64,000 bases of DNA from Marinactinospora thermotolerans DSM 45154. Its GTDB lineage: Bacteria; Actinomycetota; Actinomycetes; Streptosporangiales; Streptosporangiaceae. The notes below the pieces were generated by a model that was given only the letters and a program-made list of their open reading frames with translations, ran no database searches and had not been told where the DNA came from. Shown here one piece after another: positions 1 to 64,000 of the stretch. The stretch is taken from contig NZ_FUWS01000001.1 in NCBI RefSeq assembly GCF_900167435.1, positions 601,313 through 665,312 of the forward strand, in the 5' to 3' direction. A program made the position numbers and the translations under genes. Every line of letters begins with the position of its first letter. Position 1 is the first letter of the stretch.

Positions 1-2
1 TG

Positions 3-1256
3 GGCCCCCTGCCCGCCCTGCCCGAACGCGCCCCGGACGCGCCGGAGCCCCTACCGGGACGGGTGCTGCACCTGGTCTCCAACGCGCTACCGCACACCCA
101 GGCCGGATACACCGTCCGCACCCATCGCATCGTCTGCGCGCAACAGGCCGCCGGGCTGGACCCCCACGTGGCGACCTTCGTGGGCTGGCCCCCCGAGGGA
201 GGCGAATCCGAGCAGCAGGTCGACGGCATCACCTACCACCGGCTCCGCCCCGGCGGGCGGCTCCCCGAAGGACTCGGGCCCCGGGTTGAGGCGGGCGTGG
301 CCGCCGCCACCGAACTGGCCCTCCGGCTGCGCCCATCGGTGCTGCACGCGGCCACCGACCACCGCAACGGCTCGGTCGCGCTGGCCGTCGGGGCCAGGCT
401 CGGCATCCCCGTGGTCTACGAGGTGCGCGGTTTTCTGGAGGAGACCTGGCTGGCCAAGGCCGGACCGCGGGCCGAGGGCAGCGAACGGCACCGGCTGATC
501 GTGGAACGTGAGACCGCCGTGATGCGGGCCGCGGACGCGGTCGTGACCCTGGCCGCCACGATGCGGGAGGAGATCGTGGCCCGCGGGATCGACCCGGACA
601 AGGTCGTCTTGGCCCCCAACGCGGTGGACCCGGCCCTGCTGGAGGCCAGGCCGGACGGCGCGGCCTTCCGGCGGGCGCACGGGATCGGCGAGGAGGAGTT
701 CGTCGTCGGCTCGGTGTCGAGCCTCGTCGCCTACGAGGGCTTCGACACGCTCATCTCGGCCGCGGCCCGGCTCCGTGACGCCGGTGTGGCCGTGCGCGTC
801 CTGCTCGTCGGCGACGGCGAGGCCCGGGCCGGCCTGCGCGAACAGGCCGACCGGCTGGGGCTGGGGAGCGCCTGCCTGCTTCCCGGCCGGGTCCCCCCCG
901 ACGAGGCGCTGCGCGCCCAGGCCGCGTTGGACGTGTTCGTCGCCCCACGCGCGGACCAGCGGGTCTGCCGGCTGGTCACGCCGTTGAAACCGGTCGAGGC
1001 GATGGCCCTGGGCACGCCCGTCGTCGCCAGCGACATTCCCGCGCTGCGGGAGGTCCTGGCCGAGGGGCGGGCCGCCGTGCTGGTTCCCCCGGGCGACGCG
1101 GGCGGGCTGGCCGAGGCGCTGCTGCGGCTGCGCGGGGACCCGGGGCTACGCGCCCGCCTGGTCTCGGCGGGACGCGCCGAGGTGACCGGGCGACGCACGT
1201 GGCCGCGCGTCGCCCGGACCTACCGCGAGCTGTACGAGCGTCTGGGCGCCCGGTGA
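3..1256 (+). CDS. GT4-family glycosyltransferase, 5' end outside window
   Basis: A retaining GT-B glycosyltransferase that would transfer a sugar from a nucleotide-sugar donor; the acceptor cannot be told. The frame is open from the first bases of the window, so the visible 417 residues are probably the C-terminal part of a longer protein; a GTG at 63 is an internal alternative start. The N-terminal Rossmann part carries LHLVSNALPHTQAGYTVRTH (HTQAGY is typical of this GT4 subgroup) and PVVYEVRGFLEETW. The C-terminal donor-binding part has VVGSVSSLVAYEGFDTL and the E-x7-E region KPVEAMALGTPVVASD. It ends 45 bp before the convergent end of hisF. Role in cell-surface polysaccharide or secondary metabolite glycosylation is inference. 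Confidence 0.85.
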   Translation, partial: GPLPALPERAPDAPEPLPGRVLHLVSNALPHTQAGYTVRTHRIVCAQQAAGLDPHVATFVGWPPEGGESEQQVDGITYHRLRPGGRLPEGLGPRVEAGVAAATELALRLRPSVLHAATDHRNGSVALAVGARLGIPVVYEVRGFLEETWLAKAGPRAEGSERHRLIVERETAVMRAADAVVTLAATMREEIVARGIDPDKVVLAPNAVDPALLEARPDGAAFRRAHGIGEEEFVVGSVSSLVAYEGFDTLISAAARLRDAGVAVRVLLVGDGEARAGLREQADRLGLGSACLLPGRVPPDEALRAQAALDVFVAPRADQRVCRLVTPLKPVEAMALGTPVVASDIPALREVLAEGRAAVLVPPGDAGGLAEALLRLRGDPGLRARLVSAGRAEVTGRRTWPRVARTYRELYERLGAR

Positions 1257-1263
1257 GCCGACA

Positions 1264-1295
1264 CCGCCGTCCCGCGCACCGGCGCGCAACGGCGG
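1264..1295. terminator. Hairpin between convergent glycosyltransferase and hisF
   Basis: CCGCCGT (1264-1270) pairs perfectly with ACGGCGG (1289-1295), with an inner GCGC/GCGC pairing. It sits exactly between two converging stop codons. There is no T-tract on either strand, so its action as a bidirectional terminator is inferred from position and stem only. Confidence 0.45.
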
Positions 1296-1301
1296 CCGGG
1301 G

Positions 1302-2072
1302 TCAGCGGACGGGGTGGCCGTGGGCGCGCAGCTCTGCCTTGACATCGCCGATCGTGAAGTCGCCGAAGTGGAACACCGAGGCCGCCAGGACCGCGTCGGC
1401 CCCCGCGTCGATCGCCGGCGGGAAGTGCTCGACCTTGCCGGCGCCGCCGCTGGCGATCAACGGGATGTCGACGACCTCGCGCACCGCCCGGATCAGCTCC
1501 AGGTCGAAGCCCTCGCGGGTTCCGTCGGCGTCCATCGAGTTGAGCAGGATCTCGCCCGCTCCCAGCTCGGCGGCCTGCCGGGTCCACTCCACCGCGTCGA
1601 TGCCGGTGCCGCGCCGCCCCCCGTGCGTGGTCACCTCGAACCCGCTGGGGGTCGAGGTCTCCGGGCCGACCCGCCGCACGTCCGCGCTGAGGACCAGCAC
1701 CTGGTTGCCGAACCGCAGGGCGATCTCGCGGATCAGCTCCGGACGGGCGATCGCCGCGGTGTTGACACCGACCTTGTCGGCACCGGCGCGCAGCAACCGG
1801 TCGACGTCGTCGGGGGTGCGCACGCCCCCGCCGACGGTCAGCGGAATGAACACCTGGGAGGCGGTGCGGCGCACCACGTCATAGGTGGTCTCCCGGTCGC
1901 TGCTGGAGGCCGTGACGTCGAGGAAGGTCAGTTCGTCGGCGCCCGCGCCGTCGTAGCGCCCGGCCAGTTCCACCGGATCGCCGGCGTCGCGCAGGTTCTG
2001 GAAGTTGACGCCCTTGACGACGCGGCCGGCGTCGACGTCCAGGCACGGGATGACCCGTACCGCCAGGGTCAT
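1302..2072 (-). CDS. hisF: Imidazole glycerol phosphate synthase cyclase subunit HisF
   Basis: Cyclase subunit of IGP synthase. It uses ammonia from HisH to convert PRFAR to imidazole glycerol phosphate and AICAR in histidine synthesis. It has 256 residues, the usual length, with a full (beta/alpha)8 pattern: [19 protein letters not shown] at the N-terminus with the catalytic Asp in CLDVD, the phosphate-binding LTVGGGVRT, the second catalytic Asp in LVLSADVRR, and the C-terminal phosphate loop PLIASGGAG. The ATG overlaps the hisA stop by four bases (ATGA), so translation is coupled. It is the last visible gene of the his operon and faces the glycosyltransferase. Confidence 0.97.
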
Positions 2073-2800
2073 CGGGGGCTCACCGCCTTCAGGGCCTCCT
2101 CCAGGGTGAAGGCGCCCTCGTACAGGGCGGTGCCCATGATCGCCCCTTCGACGCCCTCGGGCACCAGCGTCGCGATCGCGCGCAGGTCGTCCAGGCTGGA
2201 GACGCCGCCGCTGGCCACCACCGGCCTGTCGGTGTGGCGGCACACGTCGCGCAGCAGGTCGAGGTTGGGGCCCTTGAGCGTGCCGTCCTTGTTGACGTCG
2301 GTGACGACGTAACGGGCGCACCCCTGCGCCTCAAGGCGCTCCAGGGTCTCATACAGGTCCCCGCCGTCCCGAGTCCATCCCCGGGCGGCCAGCGTCGTGC
2401 CGCGCACGTCCAGGCCGATGGCGATGCGGTCGCCGTACTCGCCGATGATACGGGCGCACCAGTCGGGGTCCTCCAGCGCGGCGGTCCCGATGTTGACCCG
2501 GGTGCAGCCGGTGGCCAGGGCCGCGGCCAGCGACTCGTCGTCGCGGATGCCGCCGGACAGCTCGACCTTGACGTCGAGCTCGCCGACGATGCGGGCGAGC
2601 AGCTCGCGGTTGTGGCCGCGGCCGAACGCCGCGTCGAGGTCGACGAGGTGGATCCATTCGGCGCCGGCCTTCTGCCAGCCCAGCGCGGCCTGGACCGGAT
2701 CGCCGTAGCGGCCCCCGGAGTCGGCCTTGCCCTGGACGAGCTGGACGGCCTGGCCGCCGGAGACGTCGACGGCGGGCAGCAGTTCGAGCGTGGATGTCAT
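2069..2800 (-). CDS. hisA: Phosphoribosyl isomerase A (HisA; possibly bifunctional PriA)
   Basis: Isomerises ProFAR to PRFAR (HisA reaction). In actinobacteria the orthologue PriA often also performs the TrpF reaction of tryptophan synthesis. It has 243 residues; catalytic Asp in PAVDVSGGQ at the N-terminus and in [13 protein letters not shown] in the second half. The [10 protein letters not shown] segment, with the Trp of the PriA substrate loop, is kept, which favours a dual HisA/TrpF role; whether a separate trpF exists lies outside the window. ATG at 2800 starts 46 bp after hisH, and the stop overlaps hisF. Confidence 0.94.
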
Positions 2801-2846
2801 TGGCAAACCTCGGTCGGATGGGACGGACGGTCGGTGTTCGGGCCGT

Positions 2847-3482
2847 TCACAGGGTGGCGACCCAGTTGGCCAGCAGCTTCGCGCCGGCGTCGCCGGACTT
2901 CTCCGGGTGGAACTGGGTGGCCCACAGCGGTCCGTTCTCGACCGCCGCGACGAAGGGTTCGCCATGCCGGGACCAGGTGACCAACGGCGACGCGACGGGC
3001 GCGCCAGAGGCGTCGAGCTCCCAGCGGCGCACCCCGTAGGAGTGGACGAAGTAGAACCTCTCGTCGGGGTCGATACCGGCGAACATCCGGGATCCCTCGG
3101 GGGCTTCGACGGTGTTCCACCCCATGTGGGGGACGACCGGCGCCTCCAGGCGCTCGACCGTGCCGGGCCACTCCGCGCAGCCCTCGGTGGTGACGCCGTG
3201 CTCGATGCCACGCTCGAACAGGACCTGCATGCCCACGCAGACCCCCAGAACCGGGCGGCCGCCGGCCAGCCGCCGGCCGATGATCCGGTCGCCGCCCGCG
3301 GCGCGCAACCCGGTCATGCACGCCTCGAAGGCGCCGACGCCGGGCACGAGCAGGCCGTCGGCGTCGAGCGCGGCATGCGGGTCGCTGGTGACGGTGACGT
3401 CGGCGCCGGTGCGTTCCACCGCACGCTGCGCCGAACGGAGGTTGCCCGATCCGTAGTCGAAGATGACGACACGTGGCTGCAC
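2847..3482 (-). CDS. hisH: Imidazole glycerol phosphate synthase glutaminase subunit HisH
   Basis: Class I glutamine amidotransferase that releases ammonia from glutamine and channels it to HisF. It has 211 residues. The nucleophile Cys82 lies in LGVCVGMQ, and the His-Glu pair is in [11 protein letters not shown] near the C-terminus; the oxyanion-strand region [10 protein letters not shown] is also present. The start is a GTG at 3482, 30 bp after the small membrane-protein gene. HisF is separated from it by hisA, as in the usual actinobacterial H-A-F order. Confidence 0.96.
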
Positions 3483-3512
3483 GTGTGACCGCGCCTTTCC
3501 ATGGGTCGTGGG

Positions 3513-3674
3513 TCAGTTGAAGTAGTCGAGCCGCAGGACGCCCGCGACGACCGCCAGCAGCGCGCAGACGGCGAGGGCGACCGCGAGCACTCTGCTGTTC
3601 CGCCAGGTGGCGATGGTCCCTCCGGCCAGGAGCCCGCCGAGGGCCAGCAGCAGGACCGGCGCGAGGCTGTCCAT
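3513..3674 (-). CDS. Small two-helix membrane protein in the his operon
   Basis: A 53-residue protein of unknown function. Two hydrophobic segments (about residues 4-21 and 28-46) are joined by a short polar turn with W-R-N-S-R, then a short tail RLDYFN; this fits a hairpin membrane protein. Its ATG overlaps the hisB stop by one base (TGATG), so it is almost certainly translated by coupling. It is embedded between hisB and hisH, both essential for histidine synthesis, which argues that it is a real gene. I do not recognise a named family. A role in the pathway, for example a membrane tether or simply a retained passenger, would be speculation. Confidence 0.75.
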   Translation of the reverse strand: MDSLAPVLLLALGGLLAGGTIATWRNSRVLAVALAVCALLAVVAGVLRLDYFN

Positions 3675-4267
3675 CACAGGGCGCCCTTGGTGGAGGGAAC
3701 GCCGGTGACCCTCGGGTCGCGCTCGGAGGCGAACCGCAGCGCCCGCGCGAACGCCTTGAACTGGCACTCGACGATGTGGTGGGCGTTGCGCCCGTAGGGC
3801 ACGTGGATGTGCAGCGCCACACGCGCCTGGGCGACGAAGGACTCGAAGATGTGCCGGGTCATCGTGGTGTCGTAGTCGCGGCCGATGACCGGGGCCATGT
3901 TCTGCGGCTCGGAGTGGACGAGGTAGGGCCGGCCCGAGAGGTCCACGGTGACCTCGGCGAGCGCCTCGTCCAGCGGGACCTTGGCGTCGGCGAAGCGGCG
4001 GATGCCCGCCTTGTCCCCCAACGCCTCGCGGAAGGCCGCGCCCAGCGCGAGCGCGGTGTCCTCCATCGTGTGGTGGGAGTCGATGTGCAGGTCGCCCTCG
4101 GTGCGCACGGTGAGGTCGAACAGGCCGTGCTTGGCGAGCTGGTCGAGCATGTGGTCGTAGAAGCCGACGCCGGTGGAGATGTCGGCGACGCCGGTCCCGT
4201 CGAGGTCGATCTCGACGAGGACCTTGGTCTCCTTGGTGGTGCGTTCGACGCGGCCGATGCGGCTCAT
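3674..4267 (-). CDS. hisB: Imidazoleglycerol-phosphate dehydratase HisB
   Basis: Manganese-dependent dehydratase converting imidazole glycerol phosphate to imidazole acetol phosphate. It has 197 residues, so it is the monofunctional type without the N-terminal phosphatase domain of enterobacterial HisB. The two metal-binding repeats are visible: DSHHTMEDTALALG in the first half and NAHHIVECQFKAFARAL in the second, plus GFYDHMLDQLAKHG. ATG start at 4267, 60 bp downstream of hisC. Confidence 0.97.
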   Translation of the reverse strand: MSRIGRVERTTKETKVLVEIDLDGTGVADISTGVGFYDHMLDQLAKHGLFDLTVRTEGDLHIDSHHTMEDTALALGAAFREALGDKAGIRRFADAKVPLDEALAEVTVDLSGRPYLVHSEPQNMAPVIGRDYDTTMTRHIFESFVAQARVALHIHVPYGRNAHHIVECQFKAFARALRFASERDPRVTGVPSTKGAL

Positions 4268-4327
4268 GGGGATCGCGGCTCTCTGCTGGACGGTGTTGTG
4301 TGACGGTGTTGGGGCGAAGCGGACGGT

Positions 4328-5413
4328 CTAGTGACCGGTCACATTCGACAGCGCGGCGCGAAACGCCGCGTTCTCCTCGGGCGTGCCGACGGAGACCCGC
4401 AGCCAGCCCGAGGGACCCACCTCGCGGATGAGGACTCCCTGGTCGAGCATTCGCCGCCAGACCTCGCCGCGGTCGGGGAAGACCCCGAACAGGACGAAGT
4501 TGGCGTCGGAGTCGGCGACGCTGAACCCCCGTTCGCGCAGCCACGCGACGAGGGCGTCGCGCTCCTCGCGCAGCTGCTTGACGGTTCCCAGGAGCTCGTC
4601 GGCGAAGTCCAGGGCGGTGACGGCGACCGCCTGGGTGACCGCCGAGAGGTGATAGGGCAGCCGGACGAGCTGGATCGCGTCGACGACCGCCGGATGCGCG
4701 GCGAGGTAGCCCAGCCGCGCCCCGGCCATCGCGAACGCCTTGGACATGGTGCGCGAGACGATGAGCCGCGGGTGGCGGGGCAGCAGCGACAACGCGCTGG
4801 GCGTGCCCTCGCGGCGGAACTCCGCGTAGGCCTCGTCGACCACGACGACGCCCGGGGCCACCTCGGCCACGGCCTCGATCGTCTCCAGTGGCAGCGCCGT
4901 CCCGGTGGGGTTGTTGGGCGAGGTCAGGAAGACCACGTCGGGCCGGTGACGCAGGACCGCCGCGCGGGCCTCGGCCGGGTCGATCGAGAAGTCGTCACCG
5001 CGCCGCTCGGCCACCCAACGGGTCCCGGTGACACCCGTGATGACGGGGTGCATCGAGTAGGACGGCTCGAACCCCATGGCGGTGCGGCCCTGCCCCCCGA
5101 AGACCTGCAGCACCTGCTGGAGGATCTCGTTGGAGCCGTTGGCCGCCCACACCCCGCGGACGTCCAGGCCGTGGCCGAGGTAGTCGGCGAGCGCGCTCCG
5201 CAGCCGGACCGCGTCGCGGTCGGGGTAGCGGTTGAGCCCGACGGCGACATCGGCGACGGCGCGGGCCAGGGCCTCGGCCAGTCGCGGCGACGGCGGGTAG
5301 GGGTTCTCGTTGGTGTTGAGGGCCACCGGGACGTCCAGCTGCGGCGCGCCGTAGGGGGTGCGGCCGCGCAGGTCGTCGCGGATGGGCAGGTCCTCCAGGC
5401 CGAACTCGCTCAC
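4328..5413 (-). CDS. hisC: Histidinol-phosphate aminotransferase HisC
   Basis: PLP-dependent class I/II aminotransferase making histidinol phosphate from imidazole acetol phosphate and glutamate. It has 361 residues. Visible landmarks are [12 protein letters not shown] for substrate binding, [19 protein letters not shown], and the PLP lysine in [19 protein letters not shown]. The GTG at 5413 overlaps the hisD stop by four bases (GTGA). An earlier in-frame start exists only inside hisD and is rejected because the family N-terminus begins near this GTG. Confidence 0.96.
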
Positions 5414-6714
5414 GCGCGCTCCTCCCCCTCGAACCGGGCGGTGACCGCCTGGCCGTGGGCCGGCAGGTCCTCGGCCTCGGCCAGCGCCACCACGTGGTGG
5501 GCGACGTCGGCGAGCGCGGCGCGGTCGTACTCGACGACGTGGACGCCGCGCAGGAAGGTCTGCACGCTCAGCCCCGAGGAGTGGCAGGCGCACCCCCCTG
5601 TGGGCAGGACGTGGTTGGAGCCCGCGCAGTAGTCGCCGAGGGAGACCGGGGAGTGGTCGCCGATGAAGATGGCGCCGGCGTTGCGCACCCGCGCGGCGAC
5701 GGCACGGGGGTCCTCCGTCATGATCTGCAGGTGTTCGGCGGCGTAGGCGTTGGCGACGGCCAGCCCCTGGTCGAGGTCGTCCACGAGGACGATGCCGGAT
5801 TGACGGCCGCCGAGCGCCTCGGTGATGCGCTCACGGTGCTTGGCCGCGTCGACGCGGGCCCGCAGTCGTTCCTCGACCTCGCCGGCCAGGCGCTCGGACG
5901 GGGTGACGAGCACCGACCCCGCGATGACGTCGTGCTCGGCCTGGCTGATGAGGTCGGCGGCGACATAGTCGGGGTCGGCGCTGTCGTCGGCGAGCACCAT
6001 GATCTCGGTGGGGCCGGCCTCGGAGTCGATGCCGATGACCCCCTTGAGCAGGCGTTTGGCGGCGGCGACCCAGATGTTGCCGGGGCCGGTGACCATGGCA
6101 GCGGGCGCGCACTCGCCGGCGCCGTAGGCGAACATCGCCACGGCCTGGGCGCCGCCGACCGCGTAGACCTCGTCGACGCCCAGCAGCGCGCAGGCCGCCA
6201 GGATCGCGGGGTGGGGCAGGCCGCCGAACTCGGCCTGGGGCGGGGAGGCCACGGCCAGCGAGGGCACGCCGGCCTCCTGGGCGGGCACGACGTTCATGAT
6301 GACGCTGGAGGGGTAGACGGCACGGCCGCCCGGGACGTACAGGCCGACCCTGTCCACGGGGATCCACCGTTCGGTGACGGTGCCGCCGGGCACCACCTCG
6401 GTGGTGATGTCGGCGCGGCGCTGGTCGCGGTGGACCAGGCGGGCACGCCGGATCGACTCCTCCAACGCGGCGCGCACGGCCGGTTCGAGACGGTCGGGGG
6501 CCGAATCGATCACCTCGCGCGGGACCCGGATGTCGGAGAGCCGCACGCCGTCGAACCGCTCGGTGAGCTCGATGAGCGCCTCGACGCCTCGATGGCGCAC
6601 GTCCTCGCAGATCGGGCGGACCTTCTCGGTCGCGGCCTCGACGTCGAGTTCGGCGCGGGGCAGCAGGCCGCGCGGGTCACCTGGGGTTCCTCGGAGATCG
6701 ATTCGGGAGATCAC
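5410..6714 (-). CDS. hisD: Histidinol dehydrogenase HisD
   Basis: Zinc-dependent, NAD-dependent two-step oxidation of histidinol to histidine. It has 434 residues, normal for the family. Landmarks are [18 protein letters not shown], the NAD-binding stretch [39 protein letters not shown], the catalytic ISQAEHD segment and [18 protein letters not shown] near the C-terminus. The GTG at 6714 lies exactly 7 nt after a TAGACT box, so the mRNA is probably leaderless and this is the first gene of the his operon. It is divergent from the ferritin gene. Confidence 0.96.
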
Positions 6715-6721
6715 GCCCCTC

Positions 6722-6727
6722 AGTCTA
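6722..6727 (-). promoter_or_regulatory. Putative -10 box of the his operon (leaderless)
   Basis: On the minus strand TAGACT (TANNNT) is followed by GAGGGGC and then the hisD GTG. The 7-nt gap places the transcription start at the start codon itself. No convincing -35 is visible. Confidence 0.5.
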
Positions 6728-6846
6728 GTGGCCGGGAGCCCCGCCCCTACCTGCGGTGACGAATCGCACCACGTCCCCGTCCGCCGCGCCGCCGACCGTC
6801 CCGGCCGGCCGGAGACGATCGGACCGGGAATGAAAATAAGCACATC

Positions 6847-6895
6847 CTAAGTTTGGAAAACCTAACCTCATTCCATTTTGAAAAGCCTTCCCTAA
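6847..6895 (+). promoter_or_regulatory. Two IdeR/DtxR-like boxes upstream of ferritin
   Basis: CTAAGTTTGGAAAACCTAA at 6847-6865 matches 14 of 19 positions of the IdeR consensus palindrome (TTAGGTTAGGCTAACCTAA), with a perfect right half-site. A weaker copy (12 of 19) lies at 6877-6895 and ends in CCCTAA. They sit in an unusually AT-rich island, about 60-110 bp before the ferritin start. In mycobacteria tandem IdeR boxes upstream of bfrB activate it when iron is plentiful; the same logic here is inference. Confidence 0.55.
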
Positions 6896-6943
6896 GCGAA
6901 GGAAATCACCTTTCCCCTCGTCGCTTTCAGCGCAATTTCAAAC

Positions 6944-6949
6944 TATTAT
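6944..6949 (+). promoter_or_regulatory. Putative -10 box of the ferritin gene (leaderless)
   Basis: TATTAT (TANNNT) is followed by only six bases, CGGAAT, before the ferritin ATG, which is the spacing of a leaderless actinobacterial promoter. No Shine-Dalgarno sequence precedes the ATG, which agrees with this. Confidence 0.45.
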
Positions 6950-6955
6950 CGGAAT

Positions 6956-7522
6956 ATGACTTCCACGACGATCGGCTCCGAACGCGGACTTTCCAAGTTC
7001 CACCGCCTGCTGCTCGACCAGCTGCGCCACGAGTTCACCGCCTCCCAGCAGTACATCGCCCTGGCGACCTGGTTCGACGAACGCGACCTCCCCCAGTTGG
7101 CCAGGGTCTTCTACCGGCAGTCCCTGGAGGAACGCGACCACGCGATGATGATCGTGCGTTTCCTCATCGACAACGACGTTCCCGTGACCATTCCGGCGAC
7201 CGGCGAAGTGCGCAACGAATTCGACACCGCCCGTGACCTCGTCGCGCTCGCGCTGCGCCAGGAGCGTGAGGTCACCGAGCAGTTCCACCTTCTGACCAAG
7301 GCCGCCCGCGACGAGAACGACTACACCGGTGAGCAGTTCCTGCACTGGTTCCTCAAGGAGCAGACCGAGGAGGTCGCCAAGATGTCGACGCTGCTCGCCG
7401 TGATCGACCGCAGCAACGGCAACCTCTTCGACGTCGAGACGTTCGTGGCGCGCGACATGCCGGACGAGACCGGCGGCGACGCCACCGCTCCCGGGACCGC
7501 GGGCCCCTCCCTGACCCTGTGA
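6956..7522 (+). CDS. Non-haem bacterial ferritin
   Basis: Iron-storage ferritin that oxidises Fe(II) and stores it in a 24-subunit cage in the cytoplasm. It has 188 residues. The four-helix bundle carries the ferroxidase ligands in LRHEFTASQQYIALATWF and SLEERDHAMMIVRFL, then REVTEQFHLL and FLKEQTEEVAKM. There is no haem-binding methionine at the usual bacterioferritin place that I can recognise, so it is nearer to mycobacterial BfrB/FtnA. The C-terminal tail of about 25 residues is Gly/Ala/Pro-rich. It is monocistronic, ends at a strong terminator and is probably iron-regulated through the IdeR-like boxes upstream. Confidence 0.92.
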   Translation: MTSTTIGSERGLSKFHRLLLDQLRHEFTASQQYIALATWFDERDLPQLARVFYRQSLEERDHAMMIVRFLIDNDVPVTIPATGEVRNEFDTARDLVALALRQEREVTEQFHLLTKAARDENDYTGEQFLHWFLKEQTEEVAKMSTLLAVIDRSNGNLFDVETFVARDMPDETGGDATAPGTAGPSLTL

Positions 7523-7554
7523 CCGGCGTCCACCGCCACACCGGCCGGACGCAG

Positions 7555-7595
7555 GGCCCCTTCCGCGAGGCTTCCCGGAAGGGGCCTCCCTTTTT
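7555..7595 (+). terminator. Rho-independent terminator after ferritin
   Basis: GGCCCCTTCCG (7555-7565) and CGGAAGGGGCC (7576-7586) form a perfect 11-bp stem with a 10-nt loop, followed by TCCCTTTTT. It isolates the ferritin transcript from the next gene, which starts 16 bp later. Confidence 0.9.
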
Positions 7596-7610
7596 GGGCA
7601 TACTTGTCCC

Positions 7611-8288
7611 GTGCTCCACCGGCTGCCGCTCTTCCCGCTCGGGTCGGTCCTGTTCCCCGGCCTGCCCCTGCCGCTGCACATCTTCGAACAGCGTTACCGG
7701 CGTCTGGTGAGCGACCTGCTCGACGCTCCCTCCGATACACCCCGGCACTTCGGAGTGGTCGGCATCGAACTCGGGCACGAGGTCGGCGAGAGGTCGGCCC
7801 AGCGGCTCTTCGAGGTCGGCTGCACCGCCGAGATCCGCACGTCCCGGCTGCGCGGAGACGGGCGTTACGACCTCGTCGTCGAGGGCGGCCGGCGGTTCCG
7901 GATCGACGAGCTGCTCCCTCCCGACGACTCCTTCCCCTACCTGCGGGCCTCCACCACCCCCCTGCCCGACGAGGACGGCCCCGGCGCGGGGGAACAGGTC
8001 GACGTGGTGGCCCGGCTGTTCGGCCGCTACTGCGAGCGGTTGACCGGGATCGGGATTCCGGCCGATCCCCCGGCGGACTTCCCGACCGCCCCGCTGCCGG
8101 TGTCCTACGCGGTGTCCGCGGCGATCATCGTGGACCCCGACGAGAAGCAGGGGCTGCTGGAGGCCGACCACGCCGCGGCCCGCCTGGAACGCGCCGCGGC
8201 GCTCCTGCGCCGCGAGAACCGGGTGCTGGCCTCGCTGCCCACCCTGCCGGCCGGGCAGTTCCTGCGCCAGGAGATCAACCTGAACTGA
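7611..8288 (+). CDS. LON peptidase substrate-binding domain protein
   Basis: A 225-residue protein consisting only of the N-terminal Lon-type substrate-binding (LAN/PUA-like) domain. It opens with LPLFPLGSVLFPGLPLPLHI, the family signature, followed by FEQRYRRLVSDLL; the AAA+ and protease parts of true Lon are absent. The second half is helical (ARLERAAALLRRENRVLASL). The start is a GTG at 7611; CATACT lies six bases upstream, so the message may be leaderless. Stand-alone proteins of this kind are common in actinobacteria and their partner is unknown. It is followed after 92 bp by ybaK in the same direction. Confidence 0.85.
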   Translation: MLHRLPLFPLGSVLFPGLPLPLHIFEQRYRRLVSDLLDAPSDTPRHFGVVGIELGHEVGERSAQRLFEVGCTAEIRTSRLRGDGRYDLVVEGGRRFRIDELLPPDDSFPYLRASTTPLPDEDGPGAGEQVDVVARLFGRYCERLTGIGIPADPPADFPTAPLPVSYAVSAAIIVDPDEKQGLLEADHAAARLERAAALLRRENRVLASLPTLPAGQFLRQEINLN

Positions 8289-8380
8289 CCGGACCGCGCG
8301 GCCGCGGCCCTCGCGGCGCTAGGGTTGGGACCGGCCGGACCTGCCGGCCGAGGCGACGGGACCGAGGGGATGGGGCGACG

Positions 8381-8863
8381 GTGAGCGGCAAGGGAACTCC
8401 GGCGACGGTCGCGGCGCAGCGCGCGAAGGCGGCCTTCACCCTGCACCCCTACACCGCTACGGGCAACGGCGGCTCCTACGGCGAGGAGGCCGCCGACGCG
8501 CTCGGGGTCGCCCACGAGCGGGTGTTCAAGACCCTGGTCGCCGACGTGGAGGGGACCCTCACCGTCGGCGTCGTCCCGGTCGCGACGTCACTGGACCTCA
8601 AAGCGCTCGCGGCCGCGGTGGGCGGAAAGCGCGCCACCATGGCCGACCCGCGCGCCGCCGAACGCGCGACGGGGTACGTGGTGGGCGGGATCAGCCCGTT
8701 GGGGCAGCGCAAACGGCTGCGCACCGTCATCGACTCCTCCGCGACGAGCCATCCGACCATCTTCGTCTCGGCCGGACGCCGGGGTCTGCAGATGGAACTG
8801 GCACCCGAGGAGCTGGTGCGGCTCACCGGCGCGGTGACCGCCCCGATCGGCGCCCGGGGCTGA
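8381..8863 (+). CDS. ybaK: Cys-tRNA(Pro) deacylase, YbaK/EbsC family
   Basis: Editing enzyme that hydrolyses mischarged Cys-tRNA(Pro) after prolyl-tRNA synthetase error. It has 160 residues. Family landmarks are ALGVAHERVFKTLVADVEG with the conserved Lys, VVPVATSLDLKALAAAVG, the loop GYVVGGISPLGQRKRL, and IFVSAGRRGLQMELAPEEL near the C-terminus. The GTG at 8381 is preceded by a purine-rich GAGGGGA; a nearby ATG at 8370 is out of frame. It ends 7 bp from the convergent DUF2567-like gene. Confidence 0.92.
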   Translation: MSGKGTPATVAAQRAKAAFTLHPYTATGNGGSYGEEAADALGVAHERVFKTLVADVEGTLTVGVVPVATSLDLKALAAAVGGKRATMADPRAAERATGYVVGGISPLGQRKRLRTVIDSSATSHPTIFVSAGRRGLQMELAPEELVRLTGAVTAPIGARG

Positions 8864-8870
8864 GGACGGT

Positions 8871-9488
8871 TCAGGCGGGGCCTGTCTCCCGCGTCCCCTC
8901 CCCGGCCACCGCCGCCGTCCGGCCGTCCTGGTCCGGCGCCGCGTCCTGACCGTCCTCCCCGGGCGGGTCGAAACGGGGAACGTCCCCTCGCCAGAGGCTG
9001 ACCGCGTCGAACAGGGCGTACTGGAGGACGGTGACGAAGGGCCACAGGAGCAGGGCGCTGTGTGCCCGCAGGTGCAGTCCCTCGCTGACGACGTCTCCCG
9101 GCCGGGCGGCCTCGATCGCGCGCTGGGCCGCGCCGGCGTCCAGGAGCGTCCCGACGCCCCACGCCGCGAGCGAACCGGTCAGCGCGCCCACCGCGAGTCC
9201 CAGCAGCATCGCCGAGCGCATGTCGACGCGCCGACGCACCGACAGGTGATGCTGGAGGAGGTAGCCCCCGTACCCGCACAGCAGGCCGGCCACCATCATC
9301 ATCAGCGCGTAGTGCCCCTCGGCGGCGAACGCGGTCTCCGACAGGGGGAAGGGCGCGGTGGCACCGCCCTCGACGACCGTCACCCGGGGCCGCGGCGCGA
9401 TCGCCCACCACAGCAGTCCCAGGAGCAGGCCCAGCACCGTCAGCAGCCCGAGCGCCGCGCCGCCGACGACGAGCCGTTGCCGCTTCAC
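8871..9488 (-). CDS. DUF2567-like membrane protein
   Basis: A 205-residue membrane protein of unknown function. Hydrophobic segments are at about residues 8-30, 60-80, 92-115 and 140-165; between the first two lies an extracytoplasmic-looking stretch with PRPRVTVVEGGATAPFPLSE. The C-terminal 40 residues are polar and acidic. The layout resembles the actinobacterial DUF2567 family, a judgement made from topology and the conserved PRP region, not from a search. GTG start at 9488. It converges with ybaK and is divergent from the DinB-like gene. Confidence 0.65.
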   Translation of the reverse strand: MKRQRLVVGGAALGLLTVLGLLLGLLWWAIAPRPRVTVVEGGATAPFPLSETAFAAEGHYALMMMVAGLLCGYGGYLLQHHLSVRRRVDMRSAMLLGLAVGALTGSLAAWGVGTLLDAGAAQRAIEAARPGDVVSEGLHLRAHSALLLWPFVTVLQYALFDAVSLWRGDVPRFDPPGEDGQDAAPDQDGRTAAVAGEGTRETGPA

Positions 9489-9605
9489 CGATCGCCCACC
9501 TCTCCCTCGCCGCCTCCGGCCGGGCGGTCCGCGCACCGAATCTATCCGCTGTTCCGGATCGGAAAAACGTGTGACGCCCGACGCGCCAATCACGACAATG
9601 GCCCC

Positions 9606-10124
9606 ATGTTGGACATCGACCCGCGTACGTCCCCGCCTCCCGCCGCCGACGAGCGGACCATGCTCACCGCCTGGCTGGACTGGCATCGCACCACCGTCCG
9701 CTGGAAGTGCGCCGGGCTGGACCCGACGCTGGCGGCACACGCCCCCTGGCCCACCTCCCCCCTGATGACGATCGCCGGACTCCTCTCACACCTGCGGTGG
9801 ATGGAGCACCACTGGTTCGAGGTCGTCATGCTGGGACTGCCCAACCGCTCCCCGTGCTCGGCCGAGGACCCCGACGCCGAATGGCGGCTGGGCGCCACGC
9901 TGCCCGTCGCCGCCCTGCTGGACGACTACGACGCCCAGTGCGCGCGCTCCCGGGAGATCACCGCCCGCCTGGAACTGGGCAACGCCGCGCGCCGGCGCGG
10001 CGCCCCCGGGCGTCCCCCCGTGACACTGCGCTGGGTGCTGACACACGTGCTGGAGGAGACCGCGCGCCACAACGGCCACCTGGACCTGTTGCGCGAATCC
10101 GGCGACGGGGCGACCGGCGTCTGA
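9606..10124 (+). CDS. DinB-like protein (DUF664 type)
   Basis: A 172-residue four-helix-bundle protein of the DinB/YfiT superfamily, whose members are metal-binding and often thiol transferases or have no known reaction. Histidines in the expected places are in LLSHLRWMEHHWFEVVMLG and HVLEETARHNGHLDLLRE. The helix pattern and the final ARHNGHLDLLRE fit the DUF664 branch seen in actinobacteria. ATG at 9606. It is a single gene, followed by about 300 bp that hold only inverted repeats before the dnaE stop. Confidence 0.8.
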   Translation: MLDIDPRTSPPPAADERTMLTAWLDWHRTTVRWKCAGLDPTLAAHAPWPTSPLMTIAGLLSHLRWMEHHWFEVVMLGLPNRSPCSAEDPDAEWRLGATLPVAALLDDYDAQCARSREITARLELGNAARRRGAPGRPPVTLRWVLTHVLEETARHNGHLDLLRESGDGATGV

Positions 10125-10240
10125 GCCCACCCCGCCGGGCGAGGAGGACGGGGCCGCGCGGCGTCCACGACGGCCCGCTCCCGGCCCCGCGGCACGTCGG
10201 CGGCGCCCCGGAGCAGGTCGGTGTCCAGGCGCCCGACGAA

Positions 10241-10284
10241 ACGGCCCGCCTCCCCTGAGACGGGCCGTCTCACGGGAGGCGGGC
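10241..10284. repeat. Overlapping inverted repeats between convergent genes
   Basis: The 296 bp between the DinB-like gene and dnaE hold no gene I can support. GCCCGCCTCCC-type arm 10244-10254 pairs perfectly with GGGAGGCGGGC at 10274-10284. Inside it, ACGGCCCG (10241-10248) can instead pair with CGGGCCGT (10261-10268), so the two hairpins exclude each other. There is no T-tract on either strand. Most likely it acts as a convergent-transcription barrier. Confidence 0.45.
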
Positions 10285-10420
10285 TCCACGGGCCGGGCCG
10301 ATCCCCTGGTGCCCGCCCTGGGCGCTTCCACGACATCGGCCGACATCACCGGGGCCGGGAGCCGCACGCCGGCCGGCCGTCTCCTCCCGCCGCCGGGAAG
10401 GCCCCGGGACCGGCGGGACG

Positions 10421-13400
10421 CTAGACGCCCCCCAGGCAGTTCGATCCCAGCAGCGCCTTCAGCTCGCCCATGAGTTCGGGCGAGGGCGCCACGCGCAGCT
10501 TGTCGTCGAGCGCGAACACCGTGGTGCGGGGACCGTTGTGGACCTGGAGATGGACCTGGGTCTGCCCCTGGTTGCGGGAGAGGATGTCCTTGAACTCCGC
10601 CACCACCTCGGGGACGACCCTGCTCAGCGGCAGGGACACCACGACCGGCTGGTCCTTACCGACCTTGGACAGGTCGGGCTGGATGACCTCCATCGCGATC
10701 AGCTTCGGGGTGTCCTCACGACGGTCGAGCCGCCCCTTGACGAACAGGATCGCGTCCTCGGCCAGCACCTGCGAGCACAGCTGGTAGGTGTTGGGGAAGA
10801 TCATGCAGTCCACGGCACCGCCCAGGTCCTCGAGCTGCGCCATCGCCCAGGAGTTGCCCTGCTTGGTGACCTTGCGGGTGAGGCCCGACAGCAGACCGCC
10901 GACCGTGACGGTGGTCCCGTCCGGGCGTTCGGCGAGATCGGCGACCGAGCAGTCGGTGTTGGAGGCCAGCATCCCCTCCAGGCCCAGCAGCGGGTGGTCG
11001 GAGACGTAGAGCCCGAGCATCTCCCGCTCGAAGGTGAGCAACGTGGTCTTGTCCCACTCCCCTTCGGGGATGGCCGGCACCACCTGGATGCCCGACTCCG
11101 GCTCGGTGATGCCGCCGAACAGCGAGTCCTGCCCGGCCGCCTCGGCCCGCTTGTGACCGATGATCGCGTCGATCGCCTGTTCGTGCACCAGGACCAGGCC
11201 CTTGCGCGGATGCCCGAACTCGTCGAAGGCGCCCGCCTTGATCAGCGACTCCACGACCCGCTTGTTGCAGACCTGGGCCGGGACCTTGTCCAGGAAGTCG
11301 GCGAATCCCGAGAAACGCCCCTTCTCCGTACGCGCCTTGACGATCGCGTCGACCACGTTGCCGCCGACGTTGCGGATCGCCGAGAGGCCGAAACGGATCT
11401 CGTCGGTGCCGCGCGGGGTGAACGTCGAGTCGGACTCGTTGACGTCGGGCGGCAGCACCTTGATGCCCATACGGCGGCACTCGTTGAGGTAGAGCGCGCT
11501 CTTGTCCTTGTCGTCGCCCACCGAGGTGAGGACGGCCGCCATGTACTCGGCCGGGTAGTTGGCCTTGAGGTAGGCGGTCCAGTACGAGACCAGCCCGTAG
11601 GCGGCGCTGTGCGCCTTGTTGAAGGCGTAGTCGGAGAAGGGGACGAGGATGTCCCACAGGGTCTTGATCGCCTCGTCGGAGAAGCCGTTGGCCTTCATGC
11701 CCTCGCTGAACGGCTTGAACTCCTTGTCGAGGACCTCCTTCTTCTTCTTGCCCATCGCGCGACGGAGCAGGTCGGCCTGGCCCAGGGTGTAGCCGGCGAC
11801 CGCCTGCGCGATCTGCATGACCTGCTCCTGGTAGACGATCAGGCCGTAGGTCGTGCCGAGGATGTCCTTGAGGGGTTCGGCGAGCTCCGGGTGGATCGGT
11901 GTGATCTCCTGGAGGCCGTTCTTGCGCAGCGCGTAGTTGATGTGGGAGTTCGCGCCCATCGGGCCGGGGCGGTACAGCGCGCCGACCGCGGAGATGTCCT
12001 CGAAGTGGTCGGGCTTCATCTGGCGCAACAGCGAACGCATCGGACCGCCGTCGAACTGGAAGACGCCGAGGGTGTCGCCCCGCTGGAGGAGTTCGAACGT
12101 CTTCTTGTCGTCGAGCCCCAGGGAGAGCAGGTCGATCTTCTCCCCCCGGTTGGCCTCGATGTTCTTGATGCAGTCGTCCATGATCGTGAGGTTGCGCAGG
12201 CCGAGGAAGTCCATCTTCATCAGCCCGAGCGTCTCGCACGTCGGGTAGTCGAACTGCGTGATGGTCACACCGTCGGCGGGACGGGTCATGACCGGGATGT
12301 GCTCGGTGATGGACTCGGAGCTCATGATGACGCCGGCGGCGTGGACACCTGTCTGGCGGATCAGCCCCTCCAGACCCTGGGCCAGGTCCATGACCTGCTT
12401 GACGTCGACGTCCTCCTCATAGAGCTTGCGCAGCTCACCGGCCTCGCTGTAGCGGGGGTGCTTCTCGTCGAAGATGCCGCTGAGGGGGATGTCCTTGCCC
12501 ATGACGGCCGGGGGGAACGCCTTGGAGATGCGGTCGCCCAGCGCGAAGGGGAAGCCCAGGACGCGCGATGCGTCCTTGATGGCAGCCTTCGCCTTAATGG
12601 TTCCGAACGTGGCGATCATGGCGACCTTGTCCTCGCCGTACTTCTCCGTCACGTAACGGATGACGTCACCGCGCCGGCGCTCGTCGAAGTCGACGTCGAT
12701 GTCGGGCGGGGACTCGCGCTCGGGGTTGAGGAACCGCTCGAAGATGAGGCTGTGCGGCAGCGGGTCGAGGTCGGTGATGCCCAGCGCGTAGGCCAGCAGC
12801 GCCCCCGCGGCCGATCCACGGCCCGGTCCCACCGCGATCCCGTTGGCCTTCGCCCAGTTGATGAAGTCGGCGACGACGAGGAAGTAGGAGGGGTAACGCT
12901 TCTGGATGATGACGTCGATCTCGTACTCGGCCTGCTTGATGTACTTCTCCGGCACACCGTCGGGGAAGCGCCGCTCCAGGCCCCGCAGCACCTCCTTGCG
13001 GAAGAAGCTCTCCTCCGTCTCCCCCTCCGGGATGGGGTACTTGGGCATCAGGTTGTAGTAGTCGAACATTCCGGAGGTGTCGATCATCTCCGCGATGACC
13101 AGGGTGTTGCGGCACCCCTCCTGCCAGGCGTCGGAGGAGTCGATCGCGCGCATCTCGTCCGCGCTCTTGAGGAAGTAACCGGATCCGGAGAAGCGGAACC
13201 GGTCGGTGTCGGCGAGCTTGGAACCGGTCTGGATGCACAGCAGCGCGTCGTGGGCGTCGCGCTCGCTCTCGTAGGTGTAGTGGGAGTCGTTGGTGACGAC
13301 GGTGCGCAGCCCCAGCTTCTTGGCGATCTCCAGCAGCCCCGAGCGGACCCGGGTCTCGATGTCGAGACCGTGGTCCATCAACTCGACGAAGTAGTTCTCG

Positions 13401-13948
13401 CGCCCGAAGATCTCGCGGTACTCCCCCGCGACCTTCAACGCCTCGTCGAACTGCCCCAGGCGCAGACGGGTCTGGACCGCTCCCGAGGGGCAGCCGGTGG
13501 TCGCGATGAGCCCCGCGGAGTGCTCCGCGATCAGCTCCTTGTCCATACGCGGCCACTTGCGCACGTGGCCTTCCTTGGAGGCCCGCGAGTTCAACTTGAA
13601 CAGGTTGTGCAGGCCCTCTTTGTTCTGCGCCCAGATGGTCTTGTGGTTGTAGAAACCACCACCGGAGACGTCGTCGTCCTTCTGCGAGGGGTCACCCCAG
13701 CGCACCCGCTCCTTGTGGAAGCGCGACTCGGGTGCGACGTATGCCTCGACCCCGATGATCGGGGTGACACCCGCGTTCTTGGCCTGCTTGTAGAAGTCGT
13801 AGGCGCCATGGACGTTGCCGTGGTCGGTCATGGCCACGGCCGGCATCTTCTCCCGCTGGGCCACTTCGAACAGCTGCTTCAACCGAGCCGCACCGTCGAG
13901 CATCGAGTACTCGGTATGGACGTGCAGGTGGACGAAGGAGTCGGCCAT
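10421..13948 (-). CDS. dnaE: DNA polymerase III alpha subunit DnaE
   Basis: Replicative DNA polymerase catalytic subunit. It has 1175 residues, normal for actinobacterial DnaE1. The N-terminal PHP domain opens with FVHLHVHTEYSMLDGAARL, followed by AMTDHGNVHGAYDFYKQAK. The polymerase core has GPGRGSAAGALLAYALG and the catalytic aspartates in PDIDVDFDE (about residues 415-423), then TGVHAAGVIMS, the fingers and helix-hairpin-helix region, and a C-terminal OB-fold (VTVGGLLSGLTRKVTKQGN). ATG at 13948, with GGGGAAA upstream; in-frame codons further upstream lack family similarity. It is a lone transcription unit on the minus strand. Confidence 0.97.
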   Translation of the reverse strand: MADSFVHLHVHTEYSMLDGAARLKQLFEVAQREKMPAVAMTDHGNVHGAYDFYKQAKNAGVTPIIGVEAYVAPESRFHKERVRWGDPSQKDDDVSGGGFYNHKTIWAQNKEGLHNLFKLNSRASKEGHVRKWPRMDKELIAEHSAGLIATTGCPSGAVQTRLRLGQFDEALKVAGEYREIFGRENYFVELMDHGLDIETRVRSGLLEIAKKLGLRTVVTNDSHYTYESERDAHDALLCIQTGSKLADTDRFRFSGSGYFLKSADEMRAIDSSDAWQEGCRNTLVIAEMIDTSGMFDYYNLMPKYPIPEGETEESFFRKEVLRGLERRFPDGVPEKYIKQAEYEIDVIIQKRYPSYFLVVADFINWAKANGIAVGPGRGSAAGALLAYALGITDLDPLPHSLIFERFLNPERESPPDIDVDFDERRRGDVIRYVTEKYGEDKVAMIATFGTIKAKAAIKDASRVLGFPFALGDRISKAFPPAVMGKDIPLSGIFDEKHPRYSEAGELRKLYEEDVDVKQVMDLAQGLEGLIRQTGVHAAGVIMSSESITEHIPVMTRPADGVTITQFDYPTCETLGLMKMDFLGLRNLTIMDDCIKNIEANRGEKIDLLSLGLDDKKTFELLQRGDTLGVFQFDGGPMRSLLRQMKPDHFEDISAVGALYRPGPMGANSHINYALRKNGLQEITPIHPELAEPLKDILGTTYGLIVYQEQVMQIAQAVAGYTLGQADLLRRAMGKKKKEVLDKEFKPFSEGMKANGFSDEAIKTLWDILVPFSDYAFNKAHSAAYGLVSYWTAYLKANYPAEYMAAVLTSVGDDKDKSALYLNECRRMGIKVLPPDVNESDSTFTPRGTDEIRFGLSAIRNVGGNVVDAIVKARTEKGRFSGFADFLDKVPAQVCNKRVVESLIKAGAFDEFGHPRKGLVLVHEQAIDAIIGHKRAEAAGQDSLFGGITEPESGIQVVPAIPEGEWDKTTLLTFEREMLGLYVSDHPLLGLEGMLASNTDCSVADLAERPDGTTVTVGGLLSGLTRKVTKQGNSWAMAQLEDLGGAVDCMIFPNTYQLCSQVLAEDAILFVKGRLDRREDTPKLIAMEVIQPDLSKVGKDQPVVVSLPLSRVVPEVVAEFKDILSRNQGQTQVHLQVHNGPRTTVFALDDKLRVAPSPELMGELKALLGSNCLGGV

Positions 13949-14193
13949 GGTGCTGTTTCCCCACATGCGGCTCGGTGGACTGGTGTGCCTCATGAGCCTA
14001 TGACGGTCACGGGGGTCACGGATCCCGATCCGGCGCTCGCCGTCCCCGGCGACGGGCAAGAGCCCGTCGTCACCCGCGGCGCGGACAGCGGTGGGGTGTC
14101 GCCGAGATCACCGCCCGCGGGGAGGTGGATCGGCGCGCGGGTCGCAGTGTCGGCGTGTCGGGGCCGTGCCCGGCGGCACGGCCCCGGCCAGGG

Positions 14194-14487
14194 TCACCGA
14201 GGGGGGTCGATGGTGTGCCGTTCCTCCTCGGCGACCTCCAGTCCGCTCTCGATGACGCCGTTCATGATGCGGGCGAGGCGTTCGGCGCCGAGGCGCGGCG
14301 CCCGCCGGGCCATCGCCGCCACGACCGCGCGTTCACGCTCGGGGTCGCGTCCGGCGAACCCGCCGACGGGCTTGAGACGTTGCACGTCGGCGGCGAGCAG
14401 GGCGCGCCGCTCCAGCAGTTCGGCCAGTGTCGCGTCGACCTCGTCGATACGGGCGCGCAGTTCGGCGAGGGAAGGGCTGGTGGTCAT
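14194..14487 (-). CDS. Chorismate mutase, AroQ class
   Basis: Converts chorismate to prephenate, the committed step to phenylalanine and tyrosine. It has 97 residues and is all-helical, as the AroQ fold requires: helix 1 LAELRARIDEVDATLAELLERRALLAADV holds the conserved R, D, E and R positions, followed by K (in RLKPVGG) and the ERERAVVAAMARRAPRLG helix, then IMNGVIESGLEVAEEE. There is no signal peptide. An upstream leader peptide with Phe and Tyr codons and a terminator suggests attenuation. The ATG at 14487 lies about 70 nt after the terminator. Confidence 0.92.
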   Translation of the reverse strand: MTTSPSLAELRARIDEVDATLAELLERRALLAADVQRLKPVGGFAGRDPERERAVVAAMARRAPRLGAERLARIMNGVIESGLEVAEEERHTIDPPR

Positions 14488-14560
14488 CTGGGTCGTCTCC
14501 TCGATCCGGTGGACGCGGCCGGCGGGCCCGTCCGGGAGGGAGGGACGGCCGACCGCCACG

Positions 14561-14600
14561 AAAAGGAAAAGAGCGCGAGGTCGGTGACCTCCGCGCTCTT
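14561..14600 (-). terminator. Attenuator terminator upstream of chorismate mutase
   Basis: Reading the minus strand, AAGAGCGCGGAGGTC and GACCTCGCGCTCTT form a 14-bp stem with one bulged G and a 3-nt loop, followed by TTTTCCTTTT. No longer minus-strand gene ends upstream of it, only the 20-codon leader, so it is best read as a conditional terminator in the chorismate mutase leader. A further perfect 11-bp pairing joins 14647-14657 (inside the leader ORF) and 14603-14613 (just before the terminator). Confidence 0.75.
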
Positions 14601-14623
14601 CGGCCGGCTCCGCTCCGCCGCCG

Positions 14624-14686
14624 TCACATGTCGGCGGCCGGCTGCTGCGGAGCCGGCTCGCTAAACAGGCGATAGCGGTGGAACAT
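14624..14686 (-). CDS. Phe/Tyr leader peptide of chorismate mutase attenuator
   Basis: A 20-codon ORF encoding MFHRYRLFSEPAPQQPAADM. Three of its first eight residues are aromatic (F2, Y5, F8). Y5 and F8 use TAT and TTT, which are rare in this GC-rich genome. Its ATG lies 7 nt after a TATCAT box, so translation should start at the 5' end of the mRNA. It is followed by the terminator described at 14561-14600 and then by a chorismate mutase of the Phe/Tyr pathway. Ribosome stalling at the aromatic codons when Phe or Tyr is scarce would change the downstream folding. The exact antiterminator pairing is not clear to me. Confidence 0.65.
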   Translation of the reverse strand: MFHRYRLFSEPAPQQPAADM

Positions 14687-14693
14687 GCCGCTG

Positions 14694-14699
14694 ATGATA
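14694..14699 (-). promoter_or_regulatory. Putative -10 box of chorismate mutase leader (leaderless)
   Basis: TATCAT on the minus strand, followed by CAGCGGC (7 nt) and the leader-peptide ATG. The rest of the interval up to 14907 is AT-richer than the surroundings and should also hold the promoter of the divergent protease gene; I see no clear operator in it. Confidence 0.5.
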
Positions 14700-14907
14700 C
14701 CGGACCCGCCCGTGCCCCAGGTGCCTTCCGGGAACCGGGACGACTTCGGAGACGTCGGATGGGATGATCCCTCGTGTCCGCTTTCACGTGTCCGCACCGT
14801 GATTCCTCCCGAAGGGAAGAATAAGGAAACGACCGAATCCCCCCTCCCCCTCCCACAGAATCGAAATACACGCCCCTGAACGATTCGAGGAAAGAGGCTG
14901 CGGCGCA

Positions 14908-16740
14908 ATGCCATCCCCTTCGCCCGGTTTCGACCTCTCTTGGCAGGTCCGGATCATGACCCCTGACGGTTACGTGGTGGGAGGCGGGATCCTGCTCCCC
15001 GGCGGCCACGTGGCGACCTGCGCCCATGTCGTGCGCGACGCGCTGTGCCTGGAGGACACGGACCTGCCACCGGCCCCGGCCGAGGTCGTCGTCGGCACCG
15101 AGGACGGACAGCGCCGCGCCGCCGGGCTCCTGGCCGAGCACTGGGACGACGCGCTCGACATCGCCGTGCTGACGCTGCGGGACGCGCATCCGGTCGGCGC
15201 GGCCGTCCAGTTGGGTCGTGTGGCCACGGGGCCCCGTCCGCGCAGGGTCCGCGTCCACGGCTATCCCCAGGGGGTCGAGGGCGGGTTGACGGCCCGCGCC
15301 GAGGTGGTGGGACGGGGCGGCACCCGTCTCGGACAGCTCCAGGTCGACATCGACCGCTCCCATCCCGTCCCGGTCGAGGGCGGTTTCAGCGGCTGCGGGG
15401 TGATCGACGATCTACAGGGCCGGGTGGTGGGCATCCTCACCAGCCGCGTCGAGGGGTTGATCCCCGAGGACGGGCGCACCGCCTTCATGATCCCGGTGGA
15501 ACAGGTCCCGTTCCTGCTGGATCTCCTCACCGCGCAGGAGGAGGCCACCCTCGCCGTCCGCCGCTGGCTGTCCGGTCTGCGCTTCGGCGCGATCCGCAGC
15601 GCCTTCGACGAGGCGATGCACGGCCGCGCCGACCATCCGCGGGAGGACTTCGGCACCGCCCTGGATGCCTACGACTACCTCGCCGACCTGACCCCCGACG
15701 ACGACGGCCTGCCACGCGACGCGATCTTCCTGGAGGAGGTGCGCGCGCGGGGCCTGTGGACCGGGGAGGGGCTGTCGGAGACCATCGACCGCCACCACCG
15801 CAACACCCTCGCCGAGGAGGAGTGGCGCGGGCTGATGCGACGCTCCCGGGCCCCCCGTCCCCCGGAACGGGCCGAGGCGCCCTGGCTCATCGTCTGCGCC
15901 GAACCGGTCGAAGGCGACCTCGACGGCCCCGAGCGCTACACCGTCACCTCCTGGACCGTCTCCGGGGGGCCGCGGCCCGGCTACAGCAGGGGGAGCGGCC
16001 GAACCGTCACCCGGGAGACGCTGGAGGAGACGGTGCTGGAGATGGTCGACGCCGCGAAGCGGCTGCCCGGGGCCGTCTCCCACGGCCTGAACCTCCAGTT
16101 CGTCCTCCCCTTCTCCCTGCTGGCGTGGCAGGTGACCAGGTGGGGGCGGCCGGCGCCGATCACCGGGATCGTCCAGCCCATCGGCGGCGCCCACGAGATC
16201 GTGCTGCGCTGCTGGGAACTCCTCTACAACGACCACCCGCAATGGCGGGACGTGCACGCCCAGTTACGCAAGCACCAGCACGCGCTTTCGGCCCGCAAGG
16301 AGGGCGACGTCTACTGGGTCTCGACCTCGACGACGAGCGAGACGGCCCGCAGGACGCTCAACACCCATCTGGCCGACGAGGAACTGGTCGCGTGCGTTCT
16401 GGGCGCAGATCCGCGCACCTCCGAAGGCTATGAACAGCTCGGCATCGCCCTGACCACCGGAATCCCGATCATCGTGTGGTTACGCGGAGACGCGGAGGGG
16501 ACGGAACTTTTCCACCGCCATGTGCGACCGTTTCTCGGCGGCGACCGGGAACGCCTCTCACTGGCGAAAATCGAGGCCCTTCCGCACGCCTTGAAAAAGT
16601 TCCGCACGGGAAGTGAGATAGGATCCCGGCAGGAGGGAAGCGGCTATGATCCGCTCGAAGTCAGCATGGTTTACGAAATTTCGTCACAAATGCCCGATCC
16701 GCCCGATCTTGCTGATTTCCACCCGCACCACAGCAGGTGA
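14908..16740 (+). CDS. Trypsin-like protease with VMAP C-terminal domain
   Basis: A 610-residue protein that opens with a chymotrypsin-fold serine protease: His40 in GGHVATCAHVV, Asp84 in DALDIAVLTL and Ser161 in EGGFSGCGVID complete the triad, and no signal peptide precedes it, so it acts in the cytoplasm. After a helical middle part (about 200-320) comes a C-terminal domain of the vWA-MoxR-associated protein (VMAP-C) type, with LNLQFVLPFSLLAWQVTRWG and, near the end, LGIALTTGIPIIVWLRGD. It starts a row with a MoxR ATPase and a vWA-STAND-TPR protein. In the published classification such proteases are effectors or effector activators of conflict systems; the target is unknown. The last 90 codons use many A/T-ending codons, unlike the rest. 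Confidence 0.85.
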   Translation: MPSPSPGFDLSWQVRIMTPDGYVVGGGILLPGGHVATCAHVVRDALCLEDTDLPPAPAEVVVGTEDGQRRAAGLLAEHWDDALDIAVLTLRDAHPVGAAVQLGRVATGPRPRRVRVHGYPQGVEGGLTARAEVVGRGGTRLGQLQVDIDRSHPVPVEGGFSGCGVIDDLQGRVVGILTSRVEGLIPEDGRTAFMIPVEQVPFLLDLLTAQEEATLAVRRWLSGLRFGAIRSAFDEAMHGRADHPREDFGTALDAYDYLADLTPDDDGLPRDAIFLEEVRARGLWTGEGLSETIDRHHRNTLAEEEWRGLMRRSRAPRPPERAEAPWLIVCAEPVEGDLDGPERYTVTSWTVSGGPRPGYSRGSGRTVTRETLEETVLEMVDAAKRLPGAVSHGLNLQFVLPFSLLAWQVTRWGRPAPITGIVQPIGGAHEIVLRCWELLYNDHPQWRDVHAQLRKHQHALSARKEGDVYWVSTSTTSETARRTLNTHLADEELVACVLGADPRTSEGYEQLGIALTTGIPIIVWLRGDAEGTELFHRHVRPFLGGDRERLSLAKIEALPHALKKFRTGSEIGSRQEGSGYDPLEVSMVYEISSQMPDPPDLADFHPHHSR

Positions 16741-16765
16741 AACCCCGTCCTAGGAAGGTCCGCCG

Positions 16766-17896
16766 ATGGCGTCTGTCCCGTCATCCGAGCCGGGGCGAGC
16801 GCCCGGGAGCGACCACGGCGGCGAAGCGAGCCCGCAGATCCCCCGTTGGTGGATCTACCGCGGCACCGGGCGACCCCGCGACTACCTCGACCTCGCCTCC
16901 GAACTCCCCGCCCCGCCCCCGTGGCGGCGCTTCGACGGAGGCCCCCTCCAGCCCGCCCCGCCCGACGACCACTCCGAGATCACCCGGATGCTCGGCACGG
17001 CGACCCCGCGCTCCCGACCGCCGACCCCTCACGAGACCGAGGTCATCGACGCGGTCAACACCGCGCTCCTGCTCCGCCGGCCGCTCCTGGTCACCGGCGA
17101 CCCCGGGGTCGGCAAGTCCAGTCTGGCCTACCGGGTGGCCCACGAGCTCAAACTCGGCCGGGTGCTGCGCTGGCCGGTCAACAGCCGCAGCACGCTGCGC
17201 TCGGGACTGTACGAATACGACCCCATCGCCCGCATCCACGACATCTCCGCCGACACCGCGGGAGGAGGGGGCGACCAGCAGCGCGCGGCCGATCGCCCCA
17301 TCGGCGACTACCTGCGCCTGGGACCGTTGGGCACGGCCCTGCTCCCCCACCGGCTGCCCCGGGTCCTGCTCATCGACGAGTTCGACAAGGGCGACATCGA
17401 CCTGGCCAACGACCTGCTCGACGTCTTGGAGAGCGGGCGTTACGCCATTCCCGAACTCGCCCGCCTCCGGTCCCGCCATCCCCGGATCACCGTGCCCACC
17501 GACGACCCCGACCGCGCGTTCACCGTGCACAACGGCGAGGTCCGCTGCTGCGCCTTCCCCTTCATCATCATCACCAGCAACGGCGAACGCCCCTTCCCAC
17601 CCGCCTTCCTGCGCCGCTGTCTGCCCCTCCGGCTGCGCCGCCCCAGCGAGACCGAGCTCGCCGACATCGTCATGGCCCACTTCGGAGGCCGCCTGCGCAG
17701 CGACGACCACGAGCTGATCCGCCGCTTCATCGAACGCTCGGGAGAACTCGACGGGCTCTCCGTGGACCAGCTACTGAACTCCGTCTATCTCGCCAGTTCC
17801 GCCGGGCACCCCCCTGGCGCATCCTTGGACTCCGACGCCTGGGGCCGGGTACTCAGACTGGTCTGGCAACGCCTGACGGAAGCGGGCCACGGGTGA
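16766..17896 (+). CDS. MoxR-type AAA+ ATPase of the conflict block
   Basis: A 376-residue AAA+ ATPase. After a proline-rich N-terminal 90 residues come Walker A LLVTGDPGVGKSSLAYRVA, an arginine-rich pore-side region (RWPVNSRSTLRSGLYEYD), Walker B VLLIDEFDKGDIDLANDLL, sensor 1 IIITSNGERPFPPAFLRRC and a lid domain. It differs strongly from the second MoxR in this window (61975). The ATG is 26 bp after the protease stop, with AGGAAGG upstream, and its stop overlaps the next gene by four bases (GTGA). It is expected to act as a chaperone-like switch on the vWA partner. Confidence 0.88.
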   Translation: MASVPSSEPGRAPGSDHGGEASPQIPRWWIYRGTGRPRDYLDLASELPAPPPWRRFDGGPLQPAPPDDHSEITRMLGTATPRSRPPTPHETEVIDAVNTALLLRRPLLVTGDPGVGKSSLAYRVAHELKLGRVLRWPVNSRSTLRSGLYEYDPIARIHDISADTAGGGGDQQRAADRPIGDYLRLGPLGTALLPHRLPRVLLIDEFDKGDIDLANDLLDVLESGRYAIPELARLRSRHPRITVPTDDPDRAFTVHNGEVRCCAFPFIIITSNGERPFPPAFLRRCLPLRLRRPSETELADIVMAHFGGRLRSDDHELIRRFIERSGELDGLSVDQLLNSVYLASSAGHPPGASLDSDAWGRVLRLVWQRLTEAGHG

Positions 17897-20800
17897 CCGA
17901 ACACGAGGGTCACGACCGGTTCGACGGGACGGAGGCGGAAAGCGCGCCGCCTCCCCCTTTGTCGTACCCACAGGCTTGCCCCGCCTCCGCGCCGCAGTGG
18001 TGGGAGGTCGCCGACGCCCTGTGGCTGGCCGCGGTGCGCGACGCGGCCGATCCCGCCTCCCCGACCCGGTCGCCGGACCCCGCGCCTTCGGACGCGCCCG
18101 CCGATCCACGGCCCCCGGCGCCCCGCCCCCGGCCGCTCGGGGACGAGGGCACCACCGGCGAGGATCCCGCCTCCGCTCCCCCGGAGCGGCCGGCCCCCGA
18201 GGCCGAGGAGACACGGCCCACACGGCCGGACCCCCCTCCCCCCGTCCCGCCCGCCTCCGGCCCCGCGGGCGCCTCGCCGGCCACGCCGGTGGAGTCCGTC
18301 CTGCGGCGCCCCCAGGCCCTGGTCCGGGCGTTGCGGGCGTTTCGCCGTCTCCGTCCCGGCGGGCAGCGACTCGACGAGTCCCGCACGGCCCAGCGCTACG
18401 CCGAGCTGGCCCTGGCCGCCCCCGAGACGGCCCGAGCCGGCCGCACACCGCTGCTTCCCGTCCTCTCCCCCGACGTGTTCCTCGCCGACGAGCTGACGCT
18501 CCTCGTCGACGACAGCCTGTCGATGATGCTGCATCGACCGCTCGTCCGGGAGTTCACCGACCTGGTACGCCAGGTACGGGTGTTCGGCGAGGTCCGACTC
18601 GTACGCTTCGACTCCGACAAGACCTTCTTCGGCGAGGTTCCGCTCAAGGGCGAGGGGGCCGCCGACCCCGCTCCGACGCTGCCGGCCCACGGCCCCGGCC
18701 GGCACGTCGTCCTGGTGCTCAGCGACGCACTGGGCTTCGGCTGGCACAGCGGGGCCGTGCAGTCGTGGCTGGCCCGCTGGGGACGCGACGCCTCCGTGGG
18801 CCTGGTGCAGGTGATGGAACGCCACCAGTGGCGACGCACCACGATGAGGCTGCACCGGGTCGCGCTGCGCGCCTCCGTCCCGGCCCGGGGCGCCTCCGTG
18901 CCCAACGCGCGCTACCGTGTCGCCCACCTCTCCACGCTGCCGATCGCGCCCGCCGCGCGCTCCGACGAGGCCGAGATCCGTGGTCTGGCCGTACCGGTGC
19001 TCGCGCTCGAACCCGAGGACATCGGCCGCTGGGCGCGCTTCCTCGCCGGGCGGGGCGATCCGGACGGCTTCCGGTGCAGCGCGCTGATCGTCGAGGACGC
19101 CGTGGAGGAGACCGCCGCGTGGGACGAGGAGGACGCCTTGGCCTCCCGGGAGGTGACACTCGCCGCGCGGGCGCGCCGGCGCGCCGCCCCCTTGAACGCC
19201 GACCAGCGGATCGAACGATTCCGGGCCGCGGCCTCCCCCACCGCGTTCCAGCTCGCGGTCTACCTCGCCGCGGTCCCGCTCAACCTGCCGATCATCCGCG
19301 GGGTGCAACGGCGTTTCGCCCCCGCCTCCCGCAGCACCGACCTCGCCGAGGTCCTGTGGTCGGACCTGGTCGACCGGATCGGTGACGACGACATCTCCCG
19401 GCCCGACCGTGTCGCCCTGGACTTCCACCCCGGTGTGCGCGAACGTCTGCTGGCCCTCGGCGGCCGCCGATCCCAGATCACCGAGCTGATCGGGTCGCTC
19501 GCCGAGGAGCATCGCGACTCCGTTCCCTGGCTGAGCCGGTTGACGCCGCTGCTTCGGCAGCCCGACGCCTGGCGGCCCCCCGAGGTCGACGCCGCCACGG
19601 AGCCGTTCGCCCGGGCCGTCATCCCCGCGCTCCAGGCGCTCTCGGGGTACGTCCGCAGGGCCGCCACCGACTGGGCGGAACGGATCGGCCCCTCCTCCCC
19701 CGCCCCCGTCGAGGGGAGAGGCGAGGAGGCGGCGTCCCCCTCCGCCGACGCCCCGGAACAACCGGCGGACGACCATGCGACCGCACAACGCGGCCCGATC
19801 CCCGACCCGCCCGTGAGCGCACCCGTCGGGACACCCGAGAACGGGCTGCCACCGACCATTCCCGAAGGAGACAGCGTGACAGACGTCCTGCGCAGCCTGA
19901 CCGCGCAGCGGTCCGCCGACCGGGGTGCCTCCCCCACCATCTGGGGGCAGATCCCGCCTCGCAACCGCACCTTCGTGGGGCGCGAGCTCCTTCTCGAGGA
20001 ACTGCGACGGCGGTTGCGCGAGGGGACCACCGCCCTGGTCCCCCAGACCCTCCAGGGTATGGGCGGGGTGGGCAAGACCCAGTTGGCGATGGAGTACGCG
20101 CACCGCAACCGGGCCGAGTACGACCTCGTCTGGTGGATCCCCTCGGAGACCTCCGCCCAGGTGCAGCAGGCCCTCATCGACCTCGCGGTGCGTCTGGGGG
20201 TCGGCTCCTCCAACGATCCCGCGGCCGCGGTACGCGCCGCGCTCGAGGCGCTGCGGCTGGGCGCGCCGATCGACAACTGGCTGCTGATCTACGACAACGC
20301 CGGCGATCCCGAGGAGCTTCAGGGGTTCCTGCCGACCGACGGCCCCGGCCAGCTCCTCATCACCTCGCGCTCGCCGCGGTGGCGGGCCGGGGACAACAGC
20401 CTGCTCGAGGTCGACACCTTCGAACGCGCCGAGAGCAAGGAGCTGCTGCACAAGCGCGGCCCCAAGACGCTCACCGACGACGAGGCCGACCGCATCGCCG
20501 AACGGCTGGGCGACCTCCCCCTGGCCGTCGAGCAGACCGCGGTGTGGCTGCTGGAGACCCTGATGCCGGCGACGGAGTGGTTGGAGGTCTTCGACGAGAA
20601 GGCCGACGAGCTGCTCGCCAACCTGGGCCCCAGCCCCGACTACCCGCGGTCGGTGGCGGCGACGATGAACATGACCCTGGACCGGCTCAGCGAGACCAAC
20701 CCCGGAGCGCTGCAACTGCTGCGGGTGTGCGCGTTCCTCGCGCCGCAGCCCATCCCGCGCAAACTGTTCAACGGCGCCCGCAACGTCGACGCGCCGCCGG

Positions 20801-22419
20801 AACTGACCGAGATCCTCGCCGATCCCGCGATCAAGCTGAGCAGGGCGCTGCGCGCGATCGACCGTTACGCGCTGGTCAAGATGGACCACCGCAACGAGAC
20901 CTTCCAGCTGCACCGGCTGGTGCAGGAGGCGCTGCGGATCCCGTTGAGCCCGCGCGAGCGCGAGGAGGTGCTGCACTGCGCGCACATGCTGCTGGCCAAC
21001 CTCGACCCCGGAGACCCCTTCGCCATCCGCGAGTGGGGCCGCTACGTCGAACTGCTGCCGCACGTCCAGGCGACCCGGCAGTGGCGGTGCGACAGCGACT
21101 GGGCGCGCCAGCTCGTCCTGGGCGAGCTGCACTTCCTGTCCCTGTGGGGCGGCTACCAGGAGGGGCACGACCTCGGCTTGGAGGTGCTGGAGGAGTGGCG
21201 CCGGCGCCTGGGCGAGGATCACGTGCAGACGCTGCGTGCCGCCATGCGCTACGCCGAGATCCTGCGTGAGCTCGGCCGCTTCGAGGAGTCCTACGAGCTG
21301 TGCACGCGCACCGTCGAGACGCTGACCCGCACCAGCGGTCCCGACGACGAGGAGACTCTCGACGCCCACGCCATCCTGTCGTGGGACCTGCGTAATATCG
21401 GCGAGTTCCAGCGCGCGGTCGAGGTGAGCACCGACTCCCTGGAGCGGCACGAGCGGATCTTCGGCCGCGACGACCCCCTGACCCTGCGCGCGGCCCACCT
21501 GCACGCGGTCGGCCTGCGGCTGAACGGCCGTTTCGACGAGGCGATGCGGATCGACCGGTACAACTACGAGATCCGCGTCGAGATCCTGGGCCCCGAACAC
21601 GCCCTGACCAACGGCAGCCGTTACGGCTACGGGATGAACCTCATGGAGTCCGGCCGCTACCGCGAGGCGGCGGTCGAACTGGAGGCCATCCACACGCTGA
21701 ACAACCGGATCCGCGAACGGCAGAGCCCGTCGCGGCTGGTGACCATGCAGGCGGTGGGCACCGTCAAGCGACGGCTGGGGCTGCTGGAAGAGGCCCTGGA
21801 GCTGACGGAGGAGGCCTGGCAGCTCTCCCACCAGCGGCTGGGTCCCGCCTCCCCGGGAACGATGCGCGCGGCGGCCAACCACTCGGTGTCGTTGCGGGCG
21901 GCCGGCGCGCACGACGCCGCGCTGCGGCTATCGGAGGACTCCCTGAATCGCTTCCGCGACCTCTACGGCGAGCACCACCCGTTGTACGCGGACGTGGCGC
22001 TCAACCACGCGGTCGTGTTGCGGCTCCTCGGCCGGGCCGCCGAGGCGCGGCGGCTGGACGAGGAGGCGCTGGCCGTTCACGTCGACCGGCTCGGTGAGGA
22101 CCACCCCAGCACGATCGCCAACGCGATCAACCTGGCCAGCGACCTGTTCGCGACGGGACAGGTCGCCGCGGCCCTGGAGATGGACACCACCACCCTCGAC
22201 CGATGCCGGCGGGCGTTCCCCGAGAACCATCCGCTCACCCTCGCGGCTCTACGCAACCTGGTGCTGGACCGCCAGGCGATCGAGGGTTCCACGCTGTCCG
22301 AGGAGACCGATGATGTGATCCGGCGCTACGCGACGGTGTTCGGTCCCGACCACCCCAGCACGCTCTCGGCCGCCGAGAACGTGCGGGCCAACTGCGATCT
22401 GCACATCAACGACCTGTGA
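17893..22419 (+). CDS. vWA-like / NB-ARC (STAND) / TPR giant protein
   Basis: A 1508-residue multidomain protein. An N-terminal 110 residues are Pro/Asp-rich and disordered. Residues about 150-560 resemble the N-terminal domain of SAV_2336-type proteins and contain a vWA-like fold with a DxSxS metal site, DDSLSM at 206-211. A second disordered linker (about 600-680) leads to an NB-ARC module: P-loop GMGGVGKTQ at 722-730, Walker B LLIYDNAGD, then LPLAVEQTAVWLL of the helical part. From about 1090 to the end run tetratricopeptide repeats of the 42-residue kind (recurring GxxHPxT motifs, e.g. LGEDHPSTIANAIN). Such NTPases oligomerise on sensing a trigger. GTG at 17893 is coupled to the MoxR gene. 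It also resembles TPR proteins annotated in FxSxx-COOH systems. Confidence 0.88.
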   Translation: MTEHEGHDRFDGTEAESAPPPPLSYPQACPASAPQWWEVADALWLAAVRDAADPASPTRSPDPAPSDAPADPRPPAPRPRPLGDEGTTGEDPASAPPERPAPEAEETRPTRPDPPPPVPPASGPAGASPATPVESVLRRPQALVRALRAFRRLRPGGQRLDESRTAQRYAELALAAPETARAGRTPLLPVLSPDVFLADELTLLVDDSLSMMLHRPLVREFTDLVRQVRVFGEVRLVRFDSDKTFFGEVPLKGEGAADPAPTLPAHGPGRHVVLVLSDALGFGWHSGAVQSWLARWGRDASVGLVQVMERHQWRRTTMRLHRVALRASVPARGASVPNARYRVAHLSTLPIAPAARSDEAEIRGLAVPVLALEPEDIGRWARFLAGRGDPDGFRCSALIVEDAVEETAAWDEEDALASREVTLAARARRRAAPLNADQRIERFRAAASPTAFQLAVYLAAVPLNLPIIRGVQRRFAPASRSTDLAEVLWSDLVDRIGDDDISRPDRVALDFHPGVRERLLALGGRRSQITELIGSLAEEHRDSVPWLSRLTPLLRQPDAWRPPEVDAATEPFARAVIPALQALSGYVRRAATDWAERIGPSSPAPVEGRGEEAASPSADAPEQPADDHATAQRGPIPDPPVSAPVGTPENGLPPTIPEGDSVTDVLRSLTAQRSADRGASPTIWGQIPPRNRTFVGRELLLEELRRRLREGTTALVPQTLQGMGGVGKTQLAMEYAHRNRAEYDLVWWIPSETSAQVQQALIDLAVRLGVGSSNDPAAAVRAALEALRLGAPIDNWLLIYDNAGDPEELQGFLPTDGPGQLLITSRSPRWRAGDNSLLEVDTFERAESKELLHKRGPKTLTDDEADRIAERLGDLPLAVEQTAVWLLETLMPATEWLEVFDEKADELLANLGPSPDYPRSVAATMNMTLDRLSETNPGALQLLRVCAFLAPQPIPRKLFNGARNVDAPPELTEILADPAIKLSRALRAIDRYALVKMDHRNETFQLHRLVQEALRIPLSPREREEVLHCAHMLLANLDPGDPFAIREWGRYVELLPHVQATRQWRCDSDWARQLVLGELHFLSLWGGYQEGHDLGLEVLEEWRRRLGEDHVQTLRAAMRYAEILRELGRFEESYELCTRTVETLTRTSGPDDEETLDAHAILSWDLRNIGEFQRAVEVSTDSLERHERIFGRDDPLTLRAAHLHAVGLRLNGRFDEAMRIDRYNYEIRVEILGPEHALTNGSRYGYGMNLMESGRYREAAVELEAIHTLNNRIRERQSPSRLVTMQAVGTVKRRLGLLEEALELTEEAWQLSHQRLGPASPGTMRAAANHSVSLRAAGAHDAALRLSEDSLNRFRDLYGEHHPLYADVALNHAVVLRLLGRAAEARRLDEEALAVHVDRLGEDHPSTIANAINLASDLFATGQVAAALEMDTTTLDRCRRAFPENHPLTLAALRNLVLDRQAIEGSTLSEETDDVIRRYATVFGPDHPSTLSAAENVRANCDLHINDL

Positions 22420-22461
22420 GCCGCGCCGCGGGGCGAGGGCGCCGTCCCCCGTCCCGCGGGG

Positions 22462-22734
22462 TCACCCGAGCCCTTTCCGCACTCCGGCGAGGAAAGCGCA
22501 CCATTCCATGCACTGGAAGCCCAGGACGGCTTTCTCCGGGTTACGGGAATCGCGGAGCGCGACGCTGCCGTCCTGGTGACGAGCGGTTTCAACACAGCCG
22601 TTCGCATTGTTGCTGTGGCTCGACTTCCACCAGTGCAGGTCTGCCATCTCCCTGGTCAGGGAACCGCCGGCACGTGGCACCGTTCCGTCCTCGCCTCCAC
22701 CAGGTCCCTCGCTGCGTGTTGGGTCAGGACTCAT
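22462..22734 (-). CDS. DUF397 protein
   Basis: The C-terminal 61 residues are a full DUF397 domain: LHWWKSSHSNNANGCVETA, then VALRDSRNPE and WCAFLAGVRKGL. DUF397 proteins are small actinobacterial proteins usually paired with an XRE-type regulator and linked to developmental control; no such regulator lies next to it here. The start is uncertain. An ATG at 22647 gives only the domain but has its AGGGAG directly against the start codon, so I prefer the ATG at 22734 (90 residues), with a GAGAG eight bases upstream. It is on the opposite strand to the block around it. Confidence 0.75.
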   Translation of the reverse strand: MSPDPTRSEGPGGGEDGTVPRAGGSLTREMADLHWWKSSHSNNANGCVETARHQDGSVALRDSRNPEKAVLGFQCMEWCAFLAGVRKGLG

Positions 22735-22957
22735 CCGATTCTCTCGAACTAAGCGCGACGGCGAGCCGCCGGGGGGTACGGAAACGGCACACGGAACTTC
22801 CCATGACGAATATGCTGACATACGGCCAGTGAGGTGGATATCCCCGGTCTCTACAAATCCATGTAGACCGATCCCGGACATTTTGCTTACGTCCTCCCGT
22901 TCCGGAGGACAGGATCGACGGACATCACCACGTCACGCCGGTGAAAGGCGGGAAGAA

Positions 22958-23314
22958 TTGCCGGAGATCATTCGATTCGACAGTGCCCATGGCGGGTCGG
23001 TCCTCATCGAGACCGCTGGAGGACCCGCCAAGGTCCGCGATGTCAGCTCGCGGACCGCCTTCCGCACGGCCGAGGAGAAATTCGAGACGGTGCTGGGCAA
23101 AGTCCGCGCACTGTCCGACCTGGTCGCTCATGAATTGGGGGAACTGGCCTCCTCCCCCGACGAGGTATCGGTCGAATTGGGGGTCAACGTCACCGCCGGC
23201 GCCGACATCATGCTCGTCAAAGCCAATGCCGAAAGCACCATGAAGATCACGCTGACCTGGAGAAAAGGCGAAAAGGGCGCGGCCGGTCCACCCGAGGTCC
23301 CCGGCACGCCATGA
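22958..23314 (+). CDS. Trypsin-co-occurring domain 1 (Trypco1, CU044_2847-like) protein
   Basis: A 118-residue protein consisting of one Trypco1-type domain: an N-terminal strand pair PEIIRFDSAHGGSVLIET, a helix (TAEEKFETVLGKVRALSDLV), then SPDEVSVELGVNVTAGADIM and the closing strand MKITLTWRKGEK. The family is named for its co-occurrence with trypsin-like proteases in conflict loci, which fits the protease 6 kb upstream. The start is a TTG at 22958 behind AGGCGGGAAG; it agrees with the family N-terminus. Its stop overlaps the ATG of the next gene (ATGA). Its biochemical role is unknown. Confidence 0.82.
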   Translation: MPEIIRFDSAHGGSVLIETAGGPAKVRDVSSRTAFRTAEEKFETVLGKVRALSDLVAHELGELASSPDEVSVELGVNVTAGADIMLVKANAESTMKITLTWRKGEKGAAGPPEVPGTP

Positions 23315-24015
23315 CGGCTCACCTCACCCCCGAAGGTCGCCGCGCGGCCCAGGTGCTGTGGGATTTCCACACCGCGCCGGACCGTGCCGGCGACGCCTCC
23401 GGCGCCGACATCCTCCTCGCCCTGGGCAGCCACGACCTGCGGGTGGCCGGGTACGCCGCCCGCGCCTGGGAGCGTGGGGTCGCCCCGCTCGTCGTCTTCT
23501 CGGGCGACCGGGGCCGTCACACATCCGGACAGACCGGTCCGGCCCGTTGGGAGCGGCCCGAGGCCGAGGAGTTCGCCGCGGTGGCCCGTCGTGAGACGGC
23601 GATCCCGGATTCGGCGATGCTGCTGGAGCGGCGGGCGACCAACACCGCCGAGAACTTCGCCTTCTCCCGGCTCCTGGTCGACGGGCACGGGATCGCGGTG
23701 CGCCGCGCCGTGGTCACCGCCAAGCCCTATATGGGGCAGCGGGCGCTGGCCACCGCGGCGGTGCACTGGCCGGGCGTGCACTGGTCCTTCCGCTGTTTCC
23801 CCGGCGGTCTCGCCGGCTACCACGACGACGACCGTTACCCCGAGGCCGAGGTGCTGCACTTCCTGGTCGGGGACCTCCAGCGCCTGGTGCTCTACGCCGA
23901 GCGGGGCTGGAGTGCCCCGGTGCCCGTTCCCGACCGGGTGCGCGAAGCCCACGACCTGCTTGTCCGGCTCGGTTTCACCCGGCACGCCGTCGTGGCCGGG
24001 CCCCTCCGGGGCTGA
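23311..24015 (+). CDS. YdcF/DUF218-family protein
   Basis: A 234-residue protein with the Rossmann-like DUF218 fold: ILLALGSHDLRVAGYAARAW, PLVVFSGDRGRHTSG, then the family region ERRATNTAENFAFSRLL and VRRAVVTAKPYMGQRAL. No transmembrane segment is present, unlike SanA-type envelope members, so it should be cytoplasmic. Family members bind nucleotides or have unknown function. It is coupled to the Trypco1 gene by a 4-bp ATGA overlap, so the pair forms an operon; whether it takes part in the protease system is inference. Confidence 0.82.
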   Translation: MTAHLTPEGRRAAQVLWDFHTAPDRAGDASGADILLALGSHDLRVAGYAARAWERGVAPLVVFSGDRGRHTSGQTGPARWERPEAEEFAAVARRETAIPDSAMLLERRATNTAENFAFSRLLVDGHGIAVRRAVVTAKPYMGQRALATAAVHWPGVHWSFRCFPGGLAGYHDDDRYPEAEVLHFLVGDLQRLVLYAERGWSAPVPVPDRVREAHDLLVRLGFTRHAVVAGPLRG

Positions 24016-24041
24016 GGTTTCCCGCCCGGAGGGGCTGACGG

Positions 24042-24779
24042 TCAGCGCACACGTGGAACGTCGGTCTCGATGGTCCGGCGGTACAGGGGGTGGGCGCTGC
24101 GCGCGGTGCCGCCGGGGAAGTCGGTCTCCAGCTCGGCCAGTGTCGCGGCTCGCGCGGTGAGGGGGGAGGCCATGACGATCCAGCTCACCCCTTCGCTGTA
24201 GGGGGCGGTGGTGAGGGAGCCCCGGTAGCGGTAGGAGGCACGTTCGGTCGGGACGAGCCGGGTCAGGTCGACCGAGTCGACGGTGATGATCTCGGCGTTG
24301 TCCCGGCAGCGGGGGAACTCCCGGACCAGCCGCTGAAGGTCGGGGTGGTCCTCCCCTGCCTCCCAGAAGACCGCGACCACCAGGGCGTCGCCGGGGTCGT
24401 CGACGCGGTGGTGCTTGAGGTGGTGCTCGGCCCAGAACGTCCTTCCGTCGATCAGGTGCTCGGAGGGGGTGTGCCAGTGCACCTCGGAGAGGACGTAGTC
24501 GGCGTCACCGACGCGAAGGTGGTGGTCGTGGGAGCGGATGTGTCCGGCGACGTTCTCTTCGGGGCGGTGCACGCCCAGGCCCGGCGGCTCGTCGGCCGGA
24601 TGGCGGACGTACTCCAGCTCGATCTTGGCCGAGTTCCCGTAGGCGAACTCCAGCCGGGGCAGGCGCCTGTGTGTCAGCAGATCGGTGCGGATGTTGACCG
24701 GGCTCTGTTCAAAGCCCCACCTGCGGGGCCGTCCGGCCTCGATCGAGCCGTCCTGCTCCGACACCGTTTCCTGGGACAT
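24042..24779 (-). CDS. Alpha-class carbonic anhydrase, cytoplasmic form
   Basis: Zinc enzyme for reversible hydration of CO2. It has 245 residues. The alpha-class signature is clear: WGFEQSPVNI near the start, the zinc histidines in SEVHWHTPSEH and AEHHLKHH, and YRGSLTTAPYSEGVSWIVM, which holds the catalytic Thr. No signal peptide or lipobox precedes the domain, although most bacterial alpha enzymes are exported; this one appears cytoplasmic or is exported by another route. ATG at 24779 with GAGGA upstream. It lies downstream of an acyl-CoA ligase gene on the same strand, with a gap of about 190 bp. Confidence 0.92.
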   Translation of the reverse strand: MSQETVSEQDGSIEAGRPRRWGFEQSPVNIRTDLLTHRRLPRLEFAYGNSAKIELEYVRHPADEPPGLGVHRPEENVAGHIRSHDHHLRVGDADYVLSEVHWHTPSEHLIDGRTFWAEHHLKHHRVDDPGDALVVAVFWEAGEDHPDLQRLVREFPRCRDNAEIITVDSVDLTRLVPTERASYRYRGSLTTAPYSEGVSWIVMASPLTARAATLAELETDFPGGTARSAHPLYRRTIETDVPRVR

Positions 24780-24970
24780 GACAGTTCCTCCTCGCGGGAT
24801 GGGATGTGGTCTCACGGGCCGGGATCCGCGCGGCAGCGCGGTGGGGCGCCGACCCGGTCCGTGCTGAGGAGATGCTGGCAGATCCGCCTCCCGTCGGGGT
24901 CGAAACGACGGAAAAGGCGGCTCCACCGGCCCCGTCCGCCTCTTCGGCGGGACGGCGGACGGGAGGGCCC

Positions 24971-26743
24971 TCACCTCTTGGCGTACATCCGCTCGACCTC
25001 ACCGGCGTAGCGTTCCAGGATGGCCGAACGGCGCAGCTTGAGGGTCGGGGTCAGCGTCGCGTCCTCCTCGGAGAAGGCACCGGGCAGGATGGTGAAGCGG
25101 CGAATCGACTCGGCCTTGGAGACCTGCCGGTTGGCGGCGTCGATCGCCTCCTGAACTTCGGCGCGCACCTCCTCGGAGTCCGGTCCCCCCTCCCTGCGGG
25201 CCAGGGCCTCGCCGTCCAGGGTGATGAGCGCGGTCACGAAGGGGCGGCCATCGCCCAGCACCATGCACTGGTTGACCAGCGGGTGCTCACGCACCCGGTC
25301 CTCCATGGGGCCGGGGACGACGTTCTTCCCGCCCGCGGTCACCAGGATCTCCTTCTTGCGGCCGATGATGCGCAGGTTGCCCTCGGCGTCGAACTCGCCG
25401 AGGTCGCCGGTGGCGAACCAGCCGTCGGTGAAGGCGCCGCGGGTCTCGGCCTCGTTGTTCCAGTAGCGGGTGAAGGTCTGCTCCCCCTTGACCAGGATCT
25501 CCCCGTCCTGCGCGATGCGGATCGACGCTCCGGGCAGGGGAATGCCGACCGTTCCGGGGCGGACCCGGCCGGGCCGGGTGGCCGCGACGGCCGCGGTGGT
25601 CTCGGTGAGCCCGTAGCCCTCGATGACCTCCAGCCCCATCCCCCGGTAGAAGTGCAGCAGCCGTGGCTCCAGTGTCCCGCCGCCGGAGATCACGCGGGTG
25701 GCCTCCCCGCCGAGCGCCCCGAGGACCCTCTGGTACACCAGCCGGTCGAACACCGCGCGGCGCAGGCGCAGCAGGGGTCCGGGGCCGCCCTCGTCGAGGG
25801 AGCGGCTGTAGGCGACGGCGGTGGCGCGCGCCGCCGCGAAGATCCGGCCCTTGAGTCCCGTGCCCGCCTGGGTCTGGGCCGTGGCGTGGATCTTCTCCAG
25901 GACGTAGGGCACGGCCAGCAGGAAGGTGGGTCGGAAGGTGGTCAGGTCGTCCAGGAGCGAACGCACGCTGGGAGTGTGGGCGAGCCGGACCCCGGCGTGG
26001 ATCGCGCAGATCTCCACCATGCGGCCGAACACGTGGGCCAGGGGCAGGAAGAGCAGTGTCCTGGGGCGCCGGCCGGCCGCGTCGGGGCGGAAGAGTTCGG
26101 GGAGCGCGGCGATGATGTTGTCCACCTCGGCGAAGAAGTTCGCGTGGGTGAGGACGCATCCCTTGGGCGATCCGGTGGTGCCCGAGGTGTAGACGATGGT
26201 CGCCGGATCCCGGGGGGAGACGGCCGCCCTGCGGCGGCTCACCTCCTCTTCGGGGATGTCCGCGCCCGCGGCGCGCAGGGTGTCGACCGCCCCCTCCTCG
26301 ACCGTCCAGACGTGGCGTAGTCCGGTCAGGTCGGTTCGCAGCCCTTCGATGACCGCGGCGCGTTCGGCGGTGTCGGTGAGGCAGGCGCGGGCGCCGGAGT
26401 CACCGAGGATCCAGCGGATCTGCCCTTCCGAGGAGGAGGGGTAGATCGGTACCGGGACGGCGCCGGCGGCCCACAGGGCGTAGTCGAACAGCGTCCATTC
26501 GAACGCGTTGTCGGCCAGCAGGCCGACGCGGTCCCCGACCTCGATCCCCGCGGCGATCAGGCCGCGGGCGACGGCGGTCACCTGGGTGGCGAAGTCACCC
26601 GCGGTGACACCGGTCCAGCAGCCCTCCTGTTTGCGGTCGAGCATGACCTCTTCGGGGGCCTCGGCCGCGCGGGCGTACAGGGGCTCGGCCAGTCCCCCCT
26701 CGGTGGGAGGGGTGGCCATAGCGGGGGCGGAACGTTCCTTCAT
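24971..26743 (-). CDS. Long-chain fatty-acid-CoA ligase (FadD-like)
   Basis: ANL-superfamily enzyme that activates a fatty acid to acyl-AMP and then acyl-CoA. It has 590 residues. The AMP-binding P-loop ATIVYTSGTTGSPKGCVLTH is near residue 185, followed by LLFLPLAHVFGRMVEI, the linker GYGLTETTAAVAATRPG, the ATP-site DGWFATGDLGEFDAEGNLRI, and GRKKEILVTAGGKNV of the C-terminal lid, typical of the large FadD15-type ligases. ATG at 26743 is preceded by AAGGAG at good spacing; an upstream ATG at 26782 is possible. The thioesterase gene 45 bp upstream runs the same way, so the two may form an operon. Confidence 0.93.
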   Translation of the reverse strand: MKERSAPAMATPPTEGGLAEPLYARAAEAPEEVMLDRKQEGCWTGVTAGDFATQVTAVARGLIAAGIEVGDRVGLLADNAFEWTLFDYALWAAGAVPVPIYPSSSEGQIRWILGDSGARACLTDTAERAAVIEGLRTDLTGLRHVWTVEEGAVDTLRAAGADIPEEEVSRRRAAVSPRDPATIVYTSGTTGSPKGCVLTHANFFAEVDNIIAALPELFRPDAAGRRPRTLLFLPLAHVFGRMVEICAIHAGVRLAHTPSVRSLLDDLTTFRPTFLLAVPYVLEKIHATAQTQAGTGLKGRIFAAARATAVAYSRSLDEGGPGPLLRLRRAVFDRLVYQRVLGALGGEATRVISGGGTLEPRLLHFYRGMGLEVIEGYGLTETTAAVAATRPGRVRPGTVGIPLPGASIRIAQDGEILVKGEQTFTRYWNNEAETRGAFTDGWFATGDLGEFDAEGNLRIIGRKKEILVTAGGKNVVPGPMEDRVREHPLVNQCMVLGDGRPFVTALITLDGEALARREGGPDSEEVRAEVQEAIDAANRQVSKAESIRRFTILPGAFSEEDATLTPTLKLRRSAILERYAGEVERMYAKR

Positions 26744-26788
26744 GGTCTCCTTGCCTACACCCACGCCCGCGGTGGCGGACACGCGCCC

Positions 26789-27448
26789 CTATCCGGGCAG
26801 CGCGATCTGCACCATGATCGCGGTGCCTTCGGCGGTGATCTCACCGTTGTGGCGGATCTCGGCCGACACGAACACCTTGCGGCGCTCGGTTCCGGTCACC
26901 CGAGAGGTCACCGTCAACGGCGCGTTGAGGGGCGTGGGCTTACGGTAGTCGACGGTGAGGTTGGCGGTGAGCCCGGGCATGCCGGCCACGCCGGCGGCGG
27001 CGCCCAGCGCCTGGTCGAGCATGGCGGCGATCCAACCGCCGTGGACGAGGCCGGGCGGCCCCTGGTAGGTGCCGTTGAGAGTGACCTCGCCGCGCAGTCC
27101 ACCGTCGGCCTCGGTGAGCTCCAGGGGCGGCGCCGTGGGGTTGACCGGTCCGGACACGAGGTTGGTGAGGGTGTTGTACTCGATCCGCCCGTCGGGGTGG
27201 CGCTGGCGCAGCATCGCGCCGGTCATGCGGCGCGTGGCGCCGAGCCGTTCGGTGAGCGCGGCCACGGCGGCGCCGGCCTCGGCGAGTTCGGCGGGGTCCG
27301 CCTCGGTGTGGGCGACCGCGTCGGCGAGCGCGCGCACCTGGTCGACCAGGGCGATCAGCTCAGCAGGCAGCGCCTCCGCCTCGACCACGGTGAGGCCGTA
27401 GTCGGCGGGATCGGGGAGTTCGGCGACCGGCTCTGCGTGGACCGTCAT
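26789..27448 (-). CDS. PaaI-type hotdog-fold thioesterase
   Basis: A 219-residue protein. The C-terminal 120 residues form a hotdog domain with LVHGGWIAAMLDQALGAAA, the HGG motif of acyl-CoA thioesterases, and closing strands LTVTSRVTGTERRKVFVSAE. The N-terminal 85 residues are a helical extension rich in Ala and Glu (RALADAVAHTEADPAELAE) that is not part of the fold. It lies upstream of and in line with a FadD-type ligase, so it probably hydrolyses acyl-CoA in the same lipid context. Substrate chain length cannot be told. Confidence 0.87.
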   Translation of the reverse strand: MTVHAEPVAELPDPADYGLTVVEAEALPAELIALVDQVRALADAVAHTEADPAELAEAGAAVAALTERLGATRRMTGAMLRQRHPDGRIEYNTLTNLVSGPVNPTAPPLELTEADGGLRGEVTLNGTYQGPPGLVHGGWIAAMLDQALGAAAGVAGMPGLTANLTVDYRKPTPLNAPLTVTSRVTGTERRKVFVSAEIRHNGEITAEGTAIMVQIALPG

Positions 27449-27601
27449 GGGTGTTCGTCAGCTTTCTCGTCCGCGTCGTGGTGGGGGTGCCCATCACTGA
27501 ACCGAATCCTACTGGCCGGTAACCACAGAGGTCGGGGCCCGGCCTGTGGGATCGGTGACATCGGGCCGTTCGCCCGGCCCGCCCAGAGGTGGGGGCGGTG
27601 G

Positions 27602-28030
27602 TCAGGTCAGCGCCTTGCGCATGCCCAGGTGCGGGATCCCCGCGTCGAGGAACTCCTCACCGAAGGCGGTGTAGCCGAGCCGCTCGTAGAATCCCCGTGC
27701 GTGCGTCTGGGCGTGCAGCTCGATCGAGGAGAGGCGGCGTTGACGCGCCCGTTCCTCCACCGCGCGGACCAGCGCCGCACCCAGCCCGGTGCCACGCGCG
27801 CGCTTGAGGACGGCGAGCCGGCCCAGCAGCGCGGTCTCCCCCTCCACGACGAGGCGGCAGGTGCCCGACGCCACGCCGTCCACCTTGGCGAGGAAGTGCT
27901 CGGCGTCACGATCGCGGGCGTCTCGCTCCTCCTCGATGGGAACGTCCTGTTCCGCGACGAAGACGGCGCCGCGGATCACGAAGACCTGGTCACGGTCCTC
28001 ACACCGATCGACGATGACGATTTCAACCAC
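27602..28030 (-). CDS. GNAT-family N-acetyltransferase (ElaA-like)
   Basis: A 142-residue GNAT protein. The acetyl-CoA-binding region is LLGRLAVLKRARGTGLGAAL (motif A, R/Q-x-x-G-x-G/A), followed by IELHAQTHARGFYERLGYTA and the C-terminal EEFLDAGIPHLGMRKAL, which resembles ElaA. The start is a GTG at 28030, with a TAAGCT box eight bases upstream, so the transcript may be leaderless. Substrate unknown. Upstream lies a stretch of about 500 bp with only a gene remnant. Confidence 0.87.
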   Translation of the reverse strand: MVEIVIVDRCEDRDQVFVIRGAVFVAEQDVPIEEERDARDRDAEHFLAKVDGVASGTCRLVVEGETALLGRLAVLKRARGTGLGAALVRAVEERARQRRLSSIELHAQTHARGFYERLGYTAFGEEFLDAGIPHLGMRKALT

Positions 28031-28090
28031 GAAGAGACAGCTTATGCCCTTTCGACGGTTTCTCTCGTGTCGAGCGACCGGACGGCGCTG

Positions 28091-28357
28091 TCAGACCTCC
28101 GCCGGGATCGCCGCGAGCAGCGCGGCACGCTCGGGCGTGCTCTCCAGGCCGATCCACTCATGAAGCGCCTGAGTCCCCACCCTGGCCGGCCCGGCCCCGT
28201 CGAGGGCGGGTGGTCCGAGCACGCCGATCCTGATGGTGTCGGCGGGCGTCCCGCGGCAACGCCCCACCGCGCGGGCCGCCGTGGCGAGGACGTCATGGGC
28301 CTCGGCCGCCCGGCGGCTGGACAACTCCCGCGCACCGTGGTCGCAGGGGACGGGGCC
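28091..28357 (-). pseudogene. Possible 3' remnant of an unidentified gene
   Basis: Of the 548 bp between the GNAT start and the VOC remnant, about 89 codons on the minus strand ending at 28091 look coding: high GC3, a helix-like ELSSRRAAEAHDVLATAARAV, then DTIRIGVLGPPALDGAG and HEWIGLESTPERAALLAAIP. No start codon with a plausible N-terminus precedes them and the upstream frame turns into Arg/Pro-rich nonsense. I do not recognise the family. It may be the tail of a decayed gene or a chance open frame. The rest of the interval holds nothing I can support. Confidence 0.3.
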
Positions 28358-28578
28358 GCAGGCACGGCACCGGCGCGACCGGCGCCTTCGCCCGCCGCCA
28401 CTCCCTGCGCTGCGGGCTGCCCGCCTGGGCGATGGACGGGCGCGGCCGGCCTGCCGGCATGGCTCACCGGTCCACGGCCGGGGAACGGGGCGCGCGGACG
28501 ACGTCCCGGTTCCGGGCGGTCCGGCCCGGTGACGCGCGCGGCCGCCGCAGCGTAGCCGTCCGGTGGGACGGCGCCCGG

Positions 28579-28999
28579 TCAGGAGGCCGCGGGCGACGCG
28601 GCGGTGATCTGCCAGACGTGCCCGTCGGGGTCGGCGAGGGTCACCGCGTATCCCCACGGTCGGTGCCCGGGTTCGCTGATCACCTCGCCGCCCGGCCCGG
28701 CCGGCCCGGGCGGCCAGGTCGGTGACGTCACGTTCAGTGACGACCGTCGTGTTCAGAAGGCACTCGCTGGTTCCCGACGGCGCGATCCCCCGGTCACCGA
28801 GGGCCCAGCCGAACCCGCCCGTGGGAACGAACATCAGGCGTGTCTGTTCGCCGATCGGGTACTGCAACGGCTCGGGTACGCCGTCCTCGGCCGGCGCGCC
28901 GATCGGCTCGAAACCGAAGGCGTCACGGTAGAAGGCCATCGTGCGTCGTCGATCGGCGATGGGCAGTCCGATGACGAAAACGCCTGTGGGCGAGGACAT
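28579..28999 (-). pseudogene. Frameshifted VOC (glyoxalase-like) protein gene
   Basis: The gene begins with an ATG at 28999 (VFVIGLPIADRRRTMAFYRD, a normal VOC N-terminus) and reads well to about residue 95 (SECLLNTTVVTERDVTDLAA). The family C-terminus continues in another frame: GGEVISEPGHRPWGYAVTLA then DPDGHVWQITAASPAAS and a stop at 28579. The shift falls in the G/C run near 28690-28708; removing one G would restore a single frame of about 139 residues. Either a real frameshift mutation or a sequencing error in a GC-only stretch. Function when intact: metal-dependent dioxygenase/glyoxalase-superfamily protein of unknown substrate. Confidence 0.85.
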
Positions 29000-29634
29000 G
29001 GGAGACTCCGCTCGTGGTCGTCCACTGTGAGGAACCACCGTAGGGTCCGCTAGTGACCTTCGGCGGGGGAGCGCGGCCGGCCGGTCCCGTGGCGAGGCGG
29101 CGGGCCTCCCCCACGGCCACCGGTCCGGCGCCGCGCGTCGGTCGTGGCACGCCCGGCCGGGCGTTCGCCCCGCCCGCAGGGCTCTTCTGCGGAGCCGGGT
29201 AGGGGCGGATCCACGTGCCGCCCCCGCGCGGCAAAGGAGTCCCGTGAGTCCGTGGACCGCCATGCTCGGCGCGGCCGGGGTGCTGCCCGCTGAAGCCCGC
29301 CGGTCGTGCCGCCTGCTCCGGCACCCCTGGCACGCGGCTTCGCCCTGACGTTGCCGGTGGCGTTGGCGGGCGCGCTCATCGTGGTCGACGCTGCCCGGCC
29401 GGCCGGTCGTGAGCGCGGCGGCTGTGGCGCCGGCCCTGCGCGTCCCGTCCCCGTCGGTGCTCCCGGAGGCCGCCGTGGCGGCCGCGGGGCGCGCGCCGGG
29501 CCGGTGACCGATGTCCGGCCCGTAGCGGCGCCGGACCTGCTGTGGCCGCGTGTGCGCCTTCACCCGTGGCCCCGGACGTGACAGCGTGGAGCCGACGACG
29601 CCCGTGTTCCTTGCGATGACGGAAGGCTCCCGCT
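29000..29634. other. 635-bp interval without an intact gene
   Basis: Both strands carry open frames, but their products are Arg/Pro/Gly-rich and lack family features. A plus-strand stretch starting near 29244 reads sensibly for about 30 codons and then runs into a stop, which hints at a decayed short gene. The last 50 bp should hold the promoter of the TPP enzyme gene. I see no repeats, RNA gene or insertion element. Confidence 0.5.
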
Positions 29635-31338
29635 GTGTCCCACACCCCTCTGCCCCCTCCCGAGGCCGTCCCCGCCACCACCGCAGCCGAGCAGACGGTG
29701 GAGGTCCTGGCCGCGGCCGGCGTCCGGCGCTGTTACACGGTTCCCGGCGAAAGCTTCCTGGAGCTGACCGACGCGCTGGAGCGGCATCCGGACATGACCT
29801 TGGTGTCGACCCGGCACGAGAACGGCGCCGGCTTCATGGCCGGTGCCGAGGCCAGGCTGACGGGCCGGCCCGCGGTGGCGGCGGCGACGCGCGGCCCCGG
29901 TGCGGCGAACCTCGCGGTGGGGGTGCACGCCGCGGCGCAGGACTCCCTGCCGATGGTCGTGTTCCTCGGCCAGGTCGAAACCGCCCACCTGGGCCGTGAG
30001 GCGTTCCAGGAGGTCGATCTCACCGCGTTCTACTCCCCCATCACGAAGTGGGCGACGACGGTGACCCGCGCCGACCGGCTGGCCGAGGTGACGGCCCAGG
30101 CCGTCCGGGTGGCGACCACGGGGCGCCCGGGCCCGGTGGCGATCGCCGTTCCCGGCGACCTGTTCGGGCAGCGGGTGACGCCCTTGATGGTGCCGCCACC
30201 GCCCCCGGCGGCGCCGCTCCCGTCGATCGACGCGCGCGAACGCGACCGGATCGCCTCCTGGCTGGCCTCGGCGCGGCGGCCGGTGATCATCGCCGGGGGT
30301 GGGGCCCGTGACGCGCGCGATGCGCTGGTGAGGACCGCCGAACGGTTCGGGGCCGGTGTCTACACGTCCTGGCGGCGCCAGGACGTGTTCCCCAACGATC
30401 ACCCGCTGTACCTGGGCCACCTGGGCCTGGGCTGTCCTGCGGCGACCCTTCGGGCGCTCGAGGAGGCCGACGCGGTCCTCGTCGCCGGTTCGCGGCTGGG
30501 GGATGTCACCACCCAGGGCTACCGGCTGCCCGCCATCGGAGCGGACGGGACGTCTCGCGTCGCCCAGATCGACATCGACCCCGCCCAGGTCGGCTCGTCG
30601 ATGCCGGTGCGCTTCGGGGTCGTCGCCGACGTCGCACGGGCCTTGGGCGCGCTCGCCGACGTCGAGGTCGAGGTCACCGAACGCGCCTGGTCGGAGCGTC
30701 ACCACGACTGGGAGCGGTCCACCCTCTCCTCCCCGGTCCCCGACAGCGGCGCGCCGGGACTGCTGCACCCCTGGCAGGTCGTGGCGGCGATGCGCCGGGT
30801 CCTCCCCGATGACGCCATCGTCACCAACGACGCCGGCAACTTCGCCGCCTTCCTCCACCGCGGCTGGATCTACCGCCACCCCCGCACCCAGCTCGCCTCG
30901 ACCAGCGGGGCGATGGGCTATGCCGTGCCGGCCGCGGTCGCCGCGAAACTGGTGGAGCCGCGACGCCACGTCGTCGCGGTGGCCGGCGACGGCGGTGTGC
31001 TGATGACCGGCCAGGAGCTGGAGACGGCCGCGCGGCTGGGATTGGCGTTGACGGTCGTGGTGTTCCAGAACGGGTTGTACGGGACCATCGCCATGCATCA
31101 GGCCCGGGACCTGGGCCGGATGGCCGCGGTGGACATCAGCGGTCCCCTGGACCTGGCCTCCTACGCGCGCGGCCTCAGCGCCCGCGGCGTGACGGCGACC
31201 ACCGTGGCCGAACTGGAGAAGGCGCTCGTCTCGGCGGCGGAGGCCGAAGGGCCGACGCTGGTCGACGTGCGCACCGACCCCGACGCGATCAGCCCTTCGG
31301 CGACGTTGACCGGGCTGCTGGCACGGCACCGGGGGTGA
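29635..31338 (+). CDS. Thiamine diphosphate-dependent acetolactate synthase-like enzyme
   Basis: A 567-residue three-domain TPP enzyme. The N-terminal Pyr domain has the catalytic Glu in STRHENGAGFMAGAEARLTG; the central domain has PVIIAGGGARDA; the C-terminal PP domain has the TPP/Mg motif AGDGGVLMTG followed by FQNGLYGT. This matches acetolactate synthase large-subunit-like proteins. No regulatory small subunit follows, so it is unlikely to be the anabolic IlvB, and a decarboxylase or other carboligase is possible. GTG at 29635. It converges with a LysR gene 20 bp away. Confidence 0.85.
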   Translation: MSHTPLPPPEAVPATTAAEQTVEVLAAAGVRRCYTVPGESFLELTDALERHPDMTLVSTRHENGAGFMAGAEARLTGRPAVAAATRGPGAANLAVGVHAAAQDSLPMVVFLGQVETAHLGREAFQEVDLTAFYSPITKWATTVTRADRLAEVTAQAVRVATTGRPGPVAIAVPGDLFGQRVTPLMVPPPPPAAPLPSIDARERDRIASWLASARRPVIIAGGGARDARDALVRTAERFGAGVYTSWRRQDVFPNDHPLYLGHLGLGCPAATLRALEEADAVLVAGSRLGDVTTQGYRLPAIGADGTSRVAQIDIDPAQVGSSMPVRFGVVADVARALGALADVEVEVTERAWSERHHDWERSTLSSPVPDSGAPGLLHPWQVVAAMRRVLPDDAIVTNDAGNFAAFLHRGWIYRHPRTQLASTSGAMGYAVPAAVAAKLVEPRRHVVAVAGDGGVLMTGQELETAARLGLALTVVVFQNGLYGTIAMHQARDLGRMAAVDISGPLDLASYARGLSARGVTATTVAELEKALVSAAEAEGPTLVDVRTDPDAISPSATLTGLLARHRG

Positions 31339-31357
31339 GCCCGAGCGGCCGGCCGGG

Positions 31358-32263
31358 TCACTCCTCCGCGGCGCCGACCGCCTCGCGCAGCGCCCGCACC
31401 GTCGCCCTGATCGCCGGGCGGCGCCCCGCGTCGGCCCTCCAGAAGACGTAGACCTGACGGACGAGCGCCGGCTGGACCGGGACCAGGCGCACCCCCTCGG
31501 GGACCGGTCCCCGGCCCAGCCGCGGCATGACGGCCGCCCCCAGTCCCGCGGCGATCATGGCGAGCTTGGTCTGGTGCTCCTCGACGCTGTGGGCGATGTC
31601 GGGTTCGACCCCGCGGGCGCGCAGCATTCCGTGCAGCCAGTCGTCGCAGATCGAGCCGCGGGTCCAGCTGATCCAGCGTTCGCCGGCGACCTCGTCGAAG
31701 TCGACGAGGTCCCGGTGGGCGAGGGGGTGTCCCGCGGGTAACGCGATGTCGGCGACGTCCTCCATCAGCGGCGCCTTGGCCATTGCGCCGGGAAGGGGGA
31801 TGGGAGCGCCGGTCCAGTCCACGACGATCGCCATGTCGGACTCGCCACGCGCCACGGCGGGCACGCTCTCGTCGGGCTCCTGCTCGCGTAGCTCTACTCG
31901 CAGCCCCGGGTGGAGTTCGCGCAGGAGGACCAGGGCGGTGGGGGCCAGTCCGCGCGCGGCCGTGGCGATCGCCGACAGCACGAGGTGGCCGCCCACCTCG
32001 TCGCGGTGCGCCTCCAGGTCGGCCTCGGCGCGCCGGACCAGGGAGAGGATCTGTGAGGCGTGTTCGACGAGGATTTCGGCGGCCTCCGTGAGACGGATGC
32101 CCCGGCCGTTGCGCTCCACCAGGGGCTGGCCGACCTCACGCTCCAATTTGGCCAGCTGCTGGGAGACGGCCGAGCTGGTGACGTGCAACTCCTCGGCGGC
32201 CCGGTTGAGCGAACCGTTCACCGCGATCGCGTGGAGGACACGCATCCGCTCCACGTTCAGCAT
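31358..32263 (-). CDS. LysR-family transcriptional regulator
   Basis: A 301-residue LysR regulator. The N-terminal winged helix-turn-helix is clear (VLHAIAVNGSLNRAAEELHV then SSAVSQQLAKLEREVGQPLV), with a linker helix and two-lobed effector-binding domain (LVLSAIATAARGLAPTALV; VEEHQTKLAMIAAGLGAAVM). It is divergent from an EamA transporter with 73 bp between them, so control of that exporter and of itself is likely. Its ATG follows a TAGCAT box by 7 nt, suggesting a leaderless message. Effector unknown. Confidence 0.93.
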   Translation of the reverse strand: MLNVERMRVLHAIAVNGSLNRAAEELHVTSSAVSQQLAKLEREVGQPLVERNGRGIRLTEAAEILVEHASQILSLVRRAEADLEAHRDEVGGHLVLSAIATAARGLAPTALVLLRELHPGLRVELREQEPDESVPAVARGESDMAIVVDWTGAPIPLPGAMAKAPLMEDVADIALPAGHPLAHRDLVDFDEVAGERWISWTRGSICDDWLHGMLRARGVEPDIAHSVEEHQTKLAMIAAGLGAAVMPRLGRGPVPEGVRLVPVQPALVRQVYVFWRADAGRRPAIRATVRALREAVGAAEE

Positions 32264-32270
32264 GTAAGGA

Positions 32271-32276
32271 ATGCTA
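32271..32276 (-). promoter_or_regulatory. Putative -10 box of the lysR gene (leaderless)
   Basis: On the minus strand TAGCAT is followed by TCCTTAC and the ATG. The 73-bp interval to the EamA gene is AT-rich and includes CTTAAG at 32285-32290, a candidate part of a LysR operator; the full operator cannot be defined by eye. Confidence 0.5.
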
Positions 32277-32336
32277 ACCCACCGCTTAAGAACATTGAAG
32301 TAGTCCTAAGACCCGTCAGAACGCTACAAACAAGAC

Positions 32337-33317
32337 ATGAACCTCACGGCCCCGTCGCCTCGTCCCTTCGGCCGCCTCCGCCACGACTGGCGTCCCCGCT
32401 TCCTGCTCCTCGTCCTCATCTGGGGCCTGAGCTTCATGTTCATCAAGATCGGCGCCACGGAGCTGGGACCGGTGCAGATCGCCTTGGCCCGCGTCGTCAC
32501 CGGAGCGCTGGCACTGGTCCCCGTCCTGTGGCTGCTCGGAGGCCGCCTGCCGCGTGACCTCCGGGTGTGGGCGCACCTGAGTGTCGCGGCGTTCTTCCTC
32601 AACACGCTGCCCTTCACGCTGTTCGGCTACGCCGGCGGGCAGATCCCCTCGTCCGTGGCGGGCGTCGCCAACTCCGCGACGCCCCTGTTCACCCTGCTGG
32701 TGTCCCTGCTCGTCTTGCCGCAGGAACGGCCGACACGCCGCCGTCTGGCCGGGCTGGCCACCGGTTTCGCGGGGGTGATCGTGGTGTCGGGGGTGTGGCA
32801 GGGCGATACCGGGCCGGCTCCCGCGGGCCTGGCCGCGGCGTTCGCGGCGGCGCTGTGCTACGGCATCGGACTGCCCTACATGCGGCGCTTCCTCACCGGC
32901 GGCGAGTACGGCCCACTGGAGTTGTCGGCCGCTCAGCTTCTGGCCGGCAGCGCGCAGCTCCTCCTCATCGTCCCCTTCGCCGGGGGCCTGCCCGGGGCGG
33001 TCTCCCCGCGCGTCGTCTTGGCCATGCTCGCCCTGGGCGCGCTCGGCACCGGCCTGGCCTACGTGCTGCAGTACGGGGTGGTGAGCGCGGCGGGGGCGAC
33101 GGTCGCCTCGACCGTGACCTACCTGCTCCCGGTCGTGGCGATGGCCGCCGGTGTGCTGCTGCTCGGCGAGTCGCCGTCGTGGAACCAGGTGGTGGGGGCC
33201 GTGGTCATCATCGCCGGAGCGCTGCTGTGCCAGGCCCCGTCACGGCCGTCCCCGGCATCGCCGGGCCCCTCCTCGGCGCAGACCGACGCGCCGCCGCTTC
33301 AGTCCTCCCGGAGCTGA
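32337..33317 (+). CDS. EamA-family (DMT superfamily) transporter
   Basis: A 326-residue inner-membrane protein with ten hydrophobic segments in two EamA repeats: the first begins [20 protein letters not shown] and includes [19 protein letters not shown], the second includes [19 protein letters not shown] and ends [15 protein letters not shown]. Members export amino acids and related metabolites (for example RhtA or YdcZ types); the cargo here is unknown. The last 25 residues are Pro/Ser-rich and cytoplasmic. It is divergently paired with a LysR gene, a common arrangement for inducible exporters. Confidence 0.92.
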
Positions 33318-34225
33318 TCGACGGCCTTGCGCAGATCCTCGGGATAGGGGCTCTCGAACTCCACCGGGCGTCCCTCGGTGGGGTGCTCGAAACCGAGCCG
33401 GACGGCGTGCAGCCACTGGCGGTGGACCCCCAGCCGGTCGGCCAGCGTGGGGTCGGCACCGTAGAGGTGGTCACCGACGCAGGGATGGCGCAGGGCCGCC
33501 ATGTGGACGCGGATCTGGTGGGTGCGGCCGGTCTCGAGCTTGATCTCCAGCAGGCTGGCGGCGCGGAACGCCTCCAGCGTGTCGTAGTGGGTGATCGAGG
33601 GACGGCCCCCGGCGACGACGGCGAACCTGCCGTCTCCGGAGGGGTGCCGGTCGATGGGGGCGTCGACCGTGCCGCGCAGCGGGTCGGGGTGGCCCTGGAC
33701 CAGGGTGTGGTAGCGCTTGTCGACCGTGCGCTCCTTGAAGGCCCGCTTGAGGACGCTGTAGGCGACCTCGCTCTTGGCGACCACCATCAGGCCGGTCGTG
33801 TTGGCGTCCAGGCGGTGCACGATCCCCTGCCGCTCGGCCGCCCCGCTGGTGGCGAGCTGCACGCCGGAGGCGAGCAGTCCCTCCAGTACCGAGGGGCCGG
33901 TCCAGCCGACGGTCGGGTGGGCGACCACACCGACCGGCTTGTCGACGACGACGATGTCGGCGTCCTCGTAGACGATGGTCATCCCGGGCACCGGGTCGGG
34001 GCGCGGAACGGGGGCGCTGGGCGGCGGCGGCAGTGTCACATCGAGCCAGGAACCCGCCTGGACCCGGTCGGATTTGGCCCCCGCGGCGCCGTCCACCAGG
34101 ACGTCGCCGGCGGCGACGAGTTCGGCGGCCCTGGTACGGGACAGCCCGAACATGCGCGCGATGGCGGCGTCGAGCCGGTCGCCTTCCAGACCGTCCGGCA
34201 CGGGCATGCTGCGCCGATCACTCAC
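33299..34225 (-). CDS. rluD: RluA/RluD-family pseudouridine synthase
   Basis: Isomerises uridine to pseudouridine, most likely in 23S rRNA. It has 308 residues. An N-terminal S4 RNA-binding domain ([20 protein letters not shown] then VLVDG) precedes the catalytic domain, whose motif [15 protein letters not shown] holds the catalytic Asp; [14 protein letters not shown] and [15 protein letters not shown] are further family marks. The GTG at 34225 overlaps the lspA end by eight bases, so the two genes are coupled, the usual actinobacterial arrangement. Confidence 0.93.
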
Positions 34226-34871
34226 GGCCGTCCTCCTTCCGCACGGATGTGCTCCCCTCGGCGGTGTCCTCCGCCCCTCGCCCTCCGGCCTCCCCCTGCG
34301 CCGGCGGTCGCGTCGCCTCCGCCTGGTCCTCCTCGCCGTCGGATTCGCGGGTGCCGTCGAGGTTGATCCCCCGGAACGCCAGCAGCACGGCCAGGATGCC
34401 GCCGACGACGATGCAGGAGTCGGCGATGTTGAAAACCGGCCAGTTGGGAACCTGGATCCAGTCGACGACGTGGCCGTGGAGCGGGGAGGGCGGCCGGAAC
34501 AGGCGGTCGACCAGGTTGCCCGATGCCCCACCGAGGATCAGTCCGAGCGACATCCCCCAACCGACGCTGCGCAGCTTGCGGGCGGTGCTCAGGATGTAGA
34601 CGATCACCCCGATCATCACCAGGCTGAAGAACCAGGTGTAGCCGGTGCCGATGGAGAACGCGGCGCCGGGGTTGAAGATGAGGGTGAGTTTGAGCAGCCC
34701 CCCGAGCAGCACCACGGGGTCCTGCGGCGAGAAGCGGGCCAGCGCGATCTCCTTGGTCAGGAAATCCGCGGCCAGCGCGGCCAGCGCCACGAGCAGTAGG
34801 AGGAGGACTCGCCGCGGTCGGGCCGGGGCGGATCCGTGCACGGTCTTGTCTTCGCCCCGATCGGGGTTCAC
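34218..34871 (-). CDS. lspA: Lipoprotein signal peptidase LspA
   Basis: Aspartic protease of the membrane that removes signal peptides from prolipoproteins. It has 217 residues with four transmembrane segments; the two catalytic Asp lie in [14 protein letters not shown] and [13 protein letters not shown]. The C-terminal 50 residues are an acidic, Pro/Glu-rich extension not seen in the minimal enzyme. The start is uncertain: GTG at 34871 is used here, while a CTG nine bases upstream has a better-placed AGGAG, and a GTG farther upstream is also in frame. Confidence 0.92.
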
Positions 34872-35096
34872 GTCACTCAGCGACGCTCCTCGCGCTGTTC
34901 GCGCGCCACGACTCACGTGGCGCTGGGACCGACGCCTGTGATGCCGCCGGTCGGACCGGGCGGCACACGGGCGACCTGGGCCCCGCGTCCATCCGTTTCG
35001 TCGGCCGCCCACTGGGACGGGCGGTCCGCCTGCCATTGTAGGCCAGCGCCACACGACGTCGGCGCCGGTGACCGCCCCGTGCGCCGGCCGGCGGGG

Positions 35097-35363
35097 TCAC
35101 TCCGCGGCGGTGAAGCCGTCGTAGTCCTCGGCGAGGGCGGCGAGATGGGGTTCGTCGAGTGTCGCCGGCCCTCCGTGCGGTCCGGTCCGGACCTCGATGA
35201 CCCAGTCGACGTCCTCGGCGTCGTCCTCGCCGGCGAGCATGTCGCGGTGGACCAGGCATGGCTCGTACCCCTGCGCGAGGAGCTGTTCGGCCAGTTCCTC
35301 GGCGTCGTCCCGGTCCGGCAGCGTCACCAGGACCGTCCCGGCCCGCACCGGTTCCCCCGTCAT
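35097..35363 (-). CDS. Small conserved acidic protein of unknown function
   Basis: An 88-residue acidic soluble protein. It opens with AGTVLVTLPDRDDAEELAEQ and continues LLAQGYEPCLVHRDML, a beta-alpha-beta pattern that resembles ferredoxin-like or SPOR-like folds, and has VDWVIEVRTGPHG in the middle. No named family is recognised. A good AGGAGG lies five bases upstream of the ATG at 35363. It lies between lspA and the divergent ileS leader, and its coding statistics look normal for this genome. Confidence 0.78.
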   Translation of the reverse strand: MTGEPVRAGTVLVTLPDRDDAEELAEQLLAQGYEPCLVHRDMLAGEDDAEDVDWVIEVRTGPHGGPATLDEPHLAALAEDYDGFTAAE

Positions 35364-35452
35364 CGGCCCTCCTGATCGTGGTCGTGTCGGACGCCAAGTA
35401 TGCCCCCGCCCCATCGGGCCGGGAAACCGGTCCGGCACCGTCGTGGTTGCGT

Positions 35453-35458
35453 TATCCT
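35453..35458 (+). promoter_or_regulatory. Putative -10 box of the ileS T-box transcript
   Basis: TATCCT (TANNNT) lies a few bases before the first T-box stem sequences. No clear -35 is visible upstream. Confidence 0.4.
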
Positions 35459-35464
35459 CGGTGC

Positions 35465-35730
35465 CAGCGAGGCGTGGATGGGGACGAGTAGCGCCGGAGA
35501 CGGCCCACAGCGACCCGGGGATGGTGGAAGCCCGGGGGGTGACGACCGTCGTGAACATCACCCCGGAGCCGCCGGAAGAACGGCCTCCCCGATGGGACGC
35601 CCAGTAGAACCGGCAGCGGCAGCAACGAAGTGGGGGACGCCCGGCAACGGTGTTCCCAAGGAGGGTGGTACCGCGGGGCCGTGCGCCTCGTCCCTCCGTC
35701 AGGACGAGCCCTGATGGAAAGGTACGCCGG
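35465..35730 (+). promoter_or_regulatory. T-box riboswitch of ileS (specifier ATC)
   Basis: A leader of about 265 nt directly before ileS. The hallmark T-box TGGTACCGCG is at 35666-35675, where TGGT would pair with the CCA end of uncharged tRNA. The specifier loop GAACATCACC puts ATC (Ile) at 35557-35559, and stem I features (GGGGACGAGTAG, AGCGAC, ATGGTGGAAG) precede it. Downstream, CTCGTCC/GGACGAG and CCGTCAGG/CCTGATGG can form helices next to the ribosome-binding GGAAAGG, and no T-tract follows. This agrees with the translational T-boxes described for actinobacterial ileS. Uncharged tRNA-Ile should raise synthetase production. Confidence 0.92.
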
Positions 35731-38700
35731 ATGACGCAGGAACGACTCCCCTCCCGCCCCTTCCCCTCCCTTCCCGCCCAGATCGACCTTCCGGCCGTCG
35801 AGCACGAGGTGCTGCGCCGTTGGTCGGAGCGGAAGGTCTTCGAACGCTCCCTGGAGCAGACCCGCGGCGGTCCCAACTGGGTGTTCTTCGAGGGGCCGCC
35901 CACCGCCAACGGCCAGCCCGGCGTGCACCACGTCGAGGCGCGGGTGTTCAAGGACGTCTTCCCGCGCTTCAAGACGATGAAGGGCTTCCACGTCGAGCGC
36001 AAAGCCGGCTGGGACTGCCACGGCCTTCCCGTCGAGGTGGCGGTGGAGAAGGAGCTCGGCCTCTCCGGCAAGAAGGACATCGAGGAGTTCGGTGTCGCGG
36101 AGTTCAACGCCCGCTGCCGCGCGTCGGTGTTGCGCAACGTCGACGCTTTCACCCAGATGACCGAGCGCATGGGCTACTGGGTCAACATGGACGAGGCCTA
36201 TCGCACCATGGACCCCGAGTACGTCGAGTCGGTCTGGTGGTCGCTGAAGGTCATCTGGGACAAGGGGCTGCTCGTCCGCGACTACCGGATCAGCCCCTAC
36301 TGCCCGCGCTGTGGAACGTCGTTGTCGGACCACGAGGTGGCGCAGGGCTATGAGACCGTCACCGATCCCTCGGTGTACGTGCGCTTCCCGCTGACCTCCG
36401 GCCCGTTGGCCGATCCCGACCACCCCACCGCGTTGCTGGTGTGGACGACGACCCCCTGGACCCTGGTGTCCAACACCGCGGTCGCCGTGCACCCCGACGT
36501 GAACTACGTCGTCGCCACCGACGGCACCGAACGGCTCCTCCTCGCCGAACCGCTGGTCGGCTCGGTGCTGGGCGAGGGCTGGAAGCTGACCGGGGAACGG
36601 TTCGAGGGCGCGGAGATGGAACGCTGGACCTACCAGCGGCCCTTCGAACTGGTGGCGTTCGACCAGCCCGCCCACTATGTGGTGCTCGCCGACTACGTCA
36701 CCGTCGAGGACGGTACCGGCCTGGTCCACCAGGCCCCGGCCTTCGGCGCCGACGACATGGCCGTGAGCCGTGCCTACGGTCTGCCCATCGTCAACCCCGT
36801 CCGCGGCGACGGCACCTTCGAGGCGGACCTGGACCTGGTCGGCGGCGTGTTCTTCAAGGAGGCCGACACCGCGCTCACCGCCGACCTCAAGGAACGCGGC
36901 CTGCTGTTCCGCCACGTCGCCTACGAGCACAGCTACCCGCACTGCTGGCGCTGCCACACCGCGCTGCTCTACTACGCGCTGCCGTCCTGGTACATCAAGA
37001 CGACCGCGATCAAGGACGAGCTGCTCGCCCAGAACGCCGAGACCAACTGGGTGCCGGCCAACGTCAAGGAGGGGCGTTACGGCGAGTGGCTGCGCAACAA
37101 CGTCGACTGGGCGCTGTCGCGCAGCCGCTACTGGGGCACGCCGCTTCCCGTATGGATCTGCCCCGAGGACCACGTGAACGTCGTCGGCTCGCTGGCCGAG
37201 CTCGGTGAGCTGGCCGGGCGCGACCTCAGCGCCCTCGACCCGCACCGGCCCTATGTCGACGACGTCACCTTCGCCTGCCCCCAGTGCGGCGGGGAGGCCC
37301 ACCGCGTCCCCGAGGTCATCGACGTCTGGTACGACTCCGGCTCCATGCCCTTCGCCCAGTGGGGCGCGCCGCACCGCAACGAGGACGTCTTCCGGGACAA
37401 CTTCCCGGGCCAGTACATCTGTGAGGCCATCGACCAGACCCGTGGCTGGTTCTACTCGATGATGACCGTGAGCACGCTGGTCTTCGGCCAGTCCTCCTAC
37501 GAGAACGTGGTCTGCCTGGGCCACATCCTCGCCGAGGACGGCCGCAAGATGAGCAAGCACCTGGGCAACATCCTGGAGCCCATGGCGGTGATGGAACGGC
37601 ATGGAGCCGACGCGCTGCGCTGGTTCATGGCGGCCAGCGGCTCGCCGTGGACGCCGCGCAGGGTGGGCCACGCGGCGCTGGAGGAGATCGTCCGCAAGGT
37701 CCTGCTGACCTACTACAACACCGCCTCGTTCTTCACCCTCTACGCCAACGCGGGCCAGGCCTGGGACCACTCGCGGTTGGCGGACGCGCCCGCCCCGGCC
37801 GACCGGCCGCTGCTGGACCGTTGGGTCCTGTCGGAGTTGAACCGGGTCGTCAAGGGCGTGGACGAGGCGCTGGAGCGCTTCGACACCGCCACCGCGGGAC
37901 GGCTGCTCACCGCCTTCGTCGACGACCTGTCCAACTGGTACGTGCGGCGTTCCCGCCGCCGGTTCTGGGCCGGGGCGAACACGCCCGAGGGCGCCTCGGC
38001 GTTCGCGACGCTGTTCGAGTGCCTGGAGACCGTGACGCTGCTCATGGCCCCGCTGGTGCCCTTCCTGACCGAGCACGTGTGGGCCGCGTTGCGCCGTCCC
38101 GACGCCGCGGAGTCGGTGCACCTGGCCTCCTGGCCCCAGGTCCGCGAGGAGCTGATCGACGAGGAGCTGTCCCGGCAGATGGCGCTCACCCGCCGTCTGG
38201 TGGAGCTGGGCCGGGCGGCCCGCGCCGACTCCGGCGTGCGTACCCGCCAGCCGCTGGCGCGCGCGCTGGTGGGCGCGACGCTCTTCGGTTCGCTGCCCGA
38301 GCAGTTGCGGGGACAGATCCGCGAGGAGCTCAACGTCGTCGCGCTGGACTCACTGTCGGTGGTCGGTGGTGACCTCGTGGACTACACGGTCAAGCCGAAC
38401 TTCCGGGCCCTGGGCAAGCGCTTCGCCAAGCGCACGCCGCTGATCGCCCAGGGGATCGGCGCCGCCGACCCCAAGACGCTCGTCGAGCAGATCCGGTCGA
38501 CCGGCTGGGCGCACATCGAGGTCGAGGGCGAACCCGTCGAGGTCAGCGCCGAAGAGGTGCTGGTGACCGAGCAGCCCCGCGAGGGGTGGGCGGTCGCCTC
38601 GGAGGCGGGCGAGACCGTCGCGCTCGACTTGGAGGTCACCCCCGAACTCCAGCTCGCCGGTCTGGCCCGCGAGGTGGTGCGGCTCGTCCAGGACGCCCGC

Positions 38701-38907
38701 AAGGCCAGCGGCCTGGACATCTCCGACCGCATCCACCTGTGGTGGAGCGCGACGGATCCCACGACGGCGCGGGCCGTCGCCGAGCACGCGGCGACGATCG
38801 GTGGCGAGGTGCTGGCCGCCTCGATGACCGAGGGCGCTCCCGAGGAGGAGGTCTACTCCGTGTCCTCGCAGGACTACGGCGTCACGCTGTGGCTGCGCAA
38901 GGCGTAG
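35731..38907 (+). CDS. ileS: Isoleucyl-tRNA synthetase
   Basis: Charges tRNA-Ile. It has 1058 residues. The class I signature is GPPTANGQPGVHHVEAR (HIGH-like) and the second is KMSKHLGNILEP, i.e. KMSKH and not KMSKS; both fit the eukaryote-like IleS clade that is common in actinobacteria and usually less sensitive to mupirocin. The editing domain has VWTTTPWTLVSNTAVAVHPD; the anticodon-binding domain includes LSNWYVRRSRRRFWAG. ATG at 35731 with GGAAAGG upstream. Expression is controlled by the T-box leader. Confidence 0.96.
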   Translation: MTQERLPSRPFPSLPAQIDLPAVEHEVLRRWSERKVFERSLEQTRGGPNWVFFEGPPTANGQPGVHHVEARVFKDVFPRFKTMKGFHVERKAGWDCHGLPVEVAVEKELGLSGKKDIEEFGVAEFNARCRASVLRNVDAFTQMTERMGYWVNMDEAYRTMDPEYVESVWWSLKVIWDKGLLVRDYRISPYCPRCGTSLSDHEVAQGYETVTDPSVYVRFPLTSGPLADPDHPTALLVWTTTPWTLVSNTAVAVHPDVNYVVATDGTERLLLAEPLVGSVLGEGWKLTGERFEGAEMERWTYQRPFELVAFDQPAHYVVLADYVTVEDGTGLVHQAPAFGADDMAVSRAYGLPIVNPVRGDGTFEADLDLVGGVFFKEADTALTADLKERGLLFRHVAYEHSYPHCWRCHTALLYYALPSWYIKTTAIKDELLAQNAETNWVPANVKEGRYGEWLRNNVDWALSRSRYWGTPLPVWICPEDHVNVVGSLAELGELAGRDLSALDPHRPYVDDVTFACPQCGGEAHRVPEVIDVWYDSGSMPFAQWGAPHRNEDVFRDNFPGQYICEAIDQTRGWFYSMMTVSTLVFGQSSYENVVCLGHILAEDGRKMSKHLGNILEPMAVMERHGADALRWFMAASGSPWTPRRVGHAALEEIVRKVLLTYYNTASFFTLYANAGQAWDHSRLADAPAPADRPLLDRWVLSELNRVVKGVDEALERFDTATAGRLLTAFVDDLSNWYVRRSRRRFWAGANTPEGASAFATLFECLETVTLLMAPLVPFLTEHVWAALRRPDAAESVHLASWPQVREELIDEELSRQMALTRRLVELGRAARADSGVRTRQPLARALVGATLFGSLPEQLRGQIREELNVVALDSLSVVGGDLVDYTVKPNFRALGKRFAKRTPLIAQGIGAADPKTLVEQIRSTGWAHIEVEGEPVEVSAEEVLVTEQPREGWAVASEAGETVALDLEVTPELQLAGLAREVVRLVQDARKASGLDISDRIHLWWSATDPTTARAVAEHAATIGGEVLAASMTEGAPEEEVYSVSSQDYGVTLWLRKA

Positions 38908-38927
38908 TCACGGGTGACCGCGTGACG

Positions 38928-38960
38928 GGGCGGGCCGGAGCTTCCCGGTCCGCCCTTCTC
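38928..38960 (+). terminator. Terminator after ileS
   Basis: GGGCGGGCCGG (38928-38938) pairs with CCGGTCCGCCC (38945-38955) with one mismatch, followed by TTCTC. A second perfect hairpin (GCCCTCC-TCA-GGAGGGC, 39099-39115) lies further on. The rest of the 299 bp to the convergent gene holds nothing else I can support. Confidence 0.65.
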
Positions 38961-39206
38961 GTCTCACGGAGGGCCGCGCCCGGGTGGGCCGTCCTCCTCG
39001 TGTGAGAGGGGCGAGGCGACACGTCGTCGCCCCTCCCCGGAGATGGGCCGAAGACCCCGGTCCTCTGCGGACGGTCCCGCCGCCCGCGCGGCCGCCGTGC
39101 CCTCCTCAGGAGGGCGCGGGCTGCGACGGCAACACCCTGGTGGGCCTCGTGGAACAGCTGAGCGCGGGCCGAAGACGGCGTCCGGTGGCTACGGACGCCT
39201 CCGGTG

Positions 39207-40724
39207 TTACTCCGCCGAGGCCGTGGTGGGGCGGAGGGGCACCGTGCGATCCGGGTCCTCGTCGGGCTCCCCCGGGGCGTCGTCCCCGTCGCGTTCCGCG
39301 CTGTCGACATCGGCCCGGGAGTCCGCGCCGTCCCGCTCCGACCGGGCGGAGACAGCCGTCTCCCGTCCGGCATCCTCCTCCGGCGCGGGCAGGACTTCCC
39401 TATCCCCGTCGTGCGCGCTGCTGTCGGCGTCATCGGAGGCGAGATCCTCATCCTCTCGCTCCAGCTGTCCGGAGGGGGACGATTCCCCTCCCTCCTCGCC
39501 TTGCTCGGAGCCGGCCTCCCCGTCTCGCTCGCGAAGGGAGGAGTCCTCGGGCTCCTCGGCCGCGCGGGGTGCTTCGGGGGTGTCATCCGAGGGGTCGTCG
39601 GCCCAGGCCTCGTCCGCGATCAGCTCCGGTTCGACCGTCTCGGCGTGCTCCGACGCTGCTTCCCCAACGGGGTGGCGGAGGGGGGCCAGACTCTCGGTGT
39701 CGGACTCGTCGGTCGCCGCGGGTTCGGGGGCCACAACGGGCTCGGCGGTGTCGTCCGCGGGTTCGGGCTCCTCGCCGGACGAGGCCGGCTCGGGTTCGGC
39801 GGAGGCCGCATCGGACCGGTCGGAGGCGAGGACGGTCACGTCCCCCTCATCCCCGTGGCCGTCCGGCCCCTCCTCGGTGTCGTCTTGGCGCGCGGTGTCC
39901 CGGTCCGGGTGCTCCGCGAGGCCCGCCTCTTCGTCCCCGGGGGACGCGGCGACGTCATCGTTCTCTTCTCGTGGGGCGTCCGCGGACCGTTCCCCGTCCC
40001 GGCGGTCGTCCTCGTCCTCGCGGACCTGTGCCGGGGCGGACTCGCCGGGGACGACATAGGTGAAGTGGCGCAGGGGACGCGTTGTGGAGGGGCGCTCCCC
40101 CTCGCCGGAGCCCTTTCCCGGCTCCACGCTCTCCTCGGCGGCGGATGTCCGGGGGTCCCCCGGGTCGTGGGACACGGCGTGGTCGTCTCCGCCGACCAGG
40201 ACAGCGTGCTCGCCGTCCCCGCGTTGCCGCCCTTTCCTTCCCGTGGTGAGGATGGCCTTGTGCAGGCGGCTGTCACCGGACCATGCGTCATCGGTGGGGG
40301 GAAGGTAACGGTGCGCCAGGACACCGGAGGTCGGGGGCTGGTGTTCCCCGTTTCCATCGGGGCCCGGGAACGACACCGCCCGCGCCAGCTCCATGGCCGA
40401 CGCGGGTGCGGTGGACGTACTCGCCCCAGAGTCACCGCCCAACGAAAGCGGAACGGTGGTGGAACCGACAGAGGCGGCACGGACGGACGCCTTCCCCAAA
40501 CCGCCCGTCCGGGACACCTCTGCCGGAAGGGTCCCTCCTGCCCGGTGATCCTGTCGAGAGCCGAACAGCGTCTTCCTCGCCCGGACGAATTCGACCGCGA
40601 GCAGGAGCGCCGTCAGCACTCCCAGCCCGAGAGCGATGTAGACCAGGGTCTGCTCTGCGAGGACCAGCGCCGCGCCGATCACGACCAGGGCCGCGACGAC
40701 GAGGACGAGGCAAACGATGATCAC
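39207..40724 (-). CDS. Membrane-anchored highly acidic protein next to divIVA
   Basis: A 505-residue protein of unknown function. Two hydrophobic segments at about residues 3-23 and 29-46 (MIIVCLVLVVAALVVIGAAL and LVYIALGLGVLTALLLAVEF) anchor it. The rest, about 450 residues, has no predicted fold: it is dominated by Asp, Glu, Ser, Pro and Ala and is strongly acidic, especially from residue 210 onward. The start is a GTG at 40724 without a clear Shine-Dalgarno. It follows divIVA by 64 bp on the same strand, so a role near the polar growth or division apparatus is possible but unproven. Low complexity makes homology hard to judge. Confidence 0.75.
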   Translation of the reverse strand: MIIVCLVLVVAALVVIGAALVLAEQTLVYIALGLGVLTALLLAVEFVRARKTLFGSRQDHRAGGTLPAEVSRTGGLGKASVRAASVGSTTVPLSLGGDSGASTSTAPASAMELARAVSFPGPDGNGEHQPPTSGVLAHRYLPPTDDAWSGDSRLHKAILTTGRKGRQRGDGEHAVLVGGDDHAVSHDPGDPRTSAAEESVEPGKGSGEGERPSTTRPLRHFTYVVPGESAPAQVREDEDDRRDGERSADAPREENDDVAASPGDEEAGLAEHPDRDTARQDDTEEGPDGHGDEGDVTVLASDRSDAASAEPEPASSGEEPEPADDTAEPVVAPEPAATDESDTESLAPLRHPVGEAASEHAETVEPELIADEAWADDPSDDTPEAPRAAEEPEDSSLRERDGEAGSEQGEEGGESSPSGQLEREDEDLASDDADSSAHDGDREVLPAPEEDAGRETAVSARSERDGADSRADVDSAERDGDDAPGEPDEDPDRTVPLRPTTASAE

Positions 40725-40788
40725 TGGAGGGAGGGCCTTTTCACGAACTCAAGGGTTCATTTGTGTTGTGTCGCGTCCTCCACGCCCG

Positions 40789-41676
40789 TCAGCGACGGTC
40801 GTGCGGAGCGTCCGGGTGGTAACCACCGTGCTGGGCGGGCTCGGGCTGGGCGAACGGGTTGCCTCCCGGCGCGGTGCCGGGTCCACTGTGCTGCAAGGAC
40901 GGACTGCCGCCGGTGGGCGCCATCGTCTGGAAGCTTCCCGTGGTCGTCGGTCCGGCGTGCTCGGTGGCCCCCTCGGCCAGTTCGCGCAGCTGCCGCTCGA
41001 AGTAGTCCTTCAACCGGCTGCGGTACTCGCGCTCGAAGTCCTTGAGCTCGCTGACCTTGTGCTCCAGCTCCTCGCGCTGCTGCACGAGGGAGCCCATGAC
41101 CTGACGGTGACGTTCCTGGGCGTCACGGTCGAGGTTCTCGGAACGCGCGCGGGCCTCGTTGACGATCTGCTCGGCCTGGCGACGGGCCTTGCCGAGGATG
41201 TCGTCGGCCTCGTGGCGGGCCTTGCCGAGCGTCTCGTCGGCCTCGCGGCGGGCGTCGGAGATCGCCTGGTCGGCGGTCTGCTGGGCGAGCGCCAGGACCC
41301 GCGCCGCGGTGTCCATGTTGTCCTCGCCGCCACCGGGCAGCCCCATGTTGCCCATGCCGCCCATGTTGCCCATGACGGGCATCGGCTCGGGCTGCCGGAT
41401 CGGCTCGGGCTGCCGGATCGGCTCGGGCTGGGGCGGCGGTTCCGGAGCGAGCTGCTGGGGCTCCTGCGGCTGGAAGTCGTTCATCCCGGCCGGCGGAACC
41501 TTGCCACGCAGGCACTCGGCGAGCTTACCCCGCAGCTCCTCGTTCTCCTGGATCAGACGGTCGAGCTCGGACTCGACCTCGTCGAGGAACGCGTCGACCT
41601 CTTCCTCGTCGTACCCCGGCCGAAGCCGGGTCGTACTGAACTGCTTATTTCGCACATCCGCGGGTGTTAGCGGCAT
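40789..41676 (-). CDS. divIVA: DivIVA/Wag31 polar growth protein
   Basis: Coiled-coil scaffold that marks curved membrane at cell poles and directs polar growth in actinobacteria. It has 295 residues. The N-terminal membrane-binding domain is typical: MPLTPADVRNKQFSTTRLRP followed by GYDEEEVDAFLDEVESEL. A Pro/Gln/Met-rich linker (about 75-115) with repeated QPEPIR and MGNMGGMGNM units separates it from the long coiled coil ADQAISDARREADETLGKAR and onward to about 235, then a disordered tail. ATG at 41676 with AAGGAG upstream. It belongs to the division cluster. Confidence 0.95.
   Translation of the reverse strand: MPLTPADVRNKQFSTTRLRPGYDEEEVDAFLDEVESELDRLIQENEELRGKLAECLRGKVPPAGMNDFQPQEPQQLAPEPPPQPEPIRQPEPIRQPEPMPVMGNMGGMGNMGLPGGGEDNMDTAARVLALAQQTADQAISDARREADETLGKARHEADDILGKARRQAEQIVNEARARSENLDRDAQERHRQVMGSLVQQREELEHKVSELKDFEREYRSRLKDYFERQLRELAEGATEHAGPTTTGSFQTMAPTGGSPSLQHSGPGTAPGGNPFAQPEPAQHGGYHPDAPHDRR
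41383..41430. repeat. 18-bp tandem repeat inside divIVA
   Basis: CGGCTCGGGCTGCCGGAT occurs at 41383-41400 and 41401-41418 and partly at 41419-41430. It encodes the QPEPIR repeats in the linker, so unit number can change without breaking the reading frame. Confidence 0.9.
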
Positions 41677-41806
41677 GTTCGTCTCCTTGGCGCGCTTGGA
41701 CTCTGTCCGTAGGGACGCTACCTGATCGTGACCTTACGGCAATCCAGACCATGACCAAGACCACATATCGGAACCGGAGCTTACCTTTCCGACATCTTGG
41801 ACTCAG

Positions 41807-42100
41807 CTACACGATCGGGATCGTAGCCACGAGCTGGATGAGGATCACGACCAGCAGGAAGAGGACGGTGAAGCTCAGATCCAGCGCCACGCTTCCCAGC
41901 CGTACCGGCTTGATGAAGCGCCTCAGGAGCTTCAACGGCGGGTCGGTGATCGTGTACGTCGACTCGGCCAGAACCAGTACAAATCCCGTGGGTCGCCAGG
42001 ACCGCGCGAACGACTGCACGATCTCGAAAACGAGCCGTCCGATGAGTACCAACATGAAGAGGTACAGGACGGTGATGAGTATGTTCTGGACGATACTCAC
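41807..42100 (-). CDS. YggT-family membrane protein
   Basis: A 97-residue integral membrane protein with two long hydrophobic segments (about 5-25 and 70-95) and the family motif ITDPPLKLLRRFIKPVRLG between them. YggT proteins lie next to sepF and divIVA throughout Gram-positive bacteria and are linked to envelope or division functions without a defined reaction. GTG start at 42100. It sits 39 bp after sepF in the same transcription direction. Confidence 0.93.
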   Translation of the reverse strand: MSIVQNILITVLYLFMLVLIGRLVFEIVQSFARSWRPTGFVLVLAESTYTITDPPLKLLRRFIKPVRLGSVALDLSFTVLFLLVVILIQLVATIPIV

Positions 42101-42139
42101 ACTCGTTCCCCGACCTGGTCACTGGACATCTGGAAAGAT

Positions 42140-42667
42140 CTAACTCTGATTGAAGAACCCTCGCTCAGCGATGCGTGCTTTGTCTTCAGCGGTCACCTCA
42201 ACATTAGCCGGGGACAACAAGAACACCTTGTTCGTCACGCGCTCGATACTGCCATGTAGACCGAAGATCAGCCCCGCCGCGAAGTCGACGAGACGCTTGG
42301 CGTCACTGTCGACCATCTCGGTGAGGTTCATGATCACCGGTATACCTTCCCGGAAATGCTCTCCGATAGTACGCGCTTCGTTATACGTGCGGGGATGCAG
42401 CGTAGTAATCCGCGCGAGATCGGCGGTGGCAGGAGCGGTATGGGTGACGTTGCGTCGCTCCCCGTTGGACACGGCGTAGTTGTCCGCCTCCGTCACGGGC
42501 TCGGCTCTGGAGTCGCCGCCACGGGCGTCGAGACCGCGGTCGCGGCGGTCGTCGGCCCCTTCATCGAAGTCATCGAAGTCATCATATTCATCCGCATAGC
42601 GGTGATCGTAACGGTCGTCCTCCACGAGGCCGAGGTAGACCGCCATCTTGCGCATCGCGCCGGCCAT
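42140..42667 (-). CDS. sepF: Cell division protein SepF
   Basis: Membrane anchor of the FtsZ ring. It has 175 residues. The N-terminal amphipathic helix [17 protein letters not shown] binds the membrane; an acidic linker of about 70 residues follows (many Asp/Tyr), then the C-terminal FtsZ-binding domain with [20 protein letters not shown] and [20 protein letters not shown]. Actinobacteria lack FtsA and ZipA, so SepF is the principal membrane tether. The ATG at 42667 has GGAGG at good spacing; earlier in-frame codons give no family similarity. Confidence 0.95.
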
Positions 42668-42791
42668 CTCTTGTCCTCCGTCGTCCCTGTGGTGATGCAC
42701 CGCAGATGACTTGTCGCTGGCGGGCCCGCGCCCCTCATGTCCGTCCGGTGGGCGAACTCGACAGATGGGCGCCAAGTTCCATGTGGGGACA

Positions 42792-43511
42792 TTACCCCAC
42801 GATCGTCCCGCGATCGCCGAGCAACGCCGTACCCACCCTGAGGTGTGTCGCGCCCCTCGCGATCGCGGCCTCCAGGTCACCGCTCATGCCCGCGGAGATG
42901 GCCGTGGCATGAGGGTAGCGATCCCGAAGCGTAGAGGCCACCTCGGACAGTCGCGCGAACGCCGCGTCCGGATCGGCACCCAACGGCGCGACCGCCATGA
43001 CACCCCCGAGCACGAGCCCCTCCTCCGCATCGATCGCCTCGGCGACGGCCATGACATCACGCGGATCGGCTCCGCCCCGGGGGCCGATCACCCCCGCCGA
43101 CGCCCCCGGGTCCAAGTCGACCTGGACCAGGCAGGACAGTCGGCGCCCCTCGCTTCGGGCGCGCGCCCCCAGTGCCCGGGCGAGCCGCTCGCGGTCGACG
43201 GAGTGCACCACGTCGGCGTAACGCGCCACCGAACGGGCCTTGTTGGTCTGGAGCTGCCCGACGAAGTGCCAGGTGAGATCCAGATCACCGCATTCGGCGG
43301 CCTTGGGAGCCGCCTCCTGGTCCCGGTTCTCCCCGACGTCGGTGACGCCGAGCTCCGCCAGGATGCGCACGTCACAGGCCGGTCGGGTCTTGGTGACCGC
43401 GATGATCGTCACGTCCGCGGGGTCCCGGCCGGCGGCGTCGCAGGCCCTCTCGACCCTTTCGCGAACGGCGACGAGGTTCGCGGCGATCTGTTTCGCTCTA
43501 CGCGAATCCAT
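42792..43511 (-). CDS. yggS: YggS-family PLP homeostasis protein
   Basis: Carries pyridoxal 5'-phosphate and helps keep its level in balance; no enzymatic reaction is known. It has 239 residues with an alanine-racemase-like (beta/alpha)8 barrel. The PLP lysine is Lys41 in [27 protein letters not shown] and the C-terminal [13 protein letters not shown] with LRVGTALLG bind phosphate. ATG at 43511 has AGGAG upstream; a GTG/ATG eight codons earlier would overlap pgeF. It lies between pgeF and sepF, the conserved order. Confidence 0.94.
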
Positions 43512-43516
43512 GTCGG

Positions 43517-44245
43517 TCACTCCTGTTCCCGCCACACGTATCCGGCCAGCCGGCCGGTCGGCGCGCCCCTCCGGTGCGAGAACAGTTCCGGGGACTCCAG
43601 CGTGCAGCGCTCATCCACGAGAACCCGGCCGACCCCGGCCCGTCCCAACTGGGCCGCGACCGCCGCGCGCATGTCGATCCCCGGCGTTCCCTCACGGGTG
43701 GTGCAGGCGGCCTCGGCGACACTACGGGCGACCTCATCGCGCATCGCCGCGGGCACCTCGTAGCATTCCCCGCAGATCGACGGCCCCAGCGCGACGACGA
43801 CGTCCGACCGTGTGGCCCCCAGGCGCTCCATCGCGGCCACCATTTCCACGGCGACCCCTTTAGCCGTTCCCTGACGTCCGGAATGGGCGGCTCCGAGAAT
43901 TCCGGCGACGGGATCGGCGGCCAGAATCGGCAGGCAGTCGGCGGCCAGGGCCGCCAGGACGAGATCCGGTTCGACCGTCACCACCGCGTCGACACGCCCG
44001 ACGACTCCCGGCCCGGTCGCGACCGCCACGTCGGCGCCGTGCACCTGCTCCATCCACACCACACGTTCGGGATCGAACCCCAAGGCCACACCCGCCGTCT
44101 TGCGGTTCTCCTCGACGGCGGCCGGATCGTCACCGACTCCGGCGCCGAGGTTGAGCGTGTCGTAGGGAGGGGCGCTGACGCCTCCGTCGTAACGCTGCGT
44201 GAAACCGGCGCGGATGCCCGGTCCCAGCTCGATCACGGCACTCAT
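43517..44245 (-). CDS. pgeF: PgeF/YfiH-type laccase-domain protein
   Basis: A 242-residue protein of the YfiH/YlmD family, whose members hydrolyse misincorporated peptidoglycan peptides or act as purine nucleosidases. The metal/catalytic residues are visible: VVWMEQVHGADVAV, ALAADCLPILAADP and GAAHSGRQGTAKGVAVEM, with ALGPSICGECYEVPAAM near the C-terminus. It follows ftsZ in the same direction and precedes yggS by 5 bp, the standard arrangement in Gram-positive bacteria. An ATG at 44245 starts it; AGGAGG lies 13 bases upstream, a rather long spacing. Confidence 0.93.
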   Translation of the reverse strand: MSAVIELGPGIRAGFTQRYDGGVSAPPYDTLNLGAGVGDDPAAVEENRKTAGVALGFDPERVVWMEQVHGADVAVATGPGVVGRVDAVVTVEPDLVLAALAADCLPILAADPVAGILGAAHSGRQGTAKGVAVEMVAAMERLGATRSDVVVALGPSICGECYEVPAAMRDEVARSVAEAACTTREGTPGIDMRAAVAAQLGRAGVGRVLVDERCTLESPELFSHRRGAPTGRLAGYVWREQE

Positions 44246-44367
44246 CGCGGGGGAAGGTCCTCCTGGTGGGGGGTGGGGAAGCACGAGCCGGCGGCCGCTC
44301 GGGGCGAGCGGTCCGCCGGTGCGGTTGAGGGCCGGGACGGTCGTGGGTGGCGCCGTCCCGGCCACGG

Positions 44368-45792
44368 TCACTTGAGGAAGTCGGGCACGTCCAGGTCGTC
44401 GCCCTCCTCGAAGACGACCCTGCGGCGCGGCGCGGGGATGTCGCCGGAGCGGGAGAAGGGACTGTCCGCCGTGCCACGGCGCAGCGTCCCGTAGCTGTTG
44501 TCGCCGAGCGGGCGAACGTTGCGGGACTGGTAGGTCTCCTCCTCGGCCGGCGTCTCGGGCTCACGGACCGGTTCGGGGCGGGAGACCTCCTCGGCCTGGG
44601 GCCGTTCCGGCTCGGGGCTGGGCTCGGCCGGGCGGAGGGGGGCCTGACCGGCCCGCGGCGGCTGGACGATCTCGGGTTCGGGGGCCGGCTCCGGCTCGCG
44701 TGCCGGCTCGGCCGGCTGTGCCGCGGACGGTTCCGGCGCGGCCGGGGCGGGGGTGGGCGCCGGAGGCGGGCTCACCTGCTGCGGTGCCGGCGGAGGCGAG
44801 ACGGGACCGGGCCTGCTGAGCGTCTGGGGGGGCGCGGCGTCGGCACGCGGTTCGTCGAAGCCCGCCGCTATCACCGTGACACGCACCTCGTCGCCGAGGG
44901 CGTCGTCGATGACCGCGCCGAAGATGATGTTGGCCTCGGGCGCCGCGGAGTTCGCGACGAGCTGGGCCGCCTCGTTGATCTCGAACAGTCCCAGGTCGGA
45001 GCCGCCCTGGATGGACAGCAGCACCCCGTGGGCGCCGTCGATGCTGGCCTCCAGCAGGGGCGAGGAGATCGCCATCTCGGCCGCCGCGACCGCGCGGTCG
45101 TCCCCCCTCGCCGATCCGATGCCCATGAGGGCCGACCCCGCTCCGGACATGACGGACTTGACGTCGGCGAAGTCGAGGTTGATCAGGCCGGGCGTGGTGA
45201 TGAGGTCGGTGATGCCCTGGACACCGGAGAGCAGCACCTGGTCGGCGGCCTTGAAGGCGTCGAGGACACTGACCTGACGGTCGGAGATCGACAGCAGCCG
45301 GTCGTTGGGGATGACGATGAGCGTGTCGACCTCTTCGCGCAGCATCGCTATGCCGGTCTCGGCCTGCGTCGCGCGGCGCTTGCCCTCGAAGCCGAAGGGG
45401 CGGGTGACCACACCGATCGTCAGGGCGCCGAGGGAACGGGCGATGTTGGCGACGACCGGCGCACCCCCCGTGCCCGTACCACCGCCCTCGCCCGCGGTCA
45501 CGAAGACCATGTCGGCCCCCTTGAGGACCTCCTCGATCTCCTCCCGATGGTCTTCGGCGGCCTTGCGGCCGACGTCGGGGTTGGCCCCCGCGCCCAGTCC
45601 GCGAGTGAGTTCACGGCCGACGTCGAGCTTGACGTCGGCATCACTCATGAGCAGCGCCTGAGCGTCGGTGTTGATGGCGATGAACTCGACGCCCTTGAGT
45701 CCCTCTTCGATCATCCGATTGACGGCGTTGACACCGCCGCCGCCGATGCCGACGACCTTGATGACCGCGAGGTAGTTCTGCGGTGCTGCCAC
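44368..45792 (-). CDS. ftsZ: Cell division GTPase FtsZ
   Basis: Tubulin-like GTPase that forms the division ring. It has 474 residues. The GTPase domain starts [20 protein letters not shown], has the tubulin signature [19 protein letters not shown] and the catalytic loop [12 protein letters not shown]. The C-terminal part is a long Pro/Glu-rich linker (about 315-455) ending with the conserved [11 protein letters not shown] tip, which binds SepF. The GTG at 45792 is chosen since family members start with [11 protein letters not shown]; the frame is open further upstream. The region between ftsQ and ftsZ should hold its own promoter. Confidence 0.97.
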
Positions 45793-46169
45793 GACGAGGG
45801 GCCTTTCCGCTCGCTTCGTGCCGGCGTTGCCGTTCCCCTTTCGGTGGTCTCTCCCGTTTCCCACCGCTGGGGCTCGGTCCTCCGGCGTCCGGTTCTACAG
45901 TGTTCGGTTGCGTTCCGCCTCCGGCGAGCCGGCTGCGGTGCCACGGGGATCGCGTGGAGGGCGGGACCCGGGGTCTCTCCCCATCGCATTCATCCCCGAT
46001 GAACGAAGTCGATACTTATGTCAACTAAAGGTAGTGCTTTCCGACAGTAGGCCGACGTCCGCCGACGAGCAACCAACCACGAGATCAGCCTATCGGCGTG
46101 TCGCGGGCGGACGCGATGCGCGCGCTCGGCGCGTCGCGCCCGGATATGCCCGGCTCGGCCCCGGGACGG
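45793..46169 (-). other. 377-bp ftsQ-ftsZ interval, probable ftsZ promoter region
   Basis: No gene is evident. On the minus strand TTGACA lies at 46019-46024 in an AT-richer patch (AGTTGACATAAGTATCG), but no good TANNNT box follows at 16-18 bp, so the promoter is only suggested. Actinomycetes often have several ftsZ promoters here, including developmental ones. Confidence 0.4.
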
Positions 46170-46919
46170 CTACGTGACGACCGCCACGTCGATCGCGCTG
46201 ACGTCGTAGGAACGCTCCGCGCTCGGCGGGTGCTCACGCAGCAGGACCTCCAGGACGCGGGCCTTCTGGGCGGTCCGCTCGCCGTCGCCCCACATCACGC
46301 TCGCGCCGTCGGACAGGTGCAGCGTGATCTCGGCGCGGTCGGCGGCCTCGACGTGTTCCAGCCGCTCCAGGATCGAGGAGGGAAGCTCGCCGACGATCCG
46401 GGCCGCCTCGGCGACCGCGGGATTGCCGACGATCTCCCCCTTGACCGTGATCAGCGGCTGGTCGGGTGGGAGCTTCTCGGAGTCGGCGACACGTACGCCC
46501 TCTCGGTCGATGAGCCGGTAACCTCCGTCGACCTCGACGCTGAGGACCGGCCGACGCTCGGTGACCTCGACGCGCAGCGACGCCGGCCAGCCCCGGGTGA
46601 CCGTGGCCGACTCGACCAGGCGCAGCTTCTCCACCCGTTCGCGCGCGGCCGACACGTCCACCCTCGCCAACGGCGTTCCGGTGGACACGTCGACGGCCGC
46701 CGCGACCTCTTCGGGACTCAGTCTGCTCACCCCCGTGACCTCGACGTCGCGGACGACCAGCAGCCGGGAGCCCAGCACCACCCACGAGGCCAGACCGAGG
46801 AGTCCCACCACGAGCAGGGCCACGAACGCGACCTGCCACGGGTCGGAGCGGCGGGGCCGGGCGGCACCGCCCGCCCCCCGGCCGGAAGCCGGCTCCTTCT
46901 GGCGCCCGGAGCCCATCAC
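46170..46919 (-). CDS. ftsQ: Cell division protein FtsQ
   Basis: Bitopic divisome protein linking early and late division proteins. It has 249 residues: a basic cytoplasmic tail of about 27 residues, one transmembrane segment (VAFVALLVVGLLGLASWVVL), a POTRA domain (VVRDVEVTGVSRLSPEEVAA) and the beta domain to the C-terminus (SLRVEVTERRPVLSVEVDGG; YRLIDREGVRVAD). It starts at a GTG directly before an ATG. It lies 30 bp downstream of murC and is the last gene before the ftsZ promoter interval. Confidence 0.94.
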   Translation of the reverse strand: MMGSGRQKEPASGRGAGGAARPRRSDPWQVAFVALLVVGLLGLASWVVLGSRLLVVRDVEVTGVSRLSPEEVAAAVDVSTGTPLARVDVSAARERVEKLRLVESATVTRGWPASLRVEVTERRPVLSVEVDGGYRLIDREGVRVADSEKLPPDQPLITVKGEIVGNPAVAEAARIVGELPSSILERLEHVEAADRAEITLHLSDGASVMWGDGERTAQKARVLEVLLREHPPSAERSYDVSAIDVAVVT

Positions 46920-46949
46920 CGCACCTCTCTCACTCGTCGGCGCAACCGC

Positions 46950-48380
46950 CTAGCGCGCGAGCCGCTCCAGCGCCTCGACGATGATCGGACCGAGCTCGGT
47001 GACGTCACCGGCCCCCATCGTCAAGACGATGTCGCCCGGCCGGGCGAGCGCGGCCACCCGCGCCACCGCCTCGGCGCGGTCGGGGCAGTAGTGGACCCGC
47101 TCGTGCCCGACGCCCTTGGTGATCAGCTCCGCCGTCACCCCCGGCTCCGGATCCTCCCTGGCCGCGTAGATGGGCAGCACGGCGACCTCGTCGGCCAGCG
47201 TGAGCGCGTCGGCGAACTCGGTGGCGAAGATCCGCGTACGGCTGTAGAGGTGGGGCTGGAACAGCGCCACCACCCGTCCCGGCTCCTCGGGGCGCCCGGT
47301 GTCGGAGTCCAGCGCCGCCCGGGCGGCGCGCAGGTCCGCGGCGATCTCGGTGGGGTGGTGGGCGTAGCTGTCGTAGACCCGGACCCCACCCGCCTCGCCC
47401 TTGAGCTCGAAGCGCCGGGCGGCACCGGTGAAACCGGCCAGGCCCTGGACCGCGACCTCGGGGTCGTGGCCCAACTCGTCGGCCGCCGCGATGGCGGCGG
47501 CGGCGTTGAGCACGTTGTGCCGGCCGGGCACCGCGACCGCGCAGTCCAGCGGGTCGCCTCCGGGCGGGGTGAGGGTGAAGAGGGTCGAGAACCCGTCGGC
47601 GCGGACGTTCCCCACGCGGTACTGCGCGTCGGCGGACTCCCCGTAGGTGAGCACGCGCCGGCCGAGGCCGCGGGCGACCTCGGCGACCTTGCGCGCCCCC
47701 GGATCGTCGACGCCGACCACGAGGGTGTCGGCGACACGTTCGGCGAACGCCGCGAAGTTCGCGTGGATCTCGTCCAGCCCACCGTAGTTGTCGAGGTGGT
47801 CGGCCTCGACGTTGGTGACGATGGCGACCTTCGGGGCGAGCATGAGGAAGGAGCCGTCGCTCTCGTCGGCCTCGACCACGATGACGTCGCCGGCGCCCGC
47901 GTCGGCCCCCAGGCCGGTGGTCACCAGCCGGCCGCCGATGACGTACCCGGGCTCGACCCCCAGGTGCTGGAGCACCACGGTCAGGATCGAGGTGGTGGTG
48001 GTCTTGCCGTGCGTCCCGGCGACGGCGACACCACGCCGGCCCAGCAGCAGCGCCCCCAGCGCCGCGGCGCGCGGAAGCACGCGCAGCCCCCGCGATCGGG
48101 CCTCGACCAGCTCGGGGTTGTCCTCGCGCACCGCGGAGGAGACCACGACCGTGTCGGCGTCGCCGACGTTGGCCGCGGCGTGACCGACGTGCGTGCGCGC
48201 GCCGAGCTCCTCCAGGGAGCGCAGCACGTCGCTGTCCTTGGCGTCGCTACCGGACACCTCGACGCCACGCTGGATCAGCACCCGGGCGATGCCGGACATG
48301 CCGGCGCCTCCCATGCCGATGAAGTGGACACGGCCCAGTTGCGCCACGGGTACGGGCTCGGTAGGGGAGACCAGGCTCAT
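46950..48380 (-). CDS. murC: UDP-N-acetylmuramate-L-alanine ligase MurC
   Basis: Adds L-alanine to UDP-MurNAc, the first amino acid of the stem peptide. It has 476 residues. The UDP-binding Rossmann domain opens with VHFIGMGGAGMSGIARVLI; the ATP loop is VAVAGTHGKTTTTSILT; the central domain includes EADESDGSFLMLAPKVAIVT then NVEADHLDNYG; the C-terminal domain has VYDSYAHHPTEIAADL. Its ATG overlaps the murG stop by four bases (ATGA). Confidence 0.97.
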   Translation of the reverse strand: MSLVSPTEPVPVAQLGRVHFIGMGGAGMSGIARVLIQRGVEVSGSDAKDSDVLRSLEELGARTHVGHAAANVGDADTVVVSSAVREDNPELVEARSRGLRVLPRAAALGALLLGRRGVAVAGTHGKTTTTSILTVVLQHLGVEPGYVIGGRLVTTGLGADAGAGDVIVVEADESDGSFLMLAPKVAIVTNVEADHLDNYGGLDEIHANFAAFAERVADTLVVGVDDPGARKVAEVARGLGRRVLTYGESADAQYRVGNVRADGFSTLFTLTPPGGDPLDCAVAVPGRHNVLNAAAAIAAADELGHDPEVAVQGLAGFTGAARRFELKGEAGGVRVYDSYAHHPTEIAADLRAARAALDSDTGRPEEPGRVVALFQPHLYSRTRIFATEFADALTLADEVAVLPIYAAREDPEPGVTAELITKGVGHERVHYCPDRAEAVARVAALARPGDIVLTMGAGDVTELGPIIVEALERLAR

Positions 48381-49531
48381 CGGCCGTCCTTCCCTTCGTC
48401 GTCGAGATCGTCGTCGGAGTCGTCGATCGGCATCTCCGGCGTGGGGCGGTCCCCGCGGGCGATGGCCATGACCTCGCGGGCCAGCTCCATGTCGGCGTCC
48501 CGCCGGCCCATCTTCGCCGCGACCTCCGACATCGCGACGACCCGGTCGGTGTCGGTGAGCAGCGGCAACAGGTTGTCGCGGATCCACTGGGGATTCAACT
48601 CGGAGTTGGCGACCAGGAGACCGCCGCCGGCCTGGACGATGGGTTCGGCGTTGAGACGCTGCTCGCCGTTGCCGATGGGCAGCGGGACGAACACCGCCGG
48701 GAGCCCCACAGCGGTGAGCTCGGCGCAGGTCATCGCGCCGGAACGGCACATCGCCACGTCGGCGGCGGCGTAGGCGAGGTCCATGCGGTCGACGTAGGGC
48801 ACGACGACGTAGGGCACACCGTCACGGGTGCGGTCCTCGGGCTCGCTCGCGTTCTTGGGGCCGACGACGTGCAGCACCTGGATGCCGGCGCGGCAGAAGT
48901 CCTCGCCGCTGTCGAAGGCGGTCTGGTTGATGGCCTGGGCTCCCTGGGAGCCCCCGAAGATCAGCAGGGTCGGCAGGTCGGGGCGCAGACCGAAGTGGGC
49001 CCGGGCCTTGTCCCCCATGGCCAGCCGGTCGAGCTTGGAGATCTGCTCGCGCAGCGGGATGCCCACGTAGCGGCCGTTGCGGATCTCGGTGTTGGGGTGC
49101 CCCGTGAAGACGTGGGGGGTCAACCGCGCACCGAGCCGGTTGGCCAGCCCGGGCAGCGGGTTGGCCTCGTGCACCACGATCGGGATACGGCGCCGACGCG
49201 CCGCGAGGTAGCCGGGGGTGGCGACGTAACCGCCGAAGCCGACGAGGACGTCGGCTTGGACCCGCTCCAGGTGGCCCGAGGCGGTGCTGATCGCGTTGGC
49301 CAGCTTGCCGGGGACCGAGAGCAGCTTGGGGGTGAGCTTGCGCGGTAGCGGGACCGCGGGGATCTCCCCCAGTTCGTATCCTCGCATGGGGACCAGACGG
49401 GTCTCGAGTCCCCGCTCGGTCCCCAGACAGAGGATCCGGGTGTCGGGATCGACGCGCCGTAGCGCGTCTGCCAGGGCCAGTGCGGGCTCGATGTGCCCGG
49501 CCGTGCCACCGCCGGCGAGGACTACCCTCAT
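48377..49531 (-). CDS. murG: Lipid II synthase (GlcNAc transferase) MurG
   Basis: Membrane-associated GT-B enzyme (family 28) that adds GlcNAc to lipid I. It has 384 residues. The N-terminal G loop is VVLAGGGTAGHIEPALALAD, a second is VGFGGYVATPGYLAA, and the donor site has LLIFGGSQGAQAINQ and SGAMTCAELTAVGLPAVFVP with the UDP-GlcNAc binding Glu. The C-terminal 30 residues are an Asp/Glu-rich extension. Its ATG at 49531 overlaps the ftsW stop (ATGA). Confidence 0.96.
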   Translation of the reverse strand: MRVVLAGGGTAGHIEPALALADALRRVDPDTRILCLGTERGLETRLVPMRGYELGEIPAVPLPRKLTPKLLSVPGKLANAISTASGHLERVQADVLVGFGGYVATPGYLAARRRRIPIVVHEANPLPGLANRLGARLTPHVFTGHPNTEIRNGRYVGIPLREQISKLDRLAMGDKARAHFGLRPDLPTLLIFGGSQGAQAINQTAFDSGEDFCRAGIQVLHVVGPKNASEPEDRTRDGVPYVVVPYVDRMDLAYAAADVAMCRSGAMTCAELTAVGLPAVFVPLPIGNGEQRLNAEPIVQAGGGLLVANSELNPQWIRDNLLPLLTDTDRVVAMSEVAAKMGRRDADMELAREVMAIARGDRPTPEMPIDDSDDDLDDEGKDGR

Positions 49532-50889
49532 CGTCGCCGATTCCTCCTCGCTTGAATCTGCGTTGGACGCGTTCGGTTCTGGGCCCGACGAGCCGTGGCG
49601 GTTTTCCCACCCTTGTCGACATCGTCCAGGCCAAGCCAGCTTAGAGCCCTTTGCACACGGCCGGGACCGCGCGCCGCGAGCACTTCTCGGGCCTGCGGCT
49701 CGGACTTGGCCATGGCGAGCAGCATGCCCAGCCCCGCCATGGTGGGGATCAGCGCCGATCCGCCCGCCGACACCAGGGGCAGCGGGATGCCGGTGATGGG
49801 CAGAACGCCGATGACCGTCCCGATGTTGACCAGCGCCTGGACGACGATCCAGGCCGTGATCGCGACGGAGGCCAGCCGGACGAAGGGGTCGTCGGCCCGC
49901 GCCGCCACCCTCAGGCCCGCGTAGCCGAGCACACCGAACAGCCCGACCACCAGCAGGGTTCCGAGCAGCCCCAGCTCCTCGCCGATGATCGCGAAGATGA
50001 AATCGCTCTCGGGGTGGGGCAGGAAACCCCACTTCTCGCGGCTGCCGCCGATACCGACGCCGAACAGGCCGCCGGTCCCCAGCGCGTAGAGGCCGTGCAA
50101 CAGCTGGAAGCCGGTGTCGGTGGGGTCGGCCTCGGGGTCGAGGAAGGAGGTGAGCCGGGCCATGCGGTAGGGCTCGACCGCGATCATGATCGCCACGAGC
50201 AGCGAGACCAGGCCGAACATGCCGATGAACAGCCGGCCCGGCGCGCCGACCACCCACAGCAGCGCCAGGAAGATCGCCAACAGCACGAAGGTCGTCCCCA
50301 GGTCGCTGCCCAGCAGGACGAGGAGCACCAGCACACCGCAGCCGGGCAGCAGGGGCAGGAGCAGGTGGCGCCACTCCACCAGTTGGCGCAGCTCCTCCTT
50401 GCGCGCGAGGACGTTGGCGCCCCACAGCGCGAAGGCGAGTTTGGCCGGCTCCGACGCCTGGACGGTGACCCCGGCGATCTCCAGCCACCGGGTCGCGCCG
50501 TAGTACTCCTGCCCCTGGAACACGGTGACGACGAGCAGGGCGATGGAGGCGAGCATCGCCGGATAGCCGACCAGCCGGAAGAGACGGACCGGCATGTGGG
50601 AGGCGAGCACCAGCAGCGGCAGGCCGAGCGCCGCGGCGAACATCTGCTTGCGGAAGAGCGAGTAGGCGGAGCCGGTCTCGGTGTAGGAGTCCACCATGGA
50701 CGACGACAGCACCATGACCAGGCCCAGCGCGATCAGCAGGGCGCTGCTTCCGAACAAGAGGTAGTAGGAGGTCAGCGGCCGGTCGAGCCGGCGCACCAGC
50801 TCCCACGGTCCATCCGATGACGTCCCCGTCCCGGCCCGTGGGGGCCGCTTGACCCCGGCGGGCCGGGAAGTCGATGTCGAAGCCGCCAT
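49528..50889 (-). CDS. ftsW: Septal peptidoglycan polymerase FtsW
   Basis: SEDS-family glycosyltransferase that polymerises lipid II at the septum together with FtsI. It has 453 residues with about ten transmembrane segments. Family marks are YYGATRWLEIAGVTVQASEP, then AKLAFALW, the large loop FQLLHGLYALGTGGLFGVGI, and PESDFIFAIIGEELGLLG; PLPLVSAGGSALIPTMAGLG closes the family signature. The C-terminal tail is strongly basic. ATG at 50889 has GGAGG six bases upstream. Confidence 0.95.
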   Translation of the reverse strand: MAASTSTSRPAGVKRPPRAGTGTSSDGPWELVRRLDRPLTSYYLLFGSSALLIALGLVMVLSSSMVDSYTETGSAYSLFRKQMFAAALGLPLLVLASHMPVRLFRLVGYPAMLASIALLVVTVFQGQEYYGATRWLEIAGVTVQASEPAKLAFALWGANVLARKEELRQLVEWRHLLLPLLPGCGVLVLLVLLGSDLGTTFVLLAIFLALLWVVGAPGRLFIGMFGLVSLLVAIMIAVEPYRMARLTSFLDPEADPTDTGFQLLHGLYALGTGGLFGVGIGGSREKWGFLPHPESDFIFAIIGEELGLLGTLLVVGLFGVLGYAGLRVAARADDPFVRLASVAITAWIVVQALVNIGTVIGVLPITGIPLPLVSAGGSALIPTMAGLGMLLAMAKSEPQAREVLAARGPGRVQRALSWLGLDDVDKGGKTATARRAQNRTRPTQIQARRNRRR

Positions 50890-51069
50890 ACGCCACCTCC
50901 GCCCACGCCGCGCTTCTCCCAGCATCGACCAAGTTTGGCGGCAAAGACCGTCGGGACCTCGCACATTCCCCGTGTGTTGGGGTTTTTTCTGCGACCGGGG
51001 CGGGTAGCGGCGCGCGGAATCGGCTTCCCGGAACTCCGCGCGCCGCCCCCGTCACACGTCGTGGGGAGG

Positions 51070-52482
51070 TCAGGACTCCAGGGCGCGTACGGCCTCGGTG
51101 AAGGCCTCACCACGCGCCTTGTAGTCGGTGAACATGTCCATGGACGCCGCGGAGGGGGCCAGGAGCACGGTGTCGCCCTCCTGGGCGAGCCCGGTGGCCG
51201 CGGCGACGACCTCGGTCATCGCCCCCTCGTCGGTGCGCGCGACATCGACCACGGGCACCTGCGGCGCATGACGCTGCAACGCCTCGCGCAACCGGGCGCG
51301 GTCGGCGCCGAGCAGGACGACACCACGGAGCCGTCCCGCCGCCGAGGCGACCAGTTCGTCGACCTCGGCCCCCTTGAGCAGCCCACCGGCCACCCACACC
51401 ACCGATTCATAGGCGGCCAGCGAGGCGGCCGCCGCGTGCGGGTTCGTGGCCTTGGAGTCGTTCACGTAGTCGACACCGGCGATGGTCGCCACGTGCGCGA
51501 TGCGGTGGGGTTCGGGCGTGAAGGCCGCCAGGCCGGCGCGCACCGACTTCGGGTCGACCCCGATCGACCGGGCCAGCGCGGCGGCGGCCAGGGCGTTGGC
51601 CACGTTGTGCGGCGCGGCCGGGGTGACGTCGGCGAGGGTGGCCAGCTCCTCGGCACTGGTGCGCGGGTCGGCGACGAAGGCGCGGTCCACGAGCAGGTCC
51701 TCGACGACACCGAGCTCGCCGGCGCGCGGGGTCTCCAGGGTGAAACCGACCAACGGCGCGGCGGGGTCGCCGCACTCCCCCGCCAGACGCCGCGACCAGG
51801 AGTCCGCGGAGTTGACGACGCGGATCGTCCCCGGCGCGTAGATCCGCCCCTTGGCCAGCGCGTAGGACTCCAGCCCTCCGTGCCAGTCGATGTGGTCGGG
51901 CGCGATGTTGAGCACGACCGCGGCGTGCGGTCGCAGTGAGGAGGACCAGTGCAGCTGGAAGCTGGACAGCTCCACCGCCAAGACGTCGGGGGCGTCCTCG
52001 CCCTGCACCGCCTCGATGACGGGGGTTCCGACGTTGCCGACGGCCAGGGCGCGCCGCCCGTCGGCCCGCAGCATCGCCTCCAGCATGCGCACCGTGGTGG
52101 TCTTGCCGTTGGTCCCCGTGATGGCGAGCCACACCTGGTCGCGCGGTTTGAGCCGCCAGGCCAGTTCCACGTCGCCGATGACCTCGACCCCCGCGGCGCC
52201 GGCGGCGGCGAGCAGCGGGGCGTCGGGCCGCCATCCCGGTGAGGTGACGACCAGCTCGGTCCCCTCGGGGAGGCTGTCGCCGCCGAGGACGACCTCGGCA
52301 CCGGCCTCGCGCAGCTCCGCGGCCCGCGCCCGGGTGGCCTCGTCGGTCCGCGCGTCGAGGATGGTGACGCGCGCGCCCTGGGCCAGCAGCGCCCGCGCCA
52401 CCGGCCCGCCCGAGACGCCCAGGCCGGCCACGCAGACCGCGCGGTTGCCGAAGCCCGTCTTGGATCCGCTGGTGTCGCTCAT
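51070..52482 (-). CDS. murD: UDP-N-acetylmuramoyl-L-alanine-D-glutamate ligase MurD
   Basis: Adds D-glutamate to UDP-MurNAc-L-Ala. It has 470 residues. The UDP-binding domain has VCVAGLGVSGGPVARALLAQ, ATP loop LAITGTNGKTTTVRMLEAML, central VLNIAPDHIDWHGGLESYAL, and YVNDSKATNPHAAAASLAAY in the C-terminal domain. The ATG at 52482 is preceded by GAGG and lies just after the mraY stop; an ATG six codons earlier would overlap mraY. A gap of 180 bp separates it from ftsW. Confidence 0.96.
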   Translation of the reverse strand: MSDTSGSKTGFGNRAVCVAGLGVSGGPVARALLAQGARVTILDARTDEATRARAAELREAGAEVVLGGDSLPEGTELVVTSPGWRPDAPLLAAAGAAGVEVIGDVELAWRLKPRDQVWLAITGTNGKTTTVRMLEAMLRADGRRALAVGNVGTPVIEAVQGEDAPDVLAVELSSFQLHWSSSLRPHAAVVLNIAPDHIDWHGGLESYALAKGRIYAPGTIRVVNSADSWSRRLAGECGDPAAPLVGFTLETPRAGELGVVEDLLVDRAFVADPRTSAEELATLADVTPAAPHNVANALAAAALARSIGVDPKSVRAGLAAFTPEPHRIAHVATIAGVDYVNDSKATNPHAAAASLAAYESVVWVAGGLLKGAEVDELVASAAGRLRGVVLLGADRARLREALQRHAPQVPVVDVARTDEGAMTEVVAAATGLAQEGDTVLLAPSAASMDMFTDYKARGEAFTEAVRALES

Positions 52483-52484
52483 CA

Positions 52485-53540
52485 CTACCTCGGCATCCAT
52501 TCCAGGTAGAACAGCCCGACCCCCACCGCGACGAACAGGCCCTGGATGATCCAGAACCGGATGACGATCGTGCTCTCCGCCCAGCCCTTCAGTTCGAAGT
52601 GGTGTTGCAGGGGGGCCATCCGGAAGATCCGCTTGCCGGTCAGCCGGAACGATCCGATCTGCAGCATCACCGACAGGGTGATGAGGACGAACAGACCGCC
52701 GATGATCACCAGGAGCAGCTGCGTACGGGTGGTGATGGCCAGGCCGACGAGCAGACCGCCCAGGGCCAGCGAGCCGGTGTCGCCCATGAAGATCTTGGCC
52801 GGCGGCGCGTTGTACCAGAGGAAGCCGATGCAGCCGCCCAGCCCCGCCGCCGCGACGACCGCCAGGTCCAGGGGGTCACGGACGGTGTAGCAGTTGGGCT
52901 CCAGCGCGTTGACGCAGCTCTGCCGGAGCTGCCAGTTGCCGATGACCACGTAGGCGACCAGTGACAGGATCGTGGCACCGGTGGCGAGACCGTCGAGACC
53001 GTCGGTCAGGTTCACCGCGTTGGAGAAACCGACGATGAGGAACAGCGCCCAGATGATGAAGACGCCGAGCATCAGGGGCGGTCCGAAGTCGCGCAGGAAC
53101 GACAGGTGGACCGAGCCGGGGGTGTAGGAGTAGCCGTTGGGGAACTGGGTGACGGCGAAGGCGAAGCCGATACCGACGATGGCCTGGCCGGCCATCTTGG
53201 CGCCGCTGCGCAGCCCCAGGCTGCGCCGCTTGTAGATCTTGATGAAGTCGTCGAGGAAGCCGACACAGCCCAACCCGACGAACAGGAACATCACGAGAAG
53301 GCCGGAGACCGTCGGTCTGGTCATCAACACCAGGTGGGCACCGAAGTAGCCGATGACCGCGCCCAGGATGATGACGATGCCGCCCATGGTGGGCGTGCCC
53401 TGCTTGGTCTTGTGGCCCTCGGGGCCGTCGTCGCGGATCTCCTGGCCGAACTTGAACCGGTACAGGATCCGGATCACCATCGGCATGGTCAGCAGGGAGA
53501 CCAGCAGGGAGAGCATCGCGGCGATGAGAATGCCGGTCAC
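52485..53540 (-). CDS. mraY: Phospho-N-acetylmuramoyl-pentapeptide transferase MraY
   Basis: Integral membrane enzyme that makes lipid I from UDP-MurNAc-pentapeptide and undecaprenyl phosphate. It has 351 residues with about ten hydrophobic helices. Catalytic and Mg-binding aspartates lie in [20 protein letters not shown] and [17 protein letters not shown], and the family loop is [12 protein letters not shown] followed by [13 protein letters not shown] near the end. The GTG at 53540 overlaps the murF stop (GTGA). Confidence 0.97.
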
Positions 53541-54949
53541 TTGGCGTCCTCCACGGCGATGAGCTCCTCGGCTACCCGTTCCAGCCCGGCCACGCGGGAT
53601 CCCTTCACGATGACGACGTCCTTGGGACGCAACCGCTCTCGCAACGCGGCGGCGGCCTCGAGCGCGCCGGGGACCTCGACGAGTTCCCCGGCCCAGGTGG
53701 AGACCGCCCGGGCGCCCTCGGCGATCGGAGCGGCGTGCTCGCCGACGACGACGAGGGTGTCGACGCCGAGTTCGGCCGCGAGCCGGCCGATGCGTTCGTG
53801 CTCGGCCTCGTGGGCGGGGCCGAGCTCGGCCATGTGCCCCAGGACCGCGAAGGAGCGCCGGCCGCGGGCGAGGACGTCCAGCGTCCGCAGTGCGGCCCCC
53901 ATGGACTCGGGGTTGGCGTTGTAGGCGTCGTTGACGACGGTGACACCGTCCGGGCGGTCGGTGACCTCCATCCGCCATCGGCTCACCGGGCCGGACTCGC
54001 TCAGGGCTGCGGCGATGTCGGCGACGGCCATGCCCATCTCCGCGGCGACCGCCGCCACGGCGAGCGCGTTGTGCACCTGGTGGACGCCCACCAGGGCGAG
54101 GTTGACCGGCGCGCTGTCTCCTCCCAGCTCCAAGACGAAGCGAGGCCGTCCCGAAGCGTCCAGTTCCACGTCGCGGGCGCGCACGTCGGCCTGCTCGGCC
54201 AGGCCGTAGGTGACGACCCGGGCGTCGGTGCGCGCGCGCATCCCGATCACCGCGTCGTCGTCGACGTTGAGAACGGCGACGCCGCCCTGCTCCGCCGACG
54301 GCAGCGCCTCGACCAGCTCGCCCTTGGCCTGGGCGATGGCGGCGCGGCTGCCGAACTCGCCGACGTGGGCGCTGCCGACGTTGAGCACGACGCCGATGCG
54401 CGGCGGGGCGATGGAGCACAGGTGGGCGATGTGCCCGATGCCACGCGCGGCGACCTCCAGCACGACGAACCGGGTGGTCTCGTCGGCACGCAGCACGGTC
54501 AGGGGATGGCCGATCTCGTTGTTGAGCGAGCCGGCGGGCGCGATCGTGGGACCGAGGCGGCGCAGCACCTGGGCGAGCAGGTCCTTGGTGGTCGTCTTGC
54601 CGGACGAGCCGGTCACACCGACGATGTCGGCGTCGGGAAGCCGCTCGGCGACGGCCCGGGCCAGTCGCCCCAGGGCGTCCACGACCTCGGCGTCGCCTCC
54701 GTCAACCAGCAGGTGCGGTGCCGCCACCGGGCGGGACGCCAACACGGCTGCGGCGCCTGCGGCGACGGCCGCGTCGGCGAAGTCATGGCCATCGACCCGC
54801 TCGCCACCCAAAGCCACGAAGAGCGAGCCCGGGCCGACCTGCCGCGAGTCGATGACGACCGGGCCGGTGACGATGTCGGTGGGCTGCGCCGATCCGCATA
54901 TGCGGGACTGGGTGATCTCAGCGATCCGATCGAGCGTCAGCGCGATCAA
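53537..54949 (-). CDS. murF: UDP-MurNAc-tripeptide-D-Ala-D-Ala ligase MurF
   Basis: Adds D-Ala-D-Ala to the UDP-MurNAc-tripeptide. It has 470 residues. The ATP loop is [40 protein letters not shown] and [15 protein letters not shown] belong to the central domain, and [20 protein letters not shown] to the C-terminal domain. A TTG at 54949 is chosen as start: AGGAG lies five bases upstream and the product begins [13 protein letters not shown], like other MurF proteins. The GTG two codons earlier sits directly on the AGGAG. A 427-bp gap separates it from murE. Confidence 0.95.
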
Positions 54950-55376
54950 ATCCACTCCTCATGTCGGGCCCGGTTCCACCGCGCCTGGGGGCTCCCTGAC
55001 GACGGACAGCGCGCAGTACGGGGACATCGCTGTACACATGGGACGCAGGGCGGCGTTTCAACGCCACGGTGCCGGGCTGCAATTGCCGGACCTACCTTAG
55101 AACATGTTTGGTTATCGGGGTTGCGCCCAGCCCGGAATGGGAACCGGTTCGTCACCCCATGGCGACGGAGCGCACGGACAGCGCCCCGTCCCAGCCTTCC
55201 CTCTGTCGCCGGAAATCGACAGAAACTCGCAGGTCCGGCGTTTCCTCCCGGAAGGCACCCCTATCGACGCCGGGCTCTACTCACGGAGTGATCACGATTC
55301 ACACCGGTTTTCGGACGGGCCGATTTTTCCCTCACGACCCGCCCGAGAGCACCGCCATCGGCCCGCGGGCACCCCT
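54950..55376 (-). other. 427-bp murE-murF interval
   Basis: No gene is visible, although murE and murF are usually nearly contiguous. On the minus strand there is a TANNNT candidate, TAAGGT near 55096, and an AACATGTT palindrome at 55101-55108 next to it, in a locally AT-richer patch. I see no clear -35. An internal promoter for murF and the genes below it is plausible. Confidence 0.4.
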
Positions 55377-56969
55377 CTAGGAGTCGCCCACCCGCCAGCG
55401 CAGCGCATCGCGCAGCACCTCGCGGTCGTCGAACTCCAGGACCCGCCCCGCGACGTACTGGCCGCGCTCGTGGCCCTTGCCCGCCACCACGAGCACGTCA
55501 CCGGGCTTGGCGCGTTCCACCGCCATCTGGATGGCCGTGGCGCGGTCGGGCTCGACCGTGATGCGGGCGCGCTCCTCCTGCGGGACCTTCGCGACCCCGT
55601 CGAGCATGCTCGTGATGATCGTGATCGAGTCCTCGGTGCGCGGATTGTCATCGGTCAGGATGACGGCGTCGGCCAACCGCGCGGCCGCCTCGCCCATGAG
55701 CGGACGCTTGGCCCGATCACGGTCGCCACCGCAGCCCACGACGATCGTCAGACGCCCCTCGGTGATGGAACGCAACGAGGAGAGTACCGCCTCGATCGCC
55801 CCCGGTTTGTGGGAGTAGTCGACGATCGCGGTGAAGTTCTGTCCCTCGTCGACGCGCTCCATCCGCCCGGGCACGCCCGGCGCCGCGGCGACCCCCTCGA
55901 TCGCCTCGTGCAGCGGGATCCCGGCCTCGACCAGGCCGACGATCGCGGCCATCGCGTTGGAGACGTTGAAGGGGCCGGGCAGCCGCACCGCCGCGTTCGT
56001 CTCCAGTCCGCCCGGGCCGACGATCCGGAAGGTGCTGCCGTCAGGCCCCAGCTCCACGTCGACGGCCCGCCAGTCGGCCTCGGGGTCTCCCTCGGAGGAG
56101 AAGGTCGTCACCGGGACCTCACCGTGGGCGGCGACCATGTCGATGAGCGCCCGCCCGAACCGGTCGTCGCGGTTGACCACCGCGATTCTGGCGAACTCCG
56201 GGGTGAACAGGCGCGCCTTGGTGTCGAAGTAGTCGCGCAGGTCGGCGTGGAAGTCCAGGTGGTCCTGCGAGAGGTTGGTGAAGATCGCCACGTCGTAGTG
56301 GGCGCCACCGACCCGGCCCTTGGCCAGGGCGTGGCTGGAGACCTCCATGGCGGCCGCGTCGACGCCACGCTCGCGCATGACCGCGAACAGACCGTGCAGG
56401 TCGGTGGACTCCGGTGTGGTCAGCGAGGAGTCGACCCGCTCGTCACCGACCCGCATCTCCACGGTGCCGATCAGCCCGGTGCGCCGCCCCGAGGCGCGCA
56501 GCCCCGACTCGATCAGGTAGGTCACCGTCGTCTTGCCGCTCGTCCCCGTGGTGCCGATGAGCAGCAACTCGTCGGCCGGGTGGCCGTAGACCCAGGCCGC
56601 CGCCTCGCCCAGGACCGCGCGGGGATCTGGGACGGTGAGCACCGGCAGCCCGGTGGCCACGGCGCGTTCGTAGCCCTGCGGATCGGTGAGGATCGCCACG
56701 GCGCCGGCCCGGGCCGCCTGTTCGGCATAGGCGGCGCCGTGCGCCCGTTGACCCGGCAGGGCCGCGTAGAGGTCGCCGGGACGCACCCCGCGGGAGTCGT
56801 GCGTGATCCCCGTGATCGTCGTCTCGGTGACGTCGAGGTCGTCGCCGATGACCGCCGGAGGCACGGCGTCCGTCGTCCCGTCGGGGTCGGGGCGCCCGCC
56901 GAAGGCGTTCGTCTCCAGCAACCGGACGAGTTCGGACAGCGGGCGGAGTTGATTGTGATCAGGTCGCAT
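55377..56969 (-). CDS. murE: UDP-MurNAc-L-Ala-D-Glu-meso-DAP ligase MurE
   Basis: Adds meso-diaminopimelate to the stem peptide. It has 530 residues. The ATP loop is LIGTTGTSGKTTVTYLIESG, the central domain has FTNLSQDHLDFH, and the substrate-choosing motif is DDNPRTEDS (DNPR), the DAP-specific form. The N-terminal 70 residues include THDSRGVRPGDLYAALPG. The start is uncertain: ATG at 56969 has no Shine-Dalgarno, and a GTG four codons upstream (56981) lies exactly 7 nt after TAACCT, so a leaderless start there is possible. Confidence 0.95.
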   Translation of the reverse strand: MRPDHNQLRPLSELVRLLETNAFGGRPDPDGTTDAVPPAVIGDDLDVTETTITGITHDSRGVRPGDLYAALPGQRAHGAAYAEQAARAGAVAILTDPQGYERAVATGLPVLTVPDPRAVLGEAAAWVYGHPADELLLIGTTGTSGKTTVTYLIESGLRASGRRTGLIGTVEMRVGDERVDSSLTTPESTDLHGLFAVMRERGVDAAAMEVSSHALAKGRVGGAHYDVAIFTNLSQDHLDFHADLRDYFDTKARLFTPEFARIAVVNRDDRFGRALIDMVAAHGEVPVTTFSSEGDPEADWRAVDVELGPDGSTFRIVGPGGLETNAAVRLPGPFNVSNAMAAIVGLVEAGIPLHEAIEGVAAAPGVPGRMERVDEGQNFTAIVDYSHKPGAIEAVLSSLRSITEGRLTIVVGCGGDRDRAKRPLMGEAAARLADAVILTDDNPRTEDSITIITSMLDGVAKVPQEERARITVEPDRATAIQMAVERAKPGDVLVVAGKGHERGQYVAGRVLEFDDREVLRDALRWRVGDS

Positions 56970-56988
56970 TACCGGTGGCACGCCGATG

Positions 56989-56994
56989 AGGTTA
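56989..56994 (-). promoter_or_regulatory. Putative -10 box before murE (leaderless)
   Basis: TAACCT on the minus strand followed by CATCGGC and an in-frame GTG at 56981. This would be a promoter inside the cell wall cluster. Confidence 0.35.
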
Positions 56995-57083
56995 TCCGTT
57001 GTGACCCACCCGGGGTTAATCCACACGCCCGCGCGGCATGGCCCCGCGCCTCCCCTCGGACGGGAGACCAGGACGTCCGCACC

Positions 57084-59039
57084 TCACTCGAACAGGCGGA
57101 TGTTGGGCTGCTCGGTCGCCGTCGGCGGGATCTGCAACGTCTTCAGCGCGAAGGACATCACATCGGTGAACACCGGAGCCGCCGCCTCGCCCCCGTAGTA
57201 CTGCTCCTTGGGGTTGTGCAGGACGACCTGGACGATGAGCTCCGGATCGTCGGCCGGCGCCATGCCGACGAACGTACTGGTGTAGCCCCCGGTGTCATAG
57301 CTCCCCGTGTCGGGGTCGACCCGGTTGGCGGTGCCGGTCTTGCCCGCGACCCGGTAGCCCGGGATACGGGCGTCCTGGGCGGTCCCGTGTTCACCGGTCA
57401 CCGCCTCGAGCATCAACCTGAGTTCCCTGGCGGTCTCCTCGGAGATGACCCGCTCCTTGGCCGGCTCCGGTGCCGGGCGGAACTCGCCGTTCTCGTCGGT
57501 GCTGCCCGCGATGACCGTGGGTTCGACGCGCACGCCGTCGTTGGCGACCGTCGCGTAGACGCTCGCCATCTGGACGGCGTTGACGGAGATGCCGTGTCCA
57601 AAGGAGATCGACGCCAGCTGGGTCCCCCACCACTCGTCGGGCGCGGTGAGGATGCCGCTGTTCTCCCCTGGCAGTCCCAGACCGCTGGGCTCGCCGAAGC
57701 CGAACTTGCCGAGATACTCGTACAGCCCTTCCGCGCCGACGTCCTCGGCGACCTTGATCGTGCCGACATTGCTCGACGTCGCCATGATCCCGTTGAGCGT
57801 CATCCGCTGGGTCGGATGGTTGTGGGAGTCGCGGAACGTCTCGCCGTGGCGACGGATGGAGTCGGGCACCGTGTAGACGGTGTCCGGGGTGACCACGTCC
57901 TCCTCCAAGGCCGCCGCCGCGGTGATCACCTTGTTGGTGCTGCCCGGCTCGAAAGCGGCCGACAAGGCCCCATTGGCGCGCTGTTCGGGTGTCGACTCCT
58001 CGATGGCGTCCGGGTCGTAGGTGGGGTAGTTGGCCATCGCGACGATCTCGCCGGTGGGCCGCATCACGATCACGCTGCCGCTGTCGGCCCCCAGTTCCCC
58101 GGCCCGTTGGGCGAGGGCCTGCTGGGCCCGCCACTGGACGTCCTGGTCCAGGGTGAGCCGCACGTCGTGGCCGGGGACCGGTTCCTTGGCGACGCCGTTG
58201 GCCATGGGGATCTCGGTGCCGCCCGTGCCGAGTTCGACCTGCCTGCTGCCGGGGTCGCCGGCGAGCGTATCCTCCAAGACGCTCTCCAGGCCCTCCAGGC
58301 CGTGCCCGTCGGTGCCGACGAAGCCGACGAGGTTGGCCGCCCCGGTCTCCTCGGGGTAGACGCGCTTGTAGGCGGTCTCGGCGGCCACCCCCTGGAGGTC
58401 CAGCTCGTCGAGTTCCTTCCACTCCTCGAGCGGGACCTCGCGCGCGATCACCTGGTAGCGGCTGTCGTCGGAGTCCACCTTGCGGGCGACCTCCTCCTCG
58501 GGCAGGTCGAAGCGGCGCGACAGCTCGGTGACGATCGTGTCGCGCTCGTCGGCCTTGACGTCGTAGGGGTCCACGAAGACGGTGCGCACCTCGACCGACA
58601 TCGCGAACGGCCGCCCATCGGCGTCGGTGATCGATCCGCGCGTGGTCGGGATCTCCGTCTCGCTGAGGCGCAGCTCGGCGGCCGCCGAGGCGTAGGAGGC
58701 GGCCTCGATCCCTTGGATCTGCACCAGCCGCCCCGCGAAGACCAACAGCACCACCCCCATCAGGGCCAGGGCGATCCTGATGCGCGGGCCCGGATCACTA
58801 CGGCGGAACCGTCGCCGCAGCGGTGGAACCGGGCCACGCGGGGGGCGGCGGGACGGGACGGCCTTCCCGCGCGGGCGTGGCCTGCCCCCCTTCGCCGCCG
58901 TGCCCGTCCGGGCCGGATCCACCGACCCGCGTGGCCGGCCCTGCCCCCCGTTCTCCCGCGGAGACGTCCCCTTGACCGTGCGGTCGGGGGTGCCACGGCG
59001 CCGGGGGTTGCGAGGGCGGGGGTCACGGGGTGTGCTCAC
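57084..59039 (-). CDS. ftsI: Septal transpeptidase FtsI (PBP3, class B)
   Basis: Crosslinks septal peptidoglycan together with FtsW. It has 651 residues. An unusually long, Arg/Pro-rich cytoplasmic tail (about 85 residues) precedes one transmembrane segment (ALALMGVVLLVFAGRLVQIQ). The pedestal domain begins IPTTRGSITDADGRPFAMSV. The transpeptidase motifs are S367-T-N-K370 in AFEPGSTNKVITAAAALEE, S422-S-N424 in IMATSSNVGTIK and K567-T-G569 in RVAGKTGTANRVD. GTG start at 59039. There is no PASTA domain, as expected for the division enzyme. Confidence 0.95.
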   Translation of the reverse strand: MSTPRDPRPRNPRRRGTPDRTVKGTSPRENGGQGRPRGSVDPARTGTAAKGGRPRPRGKAVPSRRPPRGPVPPLRRRFRRSDPGPRIRIALALMGVVLLVFAGRLVQIQGIEAASYASAAAELRLSETEIPTTRGSITDADGRPFAMSVEVRTVFVDPYDVKADERDTIVTELSRRFDLPEEEVARKVDSDDSRYQVIAREVPLEEWKELDELDLQGVAAETAYKRVYPEETGAANLVGFVGTDGHGLEGLESVLEDTLAGDPGSRQVELGTGGTEIPMANGVAKEPVPGHDVRLTLDQDVQWRAQQALAQRAGELGADSGSVIVMRPTGEIVAMANYPTYDPDAIEESTPEQRANGALSAAFEPGSTNKVITAAAALEEDVVTPDTVYTVPDSIRRHGETFRDSHNHPTQRMTLNGIMATSSNVGTIKVAEDVGAEGLYEYLGKFGFGEPSGLGLPGENSGILTAPDEWWGTQLASISFGHGISVNAVQMASVYATVANDGVRVEPTVIAGSTDENGEFRPAPEPAKERVISEETARELRLMLEAVTGEHGTAQDARIPGYRVAGKTGTANRVDPDTGSYDTGGYTSTFVGMAPADDPELIVQVVLHNPKEQYYGGEAAAPVFTDVMSFALKTLQIPPTATEQPNIRLFE

Positions 59040-59117
59040 CTTGCCTCCTTCACCGGTTCACCGACGCGGGCCCGCGCTCGGCGGCCCCGTCCCCCCGGTC
59101 TGCGCCGGCCACGCCCT

Positions 59118-59642
59118 TCACCGGGCCTCCCCGTCGACCTCGCCGGGGTCTCCGGTTCCGGGCAGCCCGCTGTCGGCCCCGCCTTCGTCACCGCCCCGGA
59201 CCTCGCCGGTGCGGGTGTCGATGAACTGCGGCGCCTCGCCCGGCACCATACCGAGCTCTTCTGCCTGGCGGGCCAGCGCGTCGGGCGACTCGGCCTGGAC
59301 GACGAGCTCCTGTAGGCGCTGCTGCTCGTGGGAGAGTTCCCGGTTCTCCCTCTGCAACTCCCCGATCTCGAAGGCGTCCTCGGTCAGGACGGTGCGCAGC
59401 GCCAGCAGGACCACCAGGGCGCCGCCGAGCAGGGCGAGGACGAGCAGGACGAAGGGCATGCGCGGTGGCTGCGCCGTCGCGGCGGGTCGGGAAGCGGGGC
59501 GGGGGACCGGCCGGGACGGCGTCGCGGCGCGCCGCGCGGACACATCGCGCGGACGGTGGGCTCTGCTCCGGGGGACCGATGCCGTCGCGGCGTGTCCGGC
59601 CGTCCGCCCGCGCCGGGCCTTGTCCTCGATCGCACTGCTCAT
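59118..59642 (-). CDS. ftsL: FtsL-like divisome protein
   Basis: Bitopic coiled-coil protein in the ftsL position between rsmH and ftsI. It has 174 residues: an Arg/Pro-rich cytoplasmic part of about 60 residues, one transmembrane segment (MPFVLLVLALLGGALVVLLA), then a leucine-zipper-like helix (IGELQRENRELSHEQQRLQE) followed by LARQAEELGMVPGEAPQFI, the usual FtsL/DivIC closing motif. Assignment rests on topology and place, since FtsL sequences diverge strongly. The ATG at 59642 overlaps a short upstream ORF by four bases. Confidence 0.85.
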   Translation of the reverse strand: MSSAIEDKARRGRTAGHAATASVPRSRAHRPRDVSARRAATPSRPVPRPASRPAATAQPPRMPFVLLVLALLGGALVVLLALRTVLTEDAFEIGELQRENRELSHEQQRLQELVVQAESPDALARQAEELGMVPGEAPQFIDTRTGEVRGGDEGGADSGLPGTGDPGEVDGEAR

Positions 59643-59845
59643 ACCGCGCTCTCCCGTTCCCCTTCGGCGCCCAAGCGGACAGACGCGCCCCCGGTCTGCG
59701 CACCGGTCGTGGCGTGGGGGCGTGTTCGCCCCCTGCCGGCGCGGCCCGCGGCCCGGGTGTCGCCGTTCCCCTGCGGCTCGCTCATCCCTGTCCCCTGTTT
59801 ACTCCCGGTCCGGCTGGTCCGGTCCCGCGCCCGTTGCTTCCCCAT
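59639..59845 (-). CDS. Possible 68-codon ORF coupled to ftsL
   Basis: A hydrophilic, Arg/Gly-rich 68-residue frame that fills the gap between rsmH and ftsL and ends in an ATGA overlap with the ftsL start. A second ATG 20 codons in (MSEPQGNGDTRAAG) is an alternative start. The product has no fold or motif I can recognise, so the reading may serve only to bring ribosomes to ftsL. It could also be chance, since long open frames are common at this GC content. Confidence 0.35.
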   Translation of the reverse strand: MGKQRARDRTSRTGSKQGTGMSEPQGNGDTRAAGRAGRGRTRPHATTGAQTGGASVRLGAEGERESAV

Positions 59846-59876
59846 TCACGGCGCGTCATCCCTCAGCCGTCCCTCG

Positions 59877-60917
59877 TCACGCCCTGCGGACCCGCTCGGC
59901 GGCCCGCAGGCGCGCCGAGGCGGCACGGGGGTTGCGGGCGTTCTCCTCCTGTGAGGGCAGTTCCGCCCCGCGGGTGAGCAGGCGGAGTTCGGGTTGCCGG
60001 TCAGGAAGCGGAACCGGCAGGTCGGGAGGTGTGGTGTCGGTGGCCAGCGCCGCCAGCGCGCGCTTGGTGATGCGGTCCTCCAGTGAGTGGTAGGACAGCA
60101 CCGCGATCCGTCCCCCGACCGCGAGCCGGGACAGGGCCGCGGGCAGCGCGCGTTCCAGGATGGGAAGTTCCGCGTTCACCTCGATACGCAGCGCCTGGAA
60201 GGTGCGTTTGGCCGGGTTTCCGCCTGTGCGCCGGGTGGCGGCCGGGATCGCGCCGCGAACGAGGTCGGCCAGACGGCGGGTGGAGTCGATCGGCCCGCCC
60301 GCCCGCTCACGGACGATGGCCTGGGCGATGCGCGCGGCGAAACGCTCCTCGCCGTAGACCCGCAGGACGCGGGCGAGTTCGGCGGCGGAGTAGGTGTTGA
60401 CGACGTCGGCCGCGGTGAGCCCCCGCGTGGGATCCATCCGCATGTCCAGCGGCGCGTCGTAGGAGTAGGCGAAGCCCCGTTCCGCCTCGTCGAGCTGGGG
60501 CGAGGAGACCCCGAGGTCGAGAAGGACACCGTGGACCTCGGCGATCCCGAGGTCGTCAAGGGCGCGCGGGATCTCGTCGTAGACGGCGTGGACGTAGTCG
60601 ACCCGCTCCGCGAACGGAGCGAGGCGACGGGCGCTGCGCTCCAACGCGCTGGGATCGCGGTCGACACCGACCACCCGGAGCCGCGGATGGGCGCGTAGCA
60701 GGGCCTCGGAGTGGCCGCCGAGCCCCAGTGTGCCGTCCACGAGGACGGGCCGCTCGCCTTCCAGCGCCGGGGAGAGGACCTCGACGATCCGCTCCAGCAT
60801 GACCGGCACGTGCTTGGGCCGATCCTCCAACGGACCCTCGTGCCCCTCCGCGGCCCTCGCGACATCGGTCGTCTTCGCCGACGCCCCGTCCACGGCCTCC
60901 GGTCCGGGATCGACCAT
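59877..60917 (-). CDS. rsmH: 16S rRNA m4C1402 methyltransferase RsmH (MraW)
   Basis: SAM-dependent methyltransferase that acts on N4 of C1402 in 16S rRNA. It has 346 residues. The SAM loop is [20 protein letters not shown]; the catalytic domain includes [20 protein letters not shown] and [20 protein letters not shown], and the family motif [16 protein letters not shown] is present. The ATG at 60917 follows GGGGGA by a good spacing. The frame stays open upstream to the mraZ end, but that part is Arg/Ser/Pro-rich and lacks family similarity. Confidence 0.95.
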
Positions 60918-61222
60918 CAGCACTCTTCCCCCTTGAATCGCTACTTCTTCAGTCGTCGGTGCCGGGCTCGGGTGCGGCCCGATCGACGTCCCTCGTGATC
61001 GTGACAGCACCCGGTGTCGACAACCGGACCAGACCGCCCCGGTCCGGCCCCCGGACGCGGCACGCGGAGCCGCTGTGACCCGCCTTTCGCCGTCTGGCGC
61101 CGGGGAAGATGCGTCAGCCGGCGTTCCTGCGCGTCTGGAGGCCGTGACCGGACGGGATTCGACGGTCGTGACCCGTGGACCCGCCGGACCGGCCGTCGAA
61201 CCGGCGCGGCGACGCCTTGGGG
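60918..61222 (-). other. 305-bp interval between mraZ and rsmH
   Basis: No separate gene is supported. The minus-strand frame continues upstream from rsmH but its product is low-complexity. GGGGGA near 60930 is the rsmH ribosome-binding site. I see no terminator or promoter clear enough to call. Confidence 0.5.
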
Positions 61223-61654
61223 TCACAGCACCCCCGGCAACACCTCCTCCGACAACTCCGCGAACGCCTGCTCCTGTTCGGTCTCGTAATCGGCCCAGGC
61301 TCGCGCGTCCCAGATCTCCAGGCGCGTGTTGGCCCCGATGACAACGCAGTCGCGGCCGAGTCCCGCGTAGGAGCGCAGACTCTGCGGGACCGTGACCCGG
61401 CCCTGCTTGTCGGGCGTCTCGTCGGACGCACTGGCGAAGAAGACGCGACCGTGGTCGCGCACCGACTTGGCGGTGACGGGTGCGGAACGGAGGGCGTCGG
61501 TGATGCGCTGGAACTCGTGCACAGGAAAGACGTAGAGACAGCGCTCCTGGCCTTTCGTGATCACCAGTCCCCCCGACAGTTCGTCGCGGTACTTCGCCGG
61601 AAGGAACAGTCGTCCCTTCTCATCGAGGCGTAGCGCGTGGGTGCCGAGGAACAC
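61223..61654 (-). CDS. mraZ: Transcriptional regulator MraZ
   Basis: AbrB-fold DNA-binding regulator of the division and cell wall cluster, forming ring oligomers. It has 143 residues. Both DxxxR half-domains are present: [19 protein letters not shown] in the N-terminal half and [18 protein letters not shown] in the C-terminal half. The GTG at 61654 is chosen because family members begin [16 protein letters not shown] lies upstream. Four GTGGNG repeats overlap its promoter, so it should regulate itself. Confidence 0.95.
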
Positions 61655-61694
61655 CGGTTCCCACCTCCCACCGACCCGATGGAGCGGCGCCCCG

Positions 61695-61730
61695 CTCCAC
61701 GGTGCCCCACTGTACTCCACTCTCCTCCAC
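61695..61730 (-). promoter_or_regulatory. MraZ operator: four GTGGNG repeats at 10-bp period
   Basis: On the minus strand GTGGAG, GTGGAG, GTGGGG and GTGGAG (plus-strand 61725-61730, 61715-61720, 61705-61710, 61695-61700) recur exactly every 10 bp. MraZ proteins bind such short direct repeats with one helical turn between them. The repeats occupy the spacer and the -10 region of the promoter listed next, so binding should repress. Confidence 0.85.
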
Positions 61731-61736
61731 GGTCAA
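61709..61736 (-). promoter_or_regulatory. Promoter of mraZ and the division cluster
   Basis: TTGACC (-35, 61731-61736) and TACAGT (-10, 61709-61714) are 16 bp apart on the minus strand. Transcription would start near 61702, about 48 nt before the mraZ GTG. Confidence 0.75.
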
Positions 61737-61974
61737 CAGATTCCGCGGTCGCCCCACCCGCCCCCAGCGAGCATCGAAGCACTTCAGAGGGGGAGGAGCG
61801 AAACGATCCGGACGTGTCGGGCCGCGGGGCCCGTCACGGCGTGACGCGCCCCGGGGATCCGCCGGTGAGGCGGGTCACGGCGGGAGCCCGGACGTACTCT
61901 CCGGTTCCGGTTTGCAAAGCCCCGCTTTACGCCTAGCCTCAAGTCGTCGGAGCAGGCGGGGCGGGAGGGGACAG

Positions 61975-62961
61975 GTGTCACTGGACACGCGGCTCACCGG
62001 ACGAGACGACGAGGCCGTGCATGACGTCGGCGCGGTCCTGGACACCGCCGACCGCATCCGGACGGCCGTCGAAACCGTGATCGAGGGCAAGACCGAGGTC
62101 GTGCGGATCGCGCTGACCGTCCTCCTGGCCGAGGGGCACCTGCTCATCGAGGACATCCCCGGCGTCGGCAAGACGATGCTGGCCAAGGCGCTGGCCCGGT
62201 CGATCGACTGCTCCGTCAGCCGGATCCAGTTCACCCCGGACCTGCTTCCCGGCGACATCACCGGAGTCAACGCCTACCACCAGGAACGCCACGAGTTCGA
62301 GTTCGTCCCGGGGCCGGTCTTCGCGAACATCGTCGTGGGCGACGAGATCAACCGGGCCTCGCCCAAGACCCAGTCGGCGCTGCTGGAGTGCATGGAGGAG
62401 AGCCAGGTCAGCGTCGACGGCGAGACCCGCGAGCTGGAACGGCCCTTCATGGTGGTGGCCACCCAGAACCCGGTGGACATGGAGGGGACCTATCCCCTGC
62501 CCGAGGCGCAACGCGACCGTTTCATGGCCCGCGTCGCCATCGGCTACCCCTCCCCTCAGGCCGAACTCGACATGATCGACACCCACGGATCCCGGTCGCC
62601 GCTGGCGGGGCTGGAGCCGGTGGCCAAGGCCGCGGACGTCCAGAACATGATCGACCGGGTCCGCGCCATCCACGTCTCCCCCTCCGTGCGCCGCTACGCG
62701 GTCGACCTCGTCTCGGCCACCCGTTCCTCCCCCGCGCTGCGGTTGGGAGCGTCGCCGCGCGCGACCCTGCACCTGGTCCGCGCGGCACGCGCCTACGCCG
62801 CGTTGGAGGCGCGCTCCTACGTCATCCCCGACGACCTCCAGGCCCTGGCGGTCCCCGTCCTCTCCCACCGGTTGCTCCCCAGCACCGAGGCGCGGATCGA
62901 GGGGCTGCCCGTCGAACAGGTCGTCCGCGACCTCGTCGCCAGGATCCCGGTTCCCGACTGA
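61975..62961 (+). CDS. MoxR-family AAA+ ATPase (classical type)
   Basis: A 328-residue MoxR ATPase of the chaperone-like group. Walker A is LLIEDIPGVGKTMLAKALAR near residue 60; FTPDLLPGDITGVNAYHQ, the Walker B region NIVVGDEINRASPKTQSALL and the sensor MVVATQNPVDMEGTYPLPEA complete a standard signature. The C-terminal lid ends LPSTEARIEGLPVEQV. GTG at 61975 has GGAGGGG upstream. It lies just before a DUF58 gene, the typical partner, so the pair likely activates or assembles another protein; the client is unknown. It is divergent from mraZ. Confidence 0.93.
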   Translation: MSLDTRLTGRDDEAVHDVGAVLDTADRIRTAVETVIEGKTEVVRIALTVLLAEGHLLIEDIPGVGKTMLAKALARSIDCSVSRIQFTPDLLPGDITGVNAYHQERHEFEFVPGPVFANIVVGDEINRASPKTQSALLECMEESQVSVDGETRELERPFMVVATQNPVDMEGTYPLPEAQRDRFMARVAIGYPSPQAELDMIDTHGSRSPLAGLEPVAKAADVQNMIDRVRAIHVSPSVRRYAVDLVSATRSSPALRLGASPRATLHLVRAARAYAALEARSYVIPDDLQALAVPVLSHRLLPSTEARIEGLPVEQVVRDLVARIPVPD

Positions 62962-62976
62962 CCCGAGGACACCTCC

Positions 62977-63030
62977 ATGAACGCCGTCCTGCGCCCCGCC
63001 GTTCCGGTCCGGCCGGAGACGGGGTCGTGA
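62977..63030 (+). CDS. Possible 17-residue ORF coupled to the DUF58 gene
   Basis: ATG at 62977 with GAGGA six bases upstream opens a 17-codon frame, MNAVLRPAVPVRPETGS, whose TGA overlaps the DUF58 GTG (GTGA). It may only serve translational coupling. No similarity to a known peptide is recognised, and such a short frame can occur by chance. Confidence 0.35.
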   Translation: MNAVLRPAVPVRPETGS

Positions 63031-64000
63031 AACCCCTACGCGCCTTCACCTTCCGCGGTCGGGTCCTGTTGTGCGTGGGCGTCGCGGTCGCCGTCGGAGC
63101 GGTGCTCGTCGGCGAACGCGATCTGCTGCGTGTCGGCGTGTTCGTCGTCTCGCTGCCCCTGCTGGCGGCATTGACCGTGCTGCGAGTCCCCGACGGTGTG
63201 CGGCACACGCGCGATCTCCTCCCCGCCAGGGTGACCGCCGGGGAGGAGGCGCGGGTCGTGATCCGGCTCACCGGTTCCTCCACGGCCCTGTTCGCCGGCG
63301 GGCTGGTCGTCGAGGAGACGCTGCCGCTGGCGCTGGGGCGGCCCCCGAGCTTCGCGGTGGGCCGGTTGCGCCGTGGCGAGGAACGGGAGATCGCCTACCG
63401 GGTGTGCGCGCGGGCGCGCGGACGCTACCCGATCGGTCCCCTGACCCTGCGCTTCCGCGACCCCTTGGGCTGCGTCGAACTCGCCAGGCCCTCGGGGTCG
63501 GGCCTGTCGCTGCTGGTGGTGCCCCGGATCGTGGAGCTCTCGGGGGCGGCGCCCGGTGGCGGGACAGCGGACAGCGACACCAGTCCAGCGCGTTCCATGG
63601 CGAGCAGCGGGGAGGACGACACCGTTCCCCGGGAGTACCGGCACGGTGACGACGTTCGGCGGGTGCACTGGCGCTCGACCGCGCGGCGCGGCGAACTGAT
63701 GGTACGGCGTGAGGAACGGTGGCGACGCGAGCAGGCCACCCTCCTCCTGGACGCGCGGTCCCACGCCCACGCGGGTGAGGGCGCGGAGTCGTCGCTGGAG
63801 ACCGCGGTGGCCGCGGCGGGATCGATCGCGCTCCACCTGTCGGCCGACGGCCGCGAGATCCGTCTGCTCGCCGCGGGAGGCGAGACCACCGTGTCCGGCC
63901 ATGGCGTGCTCGACGTCCTCGCCGTGCTCCCGGCCTCGACGAGTGACCTGCGCTGCGAGCTCGGACTGCTCGACGAGTCCGTCGCGGCGGACCGGGGGCC
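63027..64000 (+). CDS. DUF58 protein, 3' end outside window
   Basis: The visible 324 residues run off the window end. Two hydrophobic segments near the N-terminus (VLLCVGVAVAVGAVLVGERD region and LLRVGVFVVSLPLLAALTVL) anchor it, followed by a beta-rich part (ARVVIRLTGSSTALFAGGLV) and the DUF58 signature DDTVPREYRHGDDVRRVHW, then RSTARRGELMVRREE. DUF58 proteins accompany MoxR ATPases and often carry a vWA-like fold. The start is the GTG at 63027; the gene begins 65 bp after moxR. Confidence 0.9.
   Translation, partial: MKPLRAFTFRGRVLLCVGVAVAVGAVLVGERDLLRVGVFVVSLPLLAALTVLRVPDGVRHTRDLLPARVTAGEEARVVIRLTGSSTALFAGGLVVEETLPLALGRPPSFAVGRLRRGEEREIAYRVCARARGRYPIGPLTLRFRDPLGCVELARPSGSGLSLLVVPRIVELSGAAPGGGTADSDTSPARSMASSGEDDTVPREYRHGDDVRRVHWRSTARRGELMVRREERWRREQATLLLDARSHAHAGEGAESSLETAVAAAGSIALHLSADGREIRLLAAGGETTVSGHGVLDVLAVLPASTSDLRCELGLLDESVAADRG

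Follow-up and report, generated by a model that had tools for sequence, protein, structure and literature searches.

Sequence evidence for an aromatic amino acid-sensing leader upstream of chorismate mutase, part of a large leader family in Actinomycetes

The AroR leader of aroF, the DAHP synthase gene of Corynebacterium glutamicum, was reportedly described by Neshat et al. in 2014. The available parts of two papers describe a Phe-Tyr-Phe leader for aroF (PMC4046766, PMC11802643), and one of them states that aroF is raised on Phe limitation and not on Tyr limitation (PMC11802643). For several other actinobacterial leaders, of the trp, leuS and ilv kind, the mechanism is called unclear in the available text of two further sources (PMC1262725, PMC8079986). 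The first of these, in the same portion, reports no conserved upstream structures for the phenylalanine and tyrosine operons of Actinobacteria (PMC1262725), while the available text of the second gives eight leaders for Streptomyces lividans, none assigned to Phe or Tyr (PMC8079986). Among the matches listed by our literature searches, which reached few subscription journals, none in its available text concerned a leader before a stand-alone chorismate mutase gene. Amino acid leader peptides are thus a known kind of regulator; as far as the literature searches reach, what is new here is the breadth of the family, its chorismate mutase branch and the missing antiterminator.

Layout of the leader locus

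The locus lies on the minus strand of the window, i.e. the whole 64-kb stretch of Marinactinospora thermotolerans DNA that was analysed. The following features were located.

14694..14699 (-): -10 element TATCAT, 7 nt 5′ of the leader ATG, read from the sequence
14624..14686 (-), stop included: leader peptide ORF, MFHRYRLFSEPAPQQPAADM, from the sequence and aligned relatives
14672..14674 (-): Tyr codon 5, TAT; the sensor-region Tyr codons of relatives are mostly TAT
14663..14665 (-): Phe codon 8, TTT, the conserved sensor codon, from conservation in relatives
14647..14657 (-): strand A, GCCGGCTCCGC, pairing with C and with B, from three-way covariation
14637..14643 (-): strand B, AGCCGGC, local partner of A, from A:B pairing in relatives
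14603..14613 (-): strand C, GCGGAGCCGGC, distal partner of A, from folding and covariation
14569..14600 (-): terminator hairpin T, 14 bp with one bulged base, from sequence, folding and paired changes in relatives
14561..14570 (-): U-rich tail, TTTTCCTTTT, read from the sequence
14548..14554 (-): strand E, GGTCGGC, a possible partner of C, placed by eye and weakly supported
14194..14487 (-): chorismate mutase, AroQ type, 97 aa, the presumed target, from Pfam CM_2

A sequence-only reading of this stretch had already picked out the TATCAT box 7 nt ahead of a 20-codon ORF with F2, Y5 and F8, an 11-bp pairing about the end of that ORF, a 14-bp terminator stem and an AroQ chorismate mutase downstream, and each of these was recovered, the stem with one bulged base. 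The ORF runs from an ATG at 14686 through 20 codons to a TGA, and, given the position of the box, its mRNA is probably leaderless. Whereas F2 is encoded by TTC, the TAT and TTT codons are indeed rare, as had been proposed, since four CDSs of the window give TTT:TTC and TAT:TAC ratios of 1:73 and 5:51. The first base of the TTT codon stands 8 nt from strand A. A and C form a perfect 11-bp pairing with the leader stop codon inside the loop, the end of C is 2 nt from the terminator stem, and the U-rich tail is followed after about 70 nt by the start of the chorismate mutase gene, the product of which matches Pfam CM_2 (PF01817; E value 7.4e-14, score 52.2 bits, cut-off 27). Upstream, the next gene is divergent (14908-16740, + strand), leaving no minus-strand gene that would need the terminator, as the sequence-only reading had also argued; the terminator is hence assigned to the leader transcript.

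The 146-nt leader stretch folds more stably than dinucleotide shuffles (z = -4.45; 0 of 200 equally stable), and terminator T was recovered by a simple consensus scan that yields 0.5 such sites (sd 0.8) in shuffles. A consensus scan of the leader region returned no sigma-70 promoter because no -35 hexamer matched. Neither the window nor seven related loci reached the gathering score of any Rfam 15 family; the only sub-threshold match was to a microRNA model and was taken as chance. In the region 14908-17896 of the plus strand, divergent from the leader, a trypsin-like protein that carries VMAP-C and VMAP-M0 domains is encoded ahead of an AAA_5 ATPase, an arrangement that looks like a vWA-MoxR-associated (VMAP) conflict system.

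A covarying leader family and its target genes

Homologous loci were collected by a chorismate mutase (CM) scan with one genome per species, of which 80 were kept. A leader script, its criteria being a short ORF, an aromatic core and a -10 element, matched 65 of the 80 (66 of 81 sequences counting the window), and a covariance model built from those 66 sequences added six loci, bringing the element to 71 of the 80 homologous loci, a degree of conservation that excludes a chance origin. The orthologue comparison by which the sequence-only reading had proposed to be judged thus came out in its favour, with leader, aromatic codons and stems kept. Nine loci lacked the element by script and covariance model; among these, L016, L028 and L041 begin less than 400 nt before the match and L035 begins 885 nt before it, while at L026, L030, L060, L067 and L074 the element is absent as far as the covariance model sees.

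The covariance model matched 227 of 297 genomes of the order, in 41 of 62 genera. In the class it matched 71 of 394 genomes, including 32 from the family of the window organism; some of the 39 matching genomes beyond the order have short partial matches only. In a Nocardia-like family, which seems to hold relatives of Nocardia, Rhodococcus and Corynebacterium, it matched 42 of 81 genomes (22 of 31 genera). Removal of duplicates reduced 197 elements to 167 distinct ones. L191, which has no recognisable leader, was left out of all counts. Also outside the 167 are the six elements added by the covariance model at homologous loci and 17 of 91 loci that gave no row in one extraction; a less strict inspection of these 17 gave, at 13, a leader followed 788-1151 nt further on by a CM motif, whereas L128, L129, L131 and L218 remained empty. 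A TANNNT box stands 6-7 nt ahead of the leader start in 161 of the 167 distinct relatives, a figure inflated by the use of such a box as one criterion for picking the start. To judge from these sequences, the window leader is one member of a large Actinomycetes leader family.

Within the genome of the window organism, a second match to the covariance model (L083, G000:C30) covers model positions 25-120 only, is preceded by a stretch that encodes no aromatic leader and sits between unrelated genes, and it was taken as chance. A search of the same genome with TGGTGGTGG was uninformative (312 matches). A trpE-like gene of this genome is also preceded by a leader, VRTDQALQRWWRRS (L211, G000:C33), whose -10 box lies 7 nt ahead of it.

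The pairings are carried by compensatory changes. Over the 66 aligned sequences, 94.2 % of cells are paired when A:C, a short inner helix and T are taken together and 98.1 % for A:C alone, against 31-50 % for slid control structures. Double-sided changes number 69 cells versus 15.8 in shuffles, with 0 of 500 shuffles equal. Of the 10 aligned pairs of T, 8 have changed on both sides among the relatives, and the base of A:C nearest T is the least variable part in the 66 sequences. Helices of A:C were defined ungapped, as a gapped duplex fold over-extended them and was dropped. All 7 of 7 pairs are kept for both A:B and A:C in 97 of the 167 elements, and the three strands change jointly, reading CCGGCUC/GAGCCGG/GAGCCGG for A/B/C in 45 elements and GCCGACG/CGUCGGC/CGUCGGC in ten Nocardiopsis-like elements. 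Hairpin T, known as sequence and with termination predicted, was found in 156 of the 167 elements, and the C-T gap is -1 to 5 nt in 149 of those 156.

An outer helix joins codons 2-5 to bases 3′ of the stop codon. Its mean score is 15.7 versus 13.1 when partners are swapped among sequences (sd 0.18, 50 swaps), a signal that is weaker against letter shuffles (p at most 0.05 in 54 of 167, mean z 1.39); in the window the outer helix is weak, being short and overlapping C. Variants of the layout also occur. Two CM leaders of family f21 (L188, L193) keep A, B and C without a terminator hairpin. In 15 DAHP synthase leaders (11 of the 167 by pattern plus L286-L289 by eye), C is followed by a strand that pairs with it, replacing the usual T, and at L236 the hairpin containing C ends in a run of seven U, making C itself half of a terminator.

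The 167 distinct elements stand before CM (56), a longer CM-type gene (50), DAHP synthase (56) and tyrS (1), with four unclassified by script. The sequence-only reading had taken a stand-alone chorismate mutase as the target, which holds in the window and is too narrow for the family, where DAHP synthase, fusions of CM to a DAHP-synthase-like domain and tyrS are found as well. Relatives of the window have as target either a stand-alone CM or a CM behind a DAHP-synthase-like domain (two tested). In L072:2347-3270 and L018:2329-3252, CM is fused behind a shortened DAHP-synthase-like domain of about 220 residues with a partial Pfam match. As the CM of Mycobacterium tuberculosis is activated by a separate DAHP synthase, according to the available text of PMC4281200, the fused domain may by analogy be a built-in activator without remaining catalysis. 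Beyond the order the target is mostly DAHP synthase and once a tyrosyl-tRNA synthetase, and one family there has leaders before both DAHP synthase and a CM-type gene in the same genome; in the Nocardia-like family, 30 of 30 returned loci precede DAHP synthase. The tyrS case, the one seen, is L155 (G621:C21), where the same leader layout has a single Tyr codon. Directly 3′ of the CM gene in the window lies dnaE (13948-10421, - strand), and a DnaE-like frame lies directly 3′ of the CM fusion at L164:1487-3001; this neighbourhood may be old.

Scattered reports of actinomycete leader peptides come together here in a single covarying RNA family reading Phe, Tyr and Trp, which stands before the enzymes of the first step and of the branch point in aromatic biosynthesis. 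Since many actinomycete natural products draw on aromatic amino acids, the leader control point may also matter for production strains.

Sensor codons and candidate mechanisms

The last Phe codon ahead of strand A is TTT in 161 of 165 elements, versus 1:73 TTT:TTC in window genes, and this bias is not produced by the RNA model because TTT is present at the sensor codon in 64 of the 66 sequences found without one, the window included. Sensor-region Tyr codons of relatives are likewise TAT in 112 of 137 cases, versus 5:51 TAT:TAC in the window. The spacing between sensor codon and A peaks at 8 nt (86 of 156 elements) and falls within 5-10 nt in 152 of 156; the script favoured an aromatic codon 5-14 nt before A, so that the range is partly built in and the peak at 8 is not. 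Of the Phe/Tyr control proposed by the sequence-only reading, the Phe part is borne out by a single conserved TTT, while Tyr is present in the sensor region of 63 of 106 CM leaders.

Among the DAHP synthase leaders, 40 of 56 have Trp in the sensor region (typical cores YWRF and YFWF), versus 0 of 106 CM leaders, and the tyrS leader contains Tyr but lacks both Phe and Trp. This pattern is expected if all three aromatic amino acids are read ahead of DAHP synthase, the first step shared by the pathway, and two of them ahead of the Phe/Tyr branch, though Trp content is partly confounded with taxonomy, most DAHP synthase and CM leaders coming from different families; in family f21, the DAHP synthase leaders of one large genus have no Trp ahead of strand A. 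From codon identity and placement, the leader peptide in all likelihood responds to the charging of tRNA-Phe, in many cases together with tRNA-Tyr, and very probably gives the cell a means of detecting a shortage of aromatic amino acids.

The element was proposed to be an attenuator. It contains a predicted leaderless leader peptide with aromatic control codons matching the product of the target pathway, a first hairpin across the leader end and stop codon, and a terminator between leader and target. The textbook antiterminator that competes with T was not found. Among helices of at least 5 pairs, no conserved pairing with either T arm reached 40 % of the 66 aligned elements. Sequestration of the T 5′ arm, compared between the stalled and stop-codon states, rose by more than 0.3 in 1 of 155 elements and went in the reverse direction in 79 of 155, a lowering that we leave uninterpreted, the masked region being simply the remaining free RNA. 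Escherichia coli controls stalled at their control codons took up the 5′ arm clearly (0.84 pheL, 0.62 trpL, 1.00 thrL), with values no higher than 0.04 at the stop codon. In the same test, the window genome's trpE leader gave 0.61-0.77 sequestration at every ribosome position, so that the test may be blind in GC-rich leaders.

Equilibrium folding gave T a mean probability of 0.90 in every ribosome state, and the 8 of 156 elements with a value below 0.5 in each state are attributed to misassigned T hairpins. As a measure, terminator probability has little sensitivity: pheL falls to 0.10 or lower, trpL to 0.76, thrL stays at 1.00, and the own-genome trpE leader shows no clear signal here either. 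Mean openness of the ribosome binding site was 0.404 with no ribosome, 0.415 with one stalled and 0.403 with one at the stop codon (n = 151), and on stalling it shifted by more than 0.2 up in nine elements and down in six. With T equally probable in all ribosome states, any effect must act on termination efficiency; with binding-site openness unchanged too, the output of the A/B/C switch is invisible to equilibrium folding. A classical antiterminator was accordingly rejected, with reservation, on conserved complementarity, terminator probability and 5′-arm sequestration, and attenuation of the textbook pheL/trpL type is not supported by this modelling in the leader family.

The best overall explanation, which is moderately probable, is that a tRNA-Phe-sensing leader sets chorismate mutase expression, with a two-hairpin terminator as the candidate means. 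With ample Phe, the ribosome would clear the TTT codon and A:C would form directly against T, the two together making a two-hairpin terminator at which transcription would stop. With scarce Phe, the ribosome would wait with TTT in its A site and its leading edge over the start of A; A:C would fail to close at its T-proximal end, hairpin T would remain single and more polymerases would read through, making an antiterminator hairpin unnecessary. The two-hairpin step in itself is put forward tentatively, at somewhat less than even confidence, from three features: C abuts T, the T-proximal base of A:C is least variable and a ribosome stalled at TTT would cover it. The available text on Mycobacterium smegmatis reports that two tandem hairpins are better terminators than single ones (PMC8355165). 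Aromatic leaders before aroF in two Corynebacterium-like genomes (L283 and L284, identified by eye), with W-R-F-Y-F, A:C, T and no clear B, fit the two-hairpin step as its minimal form. Against it stand the roughly 15 variant leaders where C pairs with the following strand and the lack of T in some CM leaders (L188, L193); at L236, where the C hairpin is the terminator, masking A should favour termination, the opposite of what is needed.

Classical attenuation through an antiterminator unseen by simple folding (a short helix, pseudoknot or triplex) that competes with T on stalling is an unlikely alternative. The layout is otherwise classical, with its control codons, first hairpin holding the stop codon in its loop and intrinsic terminator; the AroR report gives, in its available text, the classical direction of response (PMC11802643). 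In the available account of Streptomyces venezuelae trpE, the attenuation model explains the data only with RNA triplexes permitted (PMC4833913), which suggests that actinomycete attenuators may more widely lack a plain antiterminator, and the own-genome trpE leader gave no clear signal in the arm test. A hidden antiterminator nevertheless has to contend with the lack of pairing to the T arms and with the near-absence of 5′-arm uptake where the E. coli controls were positive.

It is less probable again that masking of A frees C to pair with E past the terminator and so alters the region before the ribosome binding site, acting as a switch of translation or mRNA stability. C:E pairing exceeds shuffles overall (mean z 1.19), C outscores its own reversed copy in 115 elements and underscores it in 33, C and E covary by eye in Nocardiopsis-like leaders and between L147 and L165, and C pairs directly with the following strand in the 15 DAHP synthase variants. 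However, C:E has p at most 0.05 in 43 of 167 elements and lies above that value in the other 124, ruling it out as a universal element; openness of the ribosome binding site is independent of ribosome position; and such a switch would make a strong terminator superfluous. A plain short gene with a constitutive terminator and no sensing, its peptide perhaps functional in itself, is already disfavoured and highly improbable: the C-terminal residues PAPGEPV are similar among many leaders of the order, but they are encoded by the A and B strands and vary along with them, the synonymous choice of TTT, unneeded for peptide function, is the most constant feature, and codon content tracks the target gene.

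Returning to the two-hairpin terminator, its extension to a class-wide attenuator without antiterminator, in which the stalled ribosome itself antiterminates by masking the upstream half of the terminator, is slightly less probable than the step it generalises. If true, it would control both entry to the pathway (DAHP synthase) and branching (chorismate mutase), as well as at least one aminoacyl-tRNA synthetase, via matched sets of Trp, Tyr and Phe codons. It sharpens the question of how attenuation in actinomycetes operates where no textbook antiterminator is to be found, and the natural variants (with or without B, with or without T, CM or DAHP synthase as target) make the mechanism testable.

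Comparison with known leaders

The E. coli pheL-pheA system resembles the window locus in its Phe-rich leader peptide, its intrinsic terminator and a target that includes chorismate mutase. It differs in that the pheL antiterminator occupies the terminator 5′ arm on stalling (0.84), whereas the window family shows none, and in that pheA is fused with prephenate dehydratase, whereas the window target stands alone. The pheL mRNA is not leaderless. The trp, leuS and ilv leaders of Streptomyces and other Actinobacteria share, in the available text, control codons and GC-rich terminators, and several of them are leaderless (PMC1262725, PMC8079986).

The closest likeness is to AroR. The target in the window is chorismate mutase and not DAHP synthase, its leader has no Trp codon, and strand B, distinct in the window and in most relatives, has no clear counterpart in the two Corynebacterium-like leaders. 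Those same two leaders, compared by eye as AroR-type, share the -10 spacing, the F-Y-F run, A:C and an abutting terminator, and AroR itself has in common an aromatic leader peptide, Phe as the effective signal and a target in the aromatic pathway. The AroR leader of C. glutamicum probably belongs to the same leader family as that of the window.
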